From the NCBI RefSeq assembly GCF_008326425.1, contig NZ_AP018929.1:820875-884874 (forward strand): 64,000 nt of DNA. The letters run 5' to 3'. Position 1 is the first letter of the stretch, and every line of letters begins with the position of its first letter. Made by a program: the position numbers and the translations under genes. The notes beneath the pieces are model-generated. The model was not told the origin of the DNA, made no database searches, and saw only the letters and a list, made by a program, of their open reading frames with translations. Shown one piece after another: positions 1 to 64,000 of the stretch. This stretch comes from Sulfuracidifex tepidarius (GTDB taxonomy: Archaea > Thermoproteota > Thermoprotei_A > Sulfolobales > Sulfolobaceae).

Positions 1-61
1 GATTACGCTACGAGAAAGGTCTGATCTTAAACTAAAACCCGAACCTAAAAGATTCACGTGG

Positions 62-490
62 TCAAGGCATTGGGTTTTCCCATAAAGGTCTTCCGTGACT
101 TGTTTTGGGAGCCAACCAATCGATCACGTCCTTAGCCTTGTCGCTCTTTATGAAGAACTTTATCGGTCCCAGAGGAGATTCCTCTTCACTGTCGACGAAA
201 GTCAGTACCCTCGCTGCAGCAGCTTGCTTATGAATCATGAAAGTTATGGTGTTTCCTTCCAACCCTCGAAGTAGGTACTTCCTTGAGGCGTCGAGGATCT
301 TCTCTTCCCTTAGAGCCCTGTGAACTTTCATGAGGCTTTTGAGCGATGAAGACTCGAAAGTCAGCACAAGTGAGAGGTCTAAAGAGTCTTCCTTTACTTT
401 CTCATAGATCAAGAAATTCGACACAGCATTGATAACTCTCTCCTTCAACTCTGAAGGCTTTACCTCGGCTACTACGGTTACCTTATCCAA
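62..490 (-). CDS. UPF0201 family protein
   Basis: A 142-residue archaeal protein that I recognise as the UPF0201 family (predicted RNA-binding fold). The N-terminus ([11 protein letters not shown]) and the RKYLLRGL and KQAAAARV segments are family-like. The molecular function of the family is not established. Its start overlaps the end of the upstream UPF0200 gene by 8 bases, so the two are probably co-transcribed on the minus strand. Membership is recalled from the sequence pattern, not from a search. Confidence 0.8.
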
Positions 491-1028
491 ACTTCAGCAC
501 CCTCTTAATGAAATCTTCGCATTCCCTCTTAAATTCAGCAATGGAAGAGGAGTTAGTAATTATGTAATCTGACATTGCTATCACTCCACCAAGACCGAAA
601 TCGAGTTCCTCCTTGTCCCTGAGCTTCACCAAGGAAATATCCTTTGAATCGTCGGGTCTCATCCTATTCATTATCCTCTCATACCTGATAGACGGAGGAG
701 AGTGGACTGAAACAAGAAAGATCTCATTTCCCTGGAGTAAGTTCCTGAACTCCTCAACTTCGTCGAGACTCCTCACACCGTCAAACACGACCAAAGGGGA
801 AGGTGATCCCATGGACTCAACGCTGAGCCTAGCTACTACCCCGTTTCCGTAAATGGTCCTGAGCCTCTTAGCGTAATCCATTAACCTCTCTCCAGGCTTT
901 CCGTCTTCACTGAACCTCTTCTTAACTACGTCACTCATGACTATTACCTTAGCTCCCTTATCTTTCAGCAGGTTAGAAAAGAGGCTCTTCCCAGAGCCGG
1001 GCATTCCAGCTATTAAAAGGACTTTAAT
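483..1028 (-). CDS. UPF0200 family P-loop nucleotide kinase-like protein, unusual start
   Basis: Dephospho-CoA-kinase-like P-loop protein of the archaeal UPF0200 type. The Walker A is GMPGSGKS and the rest of the domain is intact down to the overlap with the UPF0201 gene. The first ATG (1004) lies inside the P-loop and would remove the first beta strand. The reading frame continues upstream through KVLLIAG, but no ATG, GTG or TTG occurs before the gene runs out. An ATT at 1028 would give a normal-looking N-terminus of the form (M)[14 protein letters not shown]. The alternative is an out-of-frame ATG at 1042 with a one-base frameshift. A TATA-like TTTATAA at 1060-1066 suits a leaderless transcript starting near 1040. 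Family assignment is firm, the start is not. Confidence 0.75.
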
Positions 1029-1068
1029 CTTAGACCACGCATATCTACAGTAAAGTGGGTTATAAACT

Positions 1069-1617
1069 ATGAGACTATTTATTGCAGTCGATATTCCAAT
1101 TAATCAGAAAATTATAGACTTGATAGAACAAATAAATCAAAGTGGAGCCGACGTGAAGAGCGTCGAGCTTGAGAACCTCCACTTGACTCTTCTCTTTATA
1201 GGAGAAAAGAGAGAGAATGAATTAGAGGGAATAGAACAGTCCATGAACAAGGTAAGGTTCAACGAGATTAACGCTTTGGCACAGGGAATAGGGTTCTTTC
1301 CTAACGAGGAGAGACCTAGAGTGATGTGGATAGGAATAAGGGATCAAGGAGAGTTCAGGAAAGTGAGAGAACAGTTGGTTAAGGAACTGAGGATGAGGAA
1401 AATTTACTTTGAAGATAGAAACGAGTTCTCGCCCCACTTGACCTTGTGCAGAATAAGGTCAGGAAGAGGAGTCGACAAGCTGAGGGAAATAGGAAAATCT
1501 AAAAAGGATGAAGTCTTCGAGGACTTCAAGGTAAAAGAAGTGAAGCTTTTCAAGAGTACGCTCACGCCCAAGGGACCCATCTATGAGCAACTATACTCTA
1601 TCAGATCTGAAGGATGA
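1069..1617 (+). CDS. thpR: RNA 2',3'-cyclic phosphodiesterase (2H family)
   Basis: A 182-residue 2H phosphoesterase of the LigT/ThpR type. Both catalytic H-x-T-x motifs are visible: HLTLLF near residue 42 and HLTLCR near residue 126, spaced as in the family. It begins [10 protein letters not shown], typical for the family. These enzymes open 2',3'-cyclic phosphate ends of RNA, and some have ligase activity in vitro. Its 3' end overlaps the cca gene by 35 bases, and this pairing with the CCA-adding enzyme fits a role in tRNA end processing. It is divergent from the UPF0200 gene, with a shared intergenic region of about 40 bases. Confidence 0.9.
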
Positions 1618-2833
1618 AGTCCTCAGGAGGATAAAACCGAGCAAGGAAGACGAAGCGAAGATCAAGTCTCACCTTTCCCCTATTCTGGAGAGAATCAAGG
1701 ACATGGAATTCCAGATACAAGGTTCATTCGCTAAGGGTACGTGGCTACGTGGCTCCAGCGATGTAGACGTCTTCATTTTCTTCGATAAGGACATGAAGGG
1801 CAGAATGGAGGAGATCGTGAAAGGTCTGGAATCCAGGATGAGAGGTTACGACACCGAGATGGCTTATGCAGAGCACCCGTACCTGATAGTGAGAGACGGG
1901 TTCATTGAGGTAGACCTAGTCCCTGCTATCAAGGTAGAGAAAGGAAGTTCAATAGTCACTGCCGTTGACAGAACTCCTTTTCACACCCGCTTTGTGAACT
2001 CCAATCTCACGGAGGAACAGAAAGATGACGTCAGAGTTCTAAAACAGTTCATGAAGGGAATAGGGGTCTACGGTGCTGAGATTAAGGTGATGGGGTTTTC
2101 AGGCTACATATGCGAGTTGCTTGTAATAAAATATGGGTCATTTGAGGAAGTCCTCAGACAAGCATCGTTGTGGAAGTCACAAGTTAAAATAGAGATAGTG
2201 AAGGGAGAGAAAGGGTTCGACGACCCTTTAGTCATAATAGACCCTGTGGATCCGAAGAGGAACGCCGCAGCAGCTGTCTCCATGAAGAGCTTGGGGACTT
2301 TCTCCTTAGCGTCTAGGACTTTCCTGAAGAAGCCCTCACTGGAGTATTTCTTTCCAGACGAAGTCGAGGGAAAGCCTCTAGGAGATGTCCTGATGGTGGA
2401 GATCGACGTGAAGGAGAAGGTCTCCAGTGACATACTGTGGGGCCAAGTTTCCAAGAGCGTCGACAGAATAAAGAAAGACCTATCGACTAACGGGTTCAGG
2501 GTGATCGACGTTCAGGCGTGGGAGGAAGGCCAGAAAGTGGTCGTGGGAGTGCAACTCCAAGAGAGGATCATAGGAGAGTTTTACGCTCAACCCGGACCGT
2601 TCTTCTATATGAACGGGGTAGAAGACTTCGTGAAGGAGAACGAGAACGTCTGGATCGGGGAGGAAGGTAGACTTTACGCAATAAAGAGAAGGAAGTTCAC
2701 GTCACCGGAAGACGTAATTGCCAGATCTATCACAATAAAGGTTAAACATGAGGTCAGCATGAGATGGGAGAAGGAAGGAAAGAGAGGGAAAGCAGGAGCA
2801 TTCATGAGGAAAACCCCCCCTTGGTTGAAGTGA
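1583..2833 (+). CDS. cca: CCA tRNA nucleotidyltransferase (archaeal class I)
   Basis: Class I CCA-adding enzyme of 416 residues, within the usual archaeal length. The nucleotidyltransferase signature GSFAKGTWLRGSSDVDVF lies near residues 46-63, with the two catalytic aspartates in DVD, and the third acidic position is in EVDLVPA near residue 112. The enzyme adds or repairs the 3' CCA of tRNA without a template. This matters here because the tRNA-Pro in this window has no encoded CCA. The start overlaps thpR and the end overlaps the next gene, so the three form a tight operon. Confidence 0.95.
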   Translation: MSNYTLSDLKDEVLRRIKPSKEDEAKIKSHLSPILERIKDMEFQIQGSFAKGTWLRGSSDVDVFIFFDKDMKGRMEEIVKGLESRMRGYDTEMAYAEHPYLIVRDGFIEVDLVPAIKVEKGSSIVTAVDRTPFHTRFVNSNLTEEQKDDVRVLKQFMKGIGVYGAEIKVMGFSGYICELLVIKYGSFEEVLRQASLWKSQVKIEIVKGEKGFDDPLVIIDPVDPKRNAAAAVSMKSLGTFSLASRTFLKKPSLEYFFPDEVEGKPLGDVLMVEIDVKEKVSSDILWGQVSKSVDRIKKDLSTNGFRVIDVQAWEEGQKVVVGVQLQERIIGEFYAQPGPFFYMNGVEDFVKENENVWIGEEGRLYAIKRRKFTSPEDVIARSITIKVKHEVSMRWEKEGKRGKAGAFMRKTPPWLK

Positions 2834-3426
2834 AGGAATTCATATTTCCCCAGTTCTCAAAGGAAATAGAAACTGAATTGAAAGAAGCTGGCATAACTCA
2901 CCTTCTCTCATTGGGTAAAGTTAAAATAAACAATGTATTGGCTCTGGGAAAAGGTAAAACGGGAATAGTGGCTCTCATGCCCGACTACAAAGTTGTCAAA
3001 ATAAGGAGGACCGACTCACCAAAAAAATCTATGGAGATGGAATGTAAATACCAAATGAGTGCCTATCCAGTCTCTCCTGAGGTGTTTCTCTGCGGCAGGA
3101 ATTTCATCCTGATGGAGCTAGCCGATGGAAGAGAACTCCCCATGAATCCATCCCCTCGGGAGATGAAGTTGGCCTTGATCTCCGCTAGGGAGTTGGAGAA
3201 ACTTAAAGTGCAACACAAGGAGTTAGTCAGACCTTGGAAGAACGTCATAGTAAACGAAAACAAAGCCTTCATTCTAGATTACGACTCTGCTACTTTCAAA
3301 CCTACACCTAACAACGTAACGAAGATCCTCTCATCAATCCCTAAACTGAGGGAGCTGGGAATAAAATACTCAAAAGGAGAAATAGATTTTGAGAAACTAT
3401 TAGATTTAATAGATTTTTACCTTTAG
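2821..3426 (+). CDS. Predicted RIO/Ser-Thr protein kinase-like protein
   Basis: About 200 residues resembling the archaeal predicted Ser/Thr kinase group COG2112. A glycine loop (LGKGKTGIV) is followed by an invariant-like lysine (KVVKIRR), and the catalytic-loop region reads RPWKNVIVNENKAFILDYDSA, where DYDSA replaces a DFG-type motif. The ATG at 2764 would overlap cca by 70 bases with low-complexity sequence. A TTG at 2821 or GTG at 2830, at the cca stop codon, gives a better start by translational coupling. The target is unknown. The end overlaps the convergent zinc-ribbon gene by 21 bases. Confidence 0.7.
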   Translation: MVEVKEFIFPQFSKEIETELKEAGITHLLSLGKVKINNVLALGKGKTGIVALMPDYKVVKIRRTDSPKKSMEMECKYQMSAYPVSPEVFLCGRNFILMELADGRELPMNPSPREMKLALISARELEKLKVQHKELVRPWKNVIVNENKAFILDYDSATFKPTPNNVTKILSSIPKLRELGIKYSKGEIDFEKLLDLIDFYL

Positions 3427-3609
3427 CTGTTTCTTCGGTCTAATGGCTATGTCTTCCATAGACGGAACTTGAAACTCGTGTCCGCAATGATGACACTTAC
3501 CTCCAAAGATAGCCTTTATTTCTGAAGGTGTCCTAACACCGTAGAAGTCTTGTCCAACTCGCTCAAATCTATATAATTCTGCTCCACAATTTTTACAGAC
3601 ATACCTCAC
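3406..3609 (-). CDS. Small zinc-ribbon protein
   Basis: A 67-residue protein with two zinc knuckles, CKNCG near residue 5 and CHHCG near residue 39, forming one C4 zinc ribbon. The basic C-terminus (RPKKQLKVKIY) suggests nucleic-acid or ribosome contact. Such single zinc-ribbon proteins are common in Sulfolobales and mostly uncharacterised. It converges on the kinase-like gene with a short 3' overlap. Confidence 0.75.
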   Translation of the reverse strand: MRYVCKNCGAELYRFERVGQDFYGVRTPSEIKAIFGGKCHHCGHEFQVPSMEDIAIRPKKQLKVKIY

Positions 3610-4059
3610 AGGAATACTTTTTCACCGAGTAATAACTTTAGAGAGTTTATTAATATCTACTATACCTATCTTACCGCTCCCATATACGTTGAGAGGGAGA
3701 GTTAACCGAAAGTATTCCAAATAGATTTTACGGAGGTATTATACAGTAAAGCTTTTTAACTTTTATTAACTTATCTCATTAATTTTTTATAAATAGTATA
3801 TTTAAGAGATTAAGAAGAGGAAAAAGTAATATCAAGTTATTGTAGCTGCAACAGCTATATAAATAGCATAATATAAATTAATTAAATTATGTATTATTCC
3901 CATAATTTTTACAATATATGAATTTAATAGGAACTACAAGTCTAGAGTCTTAGTCTGCAAAACGGCGAGATCGTGGCTAGGTCTAGCTTATACATACCGC
4001 TTCACGAGAAATAGGGGAATACGGGGTTATATATGCGAGCAGCTGAGAAAAGAAAAACG
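3610..4059. other. AT-rich intergenic region, no gene seen
   Basis: About 450 bases with no open frame worth calling and no RNA that I could fold into a known class. It lies on the side of the tRNA-Pro where an integrated element would have sat, so it may be eroded element DNA. This is an inference from position and base composition only. Confidence 0.4.
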
Positions 4060-4404
4060 TTACCTTTTCCTGAAGTATATCGAAACTCCTAACAGAGCTA
4101 TTCCCGTTACTAAAAACGAAGGCCACAGTGAGGCGTATTGAGATAGAGGATAACAACTAGGTCCACACGTTTGAACCATTATAATTAGTGTAGTGTTTAC
4201 TACGTGCGTAAAAGGATCTTGGCCGGGGTGAACAATCAACGGAGTAGGGGGTGGCTGCGCTGTGAAATTAGGAGTTTTAGTTACGGGTATAACTTCTTTC
4301 TCGACTTCTTGATGAATTTGGTAGGTCGGGACGAAATAGAGGTAAACCCCAATACTGATCATAGGTATAGAAACTAGCAATAGCACTTCTATGCTCTTTT
4401 TCAT
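4060..4404 (-). CDS. Small membrane protein with two TM segments
   Basis: About 114 residues with a hydrophobic segment at each end (residues about 4-22 and 92-110) and a proline-rich loop between them containing two cysteines (QTCGPSCYP). I chose the ATG at 4404 over 4425 because a TATA-like box at 4427-4440 lies about 26 bases upstream of it, as expected for a leaderless transcript. It ends in a positive tail (YFRKR). No family recognised. It lies in the AT-rich stretch next to the integrase relic and may be cargo left from that element. Confidence 0.5.
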   Translation of the reverse strand: MKKSIEVLLLVSIPMISIGVYLYFVPTYQIHQEVEKEVIPVTKTPNFTAQPPPTPLIVHPGQDPFTHVVNTTLIIMVQTCGPSCYPLSQYASLWPSFLVTGIALLGVSIYFRKR

Positions 4405-4642
4405 CTCATGGAAATAAGTATACACTTATTTAAAAACCTTTTGAATGTAAAAAATGAATTATTTTTATTTATAAATCCTCTGTCCTTTTTAGTTCAAAAG
4501 TTGTTAAATAAGTGTAAATATTAATATAAATAGTAGCATAAATCTTAGTAGAATTTTTCAACTATTCGTATTTTGACGGCAAAATTAACATGTTGTCAAG
4601 CCTTATAAACACGTTTTGGCAACCATAATATCAGACGTGAAA

Positions 4643-4915
4643 ATGACGGAAAAACAACGCCGTTATAAGTTCGGGGATTCCATCTTGAGGGAAAGGAAAG
4701 GTAGGTATTACGTTTACAAGCTAGAGTATGAAAACGGTAACTCAAAGGAACGTTACGTCGGTCCTTTAACTGACGTTGTTGAAACTTATGAGAAATTAAA
4801 AGAAATTGGGGGTGTGGGGGTACCCCCACTATGGGGCCGCCGGGATTTGAACCCGGGACCACCAGCGTTCTGGTGGTTAGGGAGTTATCCCCAGGCTGGC
4901 ATCCTACCAAGCTAG
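4643..4915 (+). pseudogene. SSV-type integrase N-terminal fragment (intN)
   Basis: The first 60 or so residues ([17 protein letters not shown], then [18 protein letters not shown]) match what I remember of the N-terminus of the fusellovirus SSV1 integrase. The frame then runs into the 3' half of tRNA-Pro, giving the DLNPGPPAF segment that corresponds to the att region in SSV-type integrases. Such integrases recombine inside their own gene and leave an N-terminal piece beside the tRNA and a C-terminal piece at the far end. No matching C-terminal piece is in this window. A TATA-like CTTATAAA at about 4601 would place transcription start near 4630. Confidence 0.8.
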
Positions 4916-4926
4916 ACTACGGCCCC
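4833..4926 (-). tRNA. tRNA-Pro(GGG) with a short intron
   Basis: The minus strand folds as a tRNA. The acceptor arms GGGGCCG and CGGCCCC pair perfectly, and the T arm is CCGGG-TTCAAAT-CCCGG. The anticodon stem CCAGC/GCTGG holds a loop that starts CTGGGG. About 21 bases lie between position 37 and the last loop base, the canonical site of archaeal tRNA introns, and can form the bulge-helix-bulge substrate. Without them the loop reads CTGGGGC with anticodon GGG. No CCA is encoded. The gene served as an integration site: the integrase fragment reads into its 3' end. Confidence 0.9.
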
Positions 4927-4975
4927 GACTTCTAACTTTTAATCGTCTACATAAAAAAAGTTTATCTGCTTTGAA

Positions 4976-7129
4976 CTAACTGTCCTTACTCTCCGCTTCC
5001 TTCCTTAAAATTTGCTGAACTATCCATAATGCCGAGATGGTTAGTACTATTATTGATATGCTATCAACCACAGGTAGCTGAGGGTCTTTAATTGATATAT
5101 ACGCTGTCCTATTAATAACCTTCCCGTGAGGAGTCACCGTAGGATGGGAATGGTAAGAGACTACAGCAGTGAAAGGAGTTGAAGAACCTACAGGGTTTAC
5201 CGCTACCACGCTAAGGTTGTAATTTATATCAGGAGATATAGGCATGGAAAACTCCGTCTTGTTCCCTGTATAAGTCAAATTTCCGTCTAGATACACTTTA
5301 TAATATTGTACGTCCGGAGTCTTAGGTATGTAGACCGTCAGGTTTCCATTAGCAACTTCAACCAACGGGAACGGCATTGAAGGGGGTAGGAAATAGTTCA
5401 CGTTAAGGGTAGATTCCGTGACTCCTGCAGGGTTCCTAGCTATGACTAGTACCTTATACACACCGAAAGGTATCTTGATGAGTGTCCCTGTCAAATTAGA
5501 GAAGTTACCGGAATAAACTAAGCTCGTCCTTGAGAAAACTTTCACAGTATAGTTAGAGTAGAGGTTGCTTCCCCACCTTATCAAGAGACCCTTGGATGTG
5601 GACTGAGAGTAGAGACTGATCACGGGCTTCCCTACAGCTACGAAATCAAGAACAGATGGAGAGCTATTACCAAGCGAGTTAAAAGCTATCAACTTAACTC
5701 TGTAAGCGCTCCCGTTCTGAAGGCCAGTGAAATTGAAGTAGTTCGAGCCATATGGTAACTTGAAGGATTCCCTAAACGTGGAGTTCTCTAGATAGACATA
5801 GAAACCCTTCACTGGAGACCCTCCGTCAAACTGTGGGGATGAGAAGTTTATAGACACGTTAAGGTCTCCTAACTTCACTGAAACCACATTTGGAGGATTT
5901 GGAACAGCTAGAGGAGTAAAGGTATCTGTAGGAGACCAAGAGCTGTTTCCAGCTTGGTTGTAAGCCATCACACTCACGTCGTAGGTTTGACCGTCAACGA
6001 GACCAGTTAGATTATAACTCGTCACGTTTCCCACCTTTATCACGGATTGGATTCCATCATGAGTTACCCTCAAGTAGTAACCAGAGGAGAAGTTAACAGG
6101 AGACCATTGAATTAACGCTGTCTCGTTACTGGCTATGACATTAGGTTGTGACGGAACTAACGGAGGAACGTTAATCTTCAGGACGTCTACCACGGATGAA
6201 ACTTCGCTTGTGTCCCCGTTGTATCCTCCTACAACGTAAAGCTCATTGCCTATCTGGACATATGAAGATTGAAAGAGCGGAGGATTCTCATAATTGTAAG
6301 ATTGATACCACGACCCGTTTACCATGTAGTACACTCTTCCTTCATCCAGTCCAACTGTGGTGAACATTATTCCTCCAGCTACGAACAAGACACCGTTGAG
6401 ATATGCGACTTGGGGATAACCCAACTGCATTGGAAAAGGAGTCAAGGAATACCAAGTGTTAGAAGATGGATCATACATTGAAACTTGGTTGGTGTAAGAC
6501 GCAGAGTAACCTCCTAAGTAACCTCCGACTACTATCAAGTCTGTACCGTTGAAGACGTAACCTCCATCTCCCATTGGATACGGGGCTTCTCCTATCACGT
6601 TCCATGAACCAGAAGACGGGTTGAATACCCTCACAGCTGAAGACGGAGGGGTTGCAAAGTATATGGAGGACGTAGTTACGGATCCACCTACAACGTAAAT
6701 TTCACCGTTGTACACGAATATGTAGGAGCCGTAAGCTGGGTTAGGTTCAGGCTGTCCAACAGAAGACCAAGAAGTACCGTTGAAGACGTAAACTACATCG
6801 TTTATCTTTCCCGAGGGGAGAACCCCACCTATTACGTATATTTTACCTTGATAAACTACTGCAGAAGGAAAGCATAAGTTGACCGGTATTGGGGGCAAAG
6901 GCTGCCAAGTGCCACCTTGATACTCAATGACGTTGCTTCCTAAGTTGGTATTTTCTCCAATTAAAACCAAAGAATTATCGTATGACACGCTCGTATCTCC
7001 AAATATAGGTTGGGGAAGAGAGATCTGGGACACTTGAACTCCGCTAATCGATGCTGATGCTATTGGAGATAGAAATGATATGAGAGACAGAACAAAGACG
7101 AGGGCAATGGAAGCATGTCGCCACTTCAT
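4976..7129 (-). CDS. Secreted or membrane-anchored Kelch-repeat and fibronectin type III protein
   Basis: A 717-residue surface protein. It has a signal peptide (residues 1-26, ending SPIASA) and a beta-propeller of Kelch-like repeats to about residue 325, with repeated blades containing YVIGG, YVVGG, IVVGG and FVAGG. Three or so fibronectin III-like modules follow (LIQWSPVNFSSGYYLRV and similar, from about 335 to 650), then a C-terminal TM segment near 690-710 with a short charged tail. Many N-x-S/T sequons fit a heavily glycosylated Sulfolobales surface protein. It is probably an adhesin or a carbohydrate- or protein-binding protein. No catalytic motif is visible. Confidence 0.8.
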   Translation of the reverse strand: MKWRHASIALVFVLSLISFLSPIASASISGVQVSQISLPQPIFGDTSVSYDNSLVLIGENTNLGSNVIEYQGGTWQPLPPIPVNLCFPSAVVYQGKIYVIGGVLPSGKINDVVYVFNGTSWSSVGQPEPNPAYGSYIFVYNGEIYVVGGSVTTSSIYFATPPSSAVRVFNPSSGSWNVIGEAPYPMGDGGYVFNGTDLIVVGGYLGGYSASYTNQVSMYDPSSNTWYSLTPFPMQLGYPQVAYLNGVLFVAGGIMFTTVGLDEGRVYYMVNGSWYQSYNYENPPLFQSSYVQIGNELYVVGGYNGDTSEVSSVVDVLKINVPPLVPSQPNVIASNETALIQWSPVNFSSGYYLRVTHDGIQSVIKVGNVTSYNLTGLVDGQTYDVSVMAYNQAGNSSWSPTDTFTPLAVPNPPNVVSVKLGDLNVSINFSSPQFDGGSPVKGFYVYLENSTFRESFKLPYGSNYFNFTGLQNGSAYRVKLIAFNSLGNSSPSVLDFVAVGKPVISLYSQSTSKGLLIRWGSNLYSNYTVKVFSRTSLVYSGNFSNLTGTLIKIPFGVYKVLVIARNPAGVTESTLNVNYFLPPSMPFPLVEVANGNLTVYIPKTPDVQYYKVYLDGNLTYTGNKTEFSMPISPDINYNLSVVAVNPVGSSTPFTAVVSYHSHPTVTPHGKVINRTAYISIKDPQLPVVDSISIIVLTISALWIVQQILRKEAESKDS

Positions 7130-7195
7130 AATACAGAGTGCAAGAAATCACATAAAAGTATATCGCGAAATATTCTGATTTGCAATGTTTTTAGG

Positions 7196-7933
7196 CTAAA
7201 AATATCTCCTTATTATTCTATAAGTAAAATCTTGCATTATTAAAGATAATTTAAGAAAATATGGGTCAACCCTCAGCTTCGAAGGGACGTAGATCTCCCT
7301 CTTGCCCGTCGTTATACCTTTCCATATAGCCTTAGCTACCGCTTCAGGTTCAACGGCGAACTTATCGAAACCGTTCTGGGCCATGGAAGAGAAGGAAGGG
7401 TGAGAGGTGAAATTGGTCTTGACAGGACCGGGGTAAACTCCAGATACCTTAATTCCAAGCTTGGACACTGTTGCCCAGAGGGAATTAGTGAAGCTCGACA
7501 GACCCGCCTTAGTGGCTGAGTAGACTGCTAGAGTAGTTGTGGAAACATAAGCTGCCTCGGAAACGACGTTCACTATAGAGCCTTCCTTTTGCTTGAGCAT
7601 GTAAGGTAAAACTAGCTTAGTGATCACAATAGGAGCTAAGAAGTTAGTCTTGATCATGTACTCTTCTTCCTGTAATGGGGTGTCAGTGAACTTACCGTAA
7701 ACACCGAAACCCGCATTGTTGACAAGTACGTCTATCCTTCCAAACCTAGATACAGTGTCCTCCACGACCTTAGCTACTGTCTCCCTGTCTATGACGTCCA
7801 CTGACAGCTTCACGTCTCCAATATCGGGGGTTGACCTTGAGATAGCTATCACGGTGAAACCTTTATCTTTAAGCATACAAACCGTACTCCTGCCTATACC
7901 CTTAGACGCTCCAGTTACTATTGCAATAGGCAC
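7196..7933 (-). CDS. Short-chain dehydrogenase/reductase
   Basis: A 245-residue classical SDR. The cofactor motif is TGASKGIGR (residues 7-15), with NNAGFGVYG near residue 87, an active-site Ser in VNVVSEAAY, and Y-x3-K in YSATKAG near residue 155. NAD(P)-dependent oxidoreductase; the substrate cannot be told from sequence. The C-terminus is slightly long and basic (RIIRRYF). It stands alone between the Kelch protein and the ABC transporter genes. Confidence 0.9.
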   Translation of the reverse strand: MPIAIVTGASKGIGRSTVCMLKDKGFTVIAISRSTPDIGDVKLSVDVIDRETVAKVVEDTVSRFGRIDVLVNNAGFGVYGKFTDTPLQEEEYMIKTNFLAPIVITKLVLPYMLKQKEGSIVNVVSEAAYVSTTTLAVYSATKAGLSSFTNSLWATVSKLGIKVSGVYPGPVKTNFTSHPSFSSMAQNGFDKFAVEPEAVAKAIWKGITTGKREIYVPSKLRVDPYFLKLSLIMQDFTYRIIRRYF

Positions 7934-8056
7934 ATTAACTACTCTCTTTTCGGCAATAAGAAGGTTTGTCTCATTAGTCTAACAAGCGAACTGAGTTTCC
8001 CTTTGCGTGAGGGACTCTCGTGAAGGCCAGATGCCTTATTCAAGCGGATTTCGAAG

Positions 8057-8869
8057 TTAAATTAGACCTCTCCGCTGTAGCAAGTAGTTAACTATCCTGA
8101 TAACAGAAATGAGTATCATTGAGAAGACAATCAAGGTTGCTGCTGCGGTCACTGAAGCGTTGAAGTATGTCTGAAATTCGTTGTAGATGTAAATCGAAGA
8201 CGTACAGTCTCCGTTGAATACCCAACCTGTCACATAAGGAGCTATTATGACCACTGACCCGAACTCACTTATTGCCCTTGCAACTGAAGTAAGCCCACCA
8301 GATAACATGCCTCCCAAAGACCTGCGAAGGACTACCCTAGAGAAAACGTAGAATTCTGAGTACCCGAAGCTCATTGCGTAGATTTCAGGATCGTCTGGTA
8401 GGGACTTGAAGAAGTTCTCCATCGACCTTATGTAGATAGGGGAAGTTACTATCATGAGGGCCAGGAAGACCCCCAGATAAGAGTAGTAAAAGACTATCCC
8501 GTGGTAATAGAGGAACTTCCCGAGGGGAGTTATCGGACTGTCTATGAAGACTAACGCGACTCCAACCAATGGATGAGGTATGGAGGCGGGGATGTCAACT
8601 ATCGCTTCAACTATAGGATTGGAATGTCTCGCTAGAAAGTATGCTAGGGGAGTGAAGATACCTACGACGGTCACCACGCTTACTCCAGCTGAGAAGAACG
8701 TAAACTCTATTGAAGAGACCAAGAGCTTGTTCAATACCTCCTTAGAGACGAGGAAGGGACCGTAACCGTAGTAAAGTAAGTAAACTATAGGAAGAAGGAG
8801 GAGGATTGCGGAAAAAATTGAGATTAACTTAAGCGTATTCACCTTAGGCCGCACTGAAGTTCCCTCCAT
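8057..8869 (-). CDS. ABC transporter permease, molybdate/tungstate type
   Basis: A 270-residue inner-membrane permease with about six TM segments. The conserved cytoplasmic loop EIYAMSFGYSEFYVFSRVVL, the EAA-type contact for the ATPase, is followed by RAISEFGSVVIIAPY, typical of ModB/WtpB/TupB-type oxyanion permeases. It overlaps the binding-protein gene by 26 bases. No ATP-binding subunit is adjacent: the next gene downstream is the SDR. The energising subunit must be encoded elsewhere or shared. Confidence 0.85.
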   Translation of the reverse strand: MEGTSVRPKVNTLKLISIFSAILLLLPIVYLLYYGYGPFLVSKEVLNKLLVSSIEFTFFSAGVSVVTVVGIFTPLAYFLARHSNPIVEAIVDIPASIPHPLVGVALVFIDSPITPLGKFLYYHGIVFYYSYLGVFLALMIVTSPIYIRSMENFFKSLPDDPEIYAMSFGYSEFYVFSRVVLRRSLGGMLSGGLTSVARAISEFGSVVIIAPYVTGWVFNGDCTSSIYIYNEFQTYFNASVTAAATLIVFSMILISVIRIVNYLLQRRGLI

Positions 8870-9998
8870 ATGTTAGCTCTCCATTATTTAACATGTTCAG
8901 TATTTGTGAGGGAACGTCCGACTTCGACTGGTAGTAAAGGACGGGATGGGTTATCGGGGTTACGCTGAACTGGGAGAGCTCGTTCACGTTCTTGACCAAG
9001 AATTCTATGAAGTTTATTGACTGGTTCACGTTAGATGCTCCTTCAGGAATCGTGATATAGAGGTAGACAGGTCCTCCCGGTATGGTGTAATGTTCCCCGC
9101 TCTCAGTTATCACGTAAGAGAACGAGTGGTACCACGATAGCTCGTTAGGATAGTAGCCGAAGTTAAGCCAGTGAGGAAGCTTGAGGTACATGAAATGTTG
9201 GGACACTGCATAAGACACGTAAGAGAAGACGAAGTCCAAGGTTCCAGCCTTCAAGTCTGGCACGAAGTTAGCCGTAGAAGGTGCAGTTTTGACTTCATGT
9301 GATACGTTATATGCTAGGTTACAGTAATAGTACTGATTGTGATCAGGGGAATACAACTTTCCTGCCATTTGAAGTATCAGGTCACCGTACAGACCCTCTG
9401 GGTCACTGCTAGGGATCGATATCCCCATGGAGAAATGTGTAGACAACAAGGTAAAGAAATTGTTCCAGTAAGTCGTCTCGTTGGTTTTCATTGCCATAGT
9501 ATAGTTGGAGTATAACTGACCCCAGTACGGGTTCATTGTAGTTGCGTTAGTGTAAACTAGTGACATGTGGTCTGAGATGAATGCTATAGCCCAACCCGGA
9601 TCCCTTGTATCTTCCAACTGTACTGCTTGGATGAATGCAACTGGCACGAAGAGGTTAGTTGGGACGGGTGTCTCTTTCGCTATCTCTCCTGCAAGCCCGA
9701 ACGAACCACCCGGCACTACTTTAACCGTAACTCCAGTGCTTTTCTGGTATTGAGATGCCAGGTAGTTGAAGATCGCTTTGTATGCACCAGCAACGTAAAT
9801 AGTTAAAACCGTTGAAGTAGTCGGAACTGAAGAAGTTGTTGAAGGTGAGGAACTTGTTGTTGAAGACGTAGTGGAACTGTGCTTGGTTGTGAGATAAATT
9901 CCTATTCCTGCTATCGCTACTAAAATTATTACTACTATAACCACAGCTTGTATTTTTGATAAAGCCCTCTCCTTGTTTGACTTTCTTCTGAGTGTCAT
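8844..9998 (-). CDS. Extracellular oxyanion (tungstate/molybdate)-binding protein, WtpA-like
   Basis: A 384-residue solute-binding protein. An N-terminal TM anchor (about residues 17-38) is followed by a Ser/Thr-rich linker, usual for Sulfolobales binding proteins. The mature domain starts LTIYVAGAYKAIFNYL and contains PGGSFGLAGEI, SDPEGLYGDLILQMAGKLY and PGGPVYLYITIPEGASN, all as in WtpA-like proteins. It probably delivers tungstate or molybdate for pterin cofactors, but the anion cannot be assigned from sequence. It overlaps its permease gene. A TATA-like stretch precedes the ATG. Confidence 0.8.
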   Translation of the reverse strand: MTLRRKSNKERALSKIQAVVIVVIILVAIAGIGIYLTTKHSSTTSSTTSSSPSTTSSVPTTSTVLTIYVAGAYKAIFNYLASQYQKSTGVTVKVVPGGSFGLAGEIAKETPVPTNLFVPVAFIQAVQLEDTRDPGWAIAFISDHMSLVYTNATTMNPYWGQLYSNYTMAMKTNETTYWNNFFTLLSTHFSMGISIPSSDPEGLYGDLILQMAGKLYSPDHNQYYYCNLAYNVSHEVKTAPSTANFVPDLKAGTLDFVFSYVSYAVSQHFMYLKLPHWLNFGYYPNELSWYHSFSYVITESGEHYTIPGGPVYLYITIPEGASNVNQSINFIEFLVKNVNELSQFSVTPITHPVLYYQSKSDVPSQILNMLNNGELTYGGNFSAA

Positions 9999-10324
9999 AC
10001 TATGTTTCTAGAGAAATATTTCCCTATAAACTTTTTCCAAGTTAGTCTACTTAATATATTTAATTTAATTAAAGTATAATTTAGACAATAACTTATTTAG
10101 AAGAACAAGAAAGTCTTTTTTTCTCTAGCTAAGATATCTTAGAAAATTTTATTTGATAAGACAGTCTCTACTAAGAATAGGAATTCCTTAGAAACTGAAT
10201 TAAAGGAAGAATAGGCCTACAAGTTCCTCAAGATGTCCTCAGAAAGAGCATCGAAAATAACGTATAGAGACTGAAGGATCTTAACTGTAACATCGAATCT
10301 CCTGCTTCCTAGAGTCCAACGGAT
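9999..10324. other. Intergenic region, no gene seen
   Basis: About 325 bases, AT-rich in its first two-thirds. I see no open frame or RNA fold to support. It carries the promoter of the binding-protein operon and the 3' end of the Csx1 gene. Confidence 0.4.
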
Positions 10325-11767
10325 TCACTTATTTTTACTTTCATTTCCACTTTCTCCTACATTTTTTATTTCATTCATTATTTCCTCTTCATAATTCTCC
10401 AATTTTTTACTCTCTTCCTCCAGTCTTCCTAACCTGATCTGGTTTTCTTTACTTATGGACAATTTACCATCTGGGCTTACATTTACCTTTAAATCTATAG
10501 ATAATCCACCGTGCATCAACACGTTCCTGTATTTCAGGACTTCGCTGTGATACGAGTTGAAGTAAGACGTCACCAAATTATCGCATTTCTCATATTTGTT
10601 ATCTTCAGCGTCAAATGTTCCGCCTCCTCTCAATTTCATGCAGAAGGCTACCGGTAGTTCTCTAGCTAGGGAGAATGCCTTATCGTACATCGATGCGTCT
10701 ATGTAAAGTTTCAGCAATTTCATAAGTGAAGTGATGTCGTCTTCCATGTTTGATGTTATTCTCTCCACTTTGAACGTGGAGTAGAAGTTCGATAGGACTA
10801 TCTCTCTGACGTCAAGCGTCTGGTGTTTGTACCATTCGCTGAAGAAAGACCTCAACTTATCGACGTCTTGTTTTATACTTTCAATGTTTTCGTTTACATC
10901 CTCAATGTCACGCATGGCGTTGACCGAAAATCCGTTCCTTATGTCGCGAAGAAGGTTAATCACCTTCCCAGGATCTGCTCCCTTTATATTCTTTATAACA
11001 TAGACTTCATCCCCATTGAACGTGTTGGGGTTCAATCCTCTCAGGCTGGAACTATAGTCTTTGAAGTACCTTTCATCTAATTTCTCTATGGAGGAAGATA
11101 TCATGAGGGAGTCCTTAGTAGCCTTCACCACTTCGGTGAGGTCTAACACTCTCACTTCCTGTGTACCAGGGTTCCCTATGACTGGAGCAGAGAAGAAGCT
11201 GGAGTTAAAGAGAGAACCTACGCTTAAAGTGATGGACACTAAGACGTTTGTGCCGTGAGTTAGGTCGACGAGGAACTCGTCGCAATCGTCAGACTCCAAT
11301 TCTTTGAAAACTGAGTATATAACGTTAAACACGAAGGTTGGATTACCCTCCCTCTTATAGGGTTTTTTAACGACTCCACCGCCGTTTTTGCCGTCTTCAT
11401 TAACCACTACCTCACCGTTACGGCTTAACGTAGCAGAACCAACGCCTATGTTAGGGATATATCTAACTTCCATCTTTTGTATGAATTCTTCCAGTCCTTT
11501 CTGTTTGTCTTCACTTAATTGGCTCTGTAATTTTGAGGCCCTTTTTCTCAATAAGTCTCTATAAGCTTTTACCAGGTTATCAACATTCACACTATTTCCT
11601 TCTTCAACTATTAAGCTGTCAGGCAAAAGGGCGACAACTCTATCCGGATTAAGCACCTGAGAGAGGGCATGTGCGGCAATGAAAGTAAATTCCTCTCTCC
11701 CGTTTATGATATATCTTACAGGATTATAATTATTTACATCTCCTGCAATGTATAATAAACATTTCAT
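10325..11767 (-). CDS. csx1: CRISPR-associated CARF-HEPN protein, Csx1 family
   Basis: A 480-residue protein of the archaeal Csx1 type. The N-terminal Rossmann-like CARF domain carries the family signature VDLTHGTNVL near residue 165, which in relatives lines the cyclic-oligoadenylate pocket. The C-terminal HEPN domain has the R-x4-H ribonuclease motif in RNVLMHGG near residues 414-419, followed by a long charged, probably coiled-coil tail. Known relatives are cOA-activated RNases of type III CRISPR systems. No cas gene, repeat array or Cas10 is in this window, so it is an orphan here. Intact length and both motifs argue for a working protein. Confidence 0.85.
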   Translation of the reverse strand: MKCLLYIAGDVNNYNPVRYIINGREEFTFIAAHALSQVLNPDRVVALLPDSLIVEEGNSVNVDNLVKAYRDLLRKRASKLQSQLSEDKQKGLEEFIQKMEVRYIPNIGVGSATLSRNGEVVVNEDGKNGGGVVKKPYKREGNPTFVFNVIYSVFKELESDDCDEFLVDLTHGTNVLVSITLSVGSLFNSSFFSAPVIGNPGTQEVRVLDLTEVVKATKDSLMISSSIEKLDERYFKDYSSSLRGLNPNTFNGDEVYVIKNIKGADPGKVINLLRDIRNGFSVNAMRDIEDVNENIESIKQDVDKLRSFFSEWYKHQTLDVREIVLSNFYSTFKVERITSNMEDDITSLMKLLKLYIDASMYDKAFSLARELPVAFCMKLRGGGTFDAEDNKYEKCDNLVTSYFNSYHSEVLKYRNVLMHGGLSIDLKVNVSPDGKLSISKENQIRLGRLEEESKKLENYEEEIMNEIKNVGESGNESKNK

Positions 11768-11985
11768 ATAATCTATACATGTTTACTGTACTAAAAAATA
11801 CTGTAGCCAATTTTTCCTAACCCTCATGTTTCTTAACTATTCTCTATTTTTAGTTCTCCTAGATTTTACGTAATAAAACAGTTACCAAATTAAGACGAAG
11901 CTTGGAATTTCACTATGTGATAAACTTGTAAAAAAAGTTTGGTAAAAACATGGGACGCAAACGAAAGGAACTTGGTAGGAATACA

Positions 11986-13300
11986 GTGAACTCACCCCGC
12001 CCTTACGGACGGGGCTTCCTGATTCACGGCTCTACCTTGCCAGTACCGATACCGGTAGAGGGCGGAGCTCCACATCTAAGGGTCGCACCGACCCCGATCT
12101 ACGCAAGATGTTCAGGGAGGCGTTGTAATCACGGTCAGTCACCCAACTGCATCGTGGACAGGAGAACACTCTGTCAAGGTTAGGTCTTCCCTCACGTAAC
12201 CGCATTTGGCGCAGGTTTTGGACGTGTAGGGTGGGTCCACAAGGAGGAGTGCCTTACCGTGCTTCTCCATCTGGTACTTCAAGGTGTTCTTCAGCTCGCG
12301 GAAGGCGACGTCGTGGAGCCTGAGCCTCAACTTCCTGGGGGACTTGTCCACGAGCTCCTTGACTTGTATGTCCTCCATCACGACGTCGTAGTTCCTCGCG
12401 AAGTGTTTGCCCAGCCTCATGTAGATGTGTCTTTCCTCAGGTTCCTGAGGTGTTCGTATGCCTCGGCTAACTTGACCTTCGCCTTGAACCAGTTCTTGGA
12501 GAGGAACTGCTTCCCGGACAGGATTCGGTGTAGGTGCCTCACCTTCCACAAGGCATTCTCGTAAGGCTTCACGTTGGGGAAGTACTCCCCATGGGACGTG
12601 GTCAAGAGCTTCTCCACCCCCACGTCCAGTGCCGTGATCTTGTTGACTTTAGGTAGCTTGGGGAACTCGTAATCGACCAAGAAGGAGATGTAGACCCTCT
12701 CCGAGGGGTCAACTTCACGACCACTCTCTTTACCTTATCGAGGGGGAAGTCCCTGTGCACGAGGACCTTGAAGACTCCCAGGTGGGAGAGGCTCAGCTTC
12801 ATCAACTCCTTGGGGTGGCCGTCGCTTCTTTACTATTCTTCCTGATTATCTTCACGCTCAGACTTTCCACCCGCTCTGATAGACCAGGGAAGAGTACTTG
12901 TGGGGCTTCTCCTTGGGGAAACGCGCTAATCCATTGAAGAACCTCTCCCTAGCCTCGTAGAAACGATCCGCAACGTTCTGAGCATGAGAGTGCATTTGTT
13001 GATACTCCCCGTCCTGCTTCCTCAGGTCCAAGGCGAGTTGCCTCAACTGGGTTTGATTCAGACCTTTCCCATCTCTTTGGTAGAAATAGGAATCTGCCCA
13101 ACGCAGGGTGTTTTACACCTCACACGCCATCCTCAACTGGGCCTTTAACGCCCTCAACGTTTGAGAATTTGTGTAAGCTCGAAACCTGAATCCTACGTCA
13201 GGCATTAGGAGATTTTTGAAGAGCCTATATTTAAATATGAGGGCTATCCATCCCCTCCCTGACGGAAGGGGACTTCCGCCCCCTTTGAACCCCCTATGAA
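11986..13300 (-). mobile_element. Decayed TnpB-only IS200/IS605-family element
   Basis: The right end (11986 to about 12070) has the GC-rich hairpin typical of this window's elements (CGTCCGTAAGGGCGGGG on the minus strand) and ends in TTCAC. The left end (about 13240-13300) has the CCCCTCCCTGACGG/CCGCCCCCTTT hairpin. Between them lies one tnpB broken into several frames. It shares its right end with the MITE at 21.9 kb, so it is the likely parent of that type. Confidence 0.75.
12139..13210 (-). pseudogene. tnpB: tnpB pseudogene (RuvC-like nuclease)
   Basis: Fragments in several frames line up as one TnpB. An N-terminal helical region ([20 protein letters not shown]) is followed by a RuvC I-like [13 protein letters not shown], a RuvC II-like [12 protein letters not shown] and a zinc knuckle CAKCGYV before the frame is lost. 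At least three or four frameshifts separate the pieces and the final aspartate region is missing. TnpB is an RNA-guided DNA endonuclease encoded by these elements. This copy cannot make a working protein. Confidence 0.8.
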
Positions 13301-13354
13301 GATAAAAACATCAATTTATTAAACAATTTATCACTCCTTTTAGCAAAACTCATT

Positions 13355-13606
13355 TTAGACTTCGTCTCCCCCGGTAAGGTATTGCTCAACCATGTTATAG
13401 ATCTCTAACCATGAATAACCTTTAGATGAGAGCCTGAACTCTCCGTTCACGTTGAGGACTAAACCTTGTCTGCACATTTCGTCCAGTATCTTTTTGCCTC
13501 TGTCCACGGGTAAGTTAGATGAGGTACATATCTCAGTTATTTTCCTTCTGCCGTTCTTTATAGATATGAGTATGTCCATGACTATGTCATGTCTGCATCT
13601 GTTCAA
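13355..13606 (-). CDS. Winged-helix DNA-binding protein
   Basis: An 83-residue single winged-helix domain: helices around RHDIVMDILISIK, ITEICTSSNL and DRGKKILDEMCRQGL, then a wing (LVLNVNGEFRLSSKG) and a dimerisation-like last helix. It resembles archaeal predicted regulators of the COG3432 kind. It is divergent from the bactofilin-like gene with about 125 bases between starts, so it may regulate that gene or itself. The target is unknown. Confidence 0.7.
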   Translation of the reverse strand: MNRCRHDIVMDILISIKNGRRKITEICTSSNLPVDRGKKILDEMCRQGLVLNVNGEFRLSSKGYSWLEIYNMVEQYLTGGDEV

Positions 13607-13732
13607 ATGGATCCCTCATGGATCTCCTTTTTTAAGTTCTCTAAGATAGTCGAGGTAGTTGTCGAAGGCAATTTTGTTCACTCATAATTTGTGAGTTTGT
13701 CTTTTTAAGATAACATAACATCATGTTTAACT

Positions 13733-14350
13733 ATGGAAGAGTCATCTCTTAAAGAAAGCGATAATAAAAAGAGGTTATCCATAAGCGGAGGCTTCTCTCT
13801 GGACGGAAACTTGAGAGACTACTCCATCCTAGAGATAAAGGGGAGTGCTGAAATAGCTGGTAACGTTTCAGCACAGACCTTTGAGGTTTCCGGTAGCATA
13901 AAGTGTCAGGACTTAGAGTTTGATCAAGGTGAGGTATCTGGCAGTGTTAAGGCAAACGAGTTGACGGGAAACAAACTGGAAATAAACGGTTCTCTGAAGG
14001 CTGGAAAGGTCAATGTTAAGGAAATAGAAATAAACGGAGAACTGAAGGCTTCAGAGGTAAACGCTGAAAAGGTTATAGTGGGCAAGAAGTCAAGGGTCAT
14101 TGGAACTGTAATCTGCACAACACTTGAATTGAAGAAGGAAGCTGAGGTAGATTCAGTGATAGCTAAAGACGTAGATATGGGTGTAAGCTCCTCGGTAGAT
14201 AGCTTGGAATGCTATACTTGTAAGATAGGACCTAAAGCTGAAGTTGAGTTCCTCAAGTACGTCGTCTCAGCTCAGATAGATCCAGAGGCGAAAGTGAGAC
14301 ATTCAGCCAAAGTAGATAGGATTTCAAAGGACTTTGATCAGAGTAAATAG
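13733..14350 (+). CDS. Bactofilin-like polymer-forming repeat protein
   Basis: A 205-residue protein made of short hydrophobic/charged repeats of about 10-17 residues (EVSGSIKCQDLEF, EVSGSVKANELTG, EINGSLKAGKVNV, EINGELKASEVNA), the pattern of a right-handed beta-helix of the bactofilin/DUF583 kind. The flanks are charged and probably disordered. Bactofilins polymerise into cytoskeletal filaments. Whether this archaeal protein does so is an inference. There is no signal peptide, so it is cytoplasmic. A TATA-like region precedes the ATG closely. Confidence 0.65.
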   Translation: MEESSLKESDNKKRLSISGGFSLDGNLRDYSILEIKGSAEIAGNVSAQTFEVSGSIKCQDLEFDQGEVSGSVKANELTGNKLEINGSLKAGKVNVKEIEINGELKASEVNAEKVIVGKKSRVIGTVICTTLELKKEAEVDSVIAKDVDMGVSSSVDSLECYTCKIGPKAEVEFLKYVVSAQIDPEAKVRHSAKVDRISKDFDQSK

Positions 14351-14710
14351 ATTTAATCAAGAAATTATTATAATTACAAATTGATATTGATAAAAAGTCA
14401 GATAGCTATATTTTTACATGTCGGTTTCTCAATTAGCAAAGGAGTCTCAAGGCATTTCCTTAACCTACCTTAGATCCACGCTGGACAGACATCGGTCTTA
14501 ATAATTGAGTCTGTATTTCCTTGCACACGTCATAACCTTGCAGAATATGAAACACCAGGTTCTATAAGGGACCACTTTTTAGAGATTCCAATTCCTTATA
14601 GTTTTTGATAAGTAAGAGTTTTTAACTCTACATTTATATTTTTCGACGAATTATTTCATTTTCTTTTATCTAAAAATTAAAAAATCCTCTACATGGTTAA
14701 TCCGTTAAAC
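14351..14710. other. Intergenic region, no gene seen
   Basis: About 360 AT-rich bases between the bactofilin-like gene and the promoter of the fluoride-riboswitch operon. No supported gene or RNA. Confidence 0.4.
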
Positions 14711-14719
14711 TTTTATACT
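14709..14719 (+). promoter_or_regulatory. TATA box of the riboswitch operon
   Basis: The sequence CTTTTATACT lies about 25 bases before the first paired base of the fluoride aptamer at 14739. This is the usual archaeal TATA-to-start distance, so transcription probably starts at the first bases of the aptamer. Confidence 0.6.
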
Positions 14720-14737
14720 GAAATTTCTCAACTACGT

Positions 14738-14797
14738 TGGGGATGGCGTCCCCCCGGGTTAGCCCGAACCGCCCTAGAGGCTGATGACGCCTACTTC
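14738..14797 (+). ncRNA. Fluoride riboswitch (crcB motif)
   Basis: All elements of the fluoride aptamer can be paired by eye. The pseudoknot is GGGG (14739-14742) with CCCC (from 14751). P1 is GGCGTC (14745-14750) with GACGCC (14786-14791). P2 is GCC...GGC (14771-14782). The conserved GGATGG start and GCTGATGACGCCTAC end are present. A small extra hairpin (CGGG-TTAG-CCCG) sits after the pseudoknot strand, a position where length varies. The aptamer ends a few bases before the ribosome-binding AGGTG of the first operon gene, so fluoride probably controls translation start or early termination. No CrcB/Fluc or CLC-F gene is nearby. Confidence 0.88.
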
Positions 14798-14811
14798 TTC
14801 AGGTGATTAAA

Positions 14812-15759
14812 ATGCTTCAAGTGCTTGAAGAAACGGCGGTTCAGATCGTGGGGGTGCTGATACTCTCTCCTCTAGTTGTGGGAATTTATGAGAAAAGTAA
14901 AGCCAGAGTGGAAGGAAGGGTAGGACCTAGAGTCCTGCAACCTTTCTACGACTTGAGTAAGCTTTTCAGGAGGAAAGAGTTAGTGATTCCTGAAAACGCT
15001 TCCACTCTCTTCTTGTACGCTCCTTACATAGCCATGGGGATTTACCTGACGATCTCCTTCGTCATCCCGGTAGTCTACCCAGAGCCTATTTACCTCACTC
15101 CTACAGTGGACTTCCTCGGCGGTGCGATACTTTTCTCACTCGCTGGTTTCATAAAGAGCGTGGGAGCTTTAGACACCGGAAGTAACTTCTCAGCCTTAGG
15201 TGTCTCGAGGGGTCTGTCCTTTTCGTATCTGTCAGAGGCAACCCTGATAACTGTTTTCTTTGGAGTAGCGCTGATAACCGGGACTAACAATCCTTACGTC
15301 ACCCTGTCCTACCTGGTCTCAAACCCCGAAGCTTACCTTTCCATAGACCACATACTGATTACAGTGGCTTTCTTCATGTTATGGCTCTTCGAGACCGGAA
15401 AATTGCCAGTCGAGAGCTCTGGGTTGTCAGAGATGGGAATGATAGACGGTGGAATAACCTACGAATACTCAGGCAAGCTTCTGGGCCTCATGGAGTTCTC
15501 GTCAATGATCAAACAGTACCTCTTGGGATCAGTCTTCCTTAACGTCTTCGCCTTCCCCTGGTTCATGCAAACAGGCGTCTTAGGTAGCATAGAGGACGTG
15601 GGAATCATGCTCGGTAAATGGCTAATCCTGATAGCTGTAACTGTGGTGATAAACACTTCCCTCGCAAAGCTAAGGCTCTACAAGGTACAGGACTTTCTGG
15701 CGGTAGCCTTCGTACTCTCGGTCATATCGTTGATCATAACAATCGTGGGTGGTCTCTAG
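14812..15759 (+). CDS. HyfC/NuoH-like membrane subunit of a hydrogenase-related complex
   Basis: A membrane protein of about 315 residues with eight or so TM segments, related to NuoH/HyfC. Family signs are EKSKARVEGRVGPRVLQPFYDLSKLFRRK near the N-terminus, which is the NuoH loop that contacts the catalytic arm, and WLFETGKLPVESSG near residue 195. I chose ATG 14812 over GTG 14803 because AGGTG lies at the right distance upstream. It is the first gene behind the fluoride riboswitch. NuoH-type subunits couple the redox arm to the ion-translocating arm. It is intact and GC-richer than the surrounding mobile regions. Confidence 0.9.
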   Translation: MLQVLEETAVQIVGVLILSPLVVGIYEKSKARVEGRVGPRVLQPFYDLSKLFRRKELVIPENASTLFLYAPYIAMGIYLTISFVIPVVYPEPIYLTPTVDFLGGAILFSLAGFIKSVGALDTGSNFSALGVSRGLSFSYLSEATLITVFFGVALITGTNNPYVTLSYLVSNPEAYLSIDHILITVAFFMLWLFETGKLPVESSGLSEMGMIDGGITYEYSGKLLGLMEFSSMIKQYLLGSVFLNVFAFPWFMQTGVLGSIEDVGIMLGKWLILIAVTVVINTSLAKLRLYKVQDFLAVAFVLSVISLIITIVGGL

Positions 15760-16388
15760 TGATAATAGAAGATCAAATACTCTCTTTGGCAGGCCTCCTC
15801 GTGATCATAACTTCGTTCTTCCTAGTAGGTCAAGCGTACTACAAGCCCATTGTGAGGGCTCAAGGTGCGCAGTCGTTCATAATAGGCACAATCGCGATAG
15901 CCCTTTACGTTTTCTCCGGCAAAGTAGACTACCTCATCCTGGGGATAGCAGTGATCTCTCTGAGGAGCTTGGCGATCTCCTTCGCGCTAGAGAGGGCAAT
16001 AAAGGGGAGGTTTGGGTTCAGGGAAAACATGAGGGGAGTAGCGTCCCTCCTCATAACCGATTTGATAGCTGTAGCAGTGATCTTCGTGATAGTCCTCTCG
16101 TTCGAGAAGAGTGTCTTCCACGAGGTCAACGACGACGTAATCTTCGGTGCGATACTCCTGCTTCAGGGGCTATTGTTGAGCGTCCTGAGGAAGGGGACTA
16201 TACCTCAGATAATAGGTTACGTTGAAGAGGAGAACGGGATTGTACTGTTTGGCACTTTCCTGGTTTCACTCCCCCTCCTCATAGAGGCAAGTGCTCTCCT
16301 CGACGTCCTGGGGCTCATAGTGCTCACTTACATTATAATTAGGGAGAAGCCGGAACACGACAACAAGATCGATGAACTGGTGGGGTGA
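15759..16388 (+). CDS. HyfE-like (NuoK-containing) membrane subunit
   Basis: About 209 residues starting at a GTG whose first base is the last base of the preceding TAG stop, i.e. tightly coupled translation. Six or so TM segments. Length and position between the HyfC-like and HyfF-like genes match HyfE of hydrogenase 4 (about 216 residues), whose C-terminal part is NuoK-like. An acidic residue in a hydrophobic segment (LLITDLIAVAVIFV) could serve proton transfer. The sequence itself is only weakly conserved, so the call rests largely on order and topology. Confidence 0.75.
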   Translation: MIIEDQILSLAGLLVIITSFFLVGQAYYKPIVRAQGAQSFIIGTIAIALYVFSGKVDYLILGIAVISLRSLAISFALERAIKGRFGFRENMRGVASLLITDLIAVAVIFVIVLSFEKSVFHEVNDDVIFGAILLLQGLLLSVLRKGTIPQIIGYVEEENGIVLFGTFLVSLPLLIEASALLDVLGLIVLTYIIIREKPEHDNKIDELVG

Positions 16389-16395
16389 CAAAGAG

Positions 16396-17694
16396 ATGGT
16401 ACATTTCCTGATTTACTCGCTCTTCTTGATACCTTTACTGGGTGGAGCGTTATCACTGAAATGGAAGTTCTCTTCGGTGATCTCCTCGTTAGTTAACGTG
16501 GTAGTCGCGACCCTGATTTTCTTCTATCCTCCCACAGTGGGGACTTTCTTCGTTGATGATGTCTCTAAGGTATTCGTGATCATGAACGCTTCGATAACTT
16601 TCATCGTCATGCTCTACTCTACGGGTTACATAAAGGACGGGATAGTGAGGGAAGGCTGGTATTACTTCCTCTTTATGGTATACTCTGACGCAATCTACGG
16701 TGTAGTTACCCTGAACAACCTCGGGTTAATCTGGGCCGCTTTGGAGGCGTCCACTGCACTCACCGTAATACTAGTAGCCTATGAGAAGGACAACGTAACA
16801 ATGGAAGCTACTTGGAGGTACCTCGTGATAGTTTCCATGGGTGTGTCTATAGCTTTCGTATCCATAATTCTCTTCTATTACGACCTTCATACACTCACCT
16901 TGACCTCCATGATAGGCAGGGGGGAGGTCTCTCCAACTATAGTCGCTGCATCACTTCTTGGCCTCCTCGGCTTCGGCACAAAGGCGGGGATCTTCCCCGG
17001 GTACACATGGTTACCTGACGCGCATACTGAGGCTCCTGCGACTGTGAGCTCTTCTTTCTCTGCTGTCCTTGTTCCTTCAGCTGCAGTGATAGTGTATAGG
17101 ATATGGGAGATAGCACCCTTCATGGAGAACTACTTCTTAGCTCTCAGTGGTTTCTCTGTCCTCACTGCGTCCCTCGTGATGGCGAGGCAGAGGTATTTCA
17201 AAAGGCTTTTCGCTTACTCCACGCTCGAGAACGTGAACATAGGGTTGATAGGTCTAATAGTTGGACAGCCACTTGGGGCTCTCATACTCTTCTTCACCCA
17301 CGCCTTCGGAAAGACTGCAGCTTTCCTCTCCTCAGGGGTCTACATGGAGAGGTTAGGGACTAAGAGAATAGACGACGTCGAGAGAGTTGGCTTATCTTCC
17401 CCGACGAGCACGTCTCTCTTCCTGTCATCTCTAGCGGTCACCGGCACACCTCCCTTCGGTACTTTCGTAGGAGAGCTTTTGATATTCACCACGTTATTCC
17501 ACGTTTCAATACCGTTGCTCGCGGTGCTCCTGATCTCGGCTGGAATAGCATTCGTGTCGGTGAACTACCACGTCACAAGGATGGTCAAGTCCAAGGAAGA
17601 GAAAGCCTACTCCGGTCTTTTAGGATACATAGCCTTGGCTTCAGCGATTGTGTCGCTATTAGCTGGGGTAATAGCTATAGGTGTTTTGCAATGA
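16396..17694 (+). CDS. HyfF/NuoN-like antiporter-type subunit
   Basis: About 432 residues with 12-14 TM segments, of the Mrp-antiporter/NuoN family. The diagnostic motif FGTKAGIFPGYTWLPDAHTEAPATVSS, with its lysine and histidines on the broken TM helix, is present near residue 195. A key glutamate lies earlier (AALEASTALT near 120), and a lysine/histidine half-channel is suggested by LFFTHAFGKTAAF. I prefer ATG 16396 because the ATG at 16372 lies inside the preceding gene. It should carry one of the ion channels of the complex. Confidence 0.9.
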   Translation: MVHFLIYSLFLIPLLGGALSLKWKFSSVISSLVNVVVATLIFFYPPTVGTFFVDDVSKVFVIMNASITFIVMLYSTGYIKDGIVREGWYYFLFMVYSDAIYGVVTLNNLGLIWAALEASTALTVILVAYEKDNVTMEATWRYLVIVSMGVSIAFVSIILFYYDLHTLTLTSMIGRGEVSPTIVAASLLGLLGFGTKAGIFPGYTWLPDAHTEAPATVSSSFSAVLVPSAAVIVYRIWEIAPFMENYFLALSGFSVLTASLVMARQRYFKRLFAYSTLENVNIGLIGLIVGQPLGALILFFTHAFGKTAAFLSSGVYMERLGTKRIDDVERVGLSSPTSTSLFLSSLAVTGTPPFGTFVGELLIFTTLFHVSIPLLAVLLISAGIAFVSVNYHVTRMVKSKEEKAYSGLLGYIALASAIVSLLAGVIAIGVLQ

Positions 17695-18821
17695 GGTTCA
17701 TAGGTAAGCTTGGGACGACGTGTATCTACGATAGCACCCACACAGAGGAATGCCCTGACTTCGATTTCCACGCCGGGAGTTCAGGAGGATACGGTGAGTT
17801 CGCGTTCGTTTACGGGCCGTCCGCTGGAGGTTTGGTTGAAAGCGTCCAATTCAGGATAAGAACTTCAGGAGAGCAGATACTTGAAATATATGCTAACCCC
17901 TACTTCAAGACGAGACGCTTCAAGCTGTCGGGCAAAGTTGAAGACGTGACCTTAGAAGTTGAGAGAGTCAACGCTATGTTCTCGGCGTCCCACACCCTGT
18001 CTTTCCTCCTCGGCGTGGAGAAATCCATGGACGTCAGCCCTGACTACGAAACCCAGTTGGGAAGAATAGTGGAGCTGGAGCTCGAGAGGGTTAGAAATCA
18101 CCTTTACGTACTTCACAAGCTGGTGGAAACGGGAGCACTCGGGGTAGCGTCGTACCAGCTCCAAGCAATGCAGGAAACCACCAACAGGGTGATAGGAGAG
18201 GCATGTGGACACAGGTACTTCTTCGGCGTTAACTCCTTGAACCACGTGGAGTGCGACTTCCAGAGAGTTGACCTGCGCTATCTAGAGGGTTTCAAGTCCT
18301 TCTTTAACGACCTCCTTGAGAACAGGATCCTGATAGACCGTTTCCAGAACAACGGGAGGATAGACCAGGACTGGCTCATAGGACCCGCCGCGAGAGCGTC
18401 AGGGAGGAAATATGACGCCAGATACGACTCCGATTCCCTACCTTACAAGGACCTCGGCTTCACTCCATTGACAGAGAGAAGTCCTGACACTTTCGGTAGG
18501 TTCCTGGTCAGAGGAGAGGAGGTCATGCAGTCCGTAGACTTAATTCAGGAGGCTGTGAAGAGGTGGAGGAGAAACGAGAGGAAAGAGATAAAGATGAGGG
18601 ACTCTGGAGAGGCAGAATCCAGAGTCGAGTCTCCCTCAGGGGACATGGTTTACAGGGTAAGGATAGATGACGCTAAGGTGGACGTCTCTTTCTTGCCTCC
18701 TTCAAAAGCCAACCTCATTTTCTTACTGAAGTCAGTCATAGGTACTATATTCACCGACTTTCCCTTCAACTGGGAGAGCTTCGGGATTTGGATATCCGAA
18801 ATAGGGGTTGAGAAGAGATGA
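17691..18821 (+). CDS. HyfG/NuoCD-like large subunit lacking the Ni-Fe ligands
   Basis: A 376-residue NuoD/group 4 hydrogenase large-subunit homologue, overlapping the previous gene by ATGA. The segment ERVNAMFSASHTLSFLLGVEKS aligns with ERICGICSFVHSLAYCHAVE-type sequence. Both cysteines of the first CxxC are replaced (by Asn and Phe) while the Arg and His around them remain. The C-terminal D-P-C-x2-C is also gone: GTIFTDFPFNWESFGIW has no cysteine. The NuoC-like N-terminal part is much reduced. It therefore cannot hold a Ni-Fe site and belongs to the energy-converting hydrogenase-related (Ehr) type, whose substrate is unknown. Confidence 0.85.
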   Translation: MRFIGKLGTTCIYDSTHTEECPDFDFHAGSSGGYGEFAFVYGPSAGGLVESVQFRIRTSGEQILEIYANPYFKTRRFKLSGKVEDVTLEVERVNAMFSASHTLSFLLGVEKSMDVSPDYETQLGRIVELELERVRNHLYVLHKLVETGALGVASYQLQAMQETTNRVIGEACGHRYFFGVNSLNHVECDFQRVDLRYLEGFKSFFNDLLENRILIDRFQNNGRIDQDWLIGPAARASGRKYDARYDSDSLPYKDLGFTPLTERSPDTFGRFLVRGEEVMQSVDLIQEAVKRWRRNERKEIKMRDSGEAESRVESPSGDMVYRVRIDDAKVDVSFLPPSKANLIFLLKSVIGTIFTDFPFNWESFGIWISEIGVEKR

Positions 18822-19426
18822 ACTGGTTCTTGAGAGGATTGAGGAAAGGAATCCAGACCGAGAGGGAGCCTAGGGGAACTCCCCCTTGGGCCTCTTCCTT
18901 GGAGATCAACAAGGAATTCAGGGACTGCCCCACTAAGGCGATCCAGGAGAGTTGGGACGCTGGAAGGTGCATTTTCTGTAGGAGGTGCTTCCCAAACCTT
19001 TCACCCACGGGAGACCATAGGATGGGAAAAGTGAACAGGACTGAGCCGAAGTTCTCGAGGTCGTTTTACCTTTACCCGCTTGACGTGGGGACTTGTGGAG
19101 GATGTAACGCGGAGCTGAAGCTCATAGCGTCTCCACAGTACGATATGACCAGATTTGGTATATTCTTCACCAACACTCCGAGGCACGCTGACGGGGTCGT
19201 GGTCATGGGAGTCCTCACGGAGGGAATGAGGGAAGTGTTGAGGGAGACCCTCGACGCAGTGCCATCTCCCAAGGTTGTGGTTCTAATGGGGACTTGCGCG
19301 ATCAGCGGTGGGGTGATAGGGGATGGGGTAGGACTTGATGCCGACGTGATAATCCCGGGGTGCCCTCCCTCTCCTAACACCATACTTGACGCTTTGATCA
19401 GAGTTAAGGGTGGGAAAGGATGGTGA
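18818..19426 (+). CDS. HyfI/NuoB-like small subunit with an N-terminal Fe-S segment
   Basis: A 202-residue small subunit, ATGA-coupled to the large subunit. The NuoB-like part has GTCGGCNAEL, MGTCAISGG and IIPGCPPSP, the cysteine set of the proximal/N2-type 4Fe-4S cluster in the hydrogenase CxxC form. Ahead of it, DCPTKAI and CIFCRRCFPN provide four more cysteines, enough for one ferredoxin-type cluster. This looks like a remnant of the separate HyfH/NuoI ferredoxin subunit fused to HyfI. The complex thus keeps electron-carrying centres although the large subunit has lost Ni-Fe. Confidence 0.85.
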   Translation: MNWFLRGLRKGIQTEREPRGTPPWASSLEINKEFRDCPTKAIQESWDAGRCIFCRRCFPNLSPTGDHRMGKVNRTEPKFSRSFYLYPLDVGTCGGCNAELKLIASPQYDMTRFGIFFTNTPRHADGVVVMGVLTEGMREVLRETLDAVPSPKVVVLMGTCAISGGVIGDGVGLDADVIIPGCPPSPNTILDALIRVKGGKGW

Positions 19427-21090
19427 TCCTGAGTCTGCAAACTGAGATCTCCGTGATCGAGGTACTGCTCTTCATAATATCTTTCCTGATATCTATGGTT
19501 AACAGGAGGCTGGGCTATCTCTCTATCTCTTTGTCCTCAGCGGTTGTAATAGGACTAACCCTCACTCAGGGCTACTCTCCCCTGAACTTACTGAAGATAC
19601 TCGCTTCCTTCTCATGGTTGCTCCTCTCGTTGACTTCAAGGGACTCAATGTCTCCCATGGTATCGCTCTCAATTGCGGGGATGATGGCGTTCATGGACTC
19701 CACCAACTTCTTCATTATGATATCTGGGTGGGAAGTAATGGCGATCTCCCTCTTTTACGCAATCAAGAGTGTGAGGGGATCCGTGGTGTTCCTAGCCTTC
19801 GGGGAACTAAGCACAGTCCTCCTCATAGCAGGAGCTTCCATAGCAGGCGAAATAAGCAAGGTAGGAGTATTGTCTGGTACACTGCTCATCTCGGGCTTCC
19901 TGGTCAAAACAGGGATAACCCCGTTTTATGGCGTAGACTGGTTCCCTCTCCAGGAGGGTAAGTTGCCTCACTCTGCGTCTGCTCTGATAAGCGCCACAAT
20001 GACTTTGATGGGTATCTACGGGTCGCTTGAGGTGTTCCAAGTCATGAGGTTTGAGCCATTAGCTTACGTCCTCATAGTCCTGGGCGGGTTCACTGCTTTC
20101 CTCAGTTCCCTATACGGATACGTGTCTGACGACGGTAGGGCCTCCCTGGCGTTCAGCTCTATAGAGAACAGCGGAGCCATGGTCACTGCTCTTGGGATCT
20201 ACGCTCTGGGAGGGATAACTCAGGGGGTGGCGTTGGCTTCATTGCTCATGATAGCGGTCTCAAACTCGATAGGAAAGACCGGGGCTTTCCTTAATTCGGT
20301 GTCCTCTATAACCTTGTCCAAACCCTTCACGAAGAACGCGAAGAGCTACGCAGGAATGGTGATGATAGCCACATCCCTCTCAGGTCTGTTACCTACTGCC
20401 GGGGGAATAGGATCCTGGGGGATCCTGGAAAGCTTGTTCATACAGTCCTACCTATCCGGCAGTCTGGGAGTTATATCCCTGGTTGGAGGAATTTTCATAG
20501 CCCTAGCCGAGGGTTTCGCTACAGCGTTGATCTTGAAGTATGCGTCCTTCAGGCACTTCTTCAGGAGAGGGAGTGAGCATGATGAAGACTGGATCCCCAG
20601 GCTGGTCTCAGGACTTTCAGTGCTAGCCTTGGGAATCCTGATCTCTTACTTGGTGTTCCCCAAAAAGGGAGGTCTCCTCGGAGTGATCTCGGGAACGTTA
20701 ATACTGACATACTCTACCAAACCTTTCGGAGGGATATCTCCACTCTACATTGCGCTAGTTGCGGGAATTGGTACCCTAGTGACGATGGCTGTGGTAGGTA
20801 GGCCCAAAGGGAGGAGAGTGAAGGTTTGGAACAACGGGGTCGACAAAGAGGAGGACTACACTCCTTTCGCAATGGCTAACAATGAAAGGGTAATGTTGAA
20901 GGTCATCCTTGGGACTGAGAGGTTCAGCAGGGACGCTTTCCTGTCATTCTTTGCCCTCATTTCTAAGAAGTACAGGGCGTTTAGTGATGCTCTAGCTAAG
21001 TTGATCTTCAACGGAAAACTCAGCGTGTACGTCGCATACTTGTTGATAGCATTTATACTTATCTTGATCTTAGCGTCCCTCTACGGATGA
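19420..21090 (+). CDS. HyfB/NuoL-like antiporter-type subunit
   Basis: A 556-residue membrane protein with about 14-16 TM segments, overlapping the preceding gene by 7 bases. The family motif is LLISGFLVKTGITPFYGVDWFPLQEGKLPHSASALISATMT, with the lysine/histidine pair of the antiporter fold. The C-terminal extension ends in a further TM segment (YVAYLLIAFILILILASLYG), as in HyfB/NuoL. It is the second ion channel of the complex and the last gene of the six-gene operon. The order HyfC-E-F-G-I-B differs from enterobacterial hyf only in HyfB being last and HyfH being reduced. Confidence 0.9.
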   Translation: MVILSLQTEISVIEVLLFIISFLISMVNRRLGYLSISLSSAVVIGLTLTQGYSPLNLLKILASFSWLLLSLTSRDSMSPMVSLSIAGMMAFMDSTNFFIMISGWEVMAISLFYAIKSVRGSVVFLAFGELSTVLLIAGASIAGEISKVGVLSGTLLISGFLVKTGITPFYGVDWFPLQEGKLPHSASALISATMTLMGIYGSLEVFQVMRFEPLAYVLIVLGGFTAFLSSLYGYVSDDGRASLAFSSIENSGAMVTALGIYALGGITQGVALASLLMIAVSNSIGKTGAFLNSVSSITLSKPFTKNAKSYAGMVMIATSLSGLLPTAGGIGSWGILESLFIQSYLSGSLGVISLVGGIFIALAEGFATALILKYASFRHFFRRGSEHDEDWIPRLVSGLSVLALGILISYLVFPKKGGLLGVISGTLILTYSTKPFGGISPLYIALVAGIGTLVTMAVVGRPKGRRVKVWNNGVDKEEDYTPFAMANNERVMLKVILGTERFSRDAFLSFFALISKKYRAFSDALAKLIFNGKLSVYVAYLLIAFILILILASLYG

Positions 21091-21232
21091 GACGTGAATT
21101 GTCAGAATCTGCTTCTCCATCCTGCAGAGGTTTTTGATCTTCGCAAAATGACTCTACTCACCCATAATACTTGCCTATCTAAAGTCAATATTTAGAATCG
21201 ATAATATTTTAAATAAATTTTCATTATTTAGA

Positions 21233-21490
21233 TCAAAGAATATGATTTATTGTAAAGATACAAAATAAAGAGTTAAAGTATGTCTCTGACTTCTCCCCGT
21301 CCTTACCGGTAGATCCAAAATCACTACCATGAAAATAAATCTGTATCGTTATTAAGTGCCTGGAGATTGCATAGAAAAATTTTGAAGCCCAGTAAAACTC
21401 TGGGAACAAGAGGATGAGGAGGAGGCGGAACTCCTCCCTCCTCAATATGCCATTGAACATGTACAGGAAGTAGAAGACCATGGCTAACAC
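21233..21490 (-). CDS. Possible small hydrophobic protein, doubtful
   Basis: An 85-residue open frame with a hydrophobic, aromatic-rich first half (FYFLYMFNGILRREEFRLLL, then FPEFYWASKFFYAISR) and no recognisable family. The region borders mobile elements. It could be a fragment of a membrane protein or chance. Included with low confidence because the gap would otherwise be unexplained. Confidence 0.25.
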   Translation of the reverse strand: MLAMVFYFLYMFNGILRREEFRLLLILLFPEFYWASKFFYAISRHLITIQIYFHGSDFGSTGKDGEKSETYFNSLFCIFTINHIL

Positions 21491-21635
21491 AGAGGTGAAC
21501 CCGCGTCAGGACGAAGATGAATAGTATCTCAAGTCAAAGACAATCTCATTCAATTTAAGAGACGATAAAGAAATAGTTGAGCTAAAACAAGACTTTCTGA
21601 ATAAGGTCAAAAAATTTATAAATAAAGAATATAAC

Positions 21636-21812
21636 ATGAAAATCGTTGTAACTGTATCAATATGTGTTTTAATTATCGACATGATTAAGGTACTGTTACC
21701 AGAAGAAATACAGGTAATCGTATCGATAATACTTCTCACTTCAGCATTAATAATATGTGCAAGTGCGTTATTGTCTTTCAAGTCAAAATCAAAAAGTATG
21801 AAGGAAGTTTAA
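21636..21812 (+). CDS. Two-TM membrane protein fragment
   Basis: From the ATG at 21636 the frame codes 58 residues with two hydrophobic helices (IVVTVSICVLIIDMIKVLL and VIVSIILLTSALIICASALL) and a basic tail. The same frame is open back to about 21522 with a charged helix (KEIVELKQDFLNKVKKFINK) but no start codon. It may therefore be the C-terminal part of a longer protein cut at the 5' side. The layout, helix then two TM, recalls SLATT-type proteins, but that is a guess. Confidence 0.4.
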   Translation: MKIVVTVSICVLIIDMIKVLLPEEIQVIVSIILLTSALIICASALLSFKSKSKSMKEV

Positions 21813-21929
21813 TCTCCAGCGTATTTCAGCGGAGTAAGTCTCGTTGAGACACCAAGGCCAGATCTATAGTGCCTGCAATGATATTTGAGAATGCAGGTTT
21901 GGAATGGAGACACTACGTCATGAGCTTTA

Positions 21930-22252
21930 TCCTAGGGGGGTTTAAGGGGGCGTAAGACCCTAGTCAGGGTAGGGACGGATAGCCCCCTTTGTAACAAAGG
22001 ATAAATACGACAAGTACCACGTATACGTTAATGACAGTCACAGACTGGGCAAGCGTAACCGAGATGCCTTGGTTAAAGCGAGGGTCTATGTGGTACGCCT
22101 CTGCTCCAATCAGTAGTACTCTCGACACGTGGGATGTTCGCAAGATCAGGGTCAGGACGACCCGTAGAGCCTGTGGAGCTCCGCCCTCTACCTTCTAGGC
22201 AAGGTGGAGCCGTGAACCAGGAAGCCCCACCCGTAAGGGCCGGGTAGTTCAC
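21930..22252 (+). mobile_element. MITE of the IS200/IS605 type, family B
   Basis: About 323 bases. The left end has the GGGGGCG...CCCCC hairpin (from 21936) and the right end carries CTCCGCCCTCTACC followed by CCACCCGTAAGGGCCGGG and TTCAC at 22248-22252. The right half matches the right end of the decayed TnpB element at 12 kb. It holds no complete transposase. Its insertion cut the ATPase gene at 22.25 kb. Confidence 0.7.
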
Positions 22253-22637
22253 AGGACAAGACATCTTCCATGACGGAAATGGAAGACCCCAGCAAGATGA
22301 TCTTTGTCTTACTGCCCTTCAAGGTCTCGTCCACTATTTTTTGGAAAATAAAGAGAACGCTCGGGTCTTCCTTGATCATGTAAGGGAACTCGTCTATAGC
22401 AACTACACTGTCCCTGAGGTAATGAAAGACTGACTCCCAATCCTCTTTCGCGTACTTTAAGTCATGGAATTTACCCTCAGCTATTTCCTTGAATTTCCTG
22501 AGGTTATTCTTCTCCGTCCCTAGGTAGTAAATGAAGTCACCTTCCAAGGCGTTCAAGACTAGGAAGGTCTTCCCTATTCTCCTCCTTCCATAGATTACGA
22601 TCAGCTCCACGTTATCAGAAGCGAGCCTCTTTTTAAC
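22253..22637 (-). pseudogene. Archaeal ATPase (AAA/STAND type) fragment between two elements
   Basis: The internal piece of a predicted archaeal ATPase: LIVIYGRRRIGKTFLVLNAL is Walker A, VVAIDEFPYMIKEDPSV is Walker B, and KTIILLGSSISVMED is the sensor region. The N-terminus is cut by the IS at 22638 and the C-terminus by the MITE ending at 22252. Each cut replaces the missing part with element sequence in frame, producing a chimeric but non-functional frame. Confidence 0.8.
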
Positions 22638-22738
22638 TTTGCGGGGGTTAAGGGGGCGAAAGTCCCCTTCCGTTAGGGAGGGGATGGATAGCCCCCTTAT
22701 AGAAATGTTTTTACAGTTATCAAAAAATAAGTGCAACT

Positions 22739-23146
22739 ATGCGGTACAGATTGGACAGAGGATCGCACTCGGTTTACGCTCTTTACTATCACTATGTCCA
22801 AGTGGTGAAGTACCGCAGGAAGGTGTTCGATAACGAAGAGATTATAAACTTCCTAAAGGAACAAATTCAGGAAATAAGCAAAACATTCGAGGTTGAGGTC
22901 ATAGACATAGGAGTAGATAAGGATCATTTCCACATGTTATTCAAAGCAAAACCAACCTTGAACATACCTAGATACGTGAACGCCATCAAGACAATCACGT
23001 CTAGGGAAATACAGAGGAAATTTCCACAAGTGAAGGAAAAACTGTGGAAAGGACACCTCTGGTCGCCATCGTATTTCCTAGCAACAAGCGGACAGGTAAC
23101 ACTAGAGGTGCTAAGAAAATATGTGGAGAGCCAAGGAAAAGAGTAA
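22739..23146 (+). CDS. tnpA: IS200/IS605 transposase TnpA (Y1, HUH)
   Basis: A 135-residue single-domain Y1 transposase. The N-terminus YHYVQVVKYRRKVF corresponds to the usual HVVWCPKYRRKVL. The metal-binding HUH motif is HFHMLF near residue 62, and the catalytic tyrosine is in LRKYVESQG near residue 129. It excises and inserts single-stranded element DNA at TTTAAC-like targets. Length is normal. It overlaps tnpB by 26 bases. Confidence 0.95.
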   Translation: MRYRLDRGSHSVYALYYHYVQVVKYRRKVFDNEEIINFLKEQIQEISKTFEVEVIDIGVDKDHFHMLFKAKPTLNIPRYVNAIKTITSREIQRKFPQVKEKLWKGHLWSPSYFLATSGQVTLEVLRKYVESQGKE

Positions 23147-24359
23147 CACAATTCAACTCTCGTTCAAGTACAGGATTTACCCGACAAGAGAAGCAGAGGA
23201 GAAACTCCTCCGCGTCATGGAGATTGAAGCTAAAGTGTACAACGCGTTGTTAGATGCAGTAAATAATGCAAGAAAAGAGAGGAAAAAGATAACACCTAAG
23301 GACACTCAGGCAATGTTGAAGGATCTGAAAATAGAAGGGAAGGAACTAGTTTATTCTAAAGTCCCTCAAATGGTGAACAACCAATTATGGTACAACATTA
23401 ACGCTCTTCACGAACTGAAGAAGAAAGGAAAGAAAGCGGGAAAATTGAGGTATAAGAAAATCATGAAGACTATCAATTACAACCAGTCAGGTTTCAAAGT
23501 TCAAGGAGACAGACTCGTTCTATCTAAGATAGGCGAGGTCAAAGTCCTCTTCCACAGACCGCTAGAAGGTGAGGTAACGGGGGTTATAATAAAGAGGGGT
23601 GCCACTGGTTGGTATGCCATCTTTCAAGTCGAGGTTGAAAAGAAGCCTTTAGAAAAAACTGGGAAAGTGGTCGGGATAGACCTAGGAGTTGAGAAACTCG
23701 TAACTACTTCAGACGGCATAGTGATAGAGAACCCCAGGGTCTTTGATAAGGTAGAGGGGAAGATAAAGATCTTGCAAAGGTCACTAACAAGGAAGAAGAG
23801 AGGATCAAGAAACTACGAGAAGACCAGAAAGAAATTAGTTAAGCTACATGAGCATGTGAAGAATTTGATGAGTGATTATATTCATAAGGTGACTTCGTGG
23901 CTTGTTGAACAATACGACGAGATATATATGGAAGGTCTTGATGTGAAGGAAATGGTTGAGAATAACGAAAGTAAGACTTTGAGGAAACATATTCTTCATT
24001 CCAACTTCTCCAAATTCATGAGCTACCTCTCCTACAAGGCTGAAAGAGCTGGTAGGAGGGTAGTGAAAGTAAACCCAGCGTACACTTCGAGGACGTGTGC
24101 TCGATGCGGATATGTAAAGAAAGACCTAACATTAGACGACCGTATATTCGTTTGCCCTAAATGTGGTTGGGTTGCAGATAGGGATTATAATGCTTCTCTA
24201 AATATTTTCCATGCGGGGTCGGGACTGCCCTTAAAGCCTGTGGACAGGAAACCTCTGCTATACATACCCTTCTCTGAGGGTGTGTATAGTAAGTTTCCTG
24301 GAAGAAGCAGGAAATCCCCATCGCGAGGTGGGGATGCCCCGTCCGTTAGGGCGGGGTAG
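23121..24359 (+). CDS. tnpB: TnpB RNA-guided endonuclease
   Basis: A 412-residue TnpB. The N-terminal segment is a REC/wedge-like helical part starting SFKYRIYPTREAEEKL. RuvC I is VVGIDLGVEKLVTTS, RuvC II has the glutamate in IYMEGLDVKEM, the zinc ribbon is CARCGYVKKDLTL...CPKCGW, and RuvC III is in [10 protein letters not shown]. All catalytic acids are present. The last 50 or so codons pass through the right-end hairpins, the region that in studied elements also templates the guide RNA. It is likely active. Confidence 0.95.
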   Translation: MWRAKEKSNTIQLSFKYRIYPTREAEEKLLRVMEIEAKVYNALLDAVNNARKERKKITPKDTQAMLKDLKIEGKELVYSKVPQMVNNQLWYNINALHELKKKGKKAGKLRYKKIMKTINYNQSGFKVQGDRLVLSKIGEVKVLFHRPLEGEVTGVIIKRGATGWYAIFQVEVEKKPLEKTGKVVGIDLGVEKLVTTSDGIVIENPRVFDKVEGKIKILQRSLTRKKRGSRNYEKTRKKLVKLHEHVKNLMSDYIHKVTSWLVEQYDEIYMEGLDVKEMVENNESKTLRKHILHSNFSKFMSYLSYKAERAGRRVVKVNPAYTSRTCARCGYVKKDLTLDDRIFVCPKCGWVADRDYNASLNIFHAGSGLPLKPVDRKPLLYIPFSEGVYSKFPGRSRKSPSRGGDAPSVRAG

Positions 24360-24365
24360 TTCACT
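24215..24365 (+). ncRNA. Predicted omegaRNA (reRNA) of the tnpB element
   Basis: In studied IS200/IS605 elements the guide RNA scaffold comes from the 3' end of tnpB through the right end, and the guide is the flanking DNA. Here that region contains stems such as CAGGAAACC/GTTTCCTG and CCCCATCGCGAGGTGGGG followed by the GC-rich end hairpin. The flanking guide would begin TAGCTTTGAGTTCGTG (24366 on). This is inference from homology of position. No promoter was identified. Confidence 0.5.
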
Positions 24366-24405
24366 AGCTTTGAGTTCGTGCTCTCTGTCAACCATATTCA
24401 TAAAT

Positions 24406-24435
24406 ATGATATTTTAAAATATGATATTTTAAAAT
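24406..24435. repeat. Two exact tandem copies of a 15-base AT repeat
   Basis: TATGATATTTTAAAA occurs twice head to tail, 41 bases after the right end of the complete IS. The unit contains overlapping palindromes. Confidence 0.8.
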
Positions 24436-25038
24436 TAGGTCACGGAGAAATGTCTTCTGTTTGAACGGATGAAATATAGTTGACCAGAAGTCTAGCTTCC
24501 CCCTAATTTCTATCCCGCATAGAAAGGGAAGTTCACAGGAGTACTCTGATGCTTGCCTTTCTTGTTCTCGTCATCCAGGTTGATTGAACGACTTAGCCTC
24601 GGTTAGCACTTTATGGTTTTCCTCCTCCTTCTGAGCAGTTTTTGATGCATCCTGCCTCATGGTAAATATTTTTTATGAGGCGGTTTAACCTCTTTGCGCC
24701 GAGGTCCAGACCAGTGGAGTACTTGAAGCGCTGTACCAAGAGGAGGGAGAGCGCCTTTAGGGTCAAGAAGCCCGTGTCCCTGGCCCAGGTCAGGGAGAAC
24801 CCCCTCTCTAGTCCCAGGTAGCAGTTTACGGGAATTCCTGGAGCCCAATTTTTTTCGTTTTGCAGTGTGATAAAATAAATTTTATCCATTTTACAGTGAG
24901 GAGGTTTTCGAACCTATAGCTAGTTATCTAATCTCTATCCTATCGTTATTGAATTATTTTTTAAGGTCACCTAACTTTGCAAGGATTTTCCGATAAAAGC
25001 TATCCTCCTTCAATTCTTCAACAGTTTATCAAAATTCA
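24436..25038. other. Region of decayed sequence, no clear gene
   Basis: About 600 bases. A 92-residue minus-strand frame (24611-24889) with SLTWARDTGFLTLKALSLLL might be a transposase scrap, but I recognise no family and give it no weight. No RNA is supported. Confidence 0.3.
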
Positions 25039-25239
25039 ATGAGAAAAATCAGCATACCCTTTTTAATGCTCCCCCACAAACATATACTTACGAAGATTGT
25101 TGAAGATAAGGACGGTGAAAGGTTCCTGGAGCTAGAGAGTAAGGAGGACCTAAAGAAGTTCAGGGAGATGGTCATCGAGGCTTATTACGAGCTCAACCCC
25201 GACCGTAAACGTCCTTGTGAGACCCAATCTCCAAAATAA
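25039..25239 (+). CDS. Putative antitoxin, convergent TA pair copy 1
   Basis: A 66-residue acidic/basic helical protein: KIVEDKDGERFLELESKEDLKKFREMV and a C-terminus ending PCETQSPK. It closely resembles the 67-residue protein at 40718-40921. Both lie tail-to-tail with a RelE/ParE-like protein and overlap its 3' end, here by 47 bases. The antitoxin role is inferred from this repeated pairing. There is no recognised DNA-binding fold. Confidence 0.6.
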   Translation: MRKISIPFLMLPHKHILTKIVEDKDGERFLELESKEDLKKFREMVIEAYYELNPDRKRPCETQSPK

Positions 25240-25432
25240 ATACTATACAGTTTTTTGAATCTATGCTGTAAATTATTCTTATATCGCCCGTAACTTCTAT
25301 TGAAAACATAGGGTTTCCGTACCTATCCTTTCCTAACTTCTCTATGGCATATTTGAAAGGGTTTTCTTGTAATAAATCTAGCTTATCAAATATTAACATT
25401 AATAGCTCTAAGTTAGAGAACTTCTTGGCCAC
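25193..25432 (-). CDS. RelE/ParE-like toxin, convergent TA pair copy 1
   Basis: A 79-residue RelE/ParE-superfamily protein. LLQENPFKYAIEKLGKDRYGNPMFSIEVTGDIRIIYSIDSKNCIVFILEIGSHKDVYG shows the typical helix, then R-I-I-Y-S-I and the SH..VY end of RelE mRNA interferases. Upstream the frame stays open for about 10 more residues (LAKFVA), so a GTG start before the ATG at 25432 is possible. It converges on its putative antitoxin and shares 47 bases with it on opposite strands, an uncommon layout since TA genes are usually co-directional. Confidence 0.75.
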   Translation of the reverse strand: MAKKFSNLELLMLIFDKLDLLQENPFKYAIEKLGKDRYGNPMFSIEVTGDIRIIYSIDSKNCIVFILEIGSHKDVYGRG

Positions 25433-26073
25433 AAACTTAGCTAGATCCTTCTCACTCTCGACATCTCATCCTAAACCTTACTTTCCAATTCTCGCAGACC
25501 ACAATAAAAGAAATAGAAAAATAATTTAAAAACTTTTCCCTTTTCGCTTAATATCTCTTCAGGAATAATAGTTGTGAAAAGTGAAGTAGCGTTCGTGTCT
25601 CGGTCCTTTCATGGGGATTTTACTCCCCAGTAAAATGGAGGTCTTTTTCACTTCTTCCTCCCACCACTCCTTCTCTTCCTATTCTTGCTCACCTTTAGCG
25701 CTCTGTACTCCTCTATCCTGTGATTGCCTCTCTCACGTCTGTCACTCCCCTCAACATCTCAGCTATACCTGCTCACGAGAGCTGAGGAGGTTCACGAAAG
25801 GTCTCCTCCCGAGCTGAGGGGTCTCCTTTAGTGAGCTCCAGCTTACCCTATTCACCCTGTCCTACATGAGTGGAATTAATTCTACATGTTCCTTTAACCT
25901 AACAATAATTAATCTATTTACACGCATCGTCATGAAATATAAGCTTTCTCCCTTGAACGACACTTGACTAGTCCAATTTTGGCTTAATGTTGTCGTTTAT
26001 CTCAGTAAAAAGAGATCCCCATACCGACTTCCCGTTCTGGCCTACTTTATTTTCCTTTAGCTAGAAGAAACCT
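25433..26073. other. Intergenic region, no gene supported
   Basis: About 640 bases. Open frames here are short and cysteine/serine-rich (25611-25817) and look like chance. No RNA fold is recognised. It may hold eroded mobile DNA. Confidence 0.3.
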
Positions 26074-26515
26074 TTACTGATTCTTTTTCTCTTCATATAA
26101 CCTCTTAGCATACTCTAAGACTTCTTCGGCAATCCTGATTGTCTGTTCAGCGTCATAAGCTGAGTAGAGCATTTCTGGAGGAGGTACCAGTTTCCTCATC
26201 TCCGTACATTGACAGTTCCCTTTCTTTCCTCAAGGACCTTGAGTAAGATGCGAAAACATCTATCCTATCCTTGAACCACTGCGGAAACTTCTCCGCGTTA
26301 TTTCTCAGTATAGGGCCTACATCGTGAAATTTGGGTGGTTCTATGTTAACTAGCCTGAGACAAGCCTTGAGAGAAAGTTCTACAGCTTCTTGGCAAAGTC
26401 TCACCGCTATGTTATACTTCCTTCTCTCATGTTCTGTTTTAGCTAAACTTAGCCTTTCTTCTGCTTGCGAGAGATACGAAAACGCCAGGGAGTCAAAGTT
26501 CAATGGTTTCACCAA
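26074..26515 (-). pseudogene. HEPN-domain protein of an MNT-HEPN pair, frameshifted
   Basis: The HEPN fold is clear: FDSLAFSYLSQAEERLSLAK, RRKYNIAVRLCQEAVELSLKACLRLV, PPKFHDVGPIL. After SMYGDEE near 26190 the frame ends early. The natural continuation, VPPPEMLYSAYDAEQTIRIAEEVLEYAKRL, lies in another frame and runs to a stop at 26074. One base change in or near the GGAAACTGG stretch restores it. It starts at TTG 26515 and overlaps the nucleotidyltransferase gene by 23 bases. In such pairs HEPN is the RNase toxin. Confidence 0.7.
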
Positions 26516-26986
26516 ATTTCGAGCTTTTCTTTAGCACCCAGTACCACTTCTTACCCATCTTGATCCTTTCCGCCCCTAATTCGATTAGCCTATGCTCTAA
26601 TCTTTGCAATACTTTAGTGAAAAATTGATCCTTGTCGTAGAGTATTGTCGCATCATATACCATGTCTAGATAAAGTGGGGAAATCTTCTCTGCCTCCTCT
26701 GGAGTTTTGAGAACGGGGGAGAGAGAGATACGTAATAACCCTCTCTCCAGTACTTATCTAAGTTAAGTTTATCCTCAACTCTGGTCTCAAACATCCTGAT
26801 TCTCTTAAAAATGCTATCTGTAGGTAAATTATTCATGATTATCAATAAATCTACGTCGCTATCGTTTCTATTGTCTCCCCTAGACACGCTTCCATAAAGC
26901 ACGATTGAGATAAGGTCGTCCTTAAATTCTTCCTTCATTATTTCAACGATTGTATTGAGTAAGGTAGCATAAGGCTCTTTGATCAC
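26493..26986 (-). pseudogene. MNT nucleotidyltransferase of an MNT-HEPN pair, frameshifted
   Basis: Minimal nucleotidyltransferase with the signature GSVSRGDNRNDSDVDLLI near residue 31, so both metal-binding aspartates are present. The frame breaks in a CCCCC run near 26715. Removing one C joins it to PVLKTPEEAEKISPLYLDMVYD, then FFTKVLQRLEHRLIELGA and the stop at 26493. In known pairs this protein is the antitoxin that AMPylates HEPN. The homopolymer break could be genuine decay or a sequencing error. Confidence 0.7.
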
Positions 26987-27200
26987 ATGACATATAAATC
27001 CTGAAAATCTAATAAGCGTGTTGCCTTAAGTTGATTGGCATGGGTTTTCTGCGACCCTTTTCGTCTCCACGGAGATTGGCAGTTTAAGACCCATATCTCT
27101 GGGACAGTTATGTTGACGTCCCACTTTGGCTATCAAAAGGTTTAATTCTTCTACTGGGAATACGTGAGTACTTATAAATCCTGAAAGACACAATGTAAGC

Positions 27201-27449
27201 ATGGAGTGGAAAATAACTCAAAGAGAACCTAAGAAAGCTAAAGATGTCTCGTGCACAATAGACGAGTTAGCTTCGCTCAAGGAAATAAGGGATAAACTAG
27301 GAACTAAATCTAAACAGTTTGTGATGGATGTCCTTATAAAACATCTTAAAGAGAACAAACTAACATTTGATGATCTGGCGAAAAAGTATTCCGAACTCGG
27401 CAGAGGTGAACTGGAGAGCCTTATAAATCTCCTTAAAGAGAAATCATAG
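27201..27449 (+). CDS. Small helical protein of unknown function
   Basis: 82 residues, highly charged and predicted all-helical (SLKEIRDKLGTKSKQFVMDVLIKHLKE, LTFDDLAKKYSELGRGELESLINLL). The central helix pair could be a ribbon-helix-helix or HTH-like domain, but this is uncertain. The upstream region repeats CTTATAAATCCTGAAA (once as ATATAAATCCTGAAAA near 26992 and again near 27172), one copy being a plausible TATA box. No family recognised. Confidence 0.55.
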   Translation: MEWKITQREPKKAKDVSCTIDELASLKEIRDKLGTKSKQFVMDVLIKHLKENKLTFDDLAKKYSELGRGELESLINLLKEKS

Positions 27450-27591
27450 GTCATGGAGCGATCCCATCCCTTTATTAGCTCTCTTTCTTTTCTTCATTTT
27501 ACTTCCTATCCTTTTCATTTCTCTTGATTTAATTTAAGCAATAACATACTTAAATATTAAAAACTGAATTAGTCTTATAGTTTTTGAAGAT

Positions 27592-29211
27592 TTATCGTCT
27601 CTTCTTCAAAAGAAAAATCGAGAGAATTGCGATCGTAACCAATACTACTACAATAAAAGTCTTGGAGGGAAAACTATTGATCTCAGATATGCGAGATGAA
27701 GTAGTCCCGTTTAAAACGTTGGAGAAAGACGAGGTACCAGAACTTGATGGATGAACCTGAATTCCTGATGAGGTCGGTGAACTCGAGGTAGAGTTATTCG
27801 TGGAAATAGTTGAGTTTTGGGAGGCACTGGAGAACTTCATTACGTAATCCAGTACACTGGAATTTATGTAGCCTTTGTCGTATAGCATCATGTATCCAGT
27901 GTAATTATTATGAATTGTAGCGACGTATCCATAATGGATTGGATATTGTAACGGGATCGGGTAGGTCCAGTTTGAAGGCGACAACAGAACTGGAGGTCTT
28001 TCCATGGAGAAGTTGAAAGCCCTCAGGATCCCTTGGACGTCTGAATTGGCAACTATCTTGTTAAGGTAAGGCAGGTGCCAGTTATAGTCTATGAAGCCTA
28101 GCAGAGTGTAACCAGACATGGTAGAATTGTCTATCCAACCTTCCCTGGAGTAAGGCGAAATGATGAGGAGAGGAACTCTTTCTCCTAAGACGGAGTAATT
28201 GTATATACCGAGAGATTGAAGAAACTGATCTTCTCCTTCACCGTAAGTGTAAATTATGGGTGGAGGAACTTGATCATAGAAACCTCCTCCCTCATCAAAG
28301 GTGATGAAAATAGCTGTGGAATTCCAGTAAGGGCTCTCCATAATTGCATTTATATATTTCACCAAGTTCTCCTGACCTAATGTTAAATTAAAAGGAGGAT
28401 GAAGGTCCAATGCGGAGTGAGAGTCATATCCCTTACCTCCGGTGAACATGAGCCATGAGACTGATGGCAATTGACCGTCCTTTAGGTCTGTCAGGAAGAC
28501 GCTCGTGTTGAAGTAATGGGACGAATAGTCTACGTTACCGTTGAACGCCGAGAGGGGGAAAGGAGGTATTATTCCGCCCGTGTATCCGTAATCGAAGTAG
28601 GCCCAGCTCACTCCATCGTTTGAAAGTTGATACATTATAGTGTCGCAAAATGGTATAACTCCACTCACGAAACCGTCTCCAGTAACGTTGGTAGAGAAAC
28701 CCGTGAGATAAGCTAATCTATTTGGCTGAGTGGACTCGAGCACGGGTGAGAAGTAGTCGTCAGCTAAAACGTATTCCTCAGCGTAGTCCCAAAGGAGCGG
28801 AACTTGTGCATTGGTAACGTATGCCATAGACTGGATTCCTGATCCTTCCACGAAACCGTTCATCAAACCGAAGTTCCAATCCTTGTGGTATGGTTTGAAC
28901 CCTTCAACAGGGTCAGTCAATATGATAGAACCATGATAGGGTTTCACATATCCTCCGTTCCCGTTCGGGACTGATGTGCTTAAGTTCAGACCTACTGGTC
29001 TCATTAGAGAACAAGTAATGTTATCCTTTATAAGAGGATTTCCGAAAGGATAGGTACCAAATAGATTATCGAAGGAATGATTCTCGAGGATTATGATAAC
29101 TACGTGTTTGATTGGAGTGGCAGTAGAAGGAGACTCAGACCTTGCAGGGACTAAGGCGAAAACCATCATTGCAATCAAGGCTATAGTAAATAGGAGGACT
29201 AACTTTCTCAT
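27592..29211 (-). CDS. Secreted phosphoesterase (phospholipase C / acid phosphatase family)
   Basis: A 539-residue extracellular protein with a signal peptide (residues 1-25), a phosphoesterase family domain and a C-terminal anchor. Diagnostic motifs are HVVIIILENHSFDNLFGTYPFG near residue 40 (metal-binding Glu-Asn), VEGFKPYHKDWNFG near 110, and TFDEGGGFYDQVPPP near 305. A Ser/Thr-rich linker precedes the TM helix and KKRR tail, so it is cell-surface anchored. Substrates in the family include phospholipids and phosphate monoesters. It could scavenge phosphate outside the cell. Confidence 0.85.
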   Translation of the reverse strand: MRKLVLLFTIALIAMMVFALVPARSESPSTATPIKHVVIIILENHSFDNLFGTYPFGNPLIKDNITCSLMRPVGLNLSTSVPNGNGGYVKPYHGSIILTDPVEGFKPYHKDWNFGLMNGFVEGSGIQSMAYVTNAQVPLLWDYAEEYVLADDYFSPVLESTQPNRLAYLTGFSTNVTGDGFVSGVIPFCDTIMYQLSNDGVSWAYFDYGYTGGIIPPFPLSAFNGNVDYSSHYFNTSVFLTDLKDGQLPSVSWLMFTGGKGYDSHSALDLHPPFNLTLGQENLVKYINAIMESPYWNSTAIFITFDEGGGFYDQVPPPIIYTYGEGEDQFLQSLGIYNYSVLGERVPLLIISPYSREGWIDNSTMSGYTLLGFIDYNWHLPYLNKIVANSDVQGILRAFNFSMERPPVLLSPSNWTYPIPLQYPIHYGYVATIHNNYTGYMMLYDKGYINSSVLDYVMKFSSASQNSTISTNNSTSSSPTSSGIQVHPSSSGTSSFSNVLNGTTSSRISEINSFPSKTFIVVVLVTIAILSIFLLKKRR

Positions 29212-29740
<529 letters not shown>

Positions 29741-30062
29741 TTTGCGGGGGTTAAGGGGGCGAAAGTCCCCTTCCGTCAGGGAGGGGATGGATAGCCCCCT
29801 TATAGAAACGGTTTTATATTTGTATGTCAAAATTTCCTTAGACCTTGGCTGTAAGAGCTGGGTCAGTACCCTCGGGACTGGGGGAACTTACGCTTGTGGA
29901 GAGGAACCCTCCGTAACCCCTCTTCCACACGGTGCATCAGAGAACGGTTCCGTTCGATGGAACCTCCGCTGTGGGTGAAGGGGGATCGAGGTTCCTCTGA
30001 GAAGCAGGAAATCTCCATCGTGAGGTGGGGATGCCCCGTCCGTAAGGGCGGGGTGAGTTCAC
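29741..30062 (+). mobile_element. MITE, IS200/IS605 family A, copy 1
   Basis: 322 bases starting TTTGCGGGGG after TTTAAC and ending GAGTTCAC. It is identical to the copy at 39691-40012 except for one base by my reading (C/T near 29776). It has no transposase gene. The interior keeps the right-end stems of the complete IS (GAGGAACC/GGTTCCTC, GAACGGTTCCGTTC, CTCCATCGTGAGGTGGGG), so it may be an omegaRNA carrier. The adjacent would-be guide begins GAAGTATCTATATGAAG. Confidence 0.85.
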
Positions 30063-30400
30063 GAAGTATCTATATGAAGCTCTTCCACCATCAAGCCTTG
30101 GTAAAGCAACGAGACCACATTCTTGGCGAGAATCGCCACCATGTAGCCCGTATTAGGGACAAGATGTAGGTCAAAAGAAAGAAGCATCTCCAGGGGAGGT
30201 CATCAGTGAGCCTACTTGACTTCATATCTATGCACGAACTTGTTGAAACTACAACGCGGACTCAATGTAACAATGTCCTGCGCTTAGTTGAATATATAGC
30301 GTGTATATACTAAATAAGAAAAATATATATACTAGCATCAAATAATGGAATTAATAGAAATCTAATAGTGTAACTTTCATTTGAAGGCGGGTGACAGAAT
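30063..30400. other. Intergenic region with promoter of the queC-like gene
   Basis: About 340 bases with no gene. AT-rich boxes near 30300-30335 (GTATATACTAAATAAG and AAATATATATAC) are likely promoter elements for the downstream pair. Confidence 0.4.
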
Positions 30401-31132
30401 TTGGAAGATGCCATAATTCAATTGACTGGAGGGCTAGATTCCACGGTTTTAGCACATCACCTGAAGGATAAGTACCGAATTCACGGAGTCTTCATAAACT
30501 ACGGTTACGCACCTCAAGTCAAGGAGTTTGAACTGGTCAAAGAGTTGGCCCAGAGCCTCGCCATTGAACTCAAAGTGGTGGACTTCTCGTCTTACATAAA
30601 GTCCTTTGACCTGTTACCTATATCCTCTAGCAATTACATGTTGAAGCATCAATTCCTGATCGAGATCCTCGCTTCCCTGTCTGCTTACCCTGACTTGAAT
30701 AAGGTATTCGTGGGTTGGCTCAAAGGAGAGTGGAATAAGAAGAAAGAGATGTTAGACCAAGTTCAGGCAACCCTGGACTTCAAGGTAATCGCTCCTTTCT
30801 CCGACCTAACTAAAGGAGAAGTGATAAGGCTGGGTCAGAGACTGGGAGTAGACTTCACAAAAACGTGGAGTTGTATAGTGTCGGGAAAGGTTCACTGCGG
30901 TTTCTGCATGCCGTGTAGGTCTAGAAAGAGGGCGTTCAAGGAGTCTAGCCTTGATGACCCGACACATTACTACTACAACGAGAGTCCAGACGAGATCGAC
31001 GAGTTCATCAGTAAATCCAATGTGGAGGAGACATACGGCAGGTTCATCAAGCCTTTCCTCGAGTACACTAAAGAGTACTCAAAGGAGTTCGTGGATAACT
31101 ACATCAATCTTATGAGGAAAGGTAATGGATGA
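30401..31132 (+). CDS. QueC-like PP-loop ATPase (7-cyano-7-deazaguanine synthase family)
   Basis: A 243-residue PP-loop protein starting at TTG. The ATP motif LTGGLDSTVLA (residues 7-17) and the C-terminal zinc set WSCIVSGKVHCGFCMPCRSRKRAF are those of QueC, which makes preQ0 from 7-carboxy-7-deazaguanine. PreQ0 feeds archaeosine in tRNA, but QueC relatives also act in deazapurine natural products and DNA modification. No QueD, QueE or TGT gene is near. The gene is followed directly (TGA-ATG) by an MFS transporter, which suggests an exported or imported product. Confidence 0.75.
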   Translation: MEDAIIQLTGGLDSTVLAHHLKDKYRIHGVFINYGYAPQVKEFELVKELAQSLAIELKVVDFSSYIKSFDLLPISSSNYMLKHQFLIEILASLSAYPDLNKVFVGWLKGEWNKKKEMLDQVQATLDFKVIAPFSDLTKGEVIRLGQRLGVDFTKTWSCIVSGKVHCGFCMPCRSRKRAFKESSLDDPTHYYYNESPDEIDEFISKSNVEETYGRFIKPFLEYTKEYSKEFVDNYINLMRKGNG

Positions 31133-32218
31133 ATGGAGCAGAAATCATACGTCATGATGTACAGGTCTATCTTCTCACTCTTCATAGGCTTCATGAGTTT
31201 CGCTTACGTTGCCCTGATGGATGCTTCAGGGCTAGAGAGCTTCCAGATAGGGCTCATATTGACGCTGAGCCTAGTGACGACATTGGCCTCTTACGTGTTT
31301 CTAGTGGTGTTTCCAGTTCCTAGGAACGTAACTCTCTCAGCTCTGATGGAGGTTACGATAGGTCTTCTCCTCATGTTCTCCAGGAACATTTACGGCTTCG
31401 TGACGATAGCCGTCCTCATGGGAGTCTCCAACTCCTTCTTCTCCTCCGTGATAATAATTCAGAAGGACTTCGTAAGGAAGGACTACTCCGTCATGATGAC
31501 GCTCACGTCGATCTTCAGCATAGTTGGGGTAGGCTCGTTTTACCTCAGTTCGGTAGTTGGAGTGAACAAGTTGTTGGCACTGATGACCTCGGCTTTGATC
31601 CTTAACGTGGTAGTGTCCTCTAGGCTGAAGTACAAAGAGCCCAGGGAGAGCATGAGGGATCTTTTCAACAGCATGAAGACTGTAGGGAAGACCTTGTTCT
31701 CCGTGAGCTTCTTCTCCGTGTTGAGGAAGGTCCTGACGGGAAGTTACATTCCGTTGATCCTCTTGTCTTCATTCCCAGATTATTCTCCTCAGGAGATAAG
31801 TCTCTACTTAGCGCTTTCTAGGATACCGTTAATTTCCTTCTTGTACTTTGGGCATAGGACTAACAATAAAGCCTTCCTGGTCTTGTCCGTCGTGGAGTTA
31901 CTCCTGTTCTTGGCACTCTCATCATTCTACAAGTTCTCACTGTACTTGTTCCTGGCTTTGATCCTCCTGATTAACGCTGGGGGTTACTTGAGGGCTCCAG
32001 TCACAGAGGAAACAGTGGTGAAGATGATGAATTTCAGTACGAAGCTGTCCGCTTTCTTCAACCTAATCGACATGATGTTCTCTTCCCTTGCGTCAACCTT
32101 GTTTGCATTCTTGATAGAACTGGACTTGTATTACGTGATCTTCCTTTTGACTGGCTTTTCCTCTTTTCTATCGAGCCTCATGATTTACAGAATCATGACA
32201 AGAGAAAGTAAGTCGTAG
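31133..32218 (+). CDS. MFS-like transporter
   Basis: A 361-residue membrane protein with about 11-12 TM segments, weakly MFS-like. The first half contains SLFIGFMSFAYVALMDASGLESFQIGLILTLSLV, which resembles the TM1-TM2 region of MFS proteins. The start follows the queC-like stop with no gap, so they are almost surely one transcript. Substrate unknown. Confidence 0.7.
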   Translation: MEQKSYVMMYRSIFSLFIGFMSFAYVALMDASGLESFQIGLILTLSLVTTLASYVFLVVFPVPRNVTLSALMEVTIGLLLMFSRNIYGFVTIAVLMGVSNSFFSSVIIIQKDFVRKDYSVMMTLTSIFSIVGVGSFYLSSVVGVNKLLALMTSALILNVVVSSRLKYKEPRESMRDLFNSMKTVGKTLFSVSFFSVLRKVLTGSYIPLILLSSFPDYSPQEISLYLALSRIPLISFLYFGHRTNNKAFLVLSVVELLLFLALSSFYKFSLYLFLALILLINAGGYLRAPVTEETVVKMMNFSTKLSAFFNLIDMMFSSLASTLFAFLIELDLYYVIFLLTGFSSFLSSLMIYRIMTRESKS

Positions 32219-32259
32219 TAGTACTCAGCTTAACCCTGTTTACCTAGATGACAAGACTT

Positions 32260-33048
32260 TCAACTCCTTGTAAGCAGTTTCACGTCCTCATCGTCCAGCT
32301 TAAAGTCCAAAGATGAGGCTATTTCATCTACGTGTTCCACACTAGAAGCCTTAGGTATAGGAATGGACCTTCTAGCGATGTAGTTCAAAACTATCTGAGC
32401 TGGGGTTCTCCCGTATTTCTGAGCTAACTTCTTCACCCTCTCGTCTGAAAGGGATCTTCCCTGGCCTAATGGGGAGTAGGCTATTACCTTAATTCCGTTG
32501 CGTTCACAGTAAGGCATCAGGTCCTTCTCAGGGTCCAAGTGATTGAGGTTGTATTCCACTTGGTTTGCCTCAATTTCGTGGAATTTCCTTGCCTCTTCCA
32601 TCAATTCAACTGAAAAATTACTCACCCCAACACATCTCACCGTCCCTTCTTCAACGAGTTTCTCCATGGCCTTCATTGTCTCCTCGATTTTGACCTCCTG
32701 ATTAGGCCAGTGTATCAAGTAAAGATCTATGTATTCACTATCCAGCCTCCTCAGACTATTCCTTGCAGATTCTATGACATCTTGAAACTTCAAGTGTGAA
32801 GGCCAGACCTTAGTTATCACAATGATTTTCTCTCTATCTAGACCCTTTATTGCCCTTCCTACCAATTCCTCCGCATGCCCCCCGCCGTACATTTCGGCAG
32901 TATCTATCACGTTGATCCCTTTTCCTAAGGCATGTCTTATTACTGAAACGTAATGACCATCATTGGAATAGTCTGGAGTCCAATATCCTCCACCCATCTT
33001 CCATGTACCTAAACCTACCGGACTAGCTTCCTTTTTGCATAACTTCAT
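32260..33048 (-). CDS. Aldo-keto reductase
   Basis: A 262-residue AKR with the catalytic tetrad visible: D in NVIDTAEMYGGG, Y in the same motif, K in IVITKVWP, H in LYLIHWPN. The NADPH-binding C-terminal part is IPIPKASSVEHVDE. TIM-barrel oxidoreductase; substrate not predictable. Convergent with the MFS gene. Confidence 0.9.
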   Translation of the reverse strand: MKLCKKEASPVGLGTWKMGGGYWTPDYSNDGHYVSVIRHALGKGINVIDTAEMYGGGHAEELVGRAIKGLDREKIIVITKVWPSHLKFQDVIESARNSLRRLDSEYIDLYLIHWPNQEVKIEETMKAMEKLVEEGTVRCVGVSNFSVELMEEARKFHEIEANQVEYNLNHLDPEKDLMPYCERNGIKVIAYSPLGQGRSLSDERVKKLAQKYGRTPAQIVLNYIARRSIPIPKASSVEHVDEIASSLDFKLDDEDVKLLTRS

Positions 33049-33620
33049 TGCTTTATAATTGTACTTTTTCTATTTATATTTTTAATGATAACATGAGAAA
33101 GGTAGAAAACGGAAGGTGATGAAACGATATACCCAAACATATATCTTGATATAGAAGATACTTCATTGTCGTCAAATCCCTCATACCTAAGGTAGACTAA
33201 CATAGTGTGATTCTTTCTCAAATCCTATTTAGATCAAATCGAGCTTTAGAAGGACGTTCTTAGAGTTAAGAAATTTCGGAAAAAAAACTAATATTTAAAT
33301 ATAAGGGGGCTATCCATCCCCTCCCTGACGGGAGGGGTCTTCCGCCCCCTCAACCCCCGTTAAGTTAAATGCACTGAAAGGTTCCATTTATGTCCTGATA
33401 ACTGAAGCAGTCCACAAAACACTCTCATGAGAACTTCATAGGCAGATAAGAAAGATACCTGTTTATCCATATATAATTTAAAAAAATAATTAATCCTAAT
33501 ATGATATAAATATTATTGCAATGCTATCAAGACGCAACTCATAATCGCCCAATACCGCAGCGTGAGAAACGACCCTAACTTTATTAACTGTAGTATGACC
33601 AGTAACTGTAGTGGCTACAG
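33049..33620. other. Intergenic region with a solo IS200/IS605 left end
   Basis: About 570 bases. At 33300-33356 the minus strand reads as a family left end (GGGGGTTGAGGGGGCGG followed by the CCCCTCCC hairpin), preceded by TTTAAC. No matching right end or body is found within a few hundred bases, so it is a remnant. The rest holds no supported gene. Confidence 0.55.
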
Positions 33621-34676
33621 TTGCTTTTCGACCTTCACCCGAAGGAGAGGAGGGAAGAGCTATTCGGGAGGGAAAGAGAGATAGAATATTCTGTGAATCA
33701 ATTGTTATCAAAGAATTGGATTTTAATAGGAGGACAGAGGGAGATGGGCAAAACCAGTCTGATGAAGGTCGTAATCAACGAGTTAAGGAAAGAGCACGGT
33801 TTCAAGGGAATCTACATTAACCTCAGAGGAGTTAGAAACCTGAACTCGTTGCTAGAAATGATGTTGTCTGAGATCAGTAACACTAAGATAGAGCTGAACG
33901 TGAGAATCAACTTCATGATCGGGTCAGCGGGCGTCAAGGTTAAGAAGGGGGCTAAAGTAGTTAATAGCCTCATTGAACTGCTCAACTCAATTGAAGATAA
34001 CTTCGTCATAGGACTCGATGAGGTCCAGGAGTTATCTCAAGCCAGTAAGTACTTTTTAGACGTATTAGGCAACGTCTTCACCTCCAACGAGAAAGTCAGG
34101 TTCATATTCACTGGGTCTTACATAGGAGTTACCAGATCACTCATCGACCCGCCTTCATTATCCCCACTTCACGGGAGGCCTCCGGTAGTCCTGAACTTAA
34201 GGCGCTTCAGAGAAGAGGAGTCTGCGAGCTTCCTCAAACGCGGAATGGAGGAGTTGAACCTCGACTTCAACAGGGAAGATCAAGTCGTGAAGAGGTTGGA
34301 CGGAGTGGTAGGCTGGTTAACTCTTTTCGGCAACCTCCACGCGGTTAGAGGAATGAGTTTTGAAGATGCGTTGAATTCAACTGTGGCAGAGGGAAGCAAG
34401 ATCATGGTTGATGAGTTCAAACACTTTCTTGAAAACAAGGGTAACAAAGCCTTGTATGTGAAACTGATGGAGATAGTCAAGGTAGTGAGCAGATGGAGCG
34501 AAATCAAAAGGGGCATAGAAATAAGCCTGGGCAACATAGACGACAAGGAACTAACCTTAGCTCTCGACTCGCTCGTGAACAACAACTTCATGGAGAAAGG
34601 GGATAAAGGAGAATACAAGATAGTCGACCCTTTGTTGAGGGAAATAGATTTCGGCAGAATATGGCTACCTACCTAG
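33621..34676 (+). CDS. Archaeal ATPase (STAND/AAA family)
   Basis: A 351-residue ATPase of the archaeal type abundant in Sulfolobales. It starts with the usual FDLHPKERREELFGREREIE lead-in. Walker A is GGQREMGKTSLM, Walker B is NFVIGLDEVQELS, and the sensor is VRFIFTGSYIGV. A C-terminal winged-helix region begins near residue 290 (NKALYVKLMEIVKVVSRWSEIKRGI). Function is unknown. Relatives occur near mobile and defence loci. Fragments of related genes lie at 22.3 and 56.6 kb. Confidence 0.8.
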   Translation: MLFDLHPKERREELFGREREIEYSVNQLLSKNWILIGGQREMGKTSLMKVVINELRKEHGFKGIYINLRGVRNLNSLLEMMLSEISNTKIELNVRINFMIGSAGVKVKKGAKVVNSLIELLNSIEDNFVIGLDEVQELSQASKYFLDVLGNVFTSNEKVRFIFTGSYIGVTRSLIDPPSLSPLHGRPPVVLNLRRFREEESASFLKRGMEELNLDFNREDQVVKRLDGVVGWLTLFGNLHAVRGMSFEDALNSTVAEGSKIMVDEFKHFLENKGNKALYVKLMEIVKVVSRWSEIKRGIEISLGNIDDKELTLALDSLVNNNFMEKGDKGEYKIVDPLLREIDFGRIWLPT

Positions 34677-34734
34677 ACCACGTCCTAGCTTACTAGCTTA
34701 GTTGAAAACCGAAACGTGCCATAGTTCTTCTCCT

Positions 34735-36000
34735 CTGACTTCCTCCCCGCCACGGCGAGGGTTCCCCTCATCGGTTCGTGTTTACATCTCTCATTTGAGG
34801 GGCAGTCGAGAGGGTCAGAGAACCCCTATTTAGGTTCATGATTGCAATAACGTCACGGTCGTTCTCGTAACCGCAAGACGGAAAGCGGAAAAATACCTAT
34901 GAGAGATCTCCTCCATCCTTTTCCTACTTTTAGGGCATGAAACGGAAGAGTAACTGGGATTCACGAATTCTACGACCGCCACGCTTCCTAGCTTGCCACA
35001 CTATCCAGTACTGAACACGACGGTACTGCATTAAATACAGTTTATCACGAAACTCTTTAGATAATTTATCAACATTCTTAATTAGGTTCTTGAGGTTCTC
35101 CAACTTAATAACGTTGGCACCGAAATCCTCAGCAACCTCAACAACCCACTTTCCCACTTTTCTAGCATCCTCCGTAATCCTCTTAGCCTTTTGATGAAGA
35201 GAACGAATCCTGTGAAGAATCCTCTCGTTCTCCCTCCACCTCCTTGGGTACTTCTTCTGCAAATTCTCAGCTGAAGACTTGCAGTGATGAACTTCAAGCC
35301 TAGTTGGGATCCTAACATAATGAGTATCATCATTTCCTACGACTACCTCACCCATGTTAACATCAACAGCAACACTTTCCCTTGGTTCATCTCTCTCCAA
35401 CGGTTTGTCAAAAACGACCTTGAGGAAAGCATTGTCTCCTTTAACTATTAGACGTGCTTCTTCATCCTCCAAATCATGTAGTCCTTGAGGTTCCTGGGAT
35501 AACCCAGTGGTAGTTTTCACCAACACTCGCTATCCTAACAGTCATGTTATCGAAGTCCACGCTATAGCTCGCTCTAGGGTAGCCACACTGTAGGTTTGTA
35601 CACTCTCGGGAAACGTCCTCTTCTCGGGTTGTTGTACCAACCCTTGTATATCGCGAGAGCATCCCTATAACAGTCCTCAGCAACCTTTGATGGTAGGTCG
35701 TATTCCTCTCTTAACTTCGTGTATAACTCCTCGTGGACTTTTCCTAACACTCCCTTCTCTTCCGGGTTCGGAACATTTTCCTTCAACCAAAATAACGAAA
35801 AACGTATTGCTTTCACGTAGTTGTTCACGAGGGCTAGGAGGGGTTCAGAGAGAGCGATCTTCATAGAAACAGTAGCTCTGATCGCTTTAACCCTCCCAGC
35901 CATTAAAAAAAGAATTTCGAAAAAAGAAGTATTTAAACAAAGGGGACTATCCATCCCCGCCTCAGAGAGGCGAGGCTTTCCGCCCCCTTAACCCCCTTTT
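34735..36000 (-). mobile_element. Decayed TnpB-only IS200/IS605 element, second family
   Basis: The right end at 34735-34775 (GACTTCCTCCCCGCCACGGC) and left end at 35935-35998 (CCATCCCCGCCTCAGAGAGG...CCGCCCCCTTAACCCCC) bracket one broken tnpB. Right-end sequence differs from families A and B and matches the solo ends at 29.68 and 38.92 kb. Confidence 0.7.
34930..35907 (-). pseudogene. tnpB: tnpB pseudogene, second family
   Basis: Pieces in three frames form one TnpB. The N-terminal part begins [21 protein letters not shown], the middle includes [18 protein letters not shown], RuvC I is [14 protein letters not shown], and RuvC II is [12 protein letters not shown]. The zinc ribbon and last RuvC motif are lost in the final frame ([13 protein letters not shown]). 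It is not the same subfamily as the intact TnpB at 23.1 kb. Confidence 0.75.
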
Positions 36001-36140
36001 TCTGTAATTGAAATTAAGACTCAAGGCGTCTAAAGCCATCAATTCCCATGGTATTAAAACAAAATTTTCTACCAGCAGTTTCATACACAAAGAGGGAAAA
36101 AATCTTCTTCATGTTCAAACGTGAGCTGAAGGAGAAAGCT

Positions 36141-36542
36141 CTACCTCCTCTGACCTTCTTCTCTGACCTCCTCCTGTTTCTTCGGCATTGCCAAGTTTGA
36201 CGAAGGTGCCATGAAGCCTTCTATAGCGTTTCCCACTGCGAGAACTGATTGAAGCAGGTCTCTATAGTATTTTTCGCCAATAGAATCTGAAAATACTGCC
36301 CTCTCTAGATACGACAGTGAAGCCATTACGTTCTCGTCTGCGAAGCTCCTCATGTCCTCCCTTAGGATATTGAACTCAGTTTCTGCATATCCCTTGACGT
36401 CATCAACGGAGAGAGACGTCTTCACCAAGTCCTCCTCTCCCCTCATTGAGAGGAACAGCCCTATCCTGGCTATGTTCTCCAACCTTTCGAGGTACCTTCC
36501 AGCCCAGAAGATCTTGTACCCAGTGGACTTACTCTGCGTCAA
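36141..36542 (-). CDS. Alpha-E domain protein (short form)
   Basis: A 133-residue all-helical protein starting with GYKIFWAGRYLERLENIARI, the hallmark of the alpha-E domain (COG2307). It is much shorter than the bacterial form of about 310 residues, covering only the N-terminal repeat. It overlaps the transglutaminase gene by 14 bases and belongs to a three-gene operon with it and the ATP-grasp gene, the standard association of this domain. The cluster is thought to act in peptide or amide-bond formation, but its substrate is not known. Confidence 0.8.
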   Translation of the reverse strand: MTQSKSTGYKIFWAGRYLERLENIARIGLFLSMRGEEDLVKTSLSVDDVKGYAETEFNILREDMRSFADENVMASLSYLERAVFSDSIGEKYYRDLLQSVLAVGNAIEGFMAPSSNLAMPKKQEEVREEGQRR

Positions 36543-37353
36543 CTTTCACCTCTAACCTGCTCAATCTCCCCTTTCCTGAACTGATGAATGAACCCTTAAT
36601 GGGGGGCGTGTCGTTGTAGTCCCTTCCCACGGCGAACTTGACATACCCAATGTCGTAAAGGATCCCCCTGGTAGGGTCTATCGGAACCCATCCCGCAGGA
36701 GAGAGGAACTCCACCCAAGCATGGGTCACCTTAGGGTTTTTATCCACTAATCCCATGACGTATCTGGCTGGCACGCCTGAAGCCCTGAGGATACCTATGG
36801 TAACGTGGGCGAAGTCCTGGCAAACCCCCTTACCTATTTTGAAGCTCTTCGACGCCTCAGTGTCTATGTAAGTGGATCCCGGCTCATACTCCATCCTTTC
36901 CCTAACTAAAGATACGACGTTCCTGATTAGCTCGTCTAACGTGTGTGATGATCTCCTAACCTTAGTTCCAATCTCGGAGAAGAAATCCACGTCTATCAGG
37001 TCACTCGAGAAGAGGTACCTCTCTTCGCCTATCCTACAAGGGAGGACGCAGTCAACCATGGGGACTCTCCTAACCTCTACCTTACTCTGACTACTAATGA
37101 CTAACGATGTGTGCTGTTCCGTGACTTTTATCCTGTAATTTATGTTCCCGAATGAGTCGGTGAACCTGACCTTATGGCCCTCTGGCTCTGTCCCCACTTC
37201 CTCGTGGATTAACCTCTGGTTCCCTGAAGGATACGGCACGATCTTCACTATGTTGTCGTTAAGCAAAACCACACTTTCGTACTCATAAACAGCCTTGTAC
37301 GTGACGCTCAGCAAAGTCTTCTCTTCCTGCATCTTAGCTCTCATCTGATCCAT
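36529..37353 (-). CDS. Transglutaminase-like cysteine protease family protein
   Basis: 274 residues: an N-terminal beta-rich bacterial transglutaminase-like region, then the catalytic domain with KGVCQDFAHVTIGILRASGVPARYV (Cys) and THAWVEFLSPAGWVPIDPT (His and Asp). The triad is complete. It overlaps both neighbours. Members of this family paired with circularly permuted ATP-grasp and alpha-E proteins form a conserved module found also in bacteria. Confidence 0.85.
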   Translation of the reverse strand: MDQMRAKMQEEKTLLSVTYKAVYEYESVVLLNDNIVKIVPYPSGNQRLIHEEVGTEPEGHKVRFTDSFGNINYRIKVTEQHTSLVISSQSKVEVRRVPMVDCVLPCRIGEERYLFSSDLIDVDFFSEIGTKVRRSSHTLDELIRNVVSLVRERMEYEPGSTYIDTEASKSFKIGKGVCQDFAHVTIGILRASGVPARYVMGLVDKNPKVTHAWVEFLSPAGWVPIDPTRGILYDIGYVKFAVGRDYNDTPPIKGSFISSGKGRLSRLEVKVDAE

Positions 37354-38627
37354 ACAGGCTTCACCAGTCCTCCGGAGCTGTTGTTTGTGACCCTGCTCCC
37401 CACCGGGGCGACTCTTGACAGAACTGAGTCGGCTGTACCCTCTGTGAACGTGAAGAACCTGAGGTCTGCGTAAGTCTCATAAAACCGGTCATCTATGACT
37501 GAAAGAACTGTATCGAAGTCTAATAGTTCTTGCGCTATGAACTCGGTGGGGTTCTTCCTCAGCTCCTTCAAGACGACCGCCCTCTTGTTCACGTCTAACT
37601 CAGACATTATGAAAGTGCCGGTGCCACCGTACCCTTCTCTCCTCTTCAGGACTAGCTTCTCTATGACGTCTTCATTTATCTCCTCTACTGGGAAGGAGAA
37701 GGGTTGCCTCAACTTCGGCTTTATACCGTAATCCTCCATTATCTTGGGCATGAAACAGAATGTCATCTTATCGTCCGCTATCCCAGTACCGGGGGAGTTG
37801 ACTATGTTCACGTCTCCCCTCAAGTAAGCCTTCATTAACCCAGGTGTTAACACGTCCAAATCCTCTATCCTCCTATATATTACGTCAACTTTCACGTCGC
37901 CCTCCAGCGTTTTTGCCAACACCTCACCTCCTTCATAACGTAAATCTGATGGTTCGACCATCAACAAGTTCAGCCTGTCAGAATAGAACTTATGCTCGAA
38001 ATACGCTGAGTTATACGTACCGTCAGTCAAAATCGCTATCACGGGGTCCCTGGTGTCAGAAGCCCTAATCAAGGTACGCATCATGGTTAACATCGCTTGC
38101 TTAGACTTCATCCCGAGCTTCAGCACTGACTCCACTATCTCTTGAGATCTCTTAGCGTAACTCATACCCGAGGGTACCCTTACGTTGTCCTCCAGGATTA
38201 AGGGCTCCCCCTTGACCTTCACTATGTCCTCTCCCATGATGTATACGTAAATCCCATGAGGGGGATCGAAGCCGAACATCTCGGGTCTGAAGTAAGGCGA
38301 CTTGACCACCAGCTCCTCGTTAAGTCTGGACGGCTTATCATGGTAGATGTCGTAAAGCAGGCGATTCAGGGCATCCATCCTCTTGCTCAGTTCCACCCCT
38401 ATTTCGTTGAACTCCCCGGAGTTCAGAACCCTTGGTATTGGGTCTATCTTAACAGGTCTGAAGAAGTACCCCGTGTAGAAAGTGAAACCCGATAATGAAG
38501 CTAATCTGTTCACCAAACTTGCTACTTCTGTCGGGTTTACCGTATTCAATTTTTCAATTATTTCTTTATATCTTGAATCATTATACTCAAAGAACTCATC
38601 ATTTTCTGACAACTTTATATCAAACAT
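37341..38627 (-). CDS. Circularly permuted ATP-grasp protein (COG2308)
   Basis: A 428-residue protein of the CP-ATP-grasp type 2 family. Family segments are PRVLNSGEFNEIGVELSKRM, LVKSPYFRPEMFGFDPPHGIYVYI, AILTDGTYNSAYFEHKF and the C-terminal LKRREGYGGTGTFIM, with the glycine-rich ATP loop. First gene of the operon with transglutaminase and alpha-E proteins. The ATP-grasp fold suggests carboxylate-amine ligation, and the transglutaminase might cleave or transfer the product. Confidence 0.85.
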   Translation of the reverse strand: MFDIKLSENDEFFEYNDSRYKEIIEKLNTVNPTEVASLVNRLASLSGFTFYTGYFFRPVKIDPIPRVLNSGEFNEIGVELSKRMDALNRLLYDIYHDKPSRLNEELVVKSPYFRPEMFGFDPPHGIYVYIMGEDIVKVKGEPLILEDNVRVPSGMSYAKRSQEIVESVLKLGMKSKQAMLTMMRTLIRASDTRDPVIAILTDGTYNSAYFEHKFYSDRLNLLMVEPSDLRYEGGEVLAKTLEGDVKVDVIYRRIEDLDVLTPGLMKAYLRGDVNIVNSPGTGIADDKMTFCFMPKIMEDYGIKPKLRQPFSFPVEEINEDVIEKLVLKRREGYGGTGTFIMSELDVNKRAVVLKELRKNPTEFIAQELLDFDTVLSVIDDRFYETYADLRFFTFTEGTADSVLSRVAPVGSRVTNNSSGGLVKPVWIR

Positions 38628-39118
38628 CGAATCCTATCTGCCTTATCCAATAGTTAAGCCTTTCTTCAGTTTGCATAAAAACTTTTCATATTACGGTGTT
38701 CTGTTTCATCAATACCGTGATCTAAATAGAAAGTTTATACTTAACAAGGGTTATTGAAAGGAAATATTTTATAGGAATATAGCCATTTTATCTATATCTA
38801 AAGGAAAATATAGATAAAAGAGGAGAATTTTTAAACCGTTAATAAAGAAAATCTATTGAAAAATATTGAACTAAACTACAACGCTTGATCACTTTATGTA
38901 TGACAAAGTGAAGAACAAGCCTCACCCTTTAGGGCGGGGAGGAGGTCAGTTGGAGCTTTGCTCCCGTAATGATCTTTTCTACTCTATTTTCGTTTTACTT
39001 CCTCGCTCAATTTATACATAATCCTTACGGTATGACACTAACTTCTATTATCTTAGTAGTTTCGTATATTATAAAATTTTCTTAAATAATGAGCCTGCAA
39101 TAAAGTCATTACGAAAGA
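38628..39118. other. Intergenic region with a solo element right end
   Basis: About 490 AT-rich bases. At 38915-38948 the sequence CTCACCCTTTAGGGCGGGGAGG is a right-end hairpin of the second TnpB family on its own, with no left partner. No supported gene. AT-rich boxes near 38760-38870 probably hold promoter elements. Confidence 0.5.
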
Positions 39119-39277
39119 ATGTTAATTGCGTTATGTAAAGAGGACGGGATAACGGTTAGGGAATTAATAAATAGGTCAAAAATCAGTTCTTCAGCTTACC
39201 GTTCTCCTCTAGATTTCCTAATAAACATAAGATTAGCCAAGATCGAGAAAGGCGGAGAGAAAAGAGATGATAGTTAG
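39119..39277 (+). pseudogene. Winged-helix protein, 5' part (frameshifted)
   Basis: 52 residues: LIALCKEDGITVRELINRSKISSSAYRSPLDFLINIRLAKIEKGG, a winged-helix DNA-binding domain up to the wing. The wing's second strand (MIVRLTNNGREVCKKL) lies in another frame that begins inside this one at 39267. The two probably formed one regulator of about 105 residues. If translated as it stands, two coupled small proteins would result. Confidence 0.55.
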
Positions 39278-39446
39278 ACTAACTAATAACGGTAGAGAAG
39301 TTTGCAAAAAGCTCCAAGAACTTTATGATATATTAAAAAATATGAAACATACAATAGAAATTTACTCTGGGCTATCATTACCTATAGATGAGTTGGAGAA
39401 ACTTGTTGATAAATACCTTATTATAGAGGTACACCGCCAAGAATAA
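39267..39446 (+). pseudogene. Winged-helix protein, 3' part
   Basis: 59 residues starting MIVRLTNNGREVCKKLQELYDIL and ending in a helix (IDELEKLVDKYLII). It completes the wing and the last helix of the preceding frame. It ends TAATG, sharing bases with the next start, so the three small genes were an operon. Confidence 0.55.
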
Positions 39447-39583
39447 TGGCGATAGCAAACGATGACGAGGAAGCTAGGAACAAATTTTTAGACTTATCCG
39501 ATAAAACTGACTTTAATAGGGAGTCTGATTTCCCTAAGGCTATAATATTTCTAACAAGAGATATGTTGAAACACTATTTATGA
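39446..39583 (+). CDS. Small acidic protein of unknown function
   Basis: 45 residues (MAIANDDEEARNKFLDLSDK, then FPKAIIFLTRDMLKHYL), starting within the stop codon of the preceding frame (TAATG). The stop overlaps the convergent AbrB-type gene by 10 bases. Plasmid-like small-gene context. No family recognised. Confidence 0.5.
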   Translation: MAIANDDEEARNKFLDLSDKTDFNRESDFPKAIIFLTRDMLKHYL

Positions 39584-40178
39584 TTCAATTCATCAACTTC
39601 CTTCTTTATTTCCTCCGGTAACATGTTGTAAACTTTCCTCATCTCCTCCCAATTTAAGAGGTGGTACCATTTAGCCTTCTTAGCTTTAACTTTGCGGGGG
39701 TTAAGGGGGCGAAAGTCCCCTTCCGTTAGGGAGGGGATGGATAGCCCCCTTATAGAAACGGTTTTATATTTGTATGTCAAAATTTCCTTAGACCTTGGCT
39801 GTAAGAGCTGGGTCAGTACCCTCGGGACTGGGGGAACTTACGCTTGTGGAGAGGAACCCTCCGTAACCCCTCTTCCACACGGTGCATCAGAGAACGGTTC
39901 CGTTCGATGGAACCTCCGCTGTGGGTGAAGGGGGATCGAGGTTCCTCTGAGAAGCAGGAAATCTCCATCGTGAGGTGGGGATGCCCCGTCCGTAAGGGCG
40001 GGGTGAGTTCACTTAACAAATAGTCCCCGTCATTCAATTCCAACTCCTTAGCCTTCTCCATGGGGACGGTTACCCTATAAGTAATATACTCTTTCCCGTT
40101 TTTCTTGCTCTTAGTTACGGAGACTTTACTTACGAAAACTATTTCCTTTTCCAATCGTTTAGTTTCCATGATTATCAC
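39574..40178 (-). pseudogene. AbrB/SpoVT-type DNA-binding protein split by a MITE
   Basis: The N-terminal swapped-hairpin domain (KEIVFVSKVSVTKSKKNGKE, then YITYRVTVPMEKAKELELNDGDYLL) ends at 40013, and the C-terminal part (KAKWYHLLNWEEMRKVYNML, then PEEIKKEVDELNH) resumes at 39690, with the 322-base MITE between. AbrB-type proteins of this size act as antitoxins or regulators. The insertion replaces the C-terminal third with MITE-encoded residues. Confidence 0.8.
39691..40012 (+). mobile_element. MITE, IS200/IS605 family A, copy 2
   Basis: 322 bases, one base different from copy 1 at 29741, again directly after TTTAAC and ending GAGTTCAC. The flanking would-be guide begins TTAACAAATAGTCCCCG. 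It interrupts the AbrB-type gene. The near-identity shows that this type moved recently, with transposase supplied in trans by a TnpA such as the one at 22.7 kb. Confidence 0.9.
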
Positions 40179-40487
40179 TTTCTACCAAAAACTCATAAAT
40201 CTTGTTATGAATAAAATGATTCTGGCAGAATGTGGCTAAATGCAGTATCGAGACACTTAATGCAATACTAGTAGCAGTTTACGACGCTACCAACGGTTCA
40301 TTATCGGCTCACATCCCTTTAGAAGCAGTATTGAGGAGGTTCCCAGGAATAAGGAAGAAACAGTAACGCTACTCATTTTTCAGTACTATTATTCCTGAAG
40401 AGATATTAAACGAAAAGAGGAAAGTTTTTAAATACATTTTCTATTTCATTTACTATGGGTTGTGAGAACTGGAAGATAAGGTTCCTA

Positions 40488-40761
40488 ATGAAAAAAGGCC
40501 AGAAGCTACGAAGAGTTCACGGACTACGCTTTAGATAACTTCAGCGACAAACTGTTAATGCTCGTTCTAGAGAAATTGGAACTATTACAAGAAAATCCTT
40601 TCAGGTATGCTAGAGAGAAGCTAGGAAAGGATATTTACGGAAATAATATGTTCTCAATAGAGGTTACGGGAGATATAAGGGTGCTTTATAGCGTTGACTC
40701 AAAAAACTGTATCGTATTTATTTGGGAGGTTGGGTCTCATAAGAAGGCTTACGGGCGTTAG
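40488..40761 (+). pseudogene. RelE/ParE-like toxin, convergent TA pair copy 2 (frameshift near start)
   Basis: The body (LLQENPFRYAREKLGKDIYGNN, then FSIEVTGDIRVLYSVDSKNC and WEVGSHKKAYGR) is very close to copy 1 at 25193-25432. The natural start is ATG 40488, followed by a run of six A. With five A the frame reads MKKARSYEEFTDYALDNFSD straight into the toxin body, while with six it stops. Otherwise translation could begin at ATG 40558 and give 67 residues. A slippery A run at a toxin start could be decay, sequencing error or a phase switch. Confidence 0.65.
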
Positions 40762-40921
40762 CCTTTTCCCTAGCTCTCTTTAATAAGTCCTCCTTAAACT
40801 TCTTAAAGTCCTCCTCATTCTCAATTTCCAGGAACCTATTACCGTACTCATCTTCAACAATTCTCATATGTATAAATCTCTCACAGAGGTTATTAAAGGT
40901 GCAGTCTAGAATAAACTCCAC
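40718..40921 (-). CDS. Putative antitoxin, convergent TA pair copy 2
   Basis: 67 residues. The region RIVEDEYGNRFLEIENEEDFKKFKEDLL and the end KPSYETQPPK match copy 1 (KIVEDKDGERFLELESKEDLKKF and RPCETQSPK). It overlaps the toxin's 3' end by 44 bases on the opposite strand, as copy 1 does. Conservation of both overlapping frames in two copies supports the pair as a unit. Confidence 0.6.
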   Translation of the reverse strand: MEFILDCTFNNLCERFIHMRIVEDEYGNRFLEIENEEDFKKFKEDLLKRAREKANARKPSYETQPPK

Positions 40922-40965
40922 AGTTTACTGAAACAAATCCTAAACCGTAACGCCATTACTACTTC

Positions 40966-41079
40966 TTATTCACACTTCTTAGCCTTGAAATAATGCTTAT
41001 ATACCATTTCTTTAATCTGGGCAATTTTTTGACTTTGCATTCTTTGATAAGCATTTTTTGGTGTATGACCTTTTACCAT
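40966..41079 (-). CDS. Short basic helical peptide, probably a gene remnant
   Basis: 37 residues (MVKGHTPKNAYQRMQSQKIA, then QIKEMVYKHYFKAKKC). The frame stays open a few codons upstream (VPILYE) but has no better start. It looks like the C-terminus of a plasmid-type protein. Low confidence. Confidence 0.3.
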   Translation of the reverse strand: MVKGHTPKNAYQRMQSQKIAQIKEMVYKHYFKAKKCE

Positions 41080-41421
41080 TTCATATAGTATAGGTACACT
41101 AGGTTAAAAATTTTCAATATCGATTATAGATATAAAGTTATATAACTAGGCGTTATCGCTCTGTCATTAATCCTGCCAGAATCTCTGATTTTTTACAGAG
41201 AAGGGCAAGCTCTTATGGAAAGTAAGGATATATAACAATAGCATCATTAATCCTACTGGAAGGGATAAAGAAAACTAATCTTCTAATGTACTGTTGAGAC
41301 CTAACAATATTTTTAATCCTGCTTAAGGAGAATTTAGATTATTATGCAGAAGGTAGAACTTTATGATAAATTAAAGATATATATTGCAAAGATATATATT
41401 GCTAGGAGATGGTGCTGCACA
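41080..41421. other. AT-rich region without a supported gene
   Basis: About 340 bases. It contains scattered TATA-like stretches and two exact tandem copies of AAAGATATATATTGC at 41373-41402, close to the end of MITE copy 3. No gene or RNA supported. Confidence 0.4.
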
Positions 41422-41732
41422 GTGAAATACCCCGCCCTCACGGACGGGCATCCCCACCTCGCGATGGGGATTTCCTGCTTCTCAGAGCAACCTCGATCCC
41501 CCTTGACCCGTAGCGGAGGTTCCACCAAGGAACCGTTCTGTAATGCCTCGTGTGGAGGGATTACGGAGATTTTGCTCTCCACAGGCTTAAGTCCCCCAGT
41601 CGCGATGGTACGACCCAGCTCTTATAGCCGAGGTCTAGGAATATTATTGTTTTTTAGTATAAAACGTTTTTATAAGGGCTATCCATTCCCTCCCTGATGG
41701 AAGGAAACTTTCGCCCCCTTAACCCCCGTAAA
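41422..41732 (-). mobile_element. MITE, IS200/IS605 family A, divergent copy 3
   Basis: 311 bases on the minus strand, starting after TTTAAC (complement at 41733-41738) and ending TTCAC at 41422. The end hairpins and the inner stems (CACCTCGCGATGGGG, GGAACC-type arms) are like copies 1 and 2 but with many substitutions, so it is older. It lies at the truncated end of the integrase pseudogene. The flanking would-be guide begins TGTGCAGCACCATCTCC. Confidence 0.8.
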
Positions 41733-41764
41733 GTTAAAGGAAATTGAAGAGGCTTTAAGAATTG

Positions 41765-42600
41765 ATGAAGGGACAGCTTTCATACTTTCTTACGAAATCT
41801 TCACGGTAAGGTAAGTATTTATCCATAAAACCAAGTTGCCGTTTTCTCATGTAAAAAGCTGATGTAAGCCCTCTTCGTTTCGCTCTTTTTCATGATTTTA
41901 ATAATTCTGTGTTCTAGTCCAATCTGACCTACTCTTAAGTTTAAAACCTCACCGACACGCAAACCTGTCTCGGAAAGAAGTAAGAATAGAACCTTAGCTC
42001 CTAAGTCATTGATGCTGTTGAAAATTTTCTTCAAAATATCTAATGATGAAGAAGGAGGTTTGTAGTTGAACTTCCCTTTATTTGAAGGAATCATAAAACT
42101 CTTTGCTACCCCGGAATTTTTCGGCTTTATTATTTCCTTAATGAATAGTTTAAGGGTCGTTGCATAATGCCCTTGCTTTATTTAGATTATCGCTTTGCAG
42201 GTCCAGCATATATTCCTTAATTCTTTCAGGAGTAAGCTCATAGTTCAAATCAGATAATATTCTCCTTATATTTTGAATATGCTCATCTGCGGTCCTTTTT
42301 GCCCTATTTTCTCTTACATATCTCTCAAATAATTCGATGCCATCTTTAGTGACGATATAACTATTAGATGATGACTTAAGATAATCCCCTAAGCACTGCC
42401 ATATTAAATTAATGAAAAAATTACGGAAACCCTCGTCCTTAACTGCTTTAACTACTACGCTTAAAGCAATGGTCGGGTCAACTTCGACGGTCCTTAAGCC
42501 GTAAATAATATCTGAGAGCTCCTCAATAGTAAGAAGTTCTGCAGCTTTCTCAACTACCTCATCTGGGATCCTCCGGATCTTCCCATTGATGTAGGTTAAG
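41765..42600 (-). pseudogene. Tyrosine-recombinase integrase, broken
   Basis: Reading three frames in turn gives one integrase. The N-terminal helical part includes AAELLTIEELSDIIYGLRTV, the SAM-like core-binding part includes KDGIELFERYVRENRAKRTA, and FLLLSETGLRVGEVLNLRVGQIG holds the first catalytic arginine. SFLHEKTATWF and DKYLPYREDFVRKYES follow. There are frameshifts near 42170 and 41820. The C-terminal H-x2-R and Tyr motifs are missing, and the sequence stops at the MITE. It is of the pNOB8/plasmid-like archaeal kind and not related closely to the SSV-type fragments. Confidence 0.7.
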
Positions 42601-42796
42601 CGTACTTCTGTTTACCTATTTTATTTGAAATGTAAGATAGCCCCTCCTTTTCTACCGCTTTTTTAGTATCTTTAACTTCTTATCGTCGTCTAACTTTGAA
42701 ACGTCGATTTTTTTAGCATAAAATGTATAACCCCCTTTGTATATTCTACGTAGTTGCAAATTTAACGCTCACAGTTGCATGAACGTAAAATTTCTC

Positions 42797-43066
42797 TTAA
42801 AGATCGTTAAAATAGGGCTCGAGCCGGGACTTGAACCCTGGACCACTGGGTCCATAAGCTCCGGCCTCGCAAGAGCAGCTGAACCTTATCCAGTTACCAT
42901 TAATCAGTATCTCTGTATGATGATACTGTCCAGGCCTGCTGTTACTTTCTACGTCACCGCTTATCTTAATAACTCCATATTCATCAACATCCACAAGTAT
43001 AATCCTTACCCTCTTATCTGTAGATACATATACATATTTAGTATTAGCAGTGATGCTAATGCTCAT
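42797..43066 (-). CDS. Small beta-rich protein running into the att sequence
   Basis: 89 residues beginning MSISITANTKYVYVSTDKRV, with IILVDVDEYGVIKISGDVES and INGNWIRFSCSC; the last 15 or so residues are coded by the tRNA-like att repeat (SGPGFKSRLEP). The original C-terminus may have been different before integration. No family recognised. Confidence 0.45.
   Translation of the reverse strand: MSISITANTKYVYVSTDKRVRIILVDVDEYGVIKISGDVESNSRPGQYHHTEILINGNWIRFSCSCEAGAYGPSGPGFKSRLEPYFNDL
42815..42855 (-). repeat. Left att copy: 3' half of a tRNA
   Basis: The minus strand ends GGGTTCAAGTCCCGGCTCG-AGCCC, a T arm and acceptor 3' strand, with a preceding TGGACCC. The same sequence in the same orientation, with a few differences, is at 47490-47530. 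Together they bracket the AT-rich cassette as attL/attR-like direct repeats. No complementary 5' acceptor strand is present here. Confidence 0.7.
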
Positions 43067-43115
43067 TCTTCCACCTCTAACGTAACGTACTTTAGCTTTT
43101 TCTTCAATTCTGTGA

Positions 43116-43331
43116 GCTCATCGTTCGGAACCCCCATACATTCTAACTAATGAGGAATCTAATCTACGTTTCTTCATCAAAGAACTTAGGGCAGAGGGAT
43201 TCATTGAGGATGAGTACATTGGTAATAGACATATAATTAAGCTTACAAAAGACGGAGAGAACTACGAAATTGCTGCAAAGTTGATAGAAGATGAGAGCTA
43301 TCTAGACGACTTGGACTTATTCTTGCGGTAG
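43116..43331 (+). pseudogene. Winged-helix protein fragment
   Basis: An open frame without a start codon, coding LRFFIKELRAEGFIEDEYIG, then NRHIIKLTKDGENYEIAAKL and a tail ending LDDLDLFLR. The LTKDGENY wing is typical of small archaeal winged-helix proteins. Its N-terminal half is lost. Confidence 0.45.
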
Positions 43332-43507
43332 AGAATAGTTAGAACAAACTCCTAACTTTATCAACTTTTTTCTCATTTTTATAATAAAAATCCTAAGTAA
43401 CATAAACTACCCAGTTTAATAAGAAAAATTGAATAACTTTAGTGGGCTAAGAACAGAACTACTAGCAAAATATCCAGCCTGCGACCAATGTATAGCCTAA
43501 GAATTTC

Positions 43508-43900
43508 CTAGCTACTTCGATAAAAGTTAGCAATATAAATAGCAGTTAGTGGCACTAACCATGCTATTATGTTCGCGTAAGTGTTAGCCAGTTCTGGATC
43601 TTGTTTCAATAATGTACTTTGTAATACATTCTGTATTAAGCTAACTAGCCAATTGTATCCGTCAGCTACATAATTCAGAATCTCCTGGAAGAGATTTGAA
43701 GAAGGAGCTGGGATCTTCTGAGCGTAGCTTTGGATCTGCGTTGAGTTCAGAAGAGAAGAGTTTGTAGTAGTTGCTGCAGCTGCTGTACTTACACTAAAAT
43801 TATTATAATGTATAATACTTTCAATCCCTTTGGGATTTATTAGTGGATGAAGAAACATTTCTTTGTACAAACGTCTTCTTAAGTCTTTCAGTAATTCCAT
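43508..43900 (-). CDS. Unknown protein with hydrophobic C-terminal half, cassette gene 4
   Basis: 130 residues. The N-terminus is basic (RRRLYKEMF), followed by an Ala/Thr/Ser-rich stretch (VSTAAAATTTNSS). A helical hydrophobic second half contains NYVADGYNWLVSLIQNVLQS and NIIAWLVPLTAIYIANF. Small size, low-complexity hinge and one predicted TM helix are compatible with an exported or membrane peptide precursor, but no motif proves this. It lies 19 bases after the transporter-like gene on the same strand, so it is the last gene of a four-gene operon. No family recognised. Confidence 0.6.
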   Translation of the reverse strand: MELLKDLRRRLYKEMFLHPLINPKGIESIIHYNNFSVSTAAAATTTNSSLLNSTQIQSYAQKIPAPSSNLFQEILNYVADGYNWLVSLIQNVLQSTLLKQDPELANTYANIIAWLVPLTAIYIANFYRSS

Positions 43901-43919
43901 AGTTACTCTATATAATAAA

Positions 43920-45017
43920 TTAGTTATTAGTTAAATGTTTAAAAAGGATATAAGAAGATGTAAACAAAAGTAAAAATGAGATTACTGAAAGATAATATAT
44001 ATCTTGTACACTATTACCTAAGATTATTATAATAGAGGCAATGGTGGAAGTTAAATTTGCTGCCATAGAATTAATTATAAATATTGATGCAGTTAAGTTA
44101 GGAAATACCTTTTTAATATAATTTGACGTTAAGATCGAAGACGTGACAGCAATAGTTCCTAGAGTAAAACCTGTTAACGAAAAGAGTTTATCGCTAGGGG
44201 TCATGACGATTAAGAGCATAGATGTAATAAATGAATTAAATATTAATAAAAACAAAGCTAAACTAAACCTATTCTTTAATGTCAGAAATAATATAGATAT
44301 GGTGAAGATGGATATACCATTCAAAAGCTCCATCAGCGCGTAAACCGAAGGATTAGTTGACGAGGAAGATATAACTATAGGTACGACCAAGTTGGAACCT
44401 ATTGTAACTAAGATAATAGGTAAAATTTTATTATTTACATAGAATTTGAATTTATTATTTTTAATATTATTAGATATAAAATACTTTTTAAATCTTAAAT
44501 TAGAATAAAACACAAATGCCGTAAAAATTAGAAACATAATAAAATAAAACCAATTATAAGTATTTAACGTAATTATTATGTACAAGGTAATATCAGCTAT
44601 TAGTGTTCCAGCCATACTCGCAATGTTTGCAATCGATATAGCCCTACTCACATTATTTACATTTTTAATTCTAACATAAGACACTAAGGATCTCAATAAA
44701 ATCTCAGTACTTATGAACAGAATAATTGATAACTGTATTATCAAAAAATTTTTAGTTATTAATAATAATATAGGAATATATGGTAAAAATAATATATATT
44801 TTAAAAGTTTTATAATTTTATTTTCATTCAAAAAGTTAAAAAATATTAAAATTATATCAACTACAGAAAATGTTGCTATACTTATTAACACTCCTTCTAC
44901 AGAATTAGTCACGTGATATACAAATAAAAATACAAAGCCTAAAAAAAGACTTCTAATAAACCTAACATAAAAAGTCATAAACGATGTATCAAATATTACC
45001 CGTTTTTCATAGTTCAT
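43920..45017 (-). CDS. Twelve-TM MFS-like membrane protein, cassette gene 3
   Basis: 365 residues, almost entirely hydrophobic, with 11-12 TM segments and very high Ile/Asn/Phe content reflecting AT-rich DNA. The two-halves layout with a central charged loop (LRFKKYFISNNIKNNKFKFY) fits a small MFS-type transporter. It lies 17 bases downstream of the propeller gene and 19 bases upstream of the small protein gene. It could export the product of the cassette. This is inference from neighbourhood. Confidence 0.65.
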   Translation of the reverse strand: MNYEKRVIFDTSFMTFYVRFIRSLFLGFVFLFVYHVTNSVEGVLISIATFSVVDIILIFFNFLNENKIIKLLKYILFLPYIPILLLITKNFLIIQLSIILFISTEILLRSLVSYVRIKNVNNVSRAISIANIASMAGTLIADITLYIIITLNTYNWFYFIMFLIFTAFVFYSNLRFKKYFISNNIKNNKFKFYVNNKILPIILVTIGSNLVVPIVISSSSTNPSVYALMELLNGISIFTISILFLTLKNRFSLALFLLIFNSFITSMLLIVMTPSDKLFSLTGFTLGTIAVTSSILTSNYIKKVFPNLTASIFIINSMAANLTSTIASIIIILGNSVQDIYYLSVISFLLLFTSSYILFKHLTNN

Positions 45018-45034
45018 GCATTTTTCACTAAACC

Positions 45035-46693
45035 TTAGAGATATTTATATTCGTCAAAGATGTTGTATGTATTTATATTGATTTTTAGCTCTTTCAATAT
45101 TCTGTCAATTATCAGCCTTAATATATCCCCTTTCCCAGCATCCTTTTTCACCTCATTATAAATGTGTAGTATTTTATCATCTTCTAAGTTTATGTTAAGG
45201 TTGTATTTAAAATATACCTTAGCAATTTTTACTATATAGTTATCTAGAGATATATCATTTATGTCTGTTGCTGAATTCAAATAGTTTAACAATTTTACAT
45301 TCAAATAACTACTGCTTAAATTCTGTTTACCTTCTTGATAAAATTTTACTAATGCTGGCATTACACCGCCGTTATTTCCTAAATATAGCAATAAAATGTA
45401 ATAGTTATCATAATATTTTCTGAATAAAATTTTTTTAACTTCGTCAATATTTAAGAATTGGTTAATCTTTATTTCATTTTGTATAGAATTGATTCTAATT
45501 TGTCTATCTACACCTAATGGATAAAGATCTATTATTAAATCATTAGTACCTAGGTGTTCACTATTTAATACTCTTAGACTTAGAGAGTTGCTATTCAGAT
45601 CAACAACACCTTCAACTTTAGAATTATATTTACCAGCTAACTCTATTTTTGCTAGAAAATTATTCTTTGGCATATCCCCTCCTACAGCATATACAATATC
45701 ACCATTTATTTCAGGTATGGAATACGGTGCATAACCAATTATTAAGCTATCTTCGATATCTAAGGATTTTAGGTTGACCTTCAATAAATAAGGTATACTA
45801 TATATAATTACGCTATTTGCATCAACGAATATCGGCTTACCTGTTGGTTTACCCGGTAAAGGTAACACGTTTTTGAAAGTTTTACTGCTTAGGTCAATGA
45901 TGTACAATTTTCCGCTATAGGTGGCTAGTATTAAATAGTCGTTATTTGGATCATAAGCAGGTGGAGTAATATGTAAGTTTTTTTCCTCCTCGATCTGTAC
46001 TATGCCATCTATGTTATTTTCATTAAATAAAAATATATTGCTCCCACAAGTTGCTATATATTCCAATTTAGTAGGTATAATTTCAACATTATTATACGCT
46101 ACTAACGGGGCGCTACATAGTTTAAAATATTGCTCTTTATTGTTTTTTAAGTCAAATACAAGAAGAAGATACGTACTATTGTACACATCATATGCATATG
46201 ATAGCAGAACATTATCTACGTATTTACATCTGGATAATAACAATATTCCATCTCTAAGTTTTATCGTATTTTTTAATTTAAATTTAGAATTATCATTAAT
46301 TTCTATTATATTAATATATGGTCCTATAGGTGCAATTAGTGTCTGATCATCCAACAAACATGGTGTAGATTTATTTCTCCATAAGATTTCTTCCTTAGAC
46401 AATTGAAATGTGTCTAATACGGTTCCATTATTCTTATCTACTAAGGATATTTTGTTATATGAATGAGGAATAATTAGTTTTTCTTTAACTTCAACTAAAT
46501 CATTATATGTCCCACCAGCTACTTGGAATTCTAACTTCCAAATTAAAGTGAAATTATCTTCTGAAAAGTTATATACATATTCCTTGTAATTAAATCTATC
46601 AATTTTTATTAAAAAAATCTTATCTTTATGTTGCAAATCCAAATGAGGAATTGTCCCTATTCCATGTAATTTGTGGACATTCCTTATGATCAT
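45035..46693 (-). CDS. PQQ-like beta-propeller protein, cassette gene 2
   Basis: 552 residues with no signal peptide. Residues about 1-350 contain repeated blade-like segments (NYKEYVYNFSEDNFTLIW, LVDKNNGTVLDTFQL, LIAPIGPYINIIEIND, LILATYSGKLYIIDLSSKTF, NGDIVYAVGGDMP), as in PQQ/WD-type propellers. The last 150 residues are mostly helical and differ in kind. No catalytic residues are visible. Cytoplasmic location suggests a scaffold or sensor. It starts 9 bases after the 109-residue gene. Confidence 0.65.
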   Translation of the reverse strand: MIIRNVHKLHGIGTIPHLDLQHKDKIFLIKIDRFNYKEYVYNFSEDNFTLIWKLEFQVAGGTYNDLVEVKEKLIIPHSYNKISLVDKNNGTVLDTFQLSKEEILWRNKSTPCLLDDQTLIAPIGPYINIIEINDNSKFKLKNTIKLRDGILLLSRCKYVDNVLLSYAYDVYNSTYLLLVFDLKNNKEQYFKLCSAPLVAYNNVEIIPTKLEYIATCGSNIFLFNENNIDGIVQIEEEKNLHITPPAYDPNNDYLILATYSGKLYIIDLSSKTFKNVLPLPGKPTGKPIFVDANSVIIYSIPYLLKVNLKSLDIEDSLIIGYAPYSIPEINGDIVYAVGGDMPKNNFLAKIELAGKYNSKVEGVVDLNSNSLSLRVLNSEHLGTNDLIIDLYPLGVDRQIRINSIQNEIKINQFLNIDEVKKILFRKYYDNYYILLLYLGNNGGVMPALVKFYQEGKQNLSSSYLNVKLLNYLNSATDINDISLDNYIVKIAKVYFKYNLNINLEDDKILHIYNEVKKDAGKGDILRLIIDRILKELKININTYNIFDEYKYL

Positions 46694-46702
46694 CTTAAAT
46701 AC

Positions 46703-47032
46703 CTACGCTATTACTAAATCGAGTGAAGCATCCATTATGGCATAAGATAACTCATTCATGTTAATTTTTAAGTATTGCTTATTGAATATATCGTAAAGTA
46801 TAAAACTTTGGTTATCATAGCCTACAACTATATATGGTTTTCCATTTCTATCAAGAGTTCCTACATGGCTCTCACTAAATTCTCTAGATAGATTTCTCGG
46901 ATATAGCCTTATAATTGCGAATTTATTACTAGCAACTAACCTCTTTAAAGCCTCATAGAACCTCTGTTCTACTGGGTCGTAATGTATAACTACATCAAAA
47001 TCTTCTATTTCTTTATTTAATTCAGTTTTCAT
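46703..47032 (-). CDS. Small protein resembling a C39-like peptidase core without Cys, cassette gene 1
   Basis: 109 residues. The second half, PYIVVGYDNQSFILYDIFNK and QYLKINMNELSYAI, has the shape of the histidine-side strands of papain-like C39/BtrH domains, where H-x-V-V-V-G-Y-D is followed by a D-P segment. Here there is no catalytic cysteine in the protein, so peptidase activity is unlikely. It may be a degenerate or binding form. It is the first gene of the operon; the promoter must lie in the AT-rich 47033-47330 stretch. The similarity is by eye only. Confidence 0.55.
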   Translation of the reverse strand: MKTELNKEIEDFDVVIHYDPVEQRFYEALKRLVASNKFAIIRLYPRNLSREFSESHVGTLDRNGKPYIVVGYDNQSFILYDIFNKQYLKINMNELSYAIMDASLDLVIA

Positions 47033-47341
47033 CGGTTGTAGTTCGGCTATTTTTGGTCAAGTTAGCGTCTTGGACCTTTATAATTTTACTTATCAAAAGG
47101 TGAGTATATCCAACTATATTGTTAGTTTAATATTTATCATATAAATTAAAGAAAATGCTTTCAATTTAATGTAGGGTTTTATAAAAATCTTGCATTAATA
47201 AATAATAAGACATCAGCAAGATAAGACTATCCAGACTTTTTTAACTAAATCTGAAACAAACGTAATTGTTGGGCACACTGAAGAAGGGGGCATAGTTTAA
47301 ATTATGATTTATGGGTTTTCTCAGCCGTGTAATATAAGATT
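47033..47341. other. AT-rich promoter region of the cassette
   Basis: About 310 bases with no intact gene. TATA-like sequences occur on both strands. A short open piece near 47236-47300 (FLTKSETNVIVGHTEEGGIV) on the plus strand is a scrap without a start. Confidence 0.35.
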
Positions 47342-47488
47342 CGTCAAAGAGGGAAGAAGTATTATGTTTACAAGATAGAGAAGGACTCAAAGGGTAACGT
47401 AAAGGAAATTTACATAGGTTCCTTAGATAAGATAATCGAAACTTACCTTAAATTGAAAGCAGGGGTACTGGGGGATTCGTCCCCCTAA
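47342..47488 (+). pseudogene. SSV-type integrase N-terminal remnant, second copy
   Basis: 48 codons, RQRGKKYYVYKIEKDSKGNV, then KEIYIGSLDKIIETYLKLKAG, clearly homologous to the intN at 4643 ([20 protein letters not shown]). Start and first residues are gone and a stop comes two bases before the tRNA-like sequence at 47490. It reads toward the 3' end of that tRNA, the same geometry as at tRNA-Pro, so the integrated element lay to its left. Confidence 0.75.
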
Positions 47489-47489
47489 A

Positions 47490-47566
47490 GGGCTCGAGCC
47501 GGGACTTGAACCCGGGACCTTCGGGTCCACAGGTGTTCCTCCTAGTCTTTAGGCTAAAATTGTCGC
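47490..47566 (-). pseudogene. Pseudo-tRNA, right att copy
   Basis: 77 bases, exactly tRNA length. The T arm (CCGGG-TTCAAGT-CCCGG) and 3' acceptor strand are intact, and the anticodon loop reads CTGTGGA, as in tRNA-His(GTG). But the 5' acceptor strand (GCGACAA) cannot pair with CGAGCCC, and the anticodon stem is broken. It is therefore a decayed tRNA or a tRNA half joined to foreign DNA. It shares its 3' 40 bases with the copy at 42815. Confidence 0.65.
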
Positions 47567-47707
47567 TATTCTCTTTAGAAATCGTTCTATTTTTCATAAA
47601 AACCAGTTAAATCGAAGTTCGCGCGAATAAAATAATAATTTTTTTAAATAGATTACTAAAATAACGATATGGGAAAAATTTTTATTAAGTTTTTGAGGAT
47701 AATCTTC

Positions 47708-48100
47708 ATGGAGCTCCTAAAGGTAAAGGAAAAGTTCCAAGAAGCAATAGAATTGTTGGGCAATGCGATTCAGGAAAACAACCTCAAAATAGTATCTAGA
47801 ATTAATGCCCAGGAGAACCTAGCTAAGGCTAACCTGAAGATAAAAGGAAACTACATTTTCGAGGTATTCAGGCCCGACCTGGCTTACAAATTATTTAACT
47901 TAGATATAAGGGCAGGGATAGTCCCTCCCCTTAGGATTTACGTCTTTGAAAAGGGTGATGAGACGTTCGTGGAGTACTGGAAGCCAAGTGAAATACTAAA
48001 CAAGTGGGGGGCGGAGGAGATAGGAAGGGAACTGGACGAAACGTTCTACAAGATCATGAAAAGGCTCAGCGTGATTGAAAGGGAAAGTCTCTCCCTCTGA
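47708..48100 (+). CDS. DUF302-like protein
   Basis: 130 residues from ATG 47708 (an ATG at 47669 in the same frame adds a hydrophobic lead that looks spurious). FKEKFQEAIELL-like N-terminal helix, INAQENLAKANLKIKGNYIFEVFRPDLAYKLFNLDIRAGIVPPLRIYVFEK and VEYWKPSEIL follow the DUF302 pattern. Function of DUF302 is unknown. Some members are linked to sulfur or heavy-metal genes. Confidence 0.7.
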   Translation: MELLKVKEKFQEAIELLGNAIQENNLKIVSRINAQENLAKANLKIKGNYIFEVFRPDLAYKLFNLDIRAGIVPPLRIYVFEKGDETFVEYWKPSEILNKWGAEEIGRELDETFYKIMKRLSVIERESLSL

Positions 48101-48356
48101 GAGGATGAGGTTAATTACCATCGCGTTGCACTTCTCCTCTTTTCTAAAATTGTTCGCTCCCGAGAATGGATTATTTAAGTGAACTACTCCTGCCCTCACT
48201 GAGGTCTTCCGCTCATAGCCCCAGATAAACAAGGATACGTCACGGATGAACCTTCCCTTGAATAACGTGTTCACGTGCACGTTAGCTGTGAACACTCTTG
48301 GTAAACCCGTCTGGGAGGACGCGAAATCGTTATAACACCTCAATCTATTTGTCCCT

Positions 48357-49103
48357 ATGTACGAGAAAATAGTGGAATATCTTCTTTCCTCTTCCTATCA
48401 AATAGCGTTCACCGGGGCGGGGATGAGCACGGGCTCAGGTATATCAGACTTCAGGGGACCTAACGGACTCTGGAAGAGATATTCCCCTGAAATTGCTTCT
48501 GCGGACTTCCTGAGGAAAGATCCCAAGTCTTTCTGGGAATTTTATTCAGTTAGAATGAGGGGGCTTTTCGAGGCATCGGCAAATCCCTCACATAAAGCCC
48601 TGGCAGAAATGGAGAGAATGGGACTCTTGAAATGGGTCATTACACAGAACATAGACGGCCTACATCAACAGGGAGGCTCCCGTAACGTTATCGAGATACA
48701 CGGTACCATGAGAAGGTCTTATTGTTCTACGTGTTTTGAGCCTTACGAATCAAGCGAAGTCCTGAAAATGATAGACCAAGGACAAAACCCACCTCTGTGC
48801 AAGTGCGGAGGCGTGATCAGACCTGACGTTGTACTCTTCGGCGAACCCGTAAAGGAAATAGAGAGAGCTTTAAAGATAGCTTCTAGGGCTGACCTAGTCA
48901 TGGCCATCGGGACTTCGCTTACAGTATACCCTGCTAACCTGGTTCCGAGGACGGTAAAGGAAAACGGCGGGAGGTTGATCATAGTGAACATGGAGGAAAC
49001 TCCTTTGGACGAAGTGGCAGATGAGGTTGTCAGAGGCCAGGTAGAGAAGGTCTTACCGGAGATAGTTGAAGAGATAAAGTCTGAGTTGGGTAAAGTTAGA
49101 TGA
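48357..49103 (+). CDS. cobB: NAD-dependent protein deacetylase, Sir2 family
   Basis: 248 residues, normal for archaeal Sir2. It has GAGMSTGSGISDFRGPNGLW (NAD site), TQNIDGLHQQGGSRNVIEIHG (catalytic His), a zinc module with CSTC and CKCGG, and GTSLTVYPAN. In Sulfolobus, Sir2 deacetylates the chromatin protein Alba, changing its DNA affinity; that is established for relatives. Single gene with its own promoter region. Confidence 0.95.
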   Translation: MYEKIVEYLLSSSYQIAFTGAGMSTGSGISDFRGPNGLWKRYSPEIASADFLRKDPKSFWEFYSVRMRGLFEASANPSHKALAEMERMGLLKWVITQNIDGLHQQGGSRNVIEIHGTMRRSYCSTCFEPYESSEVLKMIDQGQNPPLCKCGGVIRPDVVLFGEPVKEIERALKIASRADLVMAIGTSLTVYPANLVPRTVKENGGRLIIVNMEETPLDEVADEVVRGQVEKVLPEIVEEIKSELGKVR

Positions 49104-49161
49104 GGGTCGAGACAATTAGAAAAGGTGAAAAGTTAAAAGACAATTAAACCACCGAAGATCT

Positions 49162-50430
49162 GTGCAGAGATCTAAGAAGCTGAGCTTCTTTCAAGCATTG
49201 TCGATAGGCTTAGGAAATATAATAGGGGCAGGTATATTCATAATGGCTGGGGCTAGCATAAGCTCCGCAGGGCCTTCCGCCATAATAGCATTCGTGGTAA
49301 CGGCAGTTTACGCTTCTCTTGTAGGTTTAAATAACGCTGAGCTGTCGTCCGACTTCCCCTCGGTAGAAGGAGGGGTGTACAGCTTCACCAACCTGACCAT
49401 GGGGGAGACCATGGGGTTCCTTGTGGGCTGGTTCAGGCTTATAGCATACTCCATTAGCGGGGCTGCTACAGCGTTGGGGTTCTCAGGTTACTTGGTCTCG
49501 TTGGGCTTACCTACAGTTCTGTACTTCCCTTTTGCCGTAATCTTGATACTCGTTCTAGCTTTAGTGGATTATCACGGCTTAAGGCTTGCGGCGATAATCG
49601 AGAGCCTCCTTGTAGTGATTAACATAGTCGGTCTGATAGCATTCATTGCGTCCTCTACACTGATTTCGGGCTTCAGGGAGGAAAACTTCGCTCCGTTCTT
49701 ACCTCACGGCGTTCTTGGTCTTCTCGTAGCCTCAAACATAGCCTTCTTTGCATACTCTGGGTTCAACACTATAGCTACGCTGACTCCCAGCGTTGAAAAC
49801 GGGGAGAGGACGGTACCGAAGGCGATAATTGCCTCGCTCATGATAAGTTCCTCCTTATACATGCTCGTCACTTTCTCCATGATAGACTCTCTGTACTGGA
49901 CTAAGTTCGGCACTGCTTCAGACCCTCTGTCGTTGGTACTGGAGAGCATCAGGACACCCTTACCTTTGCTTTACTTCATAGACGCAACTGCGCTCATAGC
50001 AGCTACAACTGTAACTCTGTCCATCATAATAGCTGCCGAAAGGACCATGGACCAGATGGTCATGGACTCCATGCTACCGCGTTTCCTGAAAGGAAAGAAG
50101 GAAACCTTAATCGTAATAGTTTCGGTCATGCTTGCTTCACTTAGCCTGGGAAATGTGGAAAGCATAGCGCTTGCATCTAACTTCGGTATAGTTTTCTCCT
50201 ATGCTCTTTCAGGTATTCAAGTCGCAATAGCTAGAAAAAGAGGAATTAAAGGTAAGTTCAGATCCCCGTTATTTCCGTTCATACAGATAGCGTCTGTGAT
50301 ACTATCCTTAGTATTCATGGTATCCCTGGGGAGCGATGCGCTCATAATAGGAACGATAACTCTCATCATTGGCTTGGTATTATTTACTTTCCATAAGGAG
50401 TTCATTAAGCACGAGGGTCACAGCGTATGA
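49162..50430 (+). CDS. APC-family amino acid permease
   Basis: 422 residues, about 12 TM segments, starting at GTG. The TM1 motif GLGNIIGAGIFIMAG is the APC signature with the unwound glycine stretch, and NNAELSSDFPSVEGGVYSF is in TM2-TM3. Probably a proton-coupled amino acid or amine transporter. About 58 bases after sir2, possibly cotranscribed. Confidence 0.9.
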   Translation: MQRSKKLSFFQALSIGLGNIIGAGIFIMAGASISSAGPSAIIAFVVTAVYASLVGLNNAELSSDFPSVEGGVYSFTNLTMGETMGFLVGWFRLIAYSISGAATALGFSGYLVSLGLPTVLYFPFAVILILVLALVDYHGLRLAAIIESLLVVINIVGLIAFIASSTLISGFREENFAPFLPHGVLGLLVASNIAFFAYSGFNTIATLTPSVENGERTVPKAIIASLMISSSLYMLVTFSMIDSLYWTKFGTASDPLSLVLESIRTPLPLLYFIDATALIAATTVTLSIIIAAERTMDQMVMDSMLPRFLKGKKETLIVIVSVMLASLSLGNVESIALASNFGIVFSYALSGIQVAIARKRGIKGKFRSPLFPFIQIASVILSLVFMVSLGSDALIIGTITLIIGLVLFTFHKEFIKHEGHSV

Positions 50431-50609
50431 AATCAACTCACTTTAATGCATCTCCCTTCATATTCTCTCCATCCTCTAAAGGCCTATGTTTCCCTTTGGG
50501 TGCAGGGGTAAAGGAGAGTTACTTTATTACTAAATTCGGAAAAAATATTATAACTTTTCCTAAGAAGTTATAAATACAATTTAGCCTCCCTTCAACGTCG
50601 TCTCAAACT

Positions 50610-51623
50610 TCAAATCGTCTTCAGGCCTGACCCCGTGAGTACCAGGACAGCCATGTCCTTGTCCTTCCTCTTTTTATACCCCGCTAACGTCGTAGCTGAG
50701 CTGTACTCCACTAATAGTCCCTTTCTAGCCAGATCCTTCCATGCGTCAACTATCTCGTCATCAGAGACGGTAACACATTCGCCTTCCTTGATCGCCTCCA
50801 ACATTTCCCGTAGGAGGGTTGGGTTGGTAGAGACTAAAGCGTCTGCTATGGAAGTCACGTTTTCAGGCGGGTCGTAGTCCTCGTGATTAACCACGGAACA
50901 GAGAGGGCTCACTTGTTTGGACTGTACCGCGACTATTTTGGGCATATCGCGGATGACTCCTTCCCTTAACATATGCTTGAAACCCTCGTGAACTCCCAAG
51001 AGTAGTGTCCCAGCCGAAACGGGTAAGTAAACTTCGCTCGGAGACTCCCACCCCAAATCCCTAACTATCTCGTAGGCCAGAGACCTTATCCCGTCTCGGA
51101 AGTGTGGCTCCAAGACGTGAGAAGCGTGATATAACCCCGACCTCTCCGCCGCAAGTTCCACGTCCTCCCTACTTCCATTGACTTTCACAACCGAGGCACC
51201 GTAAGCCACAATTTGTTTCACCTTGTTCCCCTTAGCAGACGAAGGGACGAAGACTGACACCTTCATCCCCGCAGCTGCACCGTAAGCTGCTACCGATGCA
51301 CCCGCGTTACCTGAAGAGTCCTCGGAGATCTCCCTAATCCCCGTCTGCTTTAGGTATGATATCATAGTCACAGATCCTCTATCCTTATATGACCCCGTGG
51401 GGTTCAGGAAGTCAAGCTTATAGTAAAGATCTCCCTTCAGCATTGGCGTGTTCCATTCTCCCAAGCTTACCCACTCCTTAACGTAAGGAAAGTTTTCCCT
51501 GAGGTTCCTCGAGAACGGAAAGTCCACCTCCAACTTGAAAGGACCTCCGCACCTAGTGCACTTAAGCTCCAGTCCTCCCCTTTCTTTTCCGCACCTAGTG
51601 CAGATCTGTTTCATGCATTTCAT
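50610..51623 (-). CDS. thrC: Threonine synthase
   Basis: 337 residues, PLP fold type II. An N-terminal zinc ribbon ([20 protein letters not shown]) is usual in archaeal threonine synthases. The PLP lysine is in [12 protein letters not shown], the phosphate loop is [14 protein letters not shown], and [10 protein letters not shown] is at the end. Converts O-phosphohomoserine to threonine. The first codons ([11 protein letters not shown]) offer two ATG starts, of which the second (MKQICTRC) is equally good. Confidence 0.9.
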
Positions 51624-51798
51624 TTTCTATATGGAAATAACAAGTTGTTTTCCCCTCTCTTCGCCTCTAGGTAAGCCGTCCGAGGTCTAATTTAACTGTT
51701 AAGGAAGGAGAAAAGGGAAAGAGGGAGAAGAGGAGGACACTGAGAGAGACGATTAACGAGAAAACTCATGAAAAGTTAGGCTTTCCCTTTTGCTCTAA

Positions 51799-52332
51799 TC
51801 ATGAAGCTCTGGGTAGGAAACTCTTCGTGTTTAAGGTCACCAATAGTCCTACCAGACCTATCATTTTCACCACGTCTCCTACTATTGCAACAGGTCCCAG
51901 TCCGAAGAGATAGAGAGGTAACCCTGTAGTGAACACTACAGCTCCCCAGAAGAAGAGGGATGAGTACGCGGGCTTGATCTTCCTTGCAGTTAGGAATATC
52001 GGCACTCCCGCCAATGGTTCGAAGAAGTAACCAAGAAGTATTAGTTCTACACCCAGGAACTTACCTAGAGACAGGAAGACTAGACCTATTCCAGCGATAA
52101 TAACTGCTAGAGTTCCCAATACGTCAAGCATCCTCTGTTTCTCCAGCTTCACATTGTGATAGCTCAGAACTGATGGTATAGCCATTGCCCATATTACCCA
52201 TAGTATAACTACTGAGGGAAGAGAGAAAATGAAGTTCAGCCCCTTCAAGTCAAGTAGAACCAGCTCTGCCAATATCACCAAGGAAGCTACAAGACTCACC
52301 ACATTACCTTGAAACAAATATTTAATGTTCAT
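51799..52332 (-). CDS. Hypothetical membrane protein, about six TM
   Basis: 177 residues with five or six hydrophobic segments and short loops. No charged motif or family recognised. TATA-like sequence lies just upstream of the ATG (TTTATACCATG), so probably leaderless or nearly so. Confidence 0.6.
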   Translation of the reverse strand: MNIKYLFQGNVVSLVASLVILAELVLLDLKGLNFIFSLPSVVILWVIWAMAIPSVLSYHNVKLEKQRMLDVLGTLAVIIAGIGLVFLSLGKFLGVELILLGYFFEPLAGVPIFLTARKIKPAYSSLFFWGAVVFTTGLPLYLFGLGPVAIVGDVVKMIGLVGLLVTLNTKSFLPRAS

Positions 52333-52397
52333 GGTATAAAAGTAATTTCAAGAATCAAAACATTATATTAAGTAACTTTTTATAACACGGCTACTTA

Positions 52398-52700
52398 TCA
52401 CGTCTTTCTCTTGAAAGAAAGAGGTTCTAGAGTTTCGTCGTTTTTACCTAATATTATCGATACCCCATCCTCGTCTTCGATGATTATAATCCTCATTATA
52501 GTTGAAACTAAGTATTCCTTTCCCCTCGAAGCGTCATCTTCGTATTCCCTGCAGTCCCATAGGGAGTCACACCCAAGGTCCAGCTTCTCCCTGATTTCAT
52601 CCACGGGATACCCATGCTTCTTGTAATGCGATACTATCCACTTCATTATCTTCACAGATGTGTCTCCGTCGCTTTCCTTTCCGCATATGTTGCATCTCAT
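52398..52700 (-). CDS. Hypothetical protein with N-terminal zinc knuckle
   Basis: 100 residues. MRCNICGKESD carries a CxxC, and two more cysteines lie in LDLGCDSLWDCREYEDD. Four cysteines could bind zinc or an Fe-S cluster. A beta-rich C-terminal part (TIMRIIIIEDEDGVSIIL). No family recognised. Confidence 0.6.
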   Translation of the reverse strand: MRCNICGKESDGDTSVKIMKWIVSHYKKHGYPVDEIREKLDLGCDSLWDCREYEDDASRGKEYLVSTIMRIIIIEDEDGVSIILGKNDETLEPLSFKRKT

Positions 52701-53222
52701 GATATTTTTATTCGTCTATTATTCTCTAAAACGATTATCCGATACCTTTGTCCCACTCTTTATTAAGACTTGAACGACAATCCTCCACACATAGTCTTCG
52801 TTTATCTAACTTGTTAAGTATACCTTGCATGTCTGCATTAACTTGTTTTAACATAAAATAGATAATAGCTGTTTAAATGAATTTTTCTTTTTAAATTCTT
52901 TCAGAAATTCTCTCGCCTTTCCAAGAAGCTCTTACACTAGTTGCGCGTACATTATCGTTCAATATAAGCCAGATCGTGTTTCCCCCTTACTCTCCTTAGA
53001 GAGCATGTAACCTAACCTTAAATAGAAAACTCGTCTCAACGGAAGAAGAAATTTATATCCTTTATATTATACTAAATACAGGTTAAATTTAAATATACTG
53101 GATAGCCTATCCATATCCGGTAGTAAGAGCAATGATTAGAACTCATACCTTTACAACTAATATTAAGAGAAATCAAATAATAATATCAATAGATGGGAGA
53201 TCCTATTACCGAGGTGTGTTGA
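52701..53222. other. Intergenic region, no gene seen
   Basis: About 520 bases between divergent genes. AT-rich promoter-like stretches at 53040-53110 (TTTATATCCTTTATATTATAC and AAATTTAAATATAC) face the permease. No gene or RNA supported. Confidence 0.4.
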
Positions 53223-54647
53223 TTGGCTGAGCTCAAGAGGAAGGTGTTCCACATCCTCGATCTGGTGCCACTCTCTACCTCGAGCGTAGCGCCGGCTTTC
53301 AGCATTTCCGCAGCATACGGCGTGATGACAGAAATCATGGGAGTTCACGCGACGATGTCAGTCCTTGTCGCTTTCCCGTTCTTCCTGATGGCCTCCTTGC
53401 TCTTGAGGAAGTTGAACAAGATATCCCCTAACGCGGGAGCGTCTTACCACTGGGGAGCAAAGCTGGTAGGGAAAAGGTATGGTTTGTTCCAGTTCTGGAT
53501 AGTCTCCCTAGCTTACTTCCTTTCTCTTCCTCCAATTGTGATACCTGCGGGAGAGTACACGCTTGACCTCCTTTACAGGATAGGGATCATTAGTTACTCG
53601 TTCGAAAGCAGCGTGTTATGGGACTCAATCGTGGGTATAGCATGGGTGATAGTGTCAGCGATACCGCTCATCTTAGGTGCGAAACCCACAGCCAAACTGA
53701 CAGAGGCGTTCTTGGCAGTGGAGCTGGCAGTGTTGGTGAGCTTCATCGCGATAGGGATCTACTCCATCCCTAGGTCAATAAACCCTTTCTCGCCCTCGAT
53801 GCTCTTTGACGGGAGCTTCCTCTTCAGCCCCAGGGGATTCTTGGGCTTAGCGGCAACCTTAGTAATAGTAGCCACTATTCTTGATGGATGGGAGATAGAC
53901 AGTTACGCTTCAGAGGAGTCACAGAAACCTACCCAGTGGCCTGGGCTCTCGGGGATAGCAGGGCTAGCAATAGTCTTCTCCATTTACATGGTCACGATGC
54001 CTCTCATGTCGATGGAGACTCCCACCTCAGCACTCAGCGTCTCGGTAGATCCCCTCGCCACTTGGGCTTCGCAAGTCATCCCAAGATACGTGTGGGTGAT
54101 GGACATAGCCGTGATCTCTTCTACTGCTAGTTCTCTGTGGTTAACAGCTTACATACTTAGCAGGGTATGGTACTCTGCTGGTAGAGAAGGTATACTACCC
54201 TCAAAGTTCTCTTCTGTCACGGGAAACGGTAGCCCTTGGGTGGCTGTAGTGTCAATTACGCTCTTAGAAGTGGTAGTGCAGATATTACAGCTTTCTTCCC
54301 CCAGCCTGCAGTCCTTCTTCGGGCTCGTCCTGACTGCAGCTGGAGCTTTCCTTTCCCTGGAGTTCAGCATGGATGCTTTAACCATTACTTACCTGGTCGT
54401 GAAGGGGTCAATCCCGCAGAGGTACGGAGCGGTCTCTTTACCTACCGCACTCTTCATGTCGTCTGTGGTCTTCCTCGGTATCCTAGATGCAGGTCAAGCT
54501 TTCGGAATCAACTCATCGCAATATGCCCTAGTTCTATTATCACTTATCCTCCCAGGTCTCCTTTTCCTGTTAAGAAATAGAAAGATGAAACTAGTAGAGG
54601 TGAAACTAGATGATTTGGAACGAGATGTACGAAAAGATCCAACTTAA
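53223..54647 (+). CDS. APC-family permease
   Basis: 474 residues with about 12-13 TM segments, starting at TTG. The N-terminus LDLVPLSTSSVAPAFSISAAYGVM and KISPNAGASYHWGAKLVGKRYGLFQFW are APC-like, with a conserved acid in the middle (TILDGWEIDSYASEES). Close to archaeal and actinobacterial amino acid/polyamine permeases. It is not related closely to the permease at 49.2 kb. Confidence 0.85.
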   Translation: MAELKRKVFHILDLVPLSTSSVAPAFSISAAYGVMTEIMGVHATMSVLVAFPFFLMASLLLRKLNKISPNAGASYHWGAKLVGKRYGLFQFWIVSLAYFLSLPPIVIPAGEYTLDLLYRIGIISYSFESSVLWDSIVGIAWVIVSAIPLILGAKPTAKLTEAFLAVELAVLVSFIAIGIYSIPRSINPFSPSMLFDGSFLFSPRGFLGLAATLVIVATILDGWEIDSYASEESQKPTQWPGLSGIAGLAIVFSIYMVTMPLMSMETPTSALSVSVDPLATWASQVIPRYVWVMDIAVISSTASSLWLTAYILSRVWYSAGREGILPSKFSSVTGNGSPWVAVVSITLLEVVVQILQLSSPSLQSFFGLVLTAAGAFLSLEFSMDALTITYLVVKGSIPQRYGAVSLPTALFMSSVVFLGILDAGQAFGINSSQYALVLLSLILPGLLFLLRNRKMKLVEVKLDDLERDVRKDPT

Positions 54648-54815
54648 AGGTTTAAATTCACACATTTCGTAATCTCCTTTTCGTATCTCTATCACTTTAT
54701 GCTAAATCTAATTTAAAAACCTTTTTCAATAGAACTATATAAACCAGATATATCATCATTTATCTATATTTTCTAAGTTGAATACGCTTAAATTCAGCTC
54801 AGCTATTTTAGTCCC

Positions 54816-56182
54816 ATGAAACTAGGCGACGTATTCAAACCCCTAGACGACAAGAAGTTCAGCATGTTCCACGTGAAGAGCTTGTTCACCACTGGAATGG
54901 GAGTATTTTCAGACGGATACCTCCTATCTTCAATAAGCCTTGTTTTACTCTTTGTGCTCACAGACTTCGGTATTTCTAAGAGCAGCCCGTCTTATGACTT
55001 CTGGTTGGGTGCGTTATCTGGTACCGTCTTCATAGGTGCAGCGTTAGGTGCAATCCTCTTCGGAGTACTAGCAAACAAGGGCAGGAAGACGTTTTACGGT
55101 GTTGACGTCATGCTCATGACAGTCGGGGCCGCGCTTCAGGCGTTCGCTACATCCCCCGCAGAGCTCGCGGCGATAAGGTTCCTGGTCGGTATAGGCACTG
55201 GTGCTGACTACGTTTTGTCACCCCTCATAATGGCTGAACACTCCAACGCTAAGGACAGAGGAAAGCTGATAGCTATAGGGTTCGGTCTGATGTGGAGCCT
55301 CGGTGCAGTTACAGCTTCCCTTGAGTTCCTCGGGCTTGAGGCACTCTCTGTACCCCATAGCCTGATGTGGAGGATAATCCTAGGTGCTGGTGCCATCCCA
55401 GCAGCTTCAGTGATCTACCTCAGGAGGAAGGTCCCAGAGACAAGCAGGTTCCTGCTCAGAATAAAAGGCGACGTTAACAAGTTCGAGACTGTAGTGAAGC
55501 AGATAACGGGAGAGAACGTCAAGGCGGACTCCAACTTGGCAGACAGAAACGGTATACTGACTTACTTCGGCAAATTCGGTAAGATATTCCTTATGGCGTG
55601 TGTCTTATGGTTCCTCTTCGACTTGACTGGCTACGCTAACGGACTCTTCGGTCCAACCTTAATAGCCAGGTCTATAGGAATTTACAACCCAGCGGTGTTC
55701 TCGTTGATATATCCCTTGTCTTCGGTTTCCCCGGCAAGTTTGTCGGAATATCCACAATTGACAAGATAGGTAGGAAGCCACTCCAAGCTATAGGTGCTGC
55801 AGGAGAAGGACTGTTCCTCCTGCTCTTCGCCTTGCTCTTGACCAGCATGTCGTCGTTGGGGCTGTTAGTGCTCTACGGACTTCATGAGCTCTTAGGAAGC
55901 ATAGGACCCGGAATAATAAGTACTGCTGGCATGCTCGGTGTAGAACTTGCTCCTACTAAAGCTAGGAGCATGGTACAAGCGTTCACTGTGGCTTCCGGTA
56001 GAAGCGGAGCTGCAATAGCTTCATTCGTATTCCCTACGCTATTCCTTTCCGTAAGCAAGGAAATAGCCTTAACGTTCTTTGCAGTCCTGATGTTCGTGGC
56101 AGCCGCGATAACTCTGTTGGTGCCTGAGACTAAAGGCAAACCCTTGGAGGAATCTAGCAAGGAGGAAAACGTCGCCACCTAA
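54816..56182 (+). pseudogene. MFS sugar/metabolite transporter with a frameshift
   Basis: Two frames make one 12-TM MFS protein of about 455 residues. The first, to about 55720, contains GVFSDGYLLSSISLVLLF, GAILFGVLANKGRKTFYGVD and RFLVGIGTGADYVLSPLIMAE. The second contains GFPGKFVGISTIDKIGRKPLQ and LVPETKGKPLEE. Adding one C in the CCC at 55713-55715 gives YPLVFGFPGKFVG and restores the frame. The motifs fit the SP/phosphate or metabolite:H+ symporter branch. Either a recent pseudogene or a one-base assembly error. Confidence 0.85.
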
Positions 56183-56988
56183 TGGAAGAGAGTCCTTTTT
56201 TGTTTTTCTTTATTCCATATATATATATTTTGTTTTATTTCATCTTTTTATGTTTAAATCTTTGTAGAATCAGGACGATGTCCTCGTCTGATTCCTAAGC
56301 TCCCGCTTCTGAAGGAAAAAGAAGTTCTTTCTTTCACTTTTCGCGTGGAGATATAGCTCGTGATGAGGTTTCCTGACAGCGAAGAATGATGTCGATGAAG
56401 ACGATATCCGTTTTAAGGATTACGTCAATTCATAGAATGTTGAGTCCTTACAACGTACCAAATCTTATTTAATCGTTCATCTAAAAGAGAGTTTCACGTT
56501 CTCCTGATACGTGTTAAGACGTCCCACGAAACAGGATTTCGGTCATTAAAGGGAAAACAAGCTTTAAGTATCAGGGGTGATATTTGCTATTCTCCACAGA
56601 GCCTAAGGACTCAGTGAGGGACCTTTTCGATAGAGAAAAGGAGCGTGAAGAGCTCTTAAATAAAACGAATGGTTTCTCACTCTTTATCCATCATACTTTA
56701 ATGACAGTGAATACTGTTTCACTTTAGTTCAATTGAAGAACGTCCATCTTTGACTTAGACGGAGATTTTCCCTCCCTCTTCTCCTCTTGGTAATTCTTAG
56801 CTATGTCCTTCGTCTCATTTACAGGAATTCGGCAATGAACCACGCAAGGAAGAAGTCTTTTACCGAAGTCGTGAACGTCGGGAAATGAGGTCTCCGAGAT
56901 CCAAGGTGACAAATGAGGCGAAACAGATGAATGGATGAAAATGAGGAAAAAGGAAAGGAAGGAAAAAAGACTCTTATGTACTTAACCT
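56183..56988. other. Long intergenic region with an ATPase scrap
   Basis: About 800 bases. Apart from the ATPase fragment at 56587-56727 I see no coding signal. A TATA-rich stretch lies at 56205-56235. Other open frames, such as 56724-56912 on the minus strand, have no family features. Confidence 0.4.
56587..56727 (+). pseudogene. Archaeal ATPase, N-terminal scrap
   Basis: 46 codons starting LFSTEPKDSVRDLFDREKER, then EELLNKTNGFSLFI, the lead-in that precedes Walker A in archaeal ATPases (compare FDLHPKERREELFGREREIE at 33.6 kb). The frame leaves the family before the P-loop. A 5' remnant only. Confidence 0.6.
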
Positions 56989-58863
56989 CTACGTCTGAGC
57001 CTGAACTTGTACCGGTACTTGAACCGGCAATACGAAGTTCCCTGACGTTAGATAACCGACATTGGTATATAACTCGAAATTCATAGTTTCAAATAGTGGT
57101 TCGAACTCAGAAGCATCTAAGATACTTATGTTGTCTTTCTGATACAATTGTGGATTTCCAAATAGCTGAATCTGAAGAGGAATAGAGACTTTTATTGTTT
57201 GGTTAATGAAACCTCCCGGCGGGACTTCTATCGTTGAGGGGAAGTCTACTCTGGCGTAACCTACAAAGCATCCTTGTTCGGTCCCCGACGGCACACCGCT
57301 ACTGGCAGGTAAGTGGAACACGAATTTCTCGTCCAGCGAAATATAGGCATAGTAAATATCAAGTGTAGAATTAGACGGGTTAGCCACAGCGAAGTTAAAC
57401 TCTATCCTGATAGGAGTCTCTAGGAAAGACAGAGGGCCGATGGAAGTTACGTTTACCCCTTCAGGTTGAGCAAATGTATCTACTGTAACGGAGTTAAAGC
57501 AATCTACCTGCACGTTGGTAAGTTTTGCATCTATGTTTCCCTGAAACTCGGCAAACCCTGAGTCGTCATAGGAAGATTGAGATTGAATTTGGAAATTTCC
57601 ATCGAAAGTACCTTTACCATACACGTGATAGTTGAAGCCCAGTACACAGTCAGATATCGTTATCTTTCCTTCCATTAGACCATTTAAATTCGCGGTAAAG
57701 TAGTTATCAAAGAGCCCATAACATACTTCGTACCCATCCTGAAATACAACCTCTCCAGAACCAGTTATGGTAGCAGTGGATGTAAGGTTGAGAGACTTAA
57801 TTTTTTGGCTAATGGTAAGTTTGGTTCCATTGCTGAAGACGACTTGTCCCTTGAAATCATGGAAGGACGCCTCTGCCCCGCTTACTACTAGATTTGAGAC
57901 AGTACCGTCAATTGTTACATTCCCCGGAGACCCGCCTGAAGGAACCAAGGTGATCGAGCCTTGATAAGACGCATCGCCAGAGAGGACGTTGCAATCAGGA
58001 AGAGCCCAGTAGCCCGAGAGATCTCCCTCAAAGTTAAACGGATTAGGTGGAGCGAAAATGTTAGAAGAAAGTTCTGCGCATAGAGGACCTTCATAATAGC
58101 CGTCGAAATTGAACTCCCCGCTTTTACCGCCTATAACTACACCGCTTAACGTCAGGGCATTTCCGTACTTTTCTACCAGCTTTGACAGAGGTTGAGAATT
58201 CTGGCTAGGATTGAAGAAACAGTAAGGTAAACCTACTGCCTGAGGGTTGCTCACCACATCTACGCTGTTAGGGTCTAGATATACTATACCCCCTGTCTTC
58301 TTAGTTAGAACTTGAGAAATGTAGTTATATGGAGTCACAGGTATCATGTTCCCGTAATTGCTCACTATAGCTATCTTCTGTAGGGCGGGTAACTGTACCT
58401 CTACTGCAGGGTGTCCGGCAAAGGACGCGTTAACAGTACTTGGAGAGACCTCGAGGTTCAGTCCCTTCTTTATCACGTTCCATGAATTTCCCTCAAATCC
58501 CAGTATGTCCTTTATCTTTAGGATCACGTTAGGGGTGACGTTCTGGAGGAGTAGTATGTAAAGCGTTCCGCTACCTAGATAGACCAATCCATAGTAGATG
58601 GGTTGGTTCGATGCTTCCAGGTCTACAGTGGAAAGTTGCTGGCTACTCTGTATCACCACAATCTCGTTGTTCTGTGCTGAAGCTAGGGAAGACACCACTT
58701 GAGCGTTCTGCGACGCCATACTCTGCGCTGAAGGTACAGAGAAGAGCAGGAAGCTGAAAGGAATGAGCACGGCCATCATTATGATCAGCACTATTATCAT
58801 GCCTATGACAGTACTGAGGGCCCTCCTCTTTCTCTTGGTCAATTTAGCATGGAGAAACTTCAT
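56989..58863 (-). CDS. Large secreted protein with class III (pilin-like) signal
   Basis: 624 residues. The N-terminus KLTKRKRRALSTVIGMIIVLIIMMAVLIPF has the basic stretch and hydrophobic helix of an archaeal class III signal, and cleavage by PibD after RRA would expose LSTVIG. A very large extracellular beta-rich part follows, with many N-x-S/T sequons and Gly/Ser-rich repeats. It is far larger than ordinary pilins. It may be an adhesin anchored through a pilin-like helix or a subunit of a surface filament. It follows the 175-residue pilin-like gene with 4 bases between. Confidence 0.7.
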   Translation of the reverse strand: MKFLHAKLTKRKRRALSTVIGMIIVLIIMMAVLIPFSFLLFSVPSAQSMASQNAQVVSSLASAQNNEIVVIQSSQQLSTVDLEASNQPIYYGLVYLGSGTLYILLLQNVTPNVILKIKDILGFEGNSWNVIKKGLNLEVSPSTVNASFAGHPAVEVQLPALQKIAIVSNYGNMIPVTPYNYISQVLTKKTGGIVYLDPNSVDVVSNPQAVGLPYCFFNPSQNSQPLSKLVEKYGNALTLSGVVIGGKSGEFNFDGYYEGPLCAELSSNIFAPPNPFNFEGDLSGYWALPDCNVLSGDASYQGSITLVPSGGSPGNVTIDGTVSNLVVSGAEASFHDFKGQVVFSNGTKLTISQKIKSLNLTSTATITGSGEVVFQDGYEVCYGLFDNYFTANLNGLMEGKITISDCVLGFNYHVYGKGTFDGNFQIQSQSSYDDSGFAEFQGNIDAKLTNVQVDCFNSVTVDTFAQPEGVNVTSIGPLSFLETPIRIEFNFAVANPSNSTLDIYYAYISLDEKFVFHLPASSGVPSGTEQGCFVGYARVDFPSTIEVPPGGFINQTIKVSIPLQIQLFGNPQLYQKDNISILDASEFEPLFETMNFELYTNVGYLTSGNFVLPVQVPVQVQAQT

Positions 58864-58867
58864 CCTC

Positions 58868-59395
58868 TCACCCTAGTATCGTATACCCTATCCTGGCCAT
58901 CTCTCCGTTTATGTTGACCAGGAACCACACCATCACTGTAGATCCTTGGTTGAAGTTTATGAATTGAACCGCATTAGGAGAAGTAGTATATATCATCATA
59001 CTCCCGTCATAAAGCACACCGTCTCCAGTGTTGTATACTTTCACGTTCTCCATTTTACCTGGTGTGCCGTTTATGTCAACCCAACCGTTGAAGGTCGGTG
59101 CAGCGGGAGTTATGAGATTTTGAGAAGAGGAATAGAAAGAGGAAAGGGAGAACGCCACGACGTATAATGGCCCGTTGTAACCCTTGAGGAATGGATAAAT
59201 GACCACGTAGTTCTCATCACCTTCTTGATTCACCAACTGCTTCACTTGTAACGAAGTAGACAGGACTTGTGCCTCTTTAGAATCATTCACCTGAGCAGAT
59301 TGTACAGTGAAGTACCCACCTAGGAATGAAAAAACTACTAAACCGATTATAATCGTAGCTGCAATCAAAATCAGTGAAGTGACACTCTCATTCAT
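58868..59395 (-). CDS. Pilin/archaellum-like secreted protein
   Basis: 175 residues: MNESVTSLILIAATIIIGLVVFSFLGGYFTV is a short N-tail followed by a hydrophobic helix, as in FlaF/FlaG-like and minor pilin proteins. The rest is a beta-sandwich-like domain ending VNINGEMARIGYTILG. First gene of a pair with the large pilin-like protein. Location: cell surface. Confidence 0.65.
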   Translation of the reverse strand: MNESVTSLILIAATIIIGLVVFSFLGGYFTVQSAQVNDSKEAQVLSTSLQVKQLVNQEGDENYVVIYPFLKGYNGPLYVVAFSLSSFYSSSQNLITPAAPTFNGWVDINGTPGKMENVKVYNTGDGVLYDGSMMIYTTSPNAVQFINFNQGSTVMVWFLVNINGEMARIGYTILG

Positions 59396-59655
59396 TATCT
59401 ATCAATATAACTGGATTATAACTTCTATAAAACCCTTTCTTATGAAAATTCTCAGAAATTTTATTAAGAAGTACATTTTAGTTAGCTAAAGTATTTTTGT
59501 TTGGATATTCTTTTCCCTTGGCTAAAATGAAAGAACTTCGATAGTAGCTTGACTATCTTACGAGCTTATAAAAGGATACAAGGGGATTAAGTTTAAATGT
59601 TAAAAAAACCTATTTAACTTTAGAGTCGTCGGTTCACTCCTCAAGTCACAGCCGT
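59396..59655. other. Intergenic region with a strong hairpin
   Basis: About 260 bases. The part at 59634-59655 pairs with the end of the small gene at 59656, forming the stem described there. T-rich sequence (minus strand) follows. No other gene seen. Confidence 0.4.
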
Positions 59656-59685
59656 TTAAGCTGCGAAGACTTGAAGGAGTGACTG
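59634..59685 (-). terminator. Long hairpin at the 3' end of the small gene
   Basis: On the minus strand a stem of about 14 pairs (with one bulge) closes a loop that holds the stop codon, and an internal CAGC/GCTG adds four pairs. A T-rich tract follows further down. Archaeal termination mostly needs only T tracts, so the stem might rather stabilise the mRNA end. Confidence 0.45.
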
Positions 59686-59772
59686 GAGCAAGCTCTCTAA
59701 CAATCCGAGGATTGTATTCAAGAGCTGCTCCACTAACTGTAGTACGAGGCTTAGGCTGCTTGATTCTGCCAT
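59656..59772 (-). CDS. 38-residue amphipathic, leucine-rich small protein
   Basis: The frame codes MAESSSLSLVLQLVEQLLNT followed by ILGLLESLLQSLLQVFAA. The leucines fall in an a/d-like pattern (LVLQLVEQLL, ILGLLESLLQSLL), giving a near-perfect amphipathic helix, with two acidic and no basic residues. A TATA-like box (TTTATCTATAATG on the minus strand, about 59801-59815) is placed for a start near 59784. The stop codon sits inside a long stem: TCACTCCTTCAAGTC pairs with GACTTGAGGAGTGA, plus an inner CAGC/GCTG. It could act as a membrane-active peptide or an oligomerising coiled coil. Confidence 0.5.
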   Translation of the reverse strand: MAESSSLSLVLQLVEQLLNTILGLLESLLQSLLQVFAA

Positions 59773-60230
59773 ATGCTTCGCCTAATTTTTAAAGAGTTAA
59801 ACATTATAGATAAAAGTTTCTATTAATCCAGTGGTTTTATCTCGTTTTCTATTTTTTGATGAAAAAATCTAGAATCTAATCTGTTTTCCAATTTTTGAAT
59901 AAATAAATTGCTTATCTCAGTTAGGCCTAAGCGAAAACCTGATGTTTCGCCATGAAGCGTAATACATTAGCCTGGGACAGGAACGTTTGAAGGATACATT
60001 AGCTGAATTACTACCAGAGGCTTTTGGAGAGGCGTTAAGATCAGTGAGCAAACTGAGTACTTGATTCATCTACTTCACGTTTCATAACACCTTTTTATCC
60101 CCCTCCTTTCCCTAGGGAAAGTAAAGTCTAAAAGATAAAGTGAAAAATTGATCATTTCTACATTTTTATTTAAAAAAAACAATTAGAGCTTTAAAATATT
60201 TAAAAAATCTTGAAATTACTTTCCAGAACT
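59773..60230. other. Intergenic region with a possible gene scrap
   Basis: About 460 bases. A plus-strand piece near 59985-60063 (LKDTLAELLPEAFGEALRSV) looks like a leftover of a coding sequence, without start or family. Otherwise nothing seen. Confidence 0.35.
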
Positions 60231-60446
60231 TTATTCATTACTTGTTTGCTCATCTTTAAGGTCTGCAAGAATTAACAATACATCCATACCGAAAAACCTT
60301 GTCTTCGCTATTGAAGGGGAGTCTGCTGAAAGAACCTTTCCGTCAGAGGTCTCTATCGTTAGCTTCTTAGCGTCTATTCCCTCGGCATTCACACCTTTGT
60401 CAGCAAGAAGGCTTGCAAGGTCTATCTTCATGCTCATGTTGTTCAC
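60231..60446 (-). CDS. Small conserved-looking protein of unknown function
   Basis: 71 residues: MKIDLASLLADKGVNAEGID, then AKKLTIETSDGKVLSADSPS and a hydrophobic stretch MDVLLILADLKDE. Two other ATG codons lie just upstream (MNNMSMK), so the start could be any of three. Soluble alpha/beta appearance. No family recognised. Stands alone. Confidence 0.5.
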   Translation of the reverse strand: MNNMSMKIDLASLLADKGVNAEGIDAKKLTIETSDGKVLSADSPSIAKTRFFGMDVLLILADLKDEQTSNE

Positions 60447-60753
60447 AGTTTTTTAGAAACGTTTCAAGTATAAAAATAACCATGAAAAATCGAACGCTGC
60501 TGCCTGAAACTCAAGCCTACACCCTGAAATCAAGTTAACGGGATTTCCAGTTCATCATGGGATTAAATACAAATGAAGAGCAAAAAACGTTAAAACTAAA
60601 AGATAACACTGCTTTGACTTAAAAAGATACAGGATGCGGGAAGAGGTAACGACGTTAAAACGACTTCAGCTTTAGCCATAGAACTTGTTATACAAAAGTT
60701 TTCTTAAAGTGGTAAAGGATTAAAACAAGGTTGTTCATTATGCAATAGGTTTT
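60447..60753. other. Intergenic region, nothing seen
   Basis: About 310 bases upstream of the small gene and downstream of the ABC exporter operon. No gene or RNA supported. Confidence 0.4.
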
Positions 60754-61554
60754 TCACACATCCGTGAGCTGTCTCTTCCTGTAGATCACCAGACACAATA
60801 CGATGCCCAACAACATATAGGCCAAGAATATGGCTATGCTCTCTGGCACGGTCGGGTTATATGTAACCGAGTCACCGGTTGGTGACAACACCCTGACCAC
60901 ATGAGGTGGATAAACCCTTTGTGCTAAGTCTGTAATGGACTGAAGTGCGTAGGTCACAAGGAAGAAGGGCTCCTTATTTAGGTCGCCCATGATGGATTGG
61001 ACCAGGGGGAAACCTATCAGCAACACGAAGATAGAGATAGTGATTGACACCGTGGGGCTTTTCACCGAGGCACTGAAGAGGGACACGAAGGACACAAGGG
61101 AGATTATTCCAACAATCGATATACCTACGATTTCCCACCAAGTGGGTATGATGGAGTGATAGAGTATGAACGTGGAGGCGAAGGACCCTGCTAGGTAAGC
61201 TAAAACCACCAAGACAACAGCTAAGATTGAGGACAGGAACTTCACAGCGAATATCTTCTCCCTGTTGAACGGCTGAGTGAGGATGAAGAGCCCCTCCTTT
61301 GAGAAGTCCCTTGATACTAAGTCCCCCGCGAACATCGACGCTATCAAAATGAAGAGGATCTCTGAGTAACCCAGATTAGCTTCAGTGAAGAGGAAAGCTG
61401 AGGCTGGCTTCGTGACCACGTGAAAGTCAACGAGGAACGTGTTGATGAACGAGATCAGCACGGCTAAGGGAAGCATTATTTGGAACCTTTTCGTCCTTAC
61501 ATAGAAAAGAGTGTTGTAGTAGAAGATGTCTTTAACTCCTGCCACCGAAGACAC
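60754..61554 (-). CDS. ABC-2 type transporter permease
   Basis: 266 residues with six TM segments and an ABC-2 layout: FYYNTLFYVRTKRFQIMLPLAVLISF at the N-terminus, MFAGDLVSRDFSKEGLFILTQPFNREKIF (the conserved loop), and a C-terminal RKRQLTDV tail. It overlaps the ATPase gene by 23 bases. Exporter type; substrate unknown. Confidence 0.85.
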   Translation of the reverse strand: MSSVAGVKDIFYYNTLFYVRTKRFQIMLPLAVLISFINTFLVDFHVVTKPASAFLFTEANLGYSEILFILIASMFAGDLVSRDFSKEGLFILTQPFNREKIFAVKFLSSILAVVLVVLAYLAGSFASTFILYHSIIPTWWEIVGISIVGIISLVSFVSLFSASVKSPTVSITISIFVLLIGFPLVQSIMGDLNKEPFFLVTYALQSITDLAQRVYPPHVVRVLSPTGDSVTYNPTVPESIAIFLAYMLLGIVLCLVIYRKRQLTDV

Positions 61555-62449
61555 CTAGCACTCTCACGAAGGCGTTCTCAAGACTCGAGCTACTGTCGTA
61601 AAAGCTCCTTACGTCATACGTCTCGACCAGCTTCCTCAGTATCTTCTTCCTGGTCTCCGAGTCGCCGTCGTAGAATATCTCGAAACGTCTGTCCCCGTCC
61701 TCCTGTACCCTGGTTACCATTCCGGCCAGCAGCTCCTTGAGGATACCTGGGTTTATTTGGTACTCGAACTCCACCTTTACCGAAGTAGGCCTGAAGATCC
61801 TCTCAAGGTTAGTTACGGAACCCTTGTAGATTATCTTCCCCTTGTTCATGATGAAGACGTAATCACACATGTCTATCACCTCTGACAAAATGTGGGAAGA
61901 ATAGAGAATGGTCTTGTTCTGCTTGATTTCACGTATGACACTCTTTACCTTGTATATCTCAATTGGGTCCAGGCCATCAGTGGGCTCGTCGAGTATGAGG
62001 ATCTGCGGATCCTGTGCTATCACAGCCGCTAGGAAAGTCCTCCTCTTCTGTCCCTTGGAGAGTTTACCGCACTTCGAGTTAAGGTTTGGTAAATCAAGTC
62101 TGGCGTTCAGTGACTCAACGTCAGCCTCTCTCCCCCTGAGCTTCGCTGCGAACTGGATGAACTCCCTCACCGTCATGAAGTCAGGAGGCTCTGGTACGCT
62201 CACCAGAGAGCCCATCTCCTTCAAAGCTTCCTCCTTGTTCCTGAATATGTCCTTCCCGTTCATCAATATCCTCCCCGAGTCAGGGTATATCAGGGTAGTA
62301 AGTATCCTGAACAAGGTAGTCTTCCCAGCCCCGTTAGGGCCTAGGATAGCGTAACATCCGGGCTTGTCTATTTCAAAGGAGACACTCTCCAAAGCGGTGA
62401 ATTTACCGAAATTCTTGGAAAGCCCTTCAACTTGTACAGAAGGTGACAT
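61532..62449 (-). CDS. ABC transporter ATP-binding protein
   Basis: 305 residues: Walker A GPNGAGKTTLF (near residue 38), ABC signature LSKGQKRRTFLAA, Walker B ILILDEPTDGLDP and H-loop YSSHILSEV. The 80-residue C-terminal extension is common in ABC-2 exporters. Paired with the permease. TATA-like AT-rich sequence lies upstream of 62449. Confidence 0.9.
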   Translation of the reverse strand: MSPSVQVEGLSKNFGKFTALESVSFEIDKPGCYAILGPNGAGKTTLFRILTTLIYPDSGRILMNGKDIFRNKEEALKEMGSLVSVPEPPDFMTVREFIQFAAKLRGREADVESLNARLDLPNLNSKCGKLSKGQKRRTFLAAVIAQDPQILILDEPTDGLDPIEIYKVKSVIREIKQNKTILYSSHILSEVIDMCDYVFIMNKGKIIYKGSVTNLERIFRPTSVKVEFEYQINPGILKELLAGMVTRVQEDGDRRFEIFYDGDSETRKKILRKLVETYDVRSFYDSSSSLENAFVRVLGVFGGRS

Positions 62450-62632
62450 AACAAAGTGTAATAAACTTTAGCTATTAAAAATCTTGTCGTATAGGGTTTA
62501 AGCTAACTCCTAGATGCCCATGTCTCTCCTCATGAATTCAGGGTCTTCATGTAGTTTCAAGATATCTCAGGTTTAAAATATTTTATCAAGAGCTGTCATG
62601 CCTACTCTGTTACGTAGAGGTGTGAGATTCAA

Positions 62633-63505
62633 TCACCTTCTCCTGAAAGCCAGGAACGAGAGGACTGCCATTATAGCTACCCCTACAACGAGCAACGATA
62701 TAGGTAAGACGTAGCTAGTGGTCTTCTCCTTGGTGCTGGGCGTACGGACTGAGCCGTTCTCTAGCTGTTTCACTAAGCTACTTGGTATAGTTGAATTAGT
62801 TGAATTATAGGCTGTGGAGTTCTGAGTCCTTGAGTTTGTCGACGTTGACGTCTGAGTTGAGGTAGGCTTTACATGGTCACTAGGGAAATGCCAGTTCTTC
62901 ACAGTGCTGAAGATCGTAGCTGAACCGAATGAAGTCGACGCTACTATCAGGAGCTGTAGTATCACCCCGTTAGTCTCATTGACCCAGATAGTCATGTTAG
63001 CAGTACCTATGGATTCGCTCTTCACCAAGTTCACCTTGTAAGCCTGAAAGTCCCCCTTTGGAGAGCTGAAGGTACAAGTAGATACAGTGGCTTGACTCCC
63101 GTTAACTGTGAAAGTACCGGCCTTGAGTGACGAGAGTTCCTTCTGCGACATCATGGGGAAGCCTGAGCCCAGCCCTATGGAGGTCGAGTAAGAACCGTTG
63201 TACATTTCCATCAGGAAGTACTCGGTCAGGTTCATGTTGTTCTTGCTCGCTACTGAATAGATGCTACCATACCCCTGGGTGCGAAAATATACTTCACCGT
63301 TAGAATCCCCTGTAACGTACTGAATCACGGTACCGTTGCCCTGCTCCTTTATGATTGAGAGAGCCTCTAAACAGACGGAAGTGTAATAACTTATCGCAGA
63401 TCCCGCTTGGATTGAGTCTTGGGTGGATGAACCGGCTGAGACTACAGTACTCGATAGCATAAATACCACCACAAATAGGGCAATAAACCCTTTCCTCGGA
63501 TTCAT
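62633..63505 (-). CDS. Secreted, membrane-anchored protein
   Basis: 290 residues: signal peptide (residues 1-24, ending VVSAG), an extracellular domain with many N-x-S/T sites, a Ser/Thr/Asn-rich linker (STQTSTSTNSRTQNSTAYNS), and a C-terminal TM helix with a RRR tail. Same architecture as other Sulfolobales surface proteins. It overlaps the zinc-ribbon/HTH gene by ATGA and is followed 180 bases later by the ABC exporter genes on the same strand. Function unknown. Confidence 0.7.
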   Translation of the reverse strand: MNPRKGFIALFVVVFMLSSTVVSAGSSTQDSIQAGSAISYYTSVCLEALSIIKEQGNGTVIQYVTGDSNGEVYFRTQGYGSIYSVASKNNMNLTEYFLMEMYNGSYSTSIGLGSGFPMMSQKELSSLKAGTFTVNGSQATVSTCTFSSPKGDFQAYKVNLVKSESIGTANMTIWVNETNGVILQLLIVASTSFGSATIFSTVKNWHFPSDHVKPTSTQTSTSTNSRTQNSTAYNSTNSTIPSSLVKQLENGSVRTPSTKEKTTSYVLPISLLVVGVAIMAVLSFLAFRRR

Positions 63506-63762
63506 CTTTCTTCATCACAAGTTTTGGCAACCCACTTATAAATCGTGCTCTTCGGTATGAGAAGTTCCTTTGAGACCTCCCTCACTGACTTACCCTGTTT
63601 GACCAAGGAAACCGCTCTGTTCCTTACAGAATCTGGGTACTTGCTGAAAGTAGCGTTCTCGACCCAATACCTATGACAGTCCTTGCAGTAGTATACCCGT
63701 TTCCCACTCTTTAATTTCCCGTACTTAATGACGTTAGTGGACCCACAACACCTACATTTCAT
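63502..63762 (-). CDS. Zinc-ribbon plus HTH protein, InsA-like
   Basis: 86 residues. An N-terminal zinc ribbon (CRCCGSTNVIKYGKLKSGKRVYYCKDC) is followed by a helix-turn-helix (SVREVSKELLIPKSTIYKWV). The order is that of the InsA part of IS1-type transposases. No catalytic transposase domain follows. Instead the stop overlaps the start of the secreted protein gene (ATGA), so it may be a domesticated DNA-binding protein or a truncated element. Its own promoter would lie in 63763-63830. Confidence 0.65.
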   Translation of the reverse strand: MKCRCCGSTNVIKYGKLKSGKRVYYCKDCHRYWVENATFSKYPDSVRNRAVSLVKQGKSVREVSKELLIPKSTIYKWVAKTCDEER

Positions 63763-63905
63763 CTAAACATCAGATAGATTTTCCTGAAACAGGATTATAA
63801 AAGATTTTAGTTCAACTGTTATATAGTCAAAAAAGACCTTTAATCCTTTTTAATTAATATAGATTTTTTAACATTTAATTTCTATTATAAGGTAGTAAAG
63901 TATCT

Positions 63906-64000
63906 GTGAAAGAGCTTTTCGTATCCTATAATTTCAGGGTTTCTCTCCTTGTACTAGAGGAAATAGGCTTACCTATTTTCGTGGCAGAGTGTACAGAAGA
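63906..64000 (+). CDS. Possible partial gene at the window edge
   Basis: From GTG 63906 the frame is open to the edge: VKELFVSYNFRVSLLVLEEI, then GLPIFVAECTE. A TATA-like TATTATAAGG lies about 25 bases upstream. Too short to name; could be chance. Confidence 0.3.
   Translation, partial: MKELFVSYNFRVSLLVLEEIGLPIFVAECTE

Follow-up and report, generated by a model that had tools for sequence, protein, structure and literature searches.

The locus described here lies in a 64,000-nt stretch of Sulfuracidifex tepidarius DNA (the window; NZ_AP018929.1, positions 820,875 to 884,874), to which all coordinates refer. It contains four ORFs at 43508–43900, 43920–45017, 45035–46693 and 46703–47032, all on the minus strand, coding for 130, 365, 552 and 109 amino acids, respectively, and spaced in the coding direction by 9, 17 and 19 nt. 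A first-pass annotation made from the letters of the sequence had described these ORFs as a four-gene cassette, far richer in A+T than its surroundings, that makes, handles and exports something, possibly a peptide. Coordinates and gaps were reproduced in our analysis and the compositional bias was borne out. Between 44 and 47 kb the GC content is 25–29%, against about 44–48% in the flanking chromosome, and the GC content at third codon positions (GC3) is 0.23–0.25 in the genes for the 109-, 552- and 365-aa proteins, compared with 0.47–0.68 in the host genes checked (n = 5). These three genes also have an AGA/AGG/ATA-rich codon usage in common, and it is plausible that they form an operon. The fourth gene of the cassette did not hold up, as the 130-aa ORF proved to be a broken plasmid gene.

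The first-pass annotation had suggested looking for an empty site in sister strains, and one was found in two genomes of the same genus (G025 and G026), where the ATP-grasp gene (37341–38627) and the DUF302 gene (47669–48100) directly adjoin. In a blastn comparison of the window with the empty site of G026, homology ends at 38797 and restarts at 47667; the acquired island, absent at the same locus in both relatives, thus runs from about 38798 to 47666 (about 8.9 kb). No tRNA gene was found in the window or in either of the two empty-site stretches. Given this and the positions of the homology break, the island is not bounded by tRNA repeats, contrary to the earlier view that tRNA-half repeats bracket the acquired DNA. 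Its horizontal acquisition, which had been proposed from the sequence, is well supported by the empty site in two same-genus relatives, by a mosaic of plasmid fragments and by a GC3 of 24%. The ATP-grasp gene at the edge of the island is of the circularly permuted type.

The left part of the island, from 39.1 to 43.8 kb, is a patchwork matching the plasmids pNOB8, pARN4, pHVE14, pKEF9 and pYN01 with DNA identities of 65–90%. Specifically, blastn and tblastn revealed pNOB8/pARN4/pHVE14/pKEF9-like fragments at 39080–42580, a decayed pNOB8-type integrase gene at 41831–42578 (minus strand) and two inverted copies (39697–40016 and 41420–41738) of a MITE-like element of about 320 bp that occurs in pARN4 too. 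The remnant of a plasmid SWIM zinc-finger gene, located by tblastn with the pNOB8 SWIM protein, follows at 42797–43066 (minus strand) and is truncated by the left of two tRNA-His halves. The locus therefore holds several genes similar in sequence to those of Sulfolobales conjugative plasmids, as a remnant of such a plasmid should. Genes for the section A ATPases TraG and TrbE, whose presence would make for a functional conjugative plasmid and not a remnant, had no match in the island's blast pieces, and the neighbouring ORF129 alone remains. At 43403–43418, where two plasmid pieces meet, lies the motif TAAACTGGGTAGTTTA, which the plasmids carry at the equivalent position. Variants of Sulfolobales conjugative plasmids are reported to arise by recombination between shared motifs, and degenerate integrated conjugative plasmids have already been described in Sulfolobales chromosomes (PMC4390879).

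The 130-aa ORF, which had been taken for a precursor or immunity factor, overlies one of these plasmid remnants. Searched by tblastn against plasmids, it has seven close relatives (in pARN3, pARN4, pAH1, pYN01, pBEU9E1, NC_021914 and NC_005969) with 66–86% amino-acid identity over about residues 55–123, as well as two weaker ones, and residues 39–124 are matched by chromosomal and plasmid copies in other members of the family. The remnant is that of a conjugative-plasmid membrane protein gene of the pTC1 ORF129 family; in pTC1 itself, ORF129 lies beside TraG, and its annotation is that of a conjugation membrane protein having a signal peptide and two transmembrane regions (PMC4390865). An intact plasmid homologue is about 130 residues long, has its own N-terminal signal-like segment and adjoins a TraG-like gene that lies downstream. 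Here, DNA homology to the plasmid gene extends on the minus strand from about 43402 to 43815 and supplies residues ~39–124 of the ORF, whereas the start codon and 5′ end of the gene are missing and the part coding for the signal peptide has shifted out of register. The stop that closes the ORF results from a 2-nt deletion near 43533, and beyond this stop comes the conserved C-terminus VVLFLAH. The first 28 codons showed no homology to the plasmids, and the ATG is not preceded by an AGGT (Shine-Dalgarno-like) motif such as those just upstream of the 552- and 365-aa starts. The missing 5′ end, the frameshift and the plasmid homology together mean that the ORF is not a precursor or immunity factor of its neighbours. 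Judged from these alignments it is a chimera over a pseudogene and not a functional fourth gene, having probably originated when the tail of the operon was joined by accident to a broken conjugation gene. Its likeness to the ORF129 family is confined to residues ~39–124, and the replaced 5′ end, the frameshift and the internal stop set it apart.

A direct repeat of 41 nt, 90% identical between its copies, is found at 42814–42854 and 47489–47529. As had been noticed at first pass, it represents the 3′ half of a tRNA, which we identified as tRNA-His; elsewhere in the genome a near match occurs at one place only, the intact tRNA-His gene some 0.78 Mb away (G000:1645336). The left, att-like copy (minus strand) is joined to the SWIM-gene remnant and is not accompanied by a complete tRNA. 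The right copy ends a pSSVi-type int(N) remnant at 47333–47545 (plus strand), of which 47333–47521 matches the N-terminus of the pSSVi integrase and reads into the tRNA half. With the pNOB8-type remnant on the left, this accounts for the integrase scraps previously seen at both sides. The left repeat lacks an int(C), so that int(N) stands as the sole half and the arrangement is not that of integration by a suicidal (SSV-type) integrase. Likewise, two 3′ halves are present in place of the complete tRNA and 3′-half copy expected of an att-bounded element. The two repeats have in common certain differences from the tRNA-His of the host (TTCAAGTCCC versus TTCAATCCCC), and a similar int(N) scar lies at the host tRNA-His gene itself. 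In view of the 90% identity and the shared differences, part of the island may once have moved as an att-bounded element.

The 109-aa protein (46703–47032, minus strand) had been called a small C39-like-fold protein without Cys, and it indeed contains no Cys. An hhalign comparison with archaeal C39_2-type sequences (n = 24) gave a score of 26.2, with an E-value of 6e-4 that holds for a single comparison and a probability of only 28%, while the top score among shuffles (n = 30) was 14.5. This points weakly to a resemblance with a C39-like domain, limited to that domain's C-terminal half. Residues 27–92 align to this half, the position of the catalytic His is taken by Lys and the Cys-bearing half is absent. 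The protein therefore cannot be the protease of a peptide system, and with neither the catalytic Cys nor the His of the C39 domain it is no RiPP or bacteriocin C39 protease. It shares with Peptidase_C39_2 domains (PF13529) the LK..I..P.IV...G...VVGYD...YD signature of the C-terminal half; unlike them, it stands alone without the N-terminal Cys-bearing half and has the His replaced. Some exporters have catalytically dead C39-like domains.

Single-sequence AlphaFold models of the 109- and 552-aa proteins were poor (pLDDT 45 and 39); the former was not usable and the latter served for the layout of strands and helices only. The 552-aa protein (45035–46693, minus strand) is devoid of hydrophobic segments. 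In its low-confidence model, strands occupy the part up to about residue 376 and helices the part beyond about 416 (about 416–549). Nearly all top Foldseek matches of this model were propellers, and against Pfam the protein gave a weak match to PF13570 (1.1e-5) that falls under the curated cut-off. The protein may thus consist of a propeller-like part and a helical tail. The 365-aa protein (43920–45017, minus strand; net charge +15) shows 11 hydrophobic segments by hydropathy, which is compatible with, and no proof of, the 12 transmembrane segments proposed earlier. The MFS part of that proposal found no profile to match, as searches of Pfam, NCBIfam, PHROGs and PADLOC returned nothing for this protein; nor is it homologous to the MFS-like protein encoded at 31133–32218. 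With the 130-aa ORF excluded, a precursor could be sought in a 26-aa ORF at 47213–47293, ahead of the operon, which is without support.

Homologue searches, which favoured close relatives and sampled one genome per species, so that remote homologues may exist, gave no credible match for any of the three proteins. The 552- and 109-aa proteins were compared with 31 family genomes, GTDB contigs, phages and PDB sequences and, in addition, with 398 phylum genomes for the 552-aa and 214 order genomes for the 109-aa protein; the 365-aa protein was compared with 300 phylum genomes. Plasmids were covered for all three proteins, and IMG/VR was covered as well. PADLOC profiles of known anti-phage defence systems found no match either. 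A match of the 109-aa protein (E = 2e-4) to a 660-aa hydantoinase/oxoprolinase-like ORF (L022 in G005) misses the C39-like part and was rejected as chance, and one of the 365-aa protein in G140, at 29% along a membrane stretch of a 1281-aa frame (E = 6e-4), probably reflects hydrophobic bias. The earlier statement that no described system has this gene set is accordingly true of the three intact genes in the trivial sense that they lack detectable homologues.

Overall, the likely reading is an island of decayed mobile elements in the chromosome of this member of the Sulfolobaceae, with a three-gene, AT-rich passenger operon, to which the 130-aa ORF is an accidental appendage by fusion. Pieces of two plasmids, one conjugative and of the pARN4/pNOB8 type, the other of the pSSVi/pRN type (int(N) plus att site), would have settled between the ATP-grasp and DUF302 genes, and recombination among plasmid motifs probably joined them. 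The three orphan genes, which sit between the two plasmid remnants, would have come from a donor of much lower GC content.

A related proposal, compatible with the decayed island, concerns the source of the cassette and its route. The three genes might have arrived as cargo from a virus, or from a cellular donor rich in A+T (such as a low-GC Sulfolobales member or an ectosymbiont), and have been captured through recombination at a CRISPR repeat or a plasmid motif. Apart from the GC3 of 24%, far under that of the host, this idea draws on a CRISPR-repeat-like 24-mer at 43818–43841 (minus strand), at the cassette/plasmid junction where plasmid homology stops. The 24-mer scores 29.7 bits against the CRISPR-DR25 family, under the gathering score of 36, and its final 14 nt are the same as those that close the CRISPR repeat of the host, GTTGAACCCATAAAGGGATTGAAAG; chance would give 0.05 matches of this kind with ≤1 mismatch in the window. 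The plasmid pNOB8 has CRISPR repeats of a different sequence (GATAATCTACTATAGAATTGAAAG). There is a precedent in locus F of S. solfataricus, where a pNOB8-like fragment lies between two CRISPR repeats (PMC4390879). The junction here, however, has a single repeat unit without a spacer array, an exact copy of the 20-nt core was not found in viral contigs, and no homologue of the genes was found in a virus or other donor. The 24-mer may be the scar of a joining event or a coincidence, and we regard capture from such a donor as rather unlikely.

Somewhat less probable still is that 42855–47529 was once a single pSSVi-type integrative plasmid carrying the three genes, which integrated at an att site in a dying conjugative plasmid. 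The differences from host tRNA-His common to both repeats agree with this scenario, as do the entry of int(N) into the right repeat, known from integrated elements with suicidal integrases (PMC8371274), and the int(N) scar at the host tRNA-His gene. It is difficult to reconcile with the left repeat lacking int(C), with a complete tRNA being found at neither the locus nor the empty sites, and with the conjugative-plasmid pieces inside the segment (SWIM, ORF129), which simply extend the mosaic lying to their left.

As to what the operon of the decayed island encodes, an efflux or export module is a doubtful assignment drawn from fold-level resemblance. The MFS-like 365-aa protein would be the carrier. 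Binding and presenting the substrate, without processing it, would fall to the propeller-like protein in the cytoplasm and to the C39-like half-domain, which is catalytically dead. The three-gene operon could itself be non-functional. We think it quite improbable that it is a previously undescribed archaeal module for export or inter-strain antagonism, carried as plasmid cargo, in which the dead half-domain and the propeller present a substrate to the MFS-like exporter, and peptide export by the locus is a guess. A four-gene peptide system of C39-like protein, propeller, exporter and 130-aa precursor or immunity factor, suggested by the tight spacing of four ORFs on one strand and by the C39-like half-fold, is hardly credible given that its fourth gene is a decayed conjugative-plasmid gene, its supposed protease has no Cys and a Lys at the His position, and the 26-aa ORF gains no support; the make, handle and export unit first envisaged is absent, since the 130-aa ORF is a conjugation-gene remnant.

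The island has much in common with the degenerate integrated plasmids of the pNOB8/pARN/pAH1 family, namely section A/C gene fragments, a pNOB8-type integrase, the SWIM gene and MITE-like elements, but it is heavily scrambled and away from a tRNA gene, and its three orphan genes are on no such plasmid searched. With pSSVi and the pRN-family plasmids that carry a suicidal integrase it shares an int(N) remnant that reads into an att site made of a tRNA-His 3′ half, and differs in lacking int(C), a complete tRNA or any other pSSVi match. The arrival of ORFans through integrative elements is documented as a general pattern (PMC2718499), and the AT-rich orphan genes in these element remnants are an instance of it that shows no difference of importance.

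The island is thus an ordinary scar of mobile DNA with three unexplained passenger genes, in which a peptide-making system is not demonstrated. The four-gene peptide reading was tempting but wrong, and illustrates that a pseudogene from a plasmid, once joined in frame with its neighbour, can mimic a small effector. Plasmid-associated ORFans in Sulfolobales are cleanly exemplified by the three orphan genes, which would matter if homologues on live plasmids showed them to be selected cargo.

Where the cassette of three AT-rich orphan genes meets the conjugative-plasmid remnant, a CRISPR-repeat-like 24-mer was observed on the minus strand (43818-43841), the final 14 nt of which match exactly the repeat of a host CRISPR array (locus L035, at about 546-547 kb of the source genome, G000). 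Upstream of the three-gene operon lies a candidate 26-aa ORF, MPPSSVCPTITFVSDLVKKVWIVLSC (47213-47293, minus strand), which contains two Cys residues. Elsewhere in the window, a gene for a QueC-like protein is directly followed by one for a 361-aa membrane protein (30401-32218). The latter is MFS-like in appearance without belonging to a Pfam family, and showed no sequence relationship to the 365-aa protein of the cassette.

An additional pSSVi-type int(N) remnant was found at 4682-4867, with 82.5% identity to the N-terminus of the pSSVi integrase, and a scar of the same type follows the intact tRNA-His gene (locus L033, G000:C1:1645336). A small gene pair at 25039-25432 resembles that at 40558-40921, which codes for a ParE-like toxin and its partner; this resemblance suggests a second conjugative-plasmid scrap nearby.

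Two inverted copies of a ~320-bp element were located at 39697-40016 and 41420-41738. The element is also found in the conjugative plasmids pARN4 and pHVE14, its end matches pNOB8 DNA adjoining a TnpB gene, and it gave sub-threshold Rfam matches to HgcC and RAGATH-18. It may possibly represent a TnpB-type MITE that retains a guide-RNA-like part.
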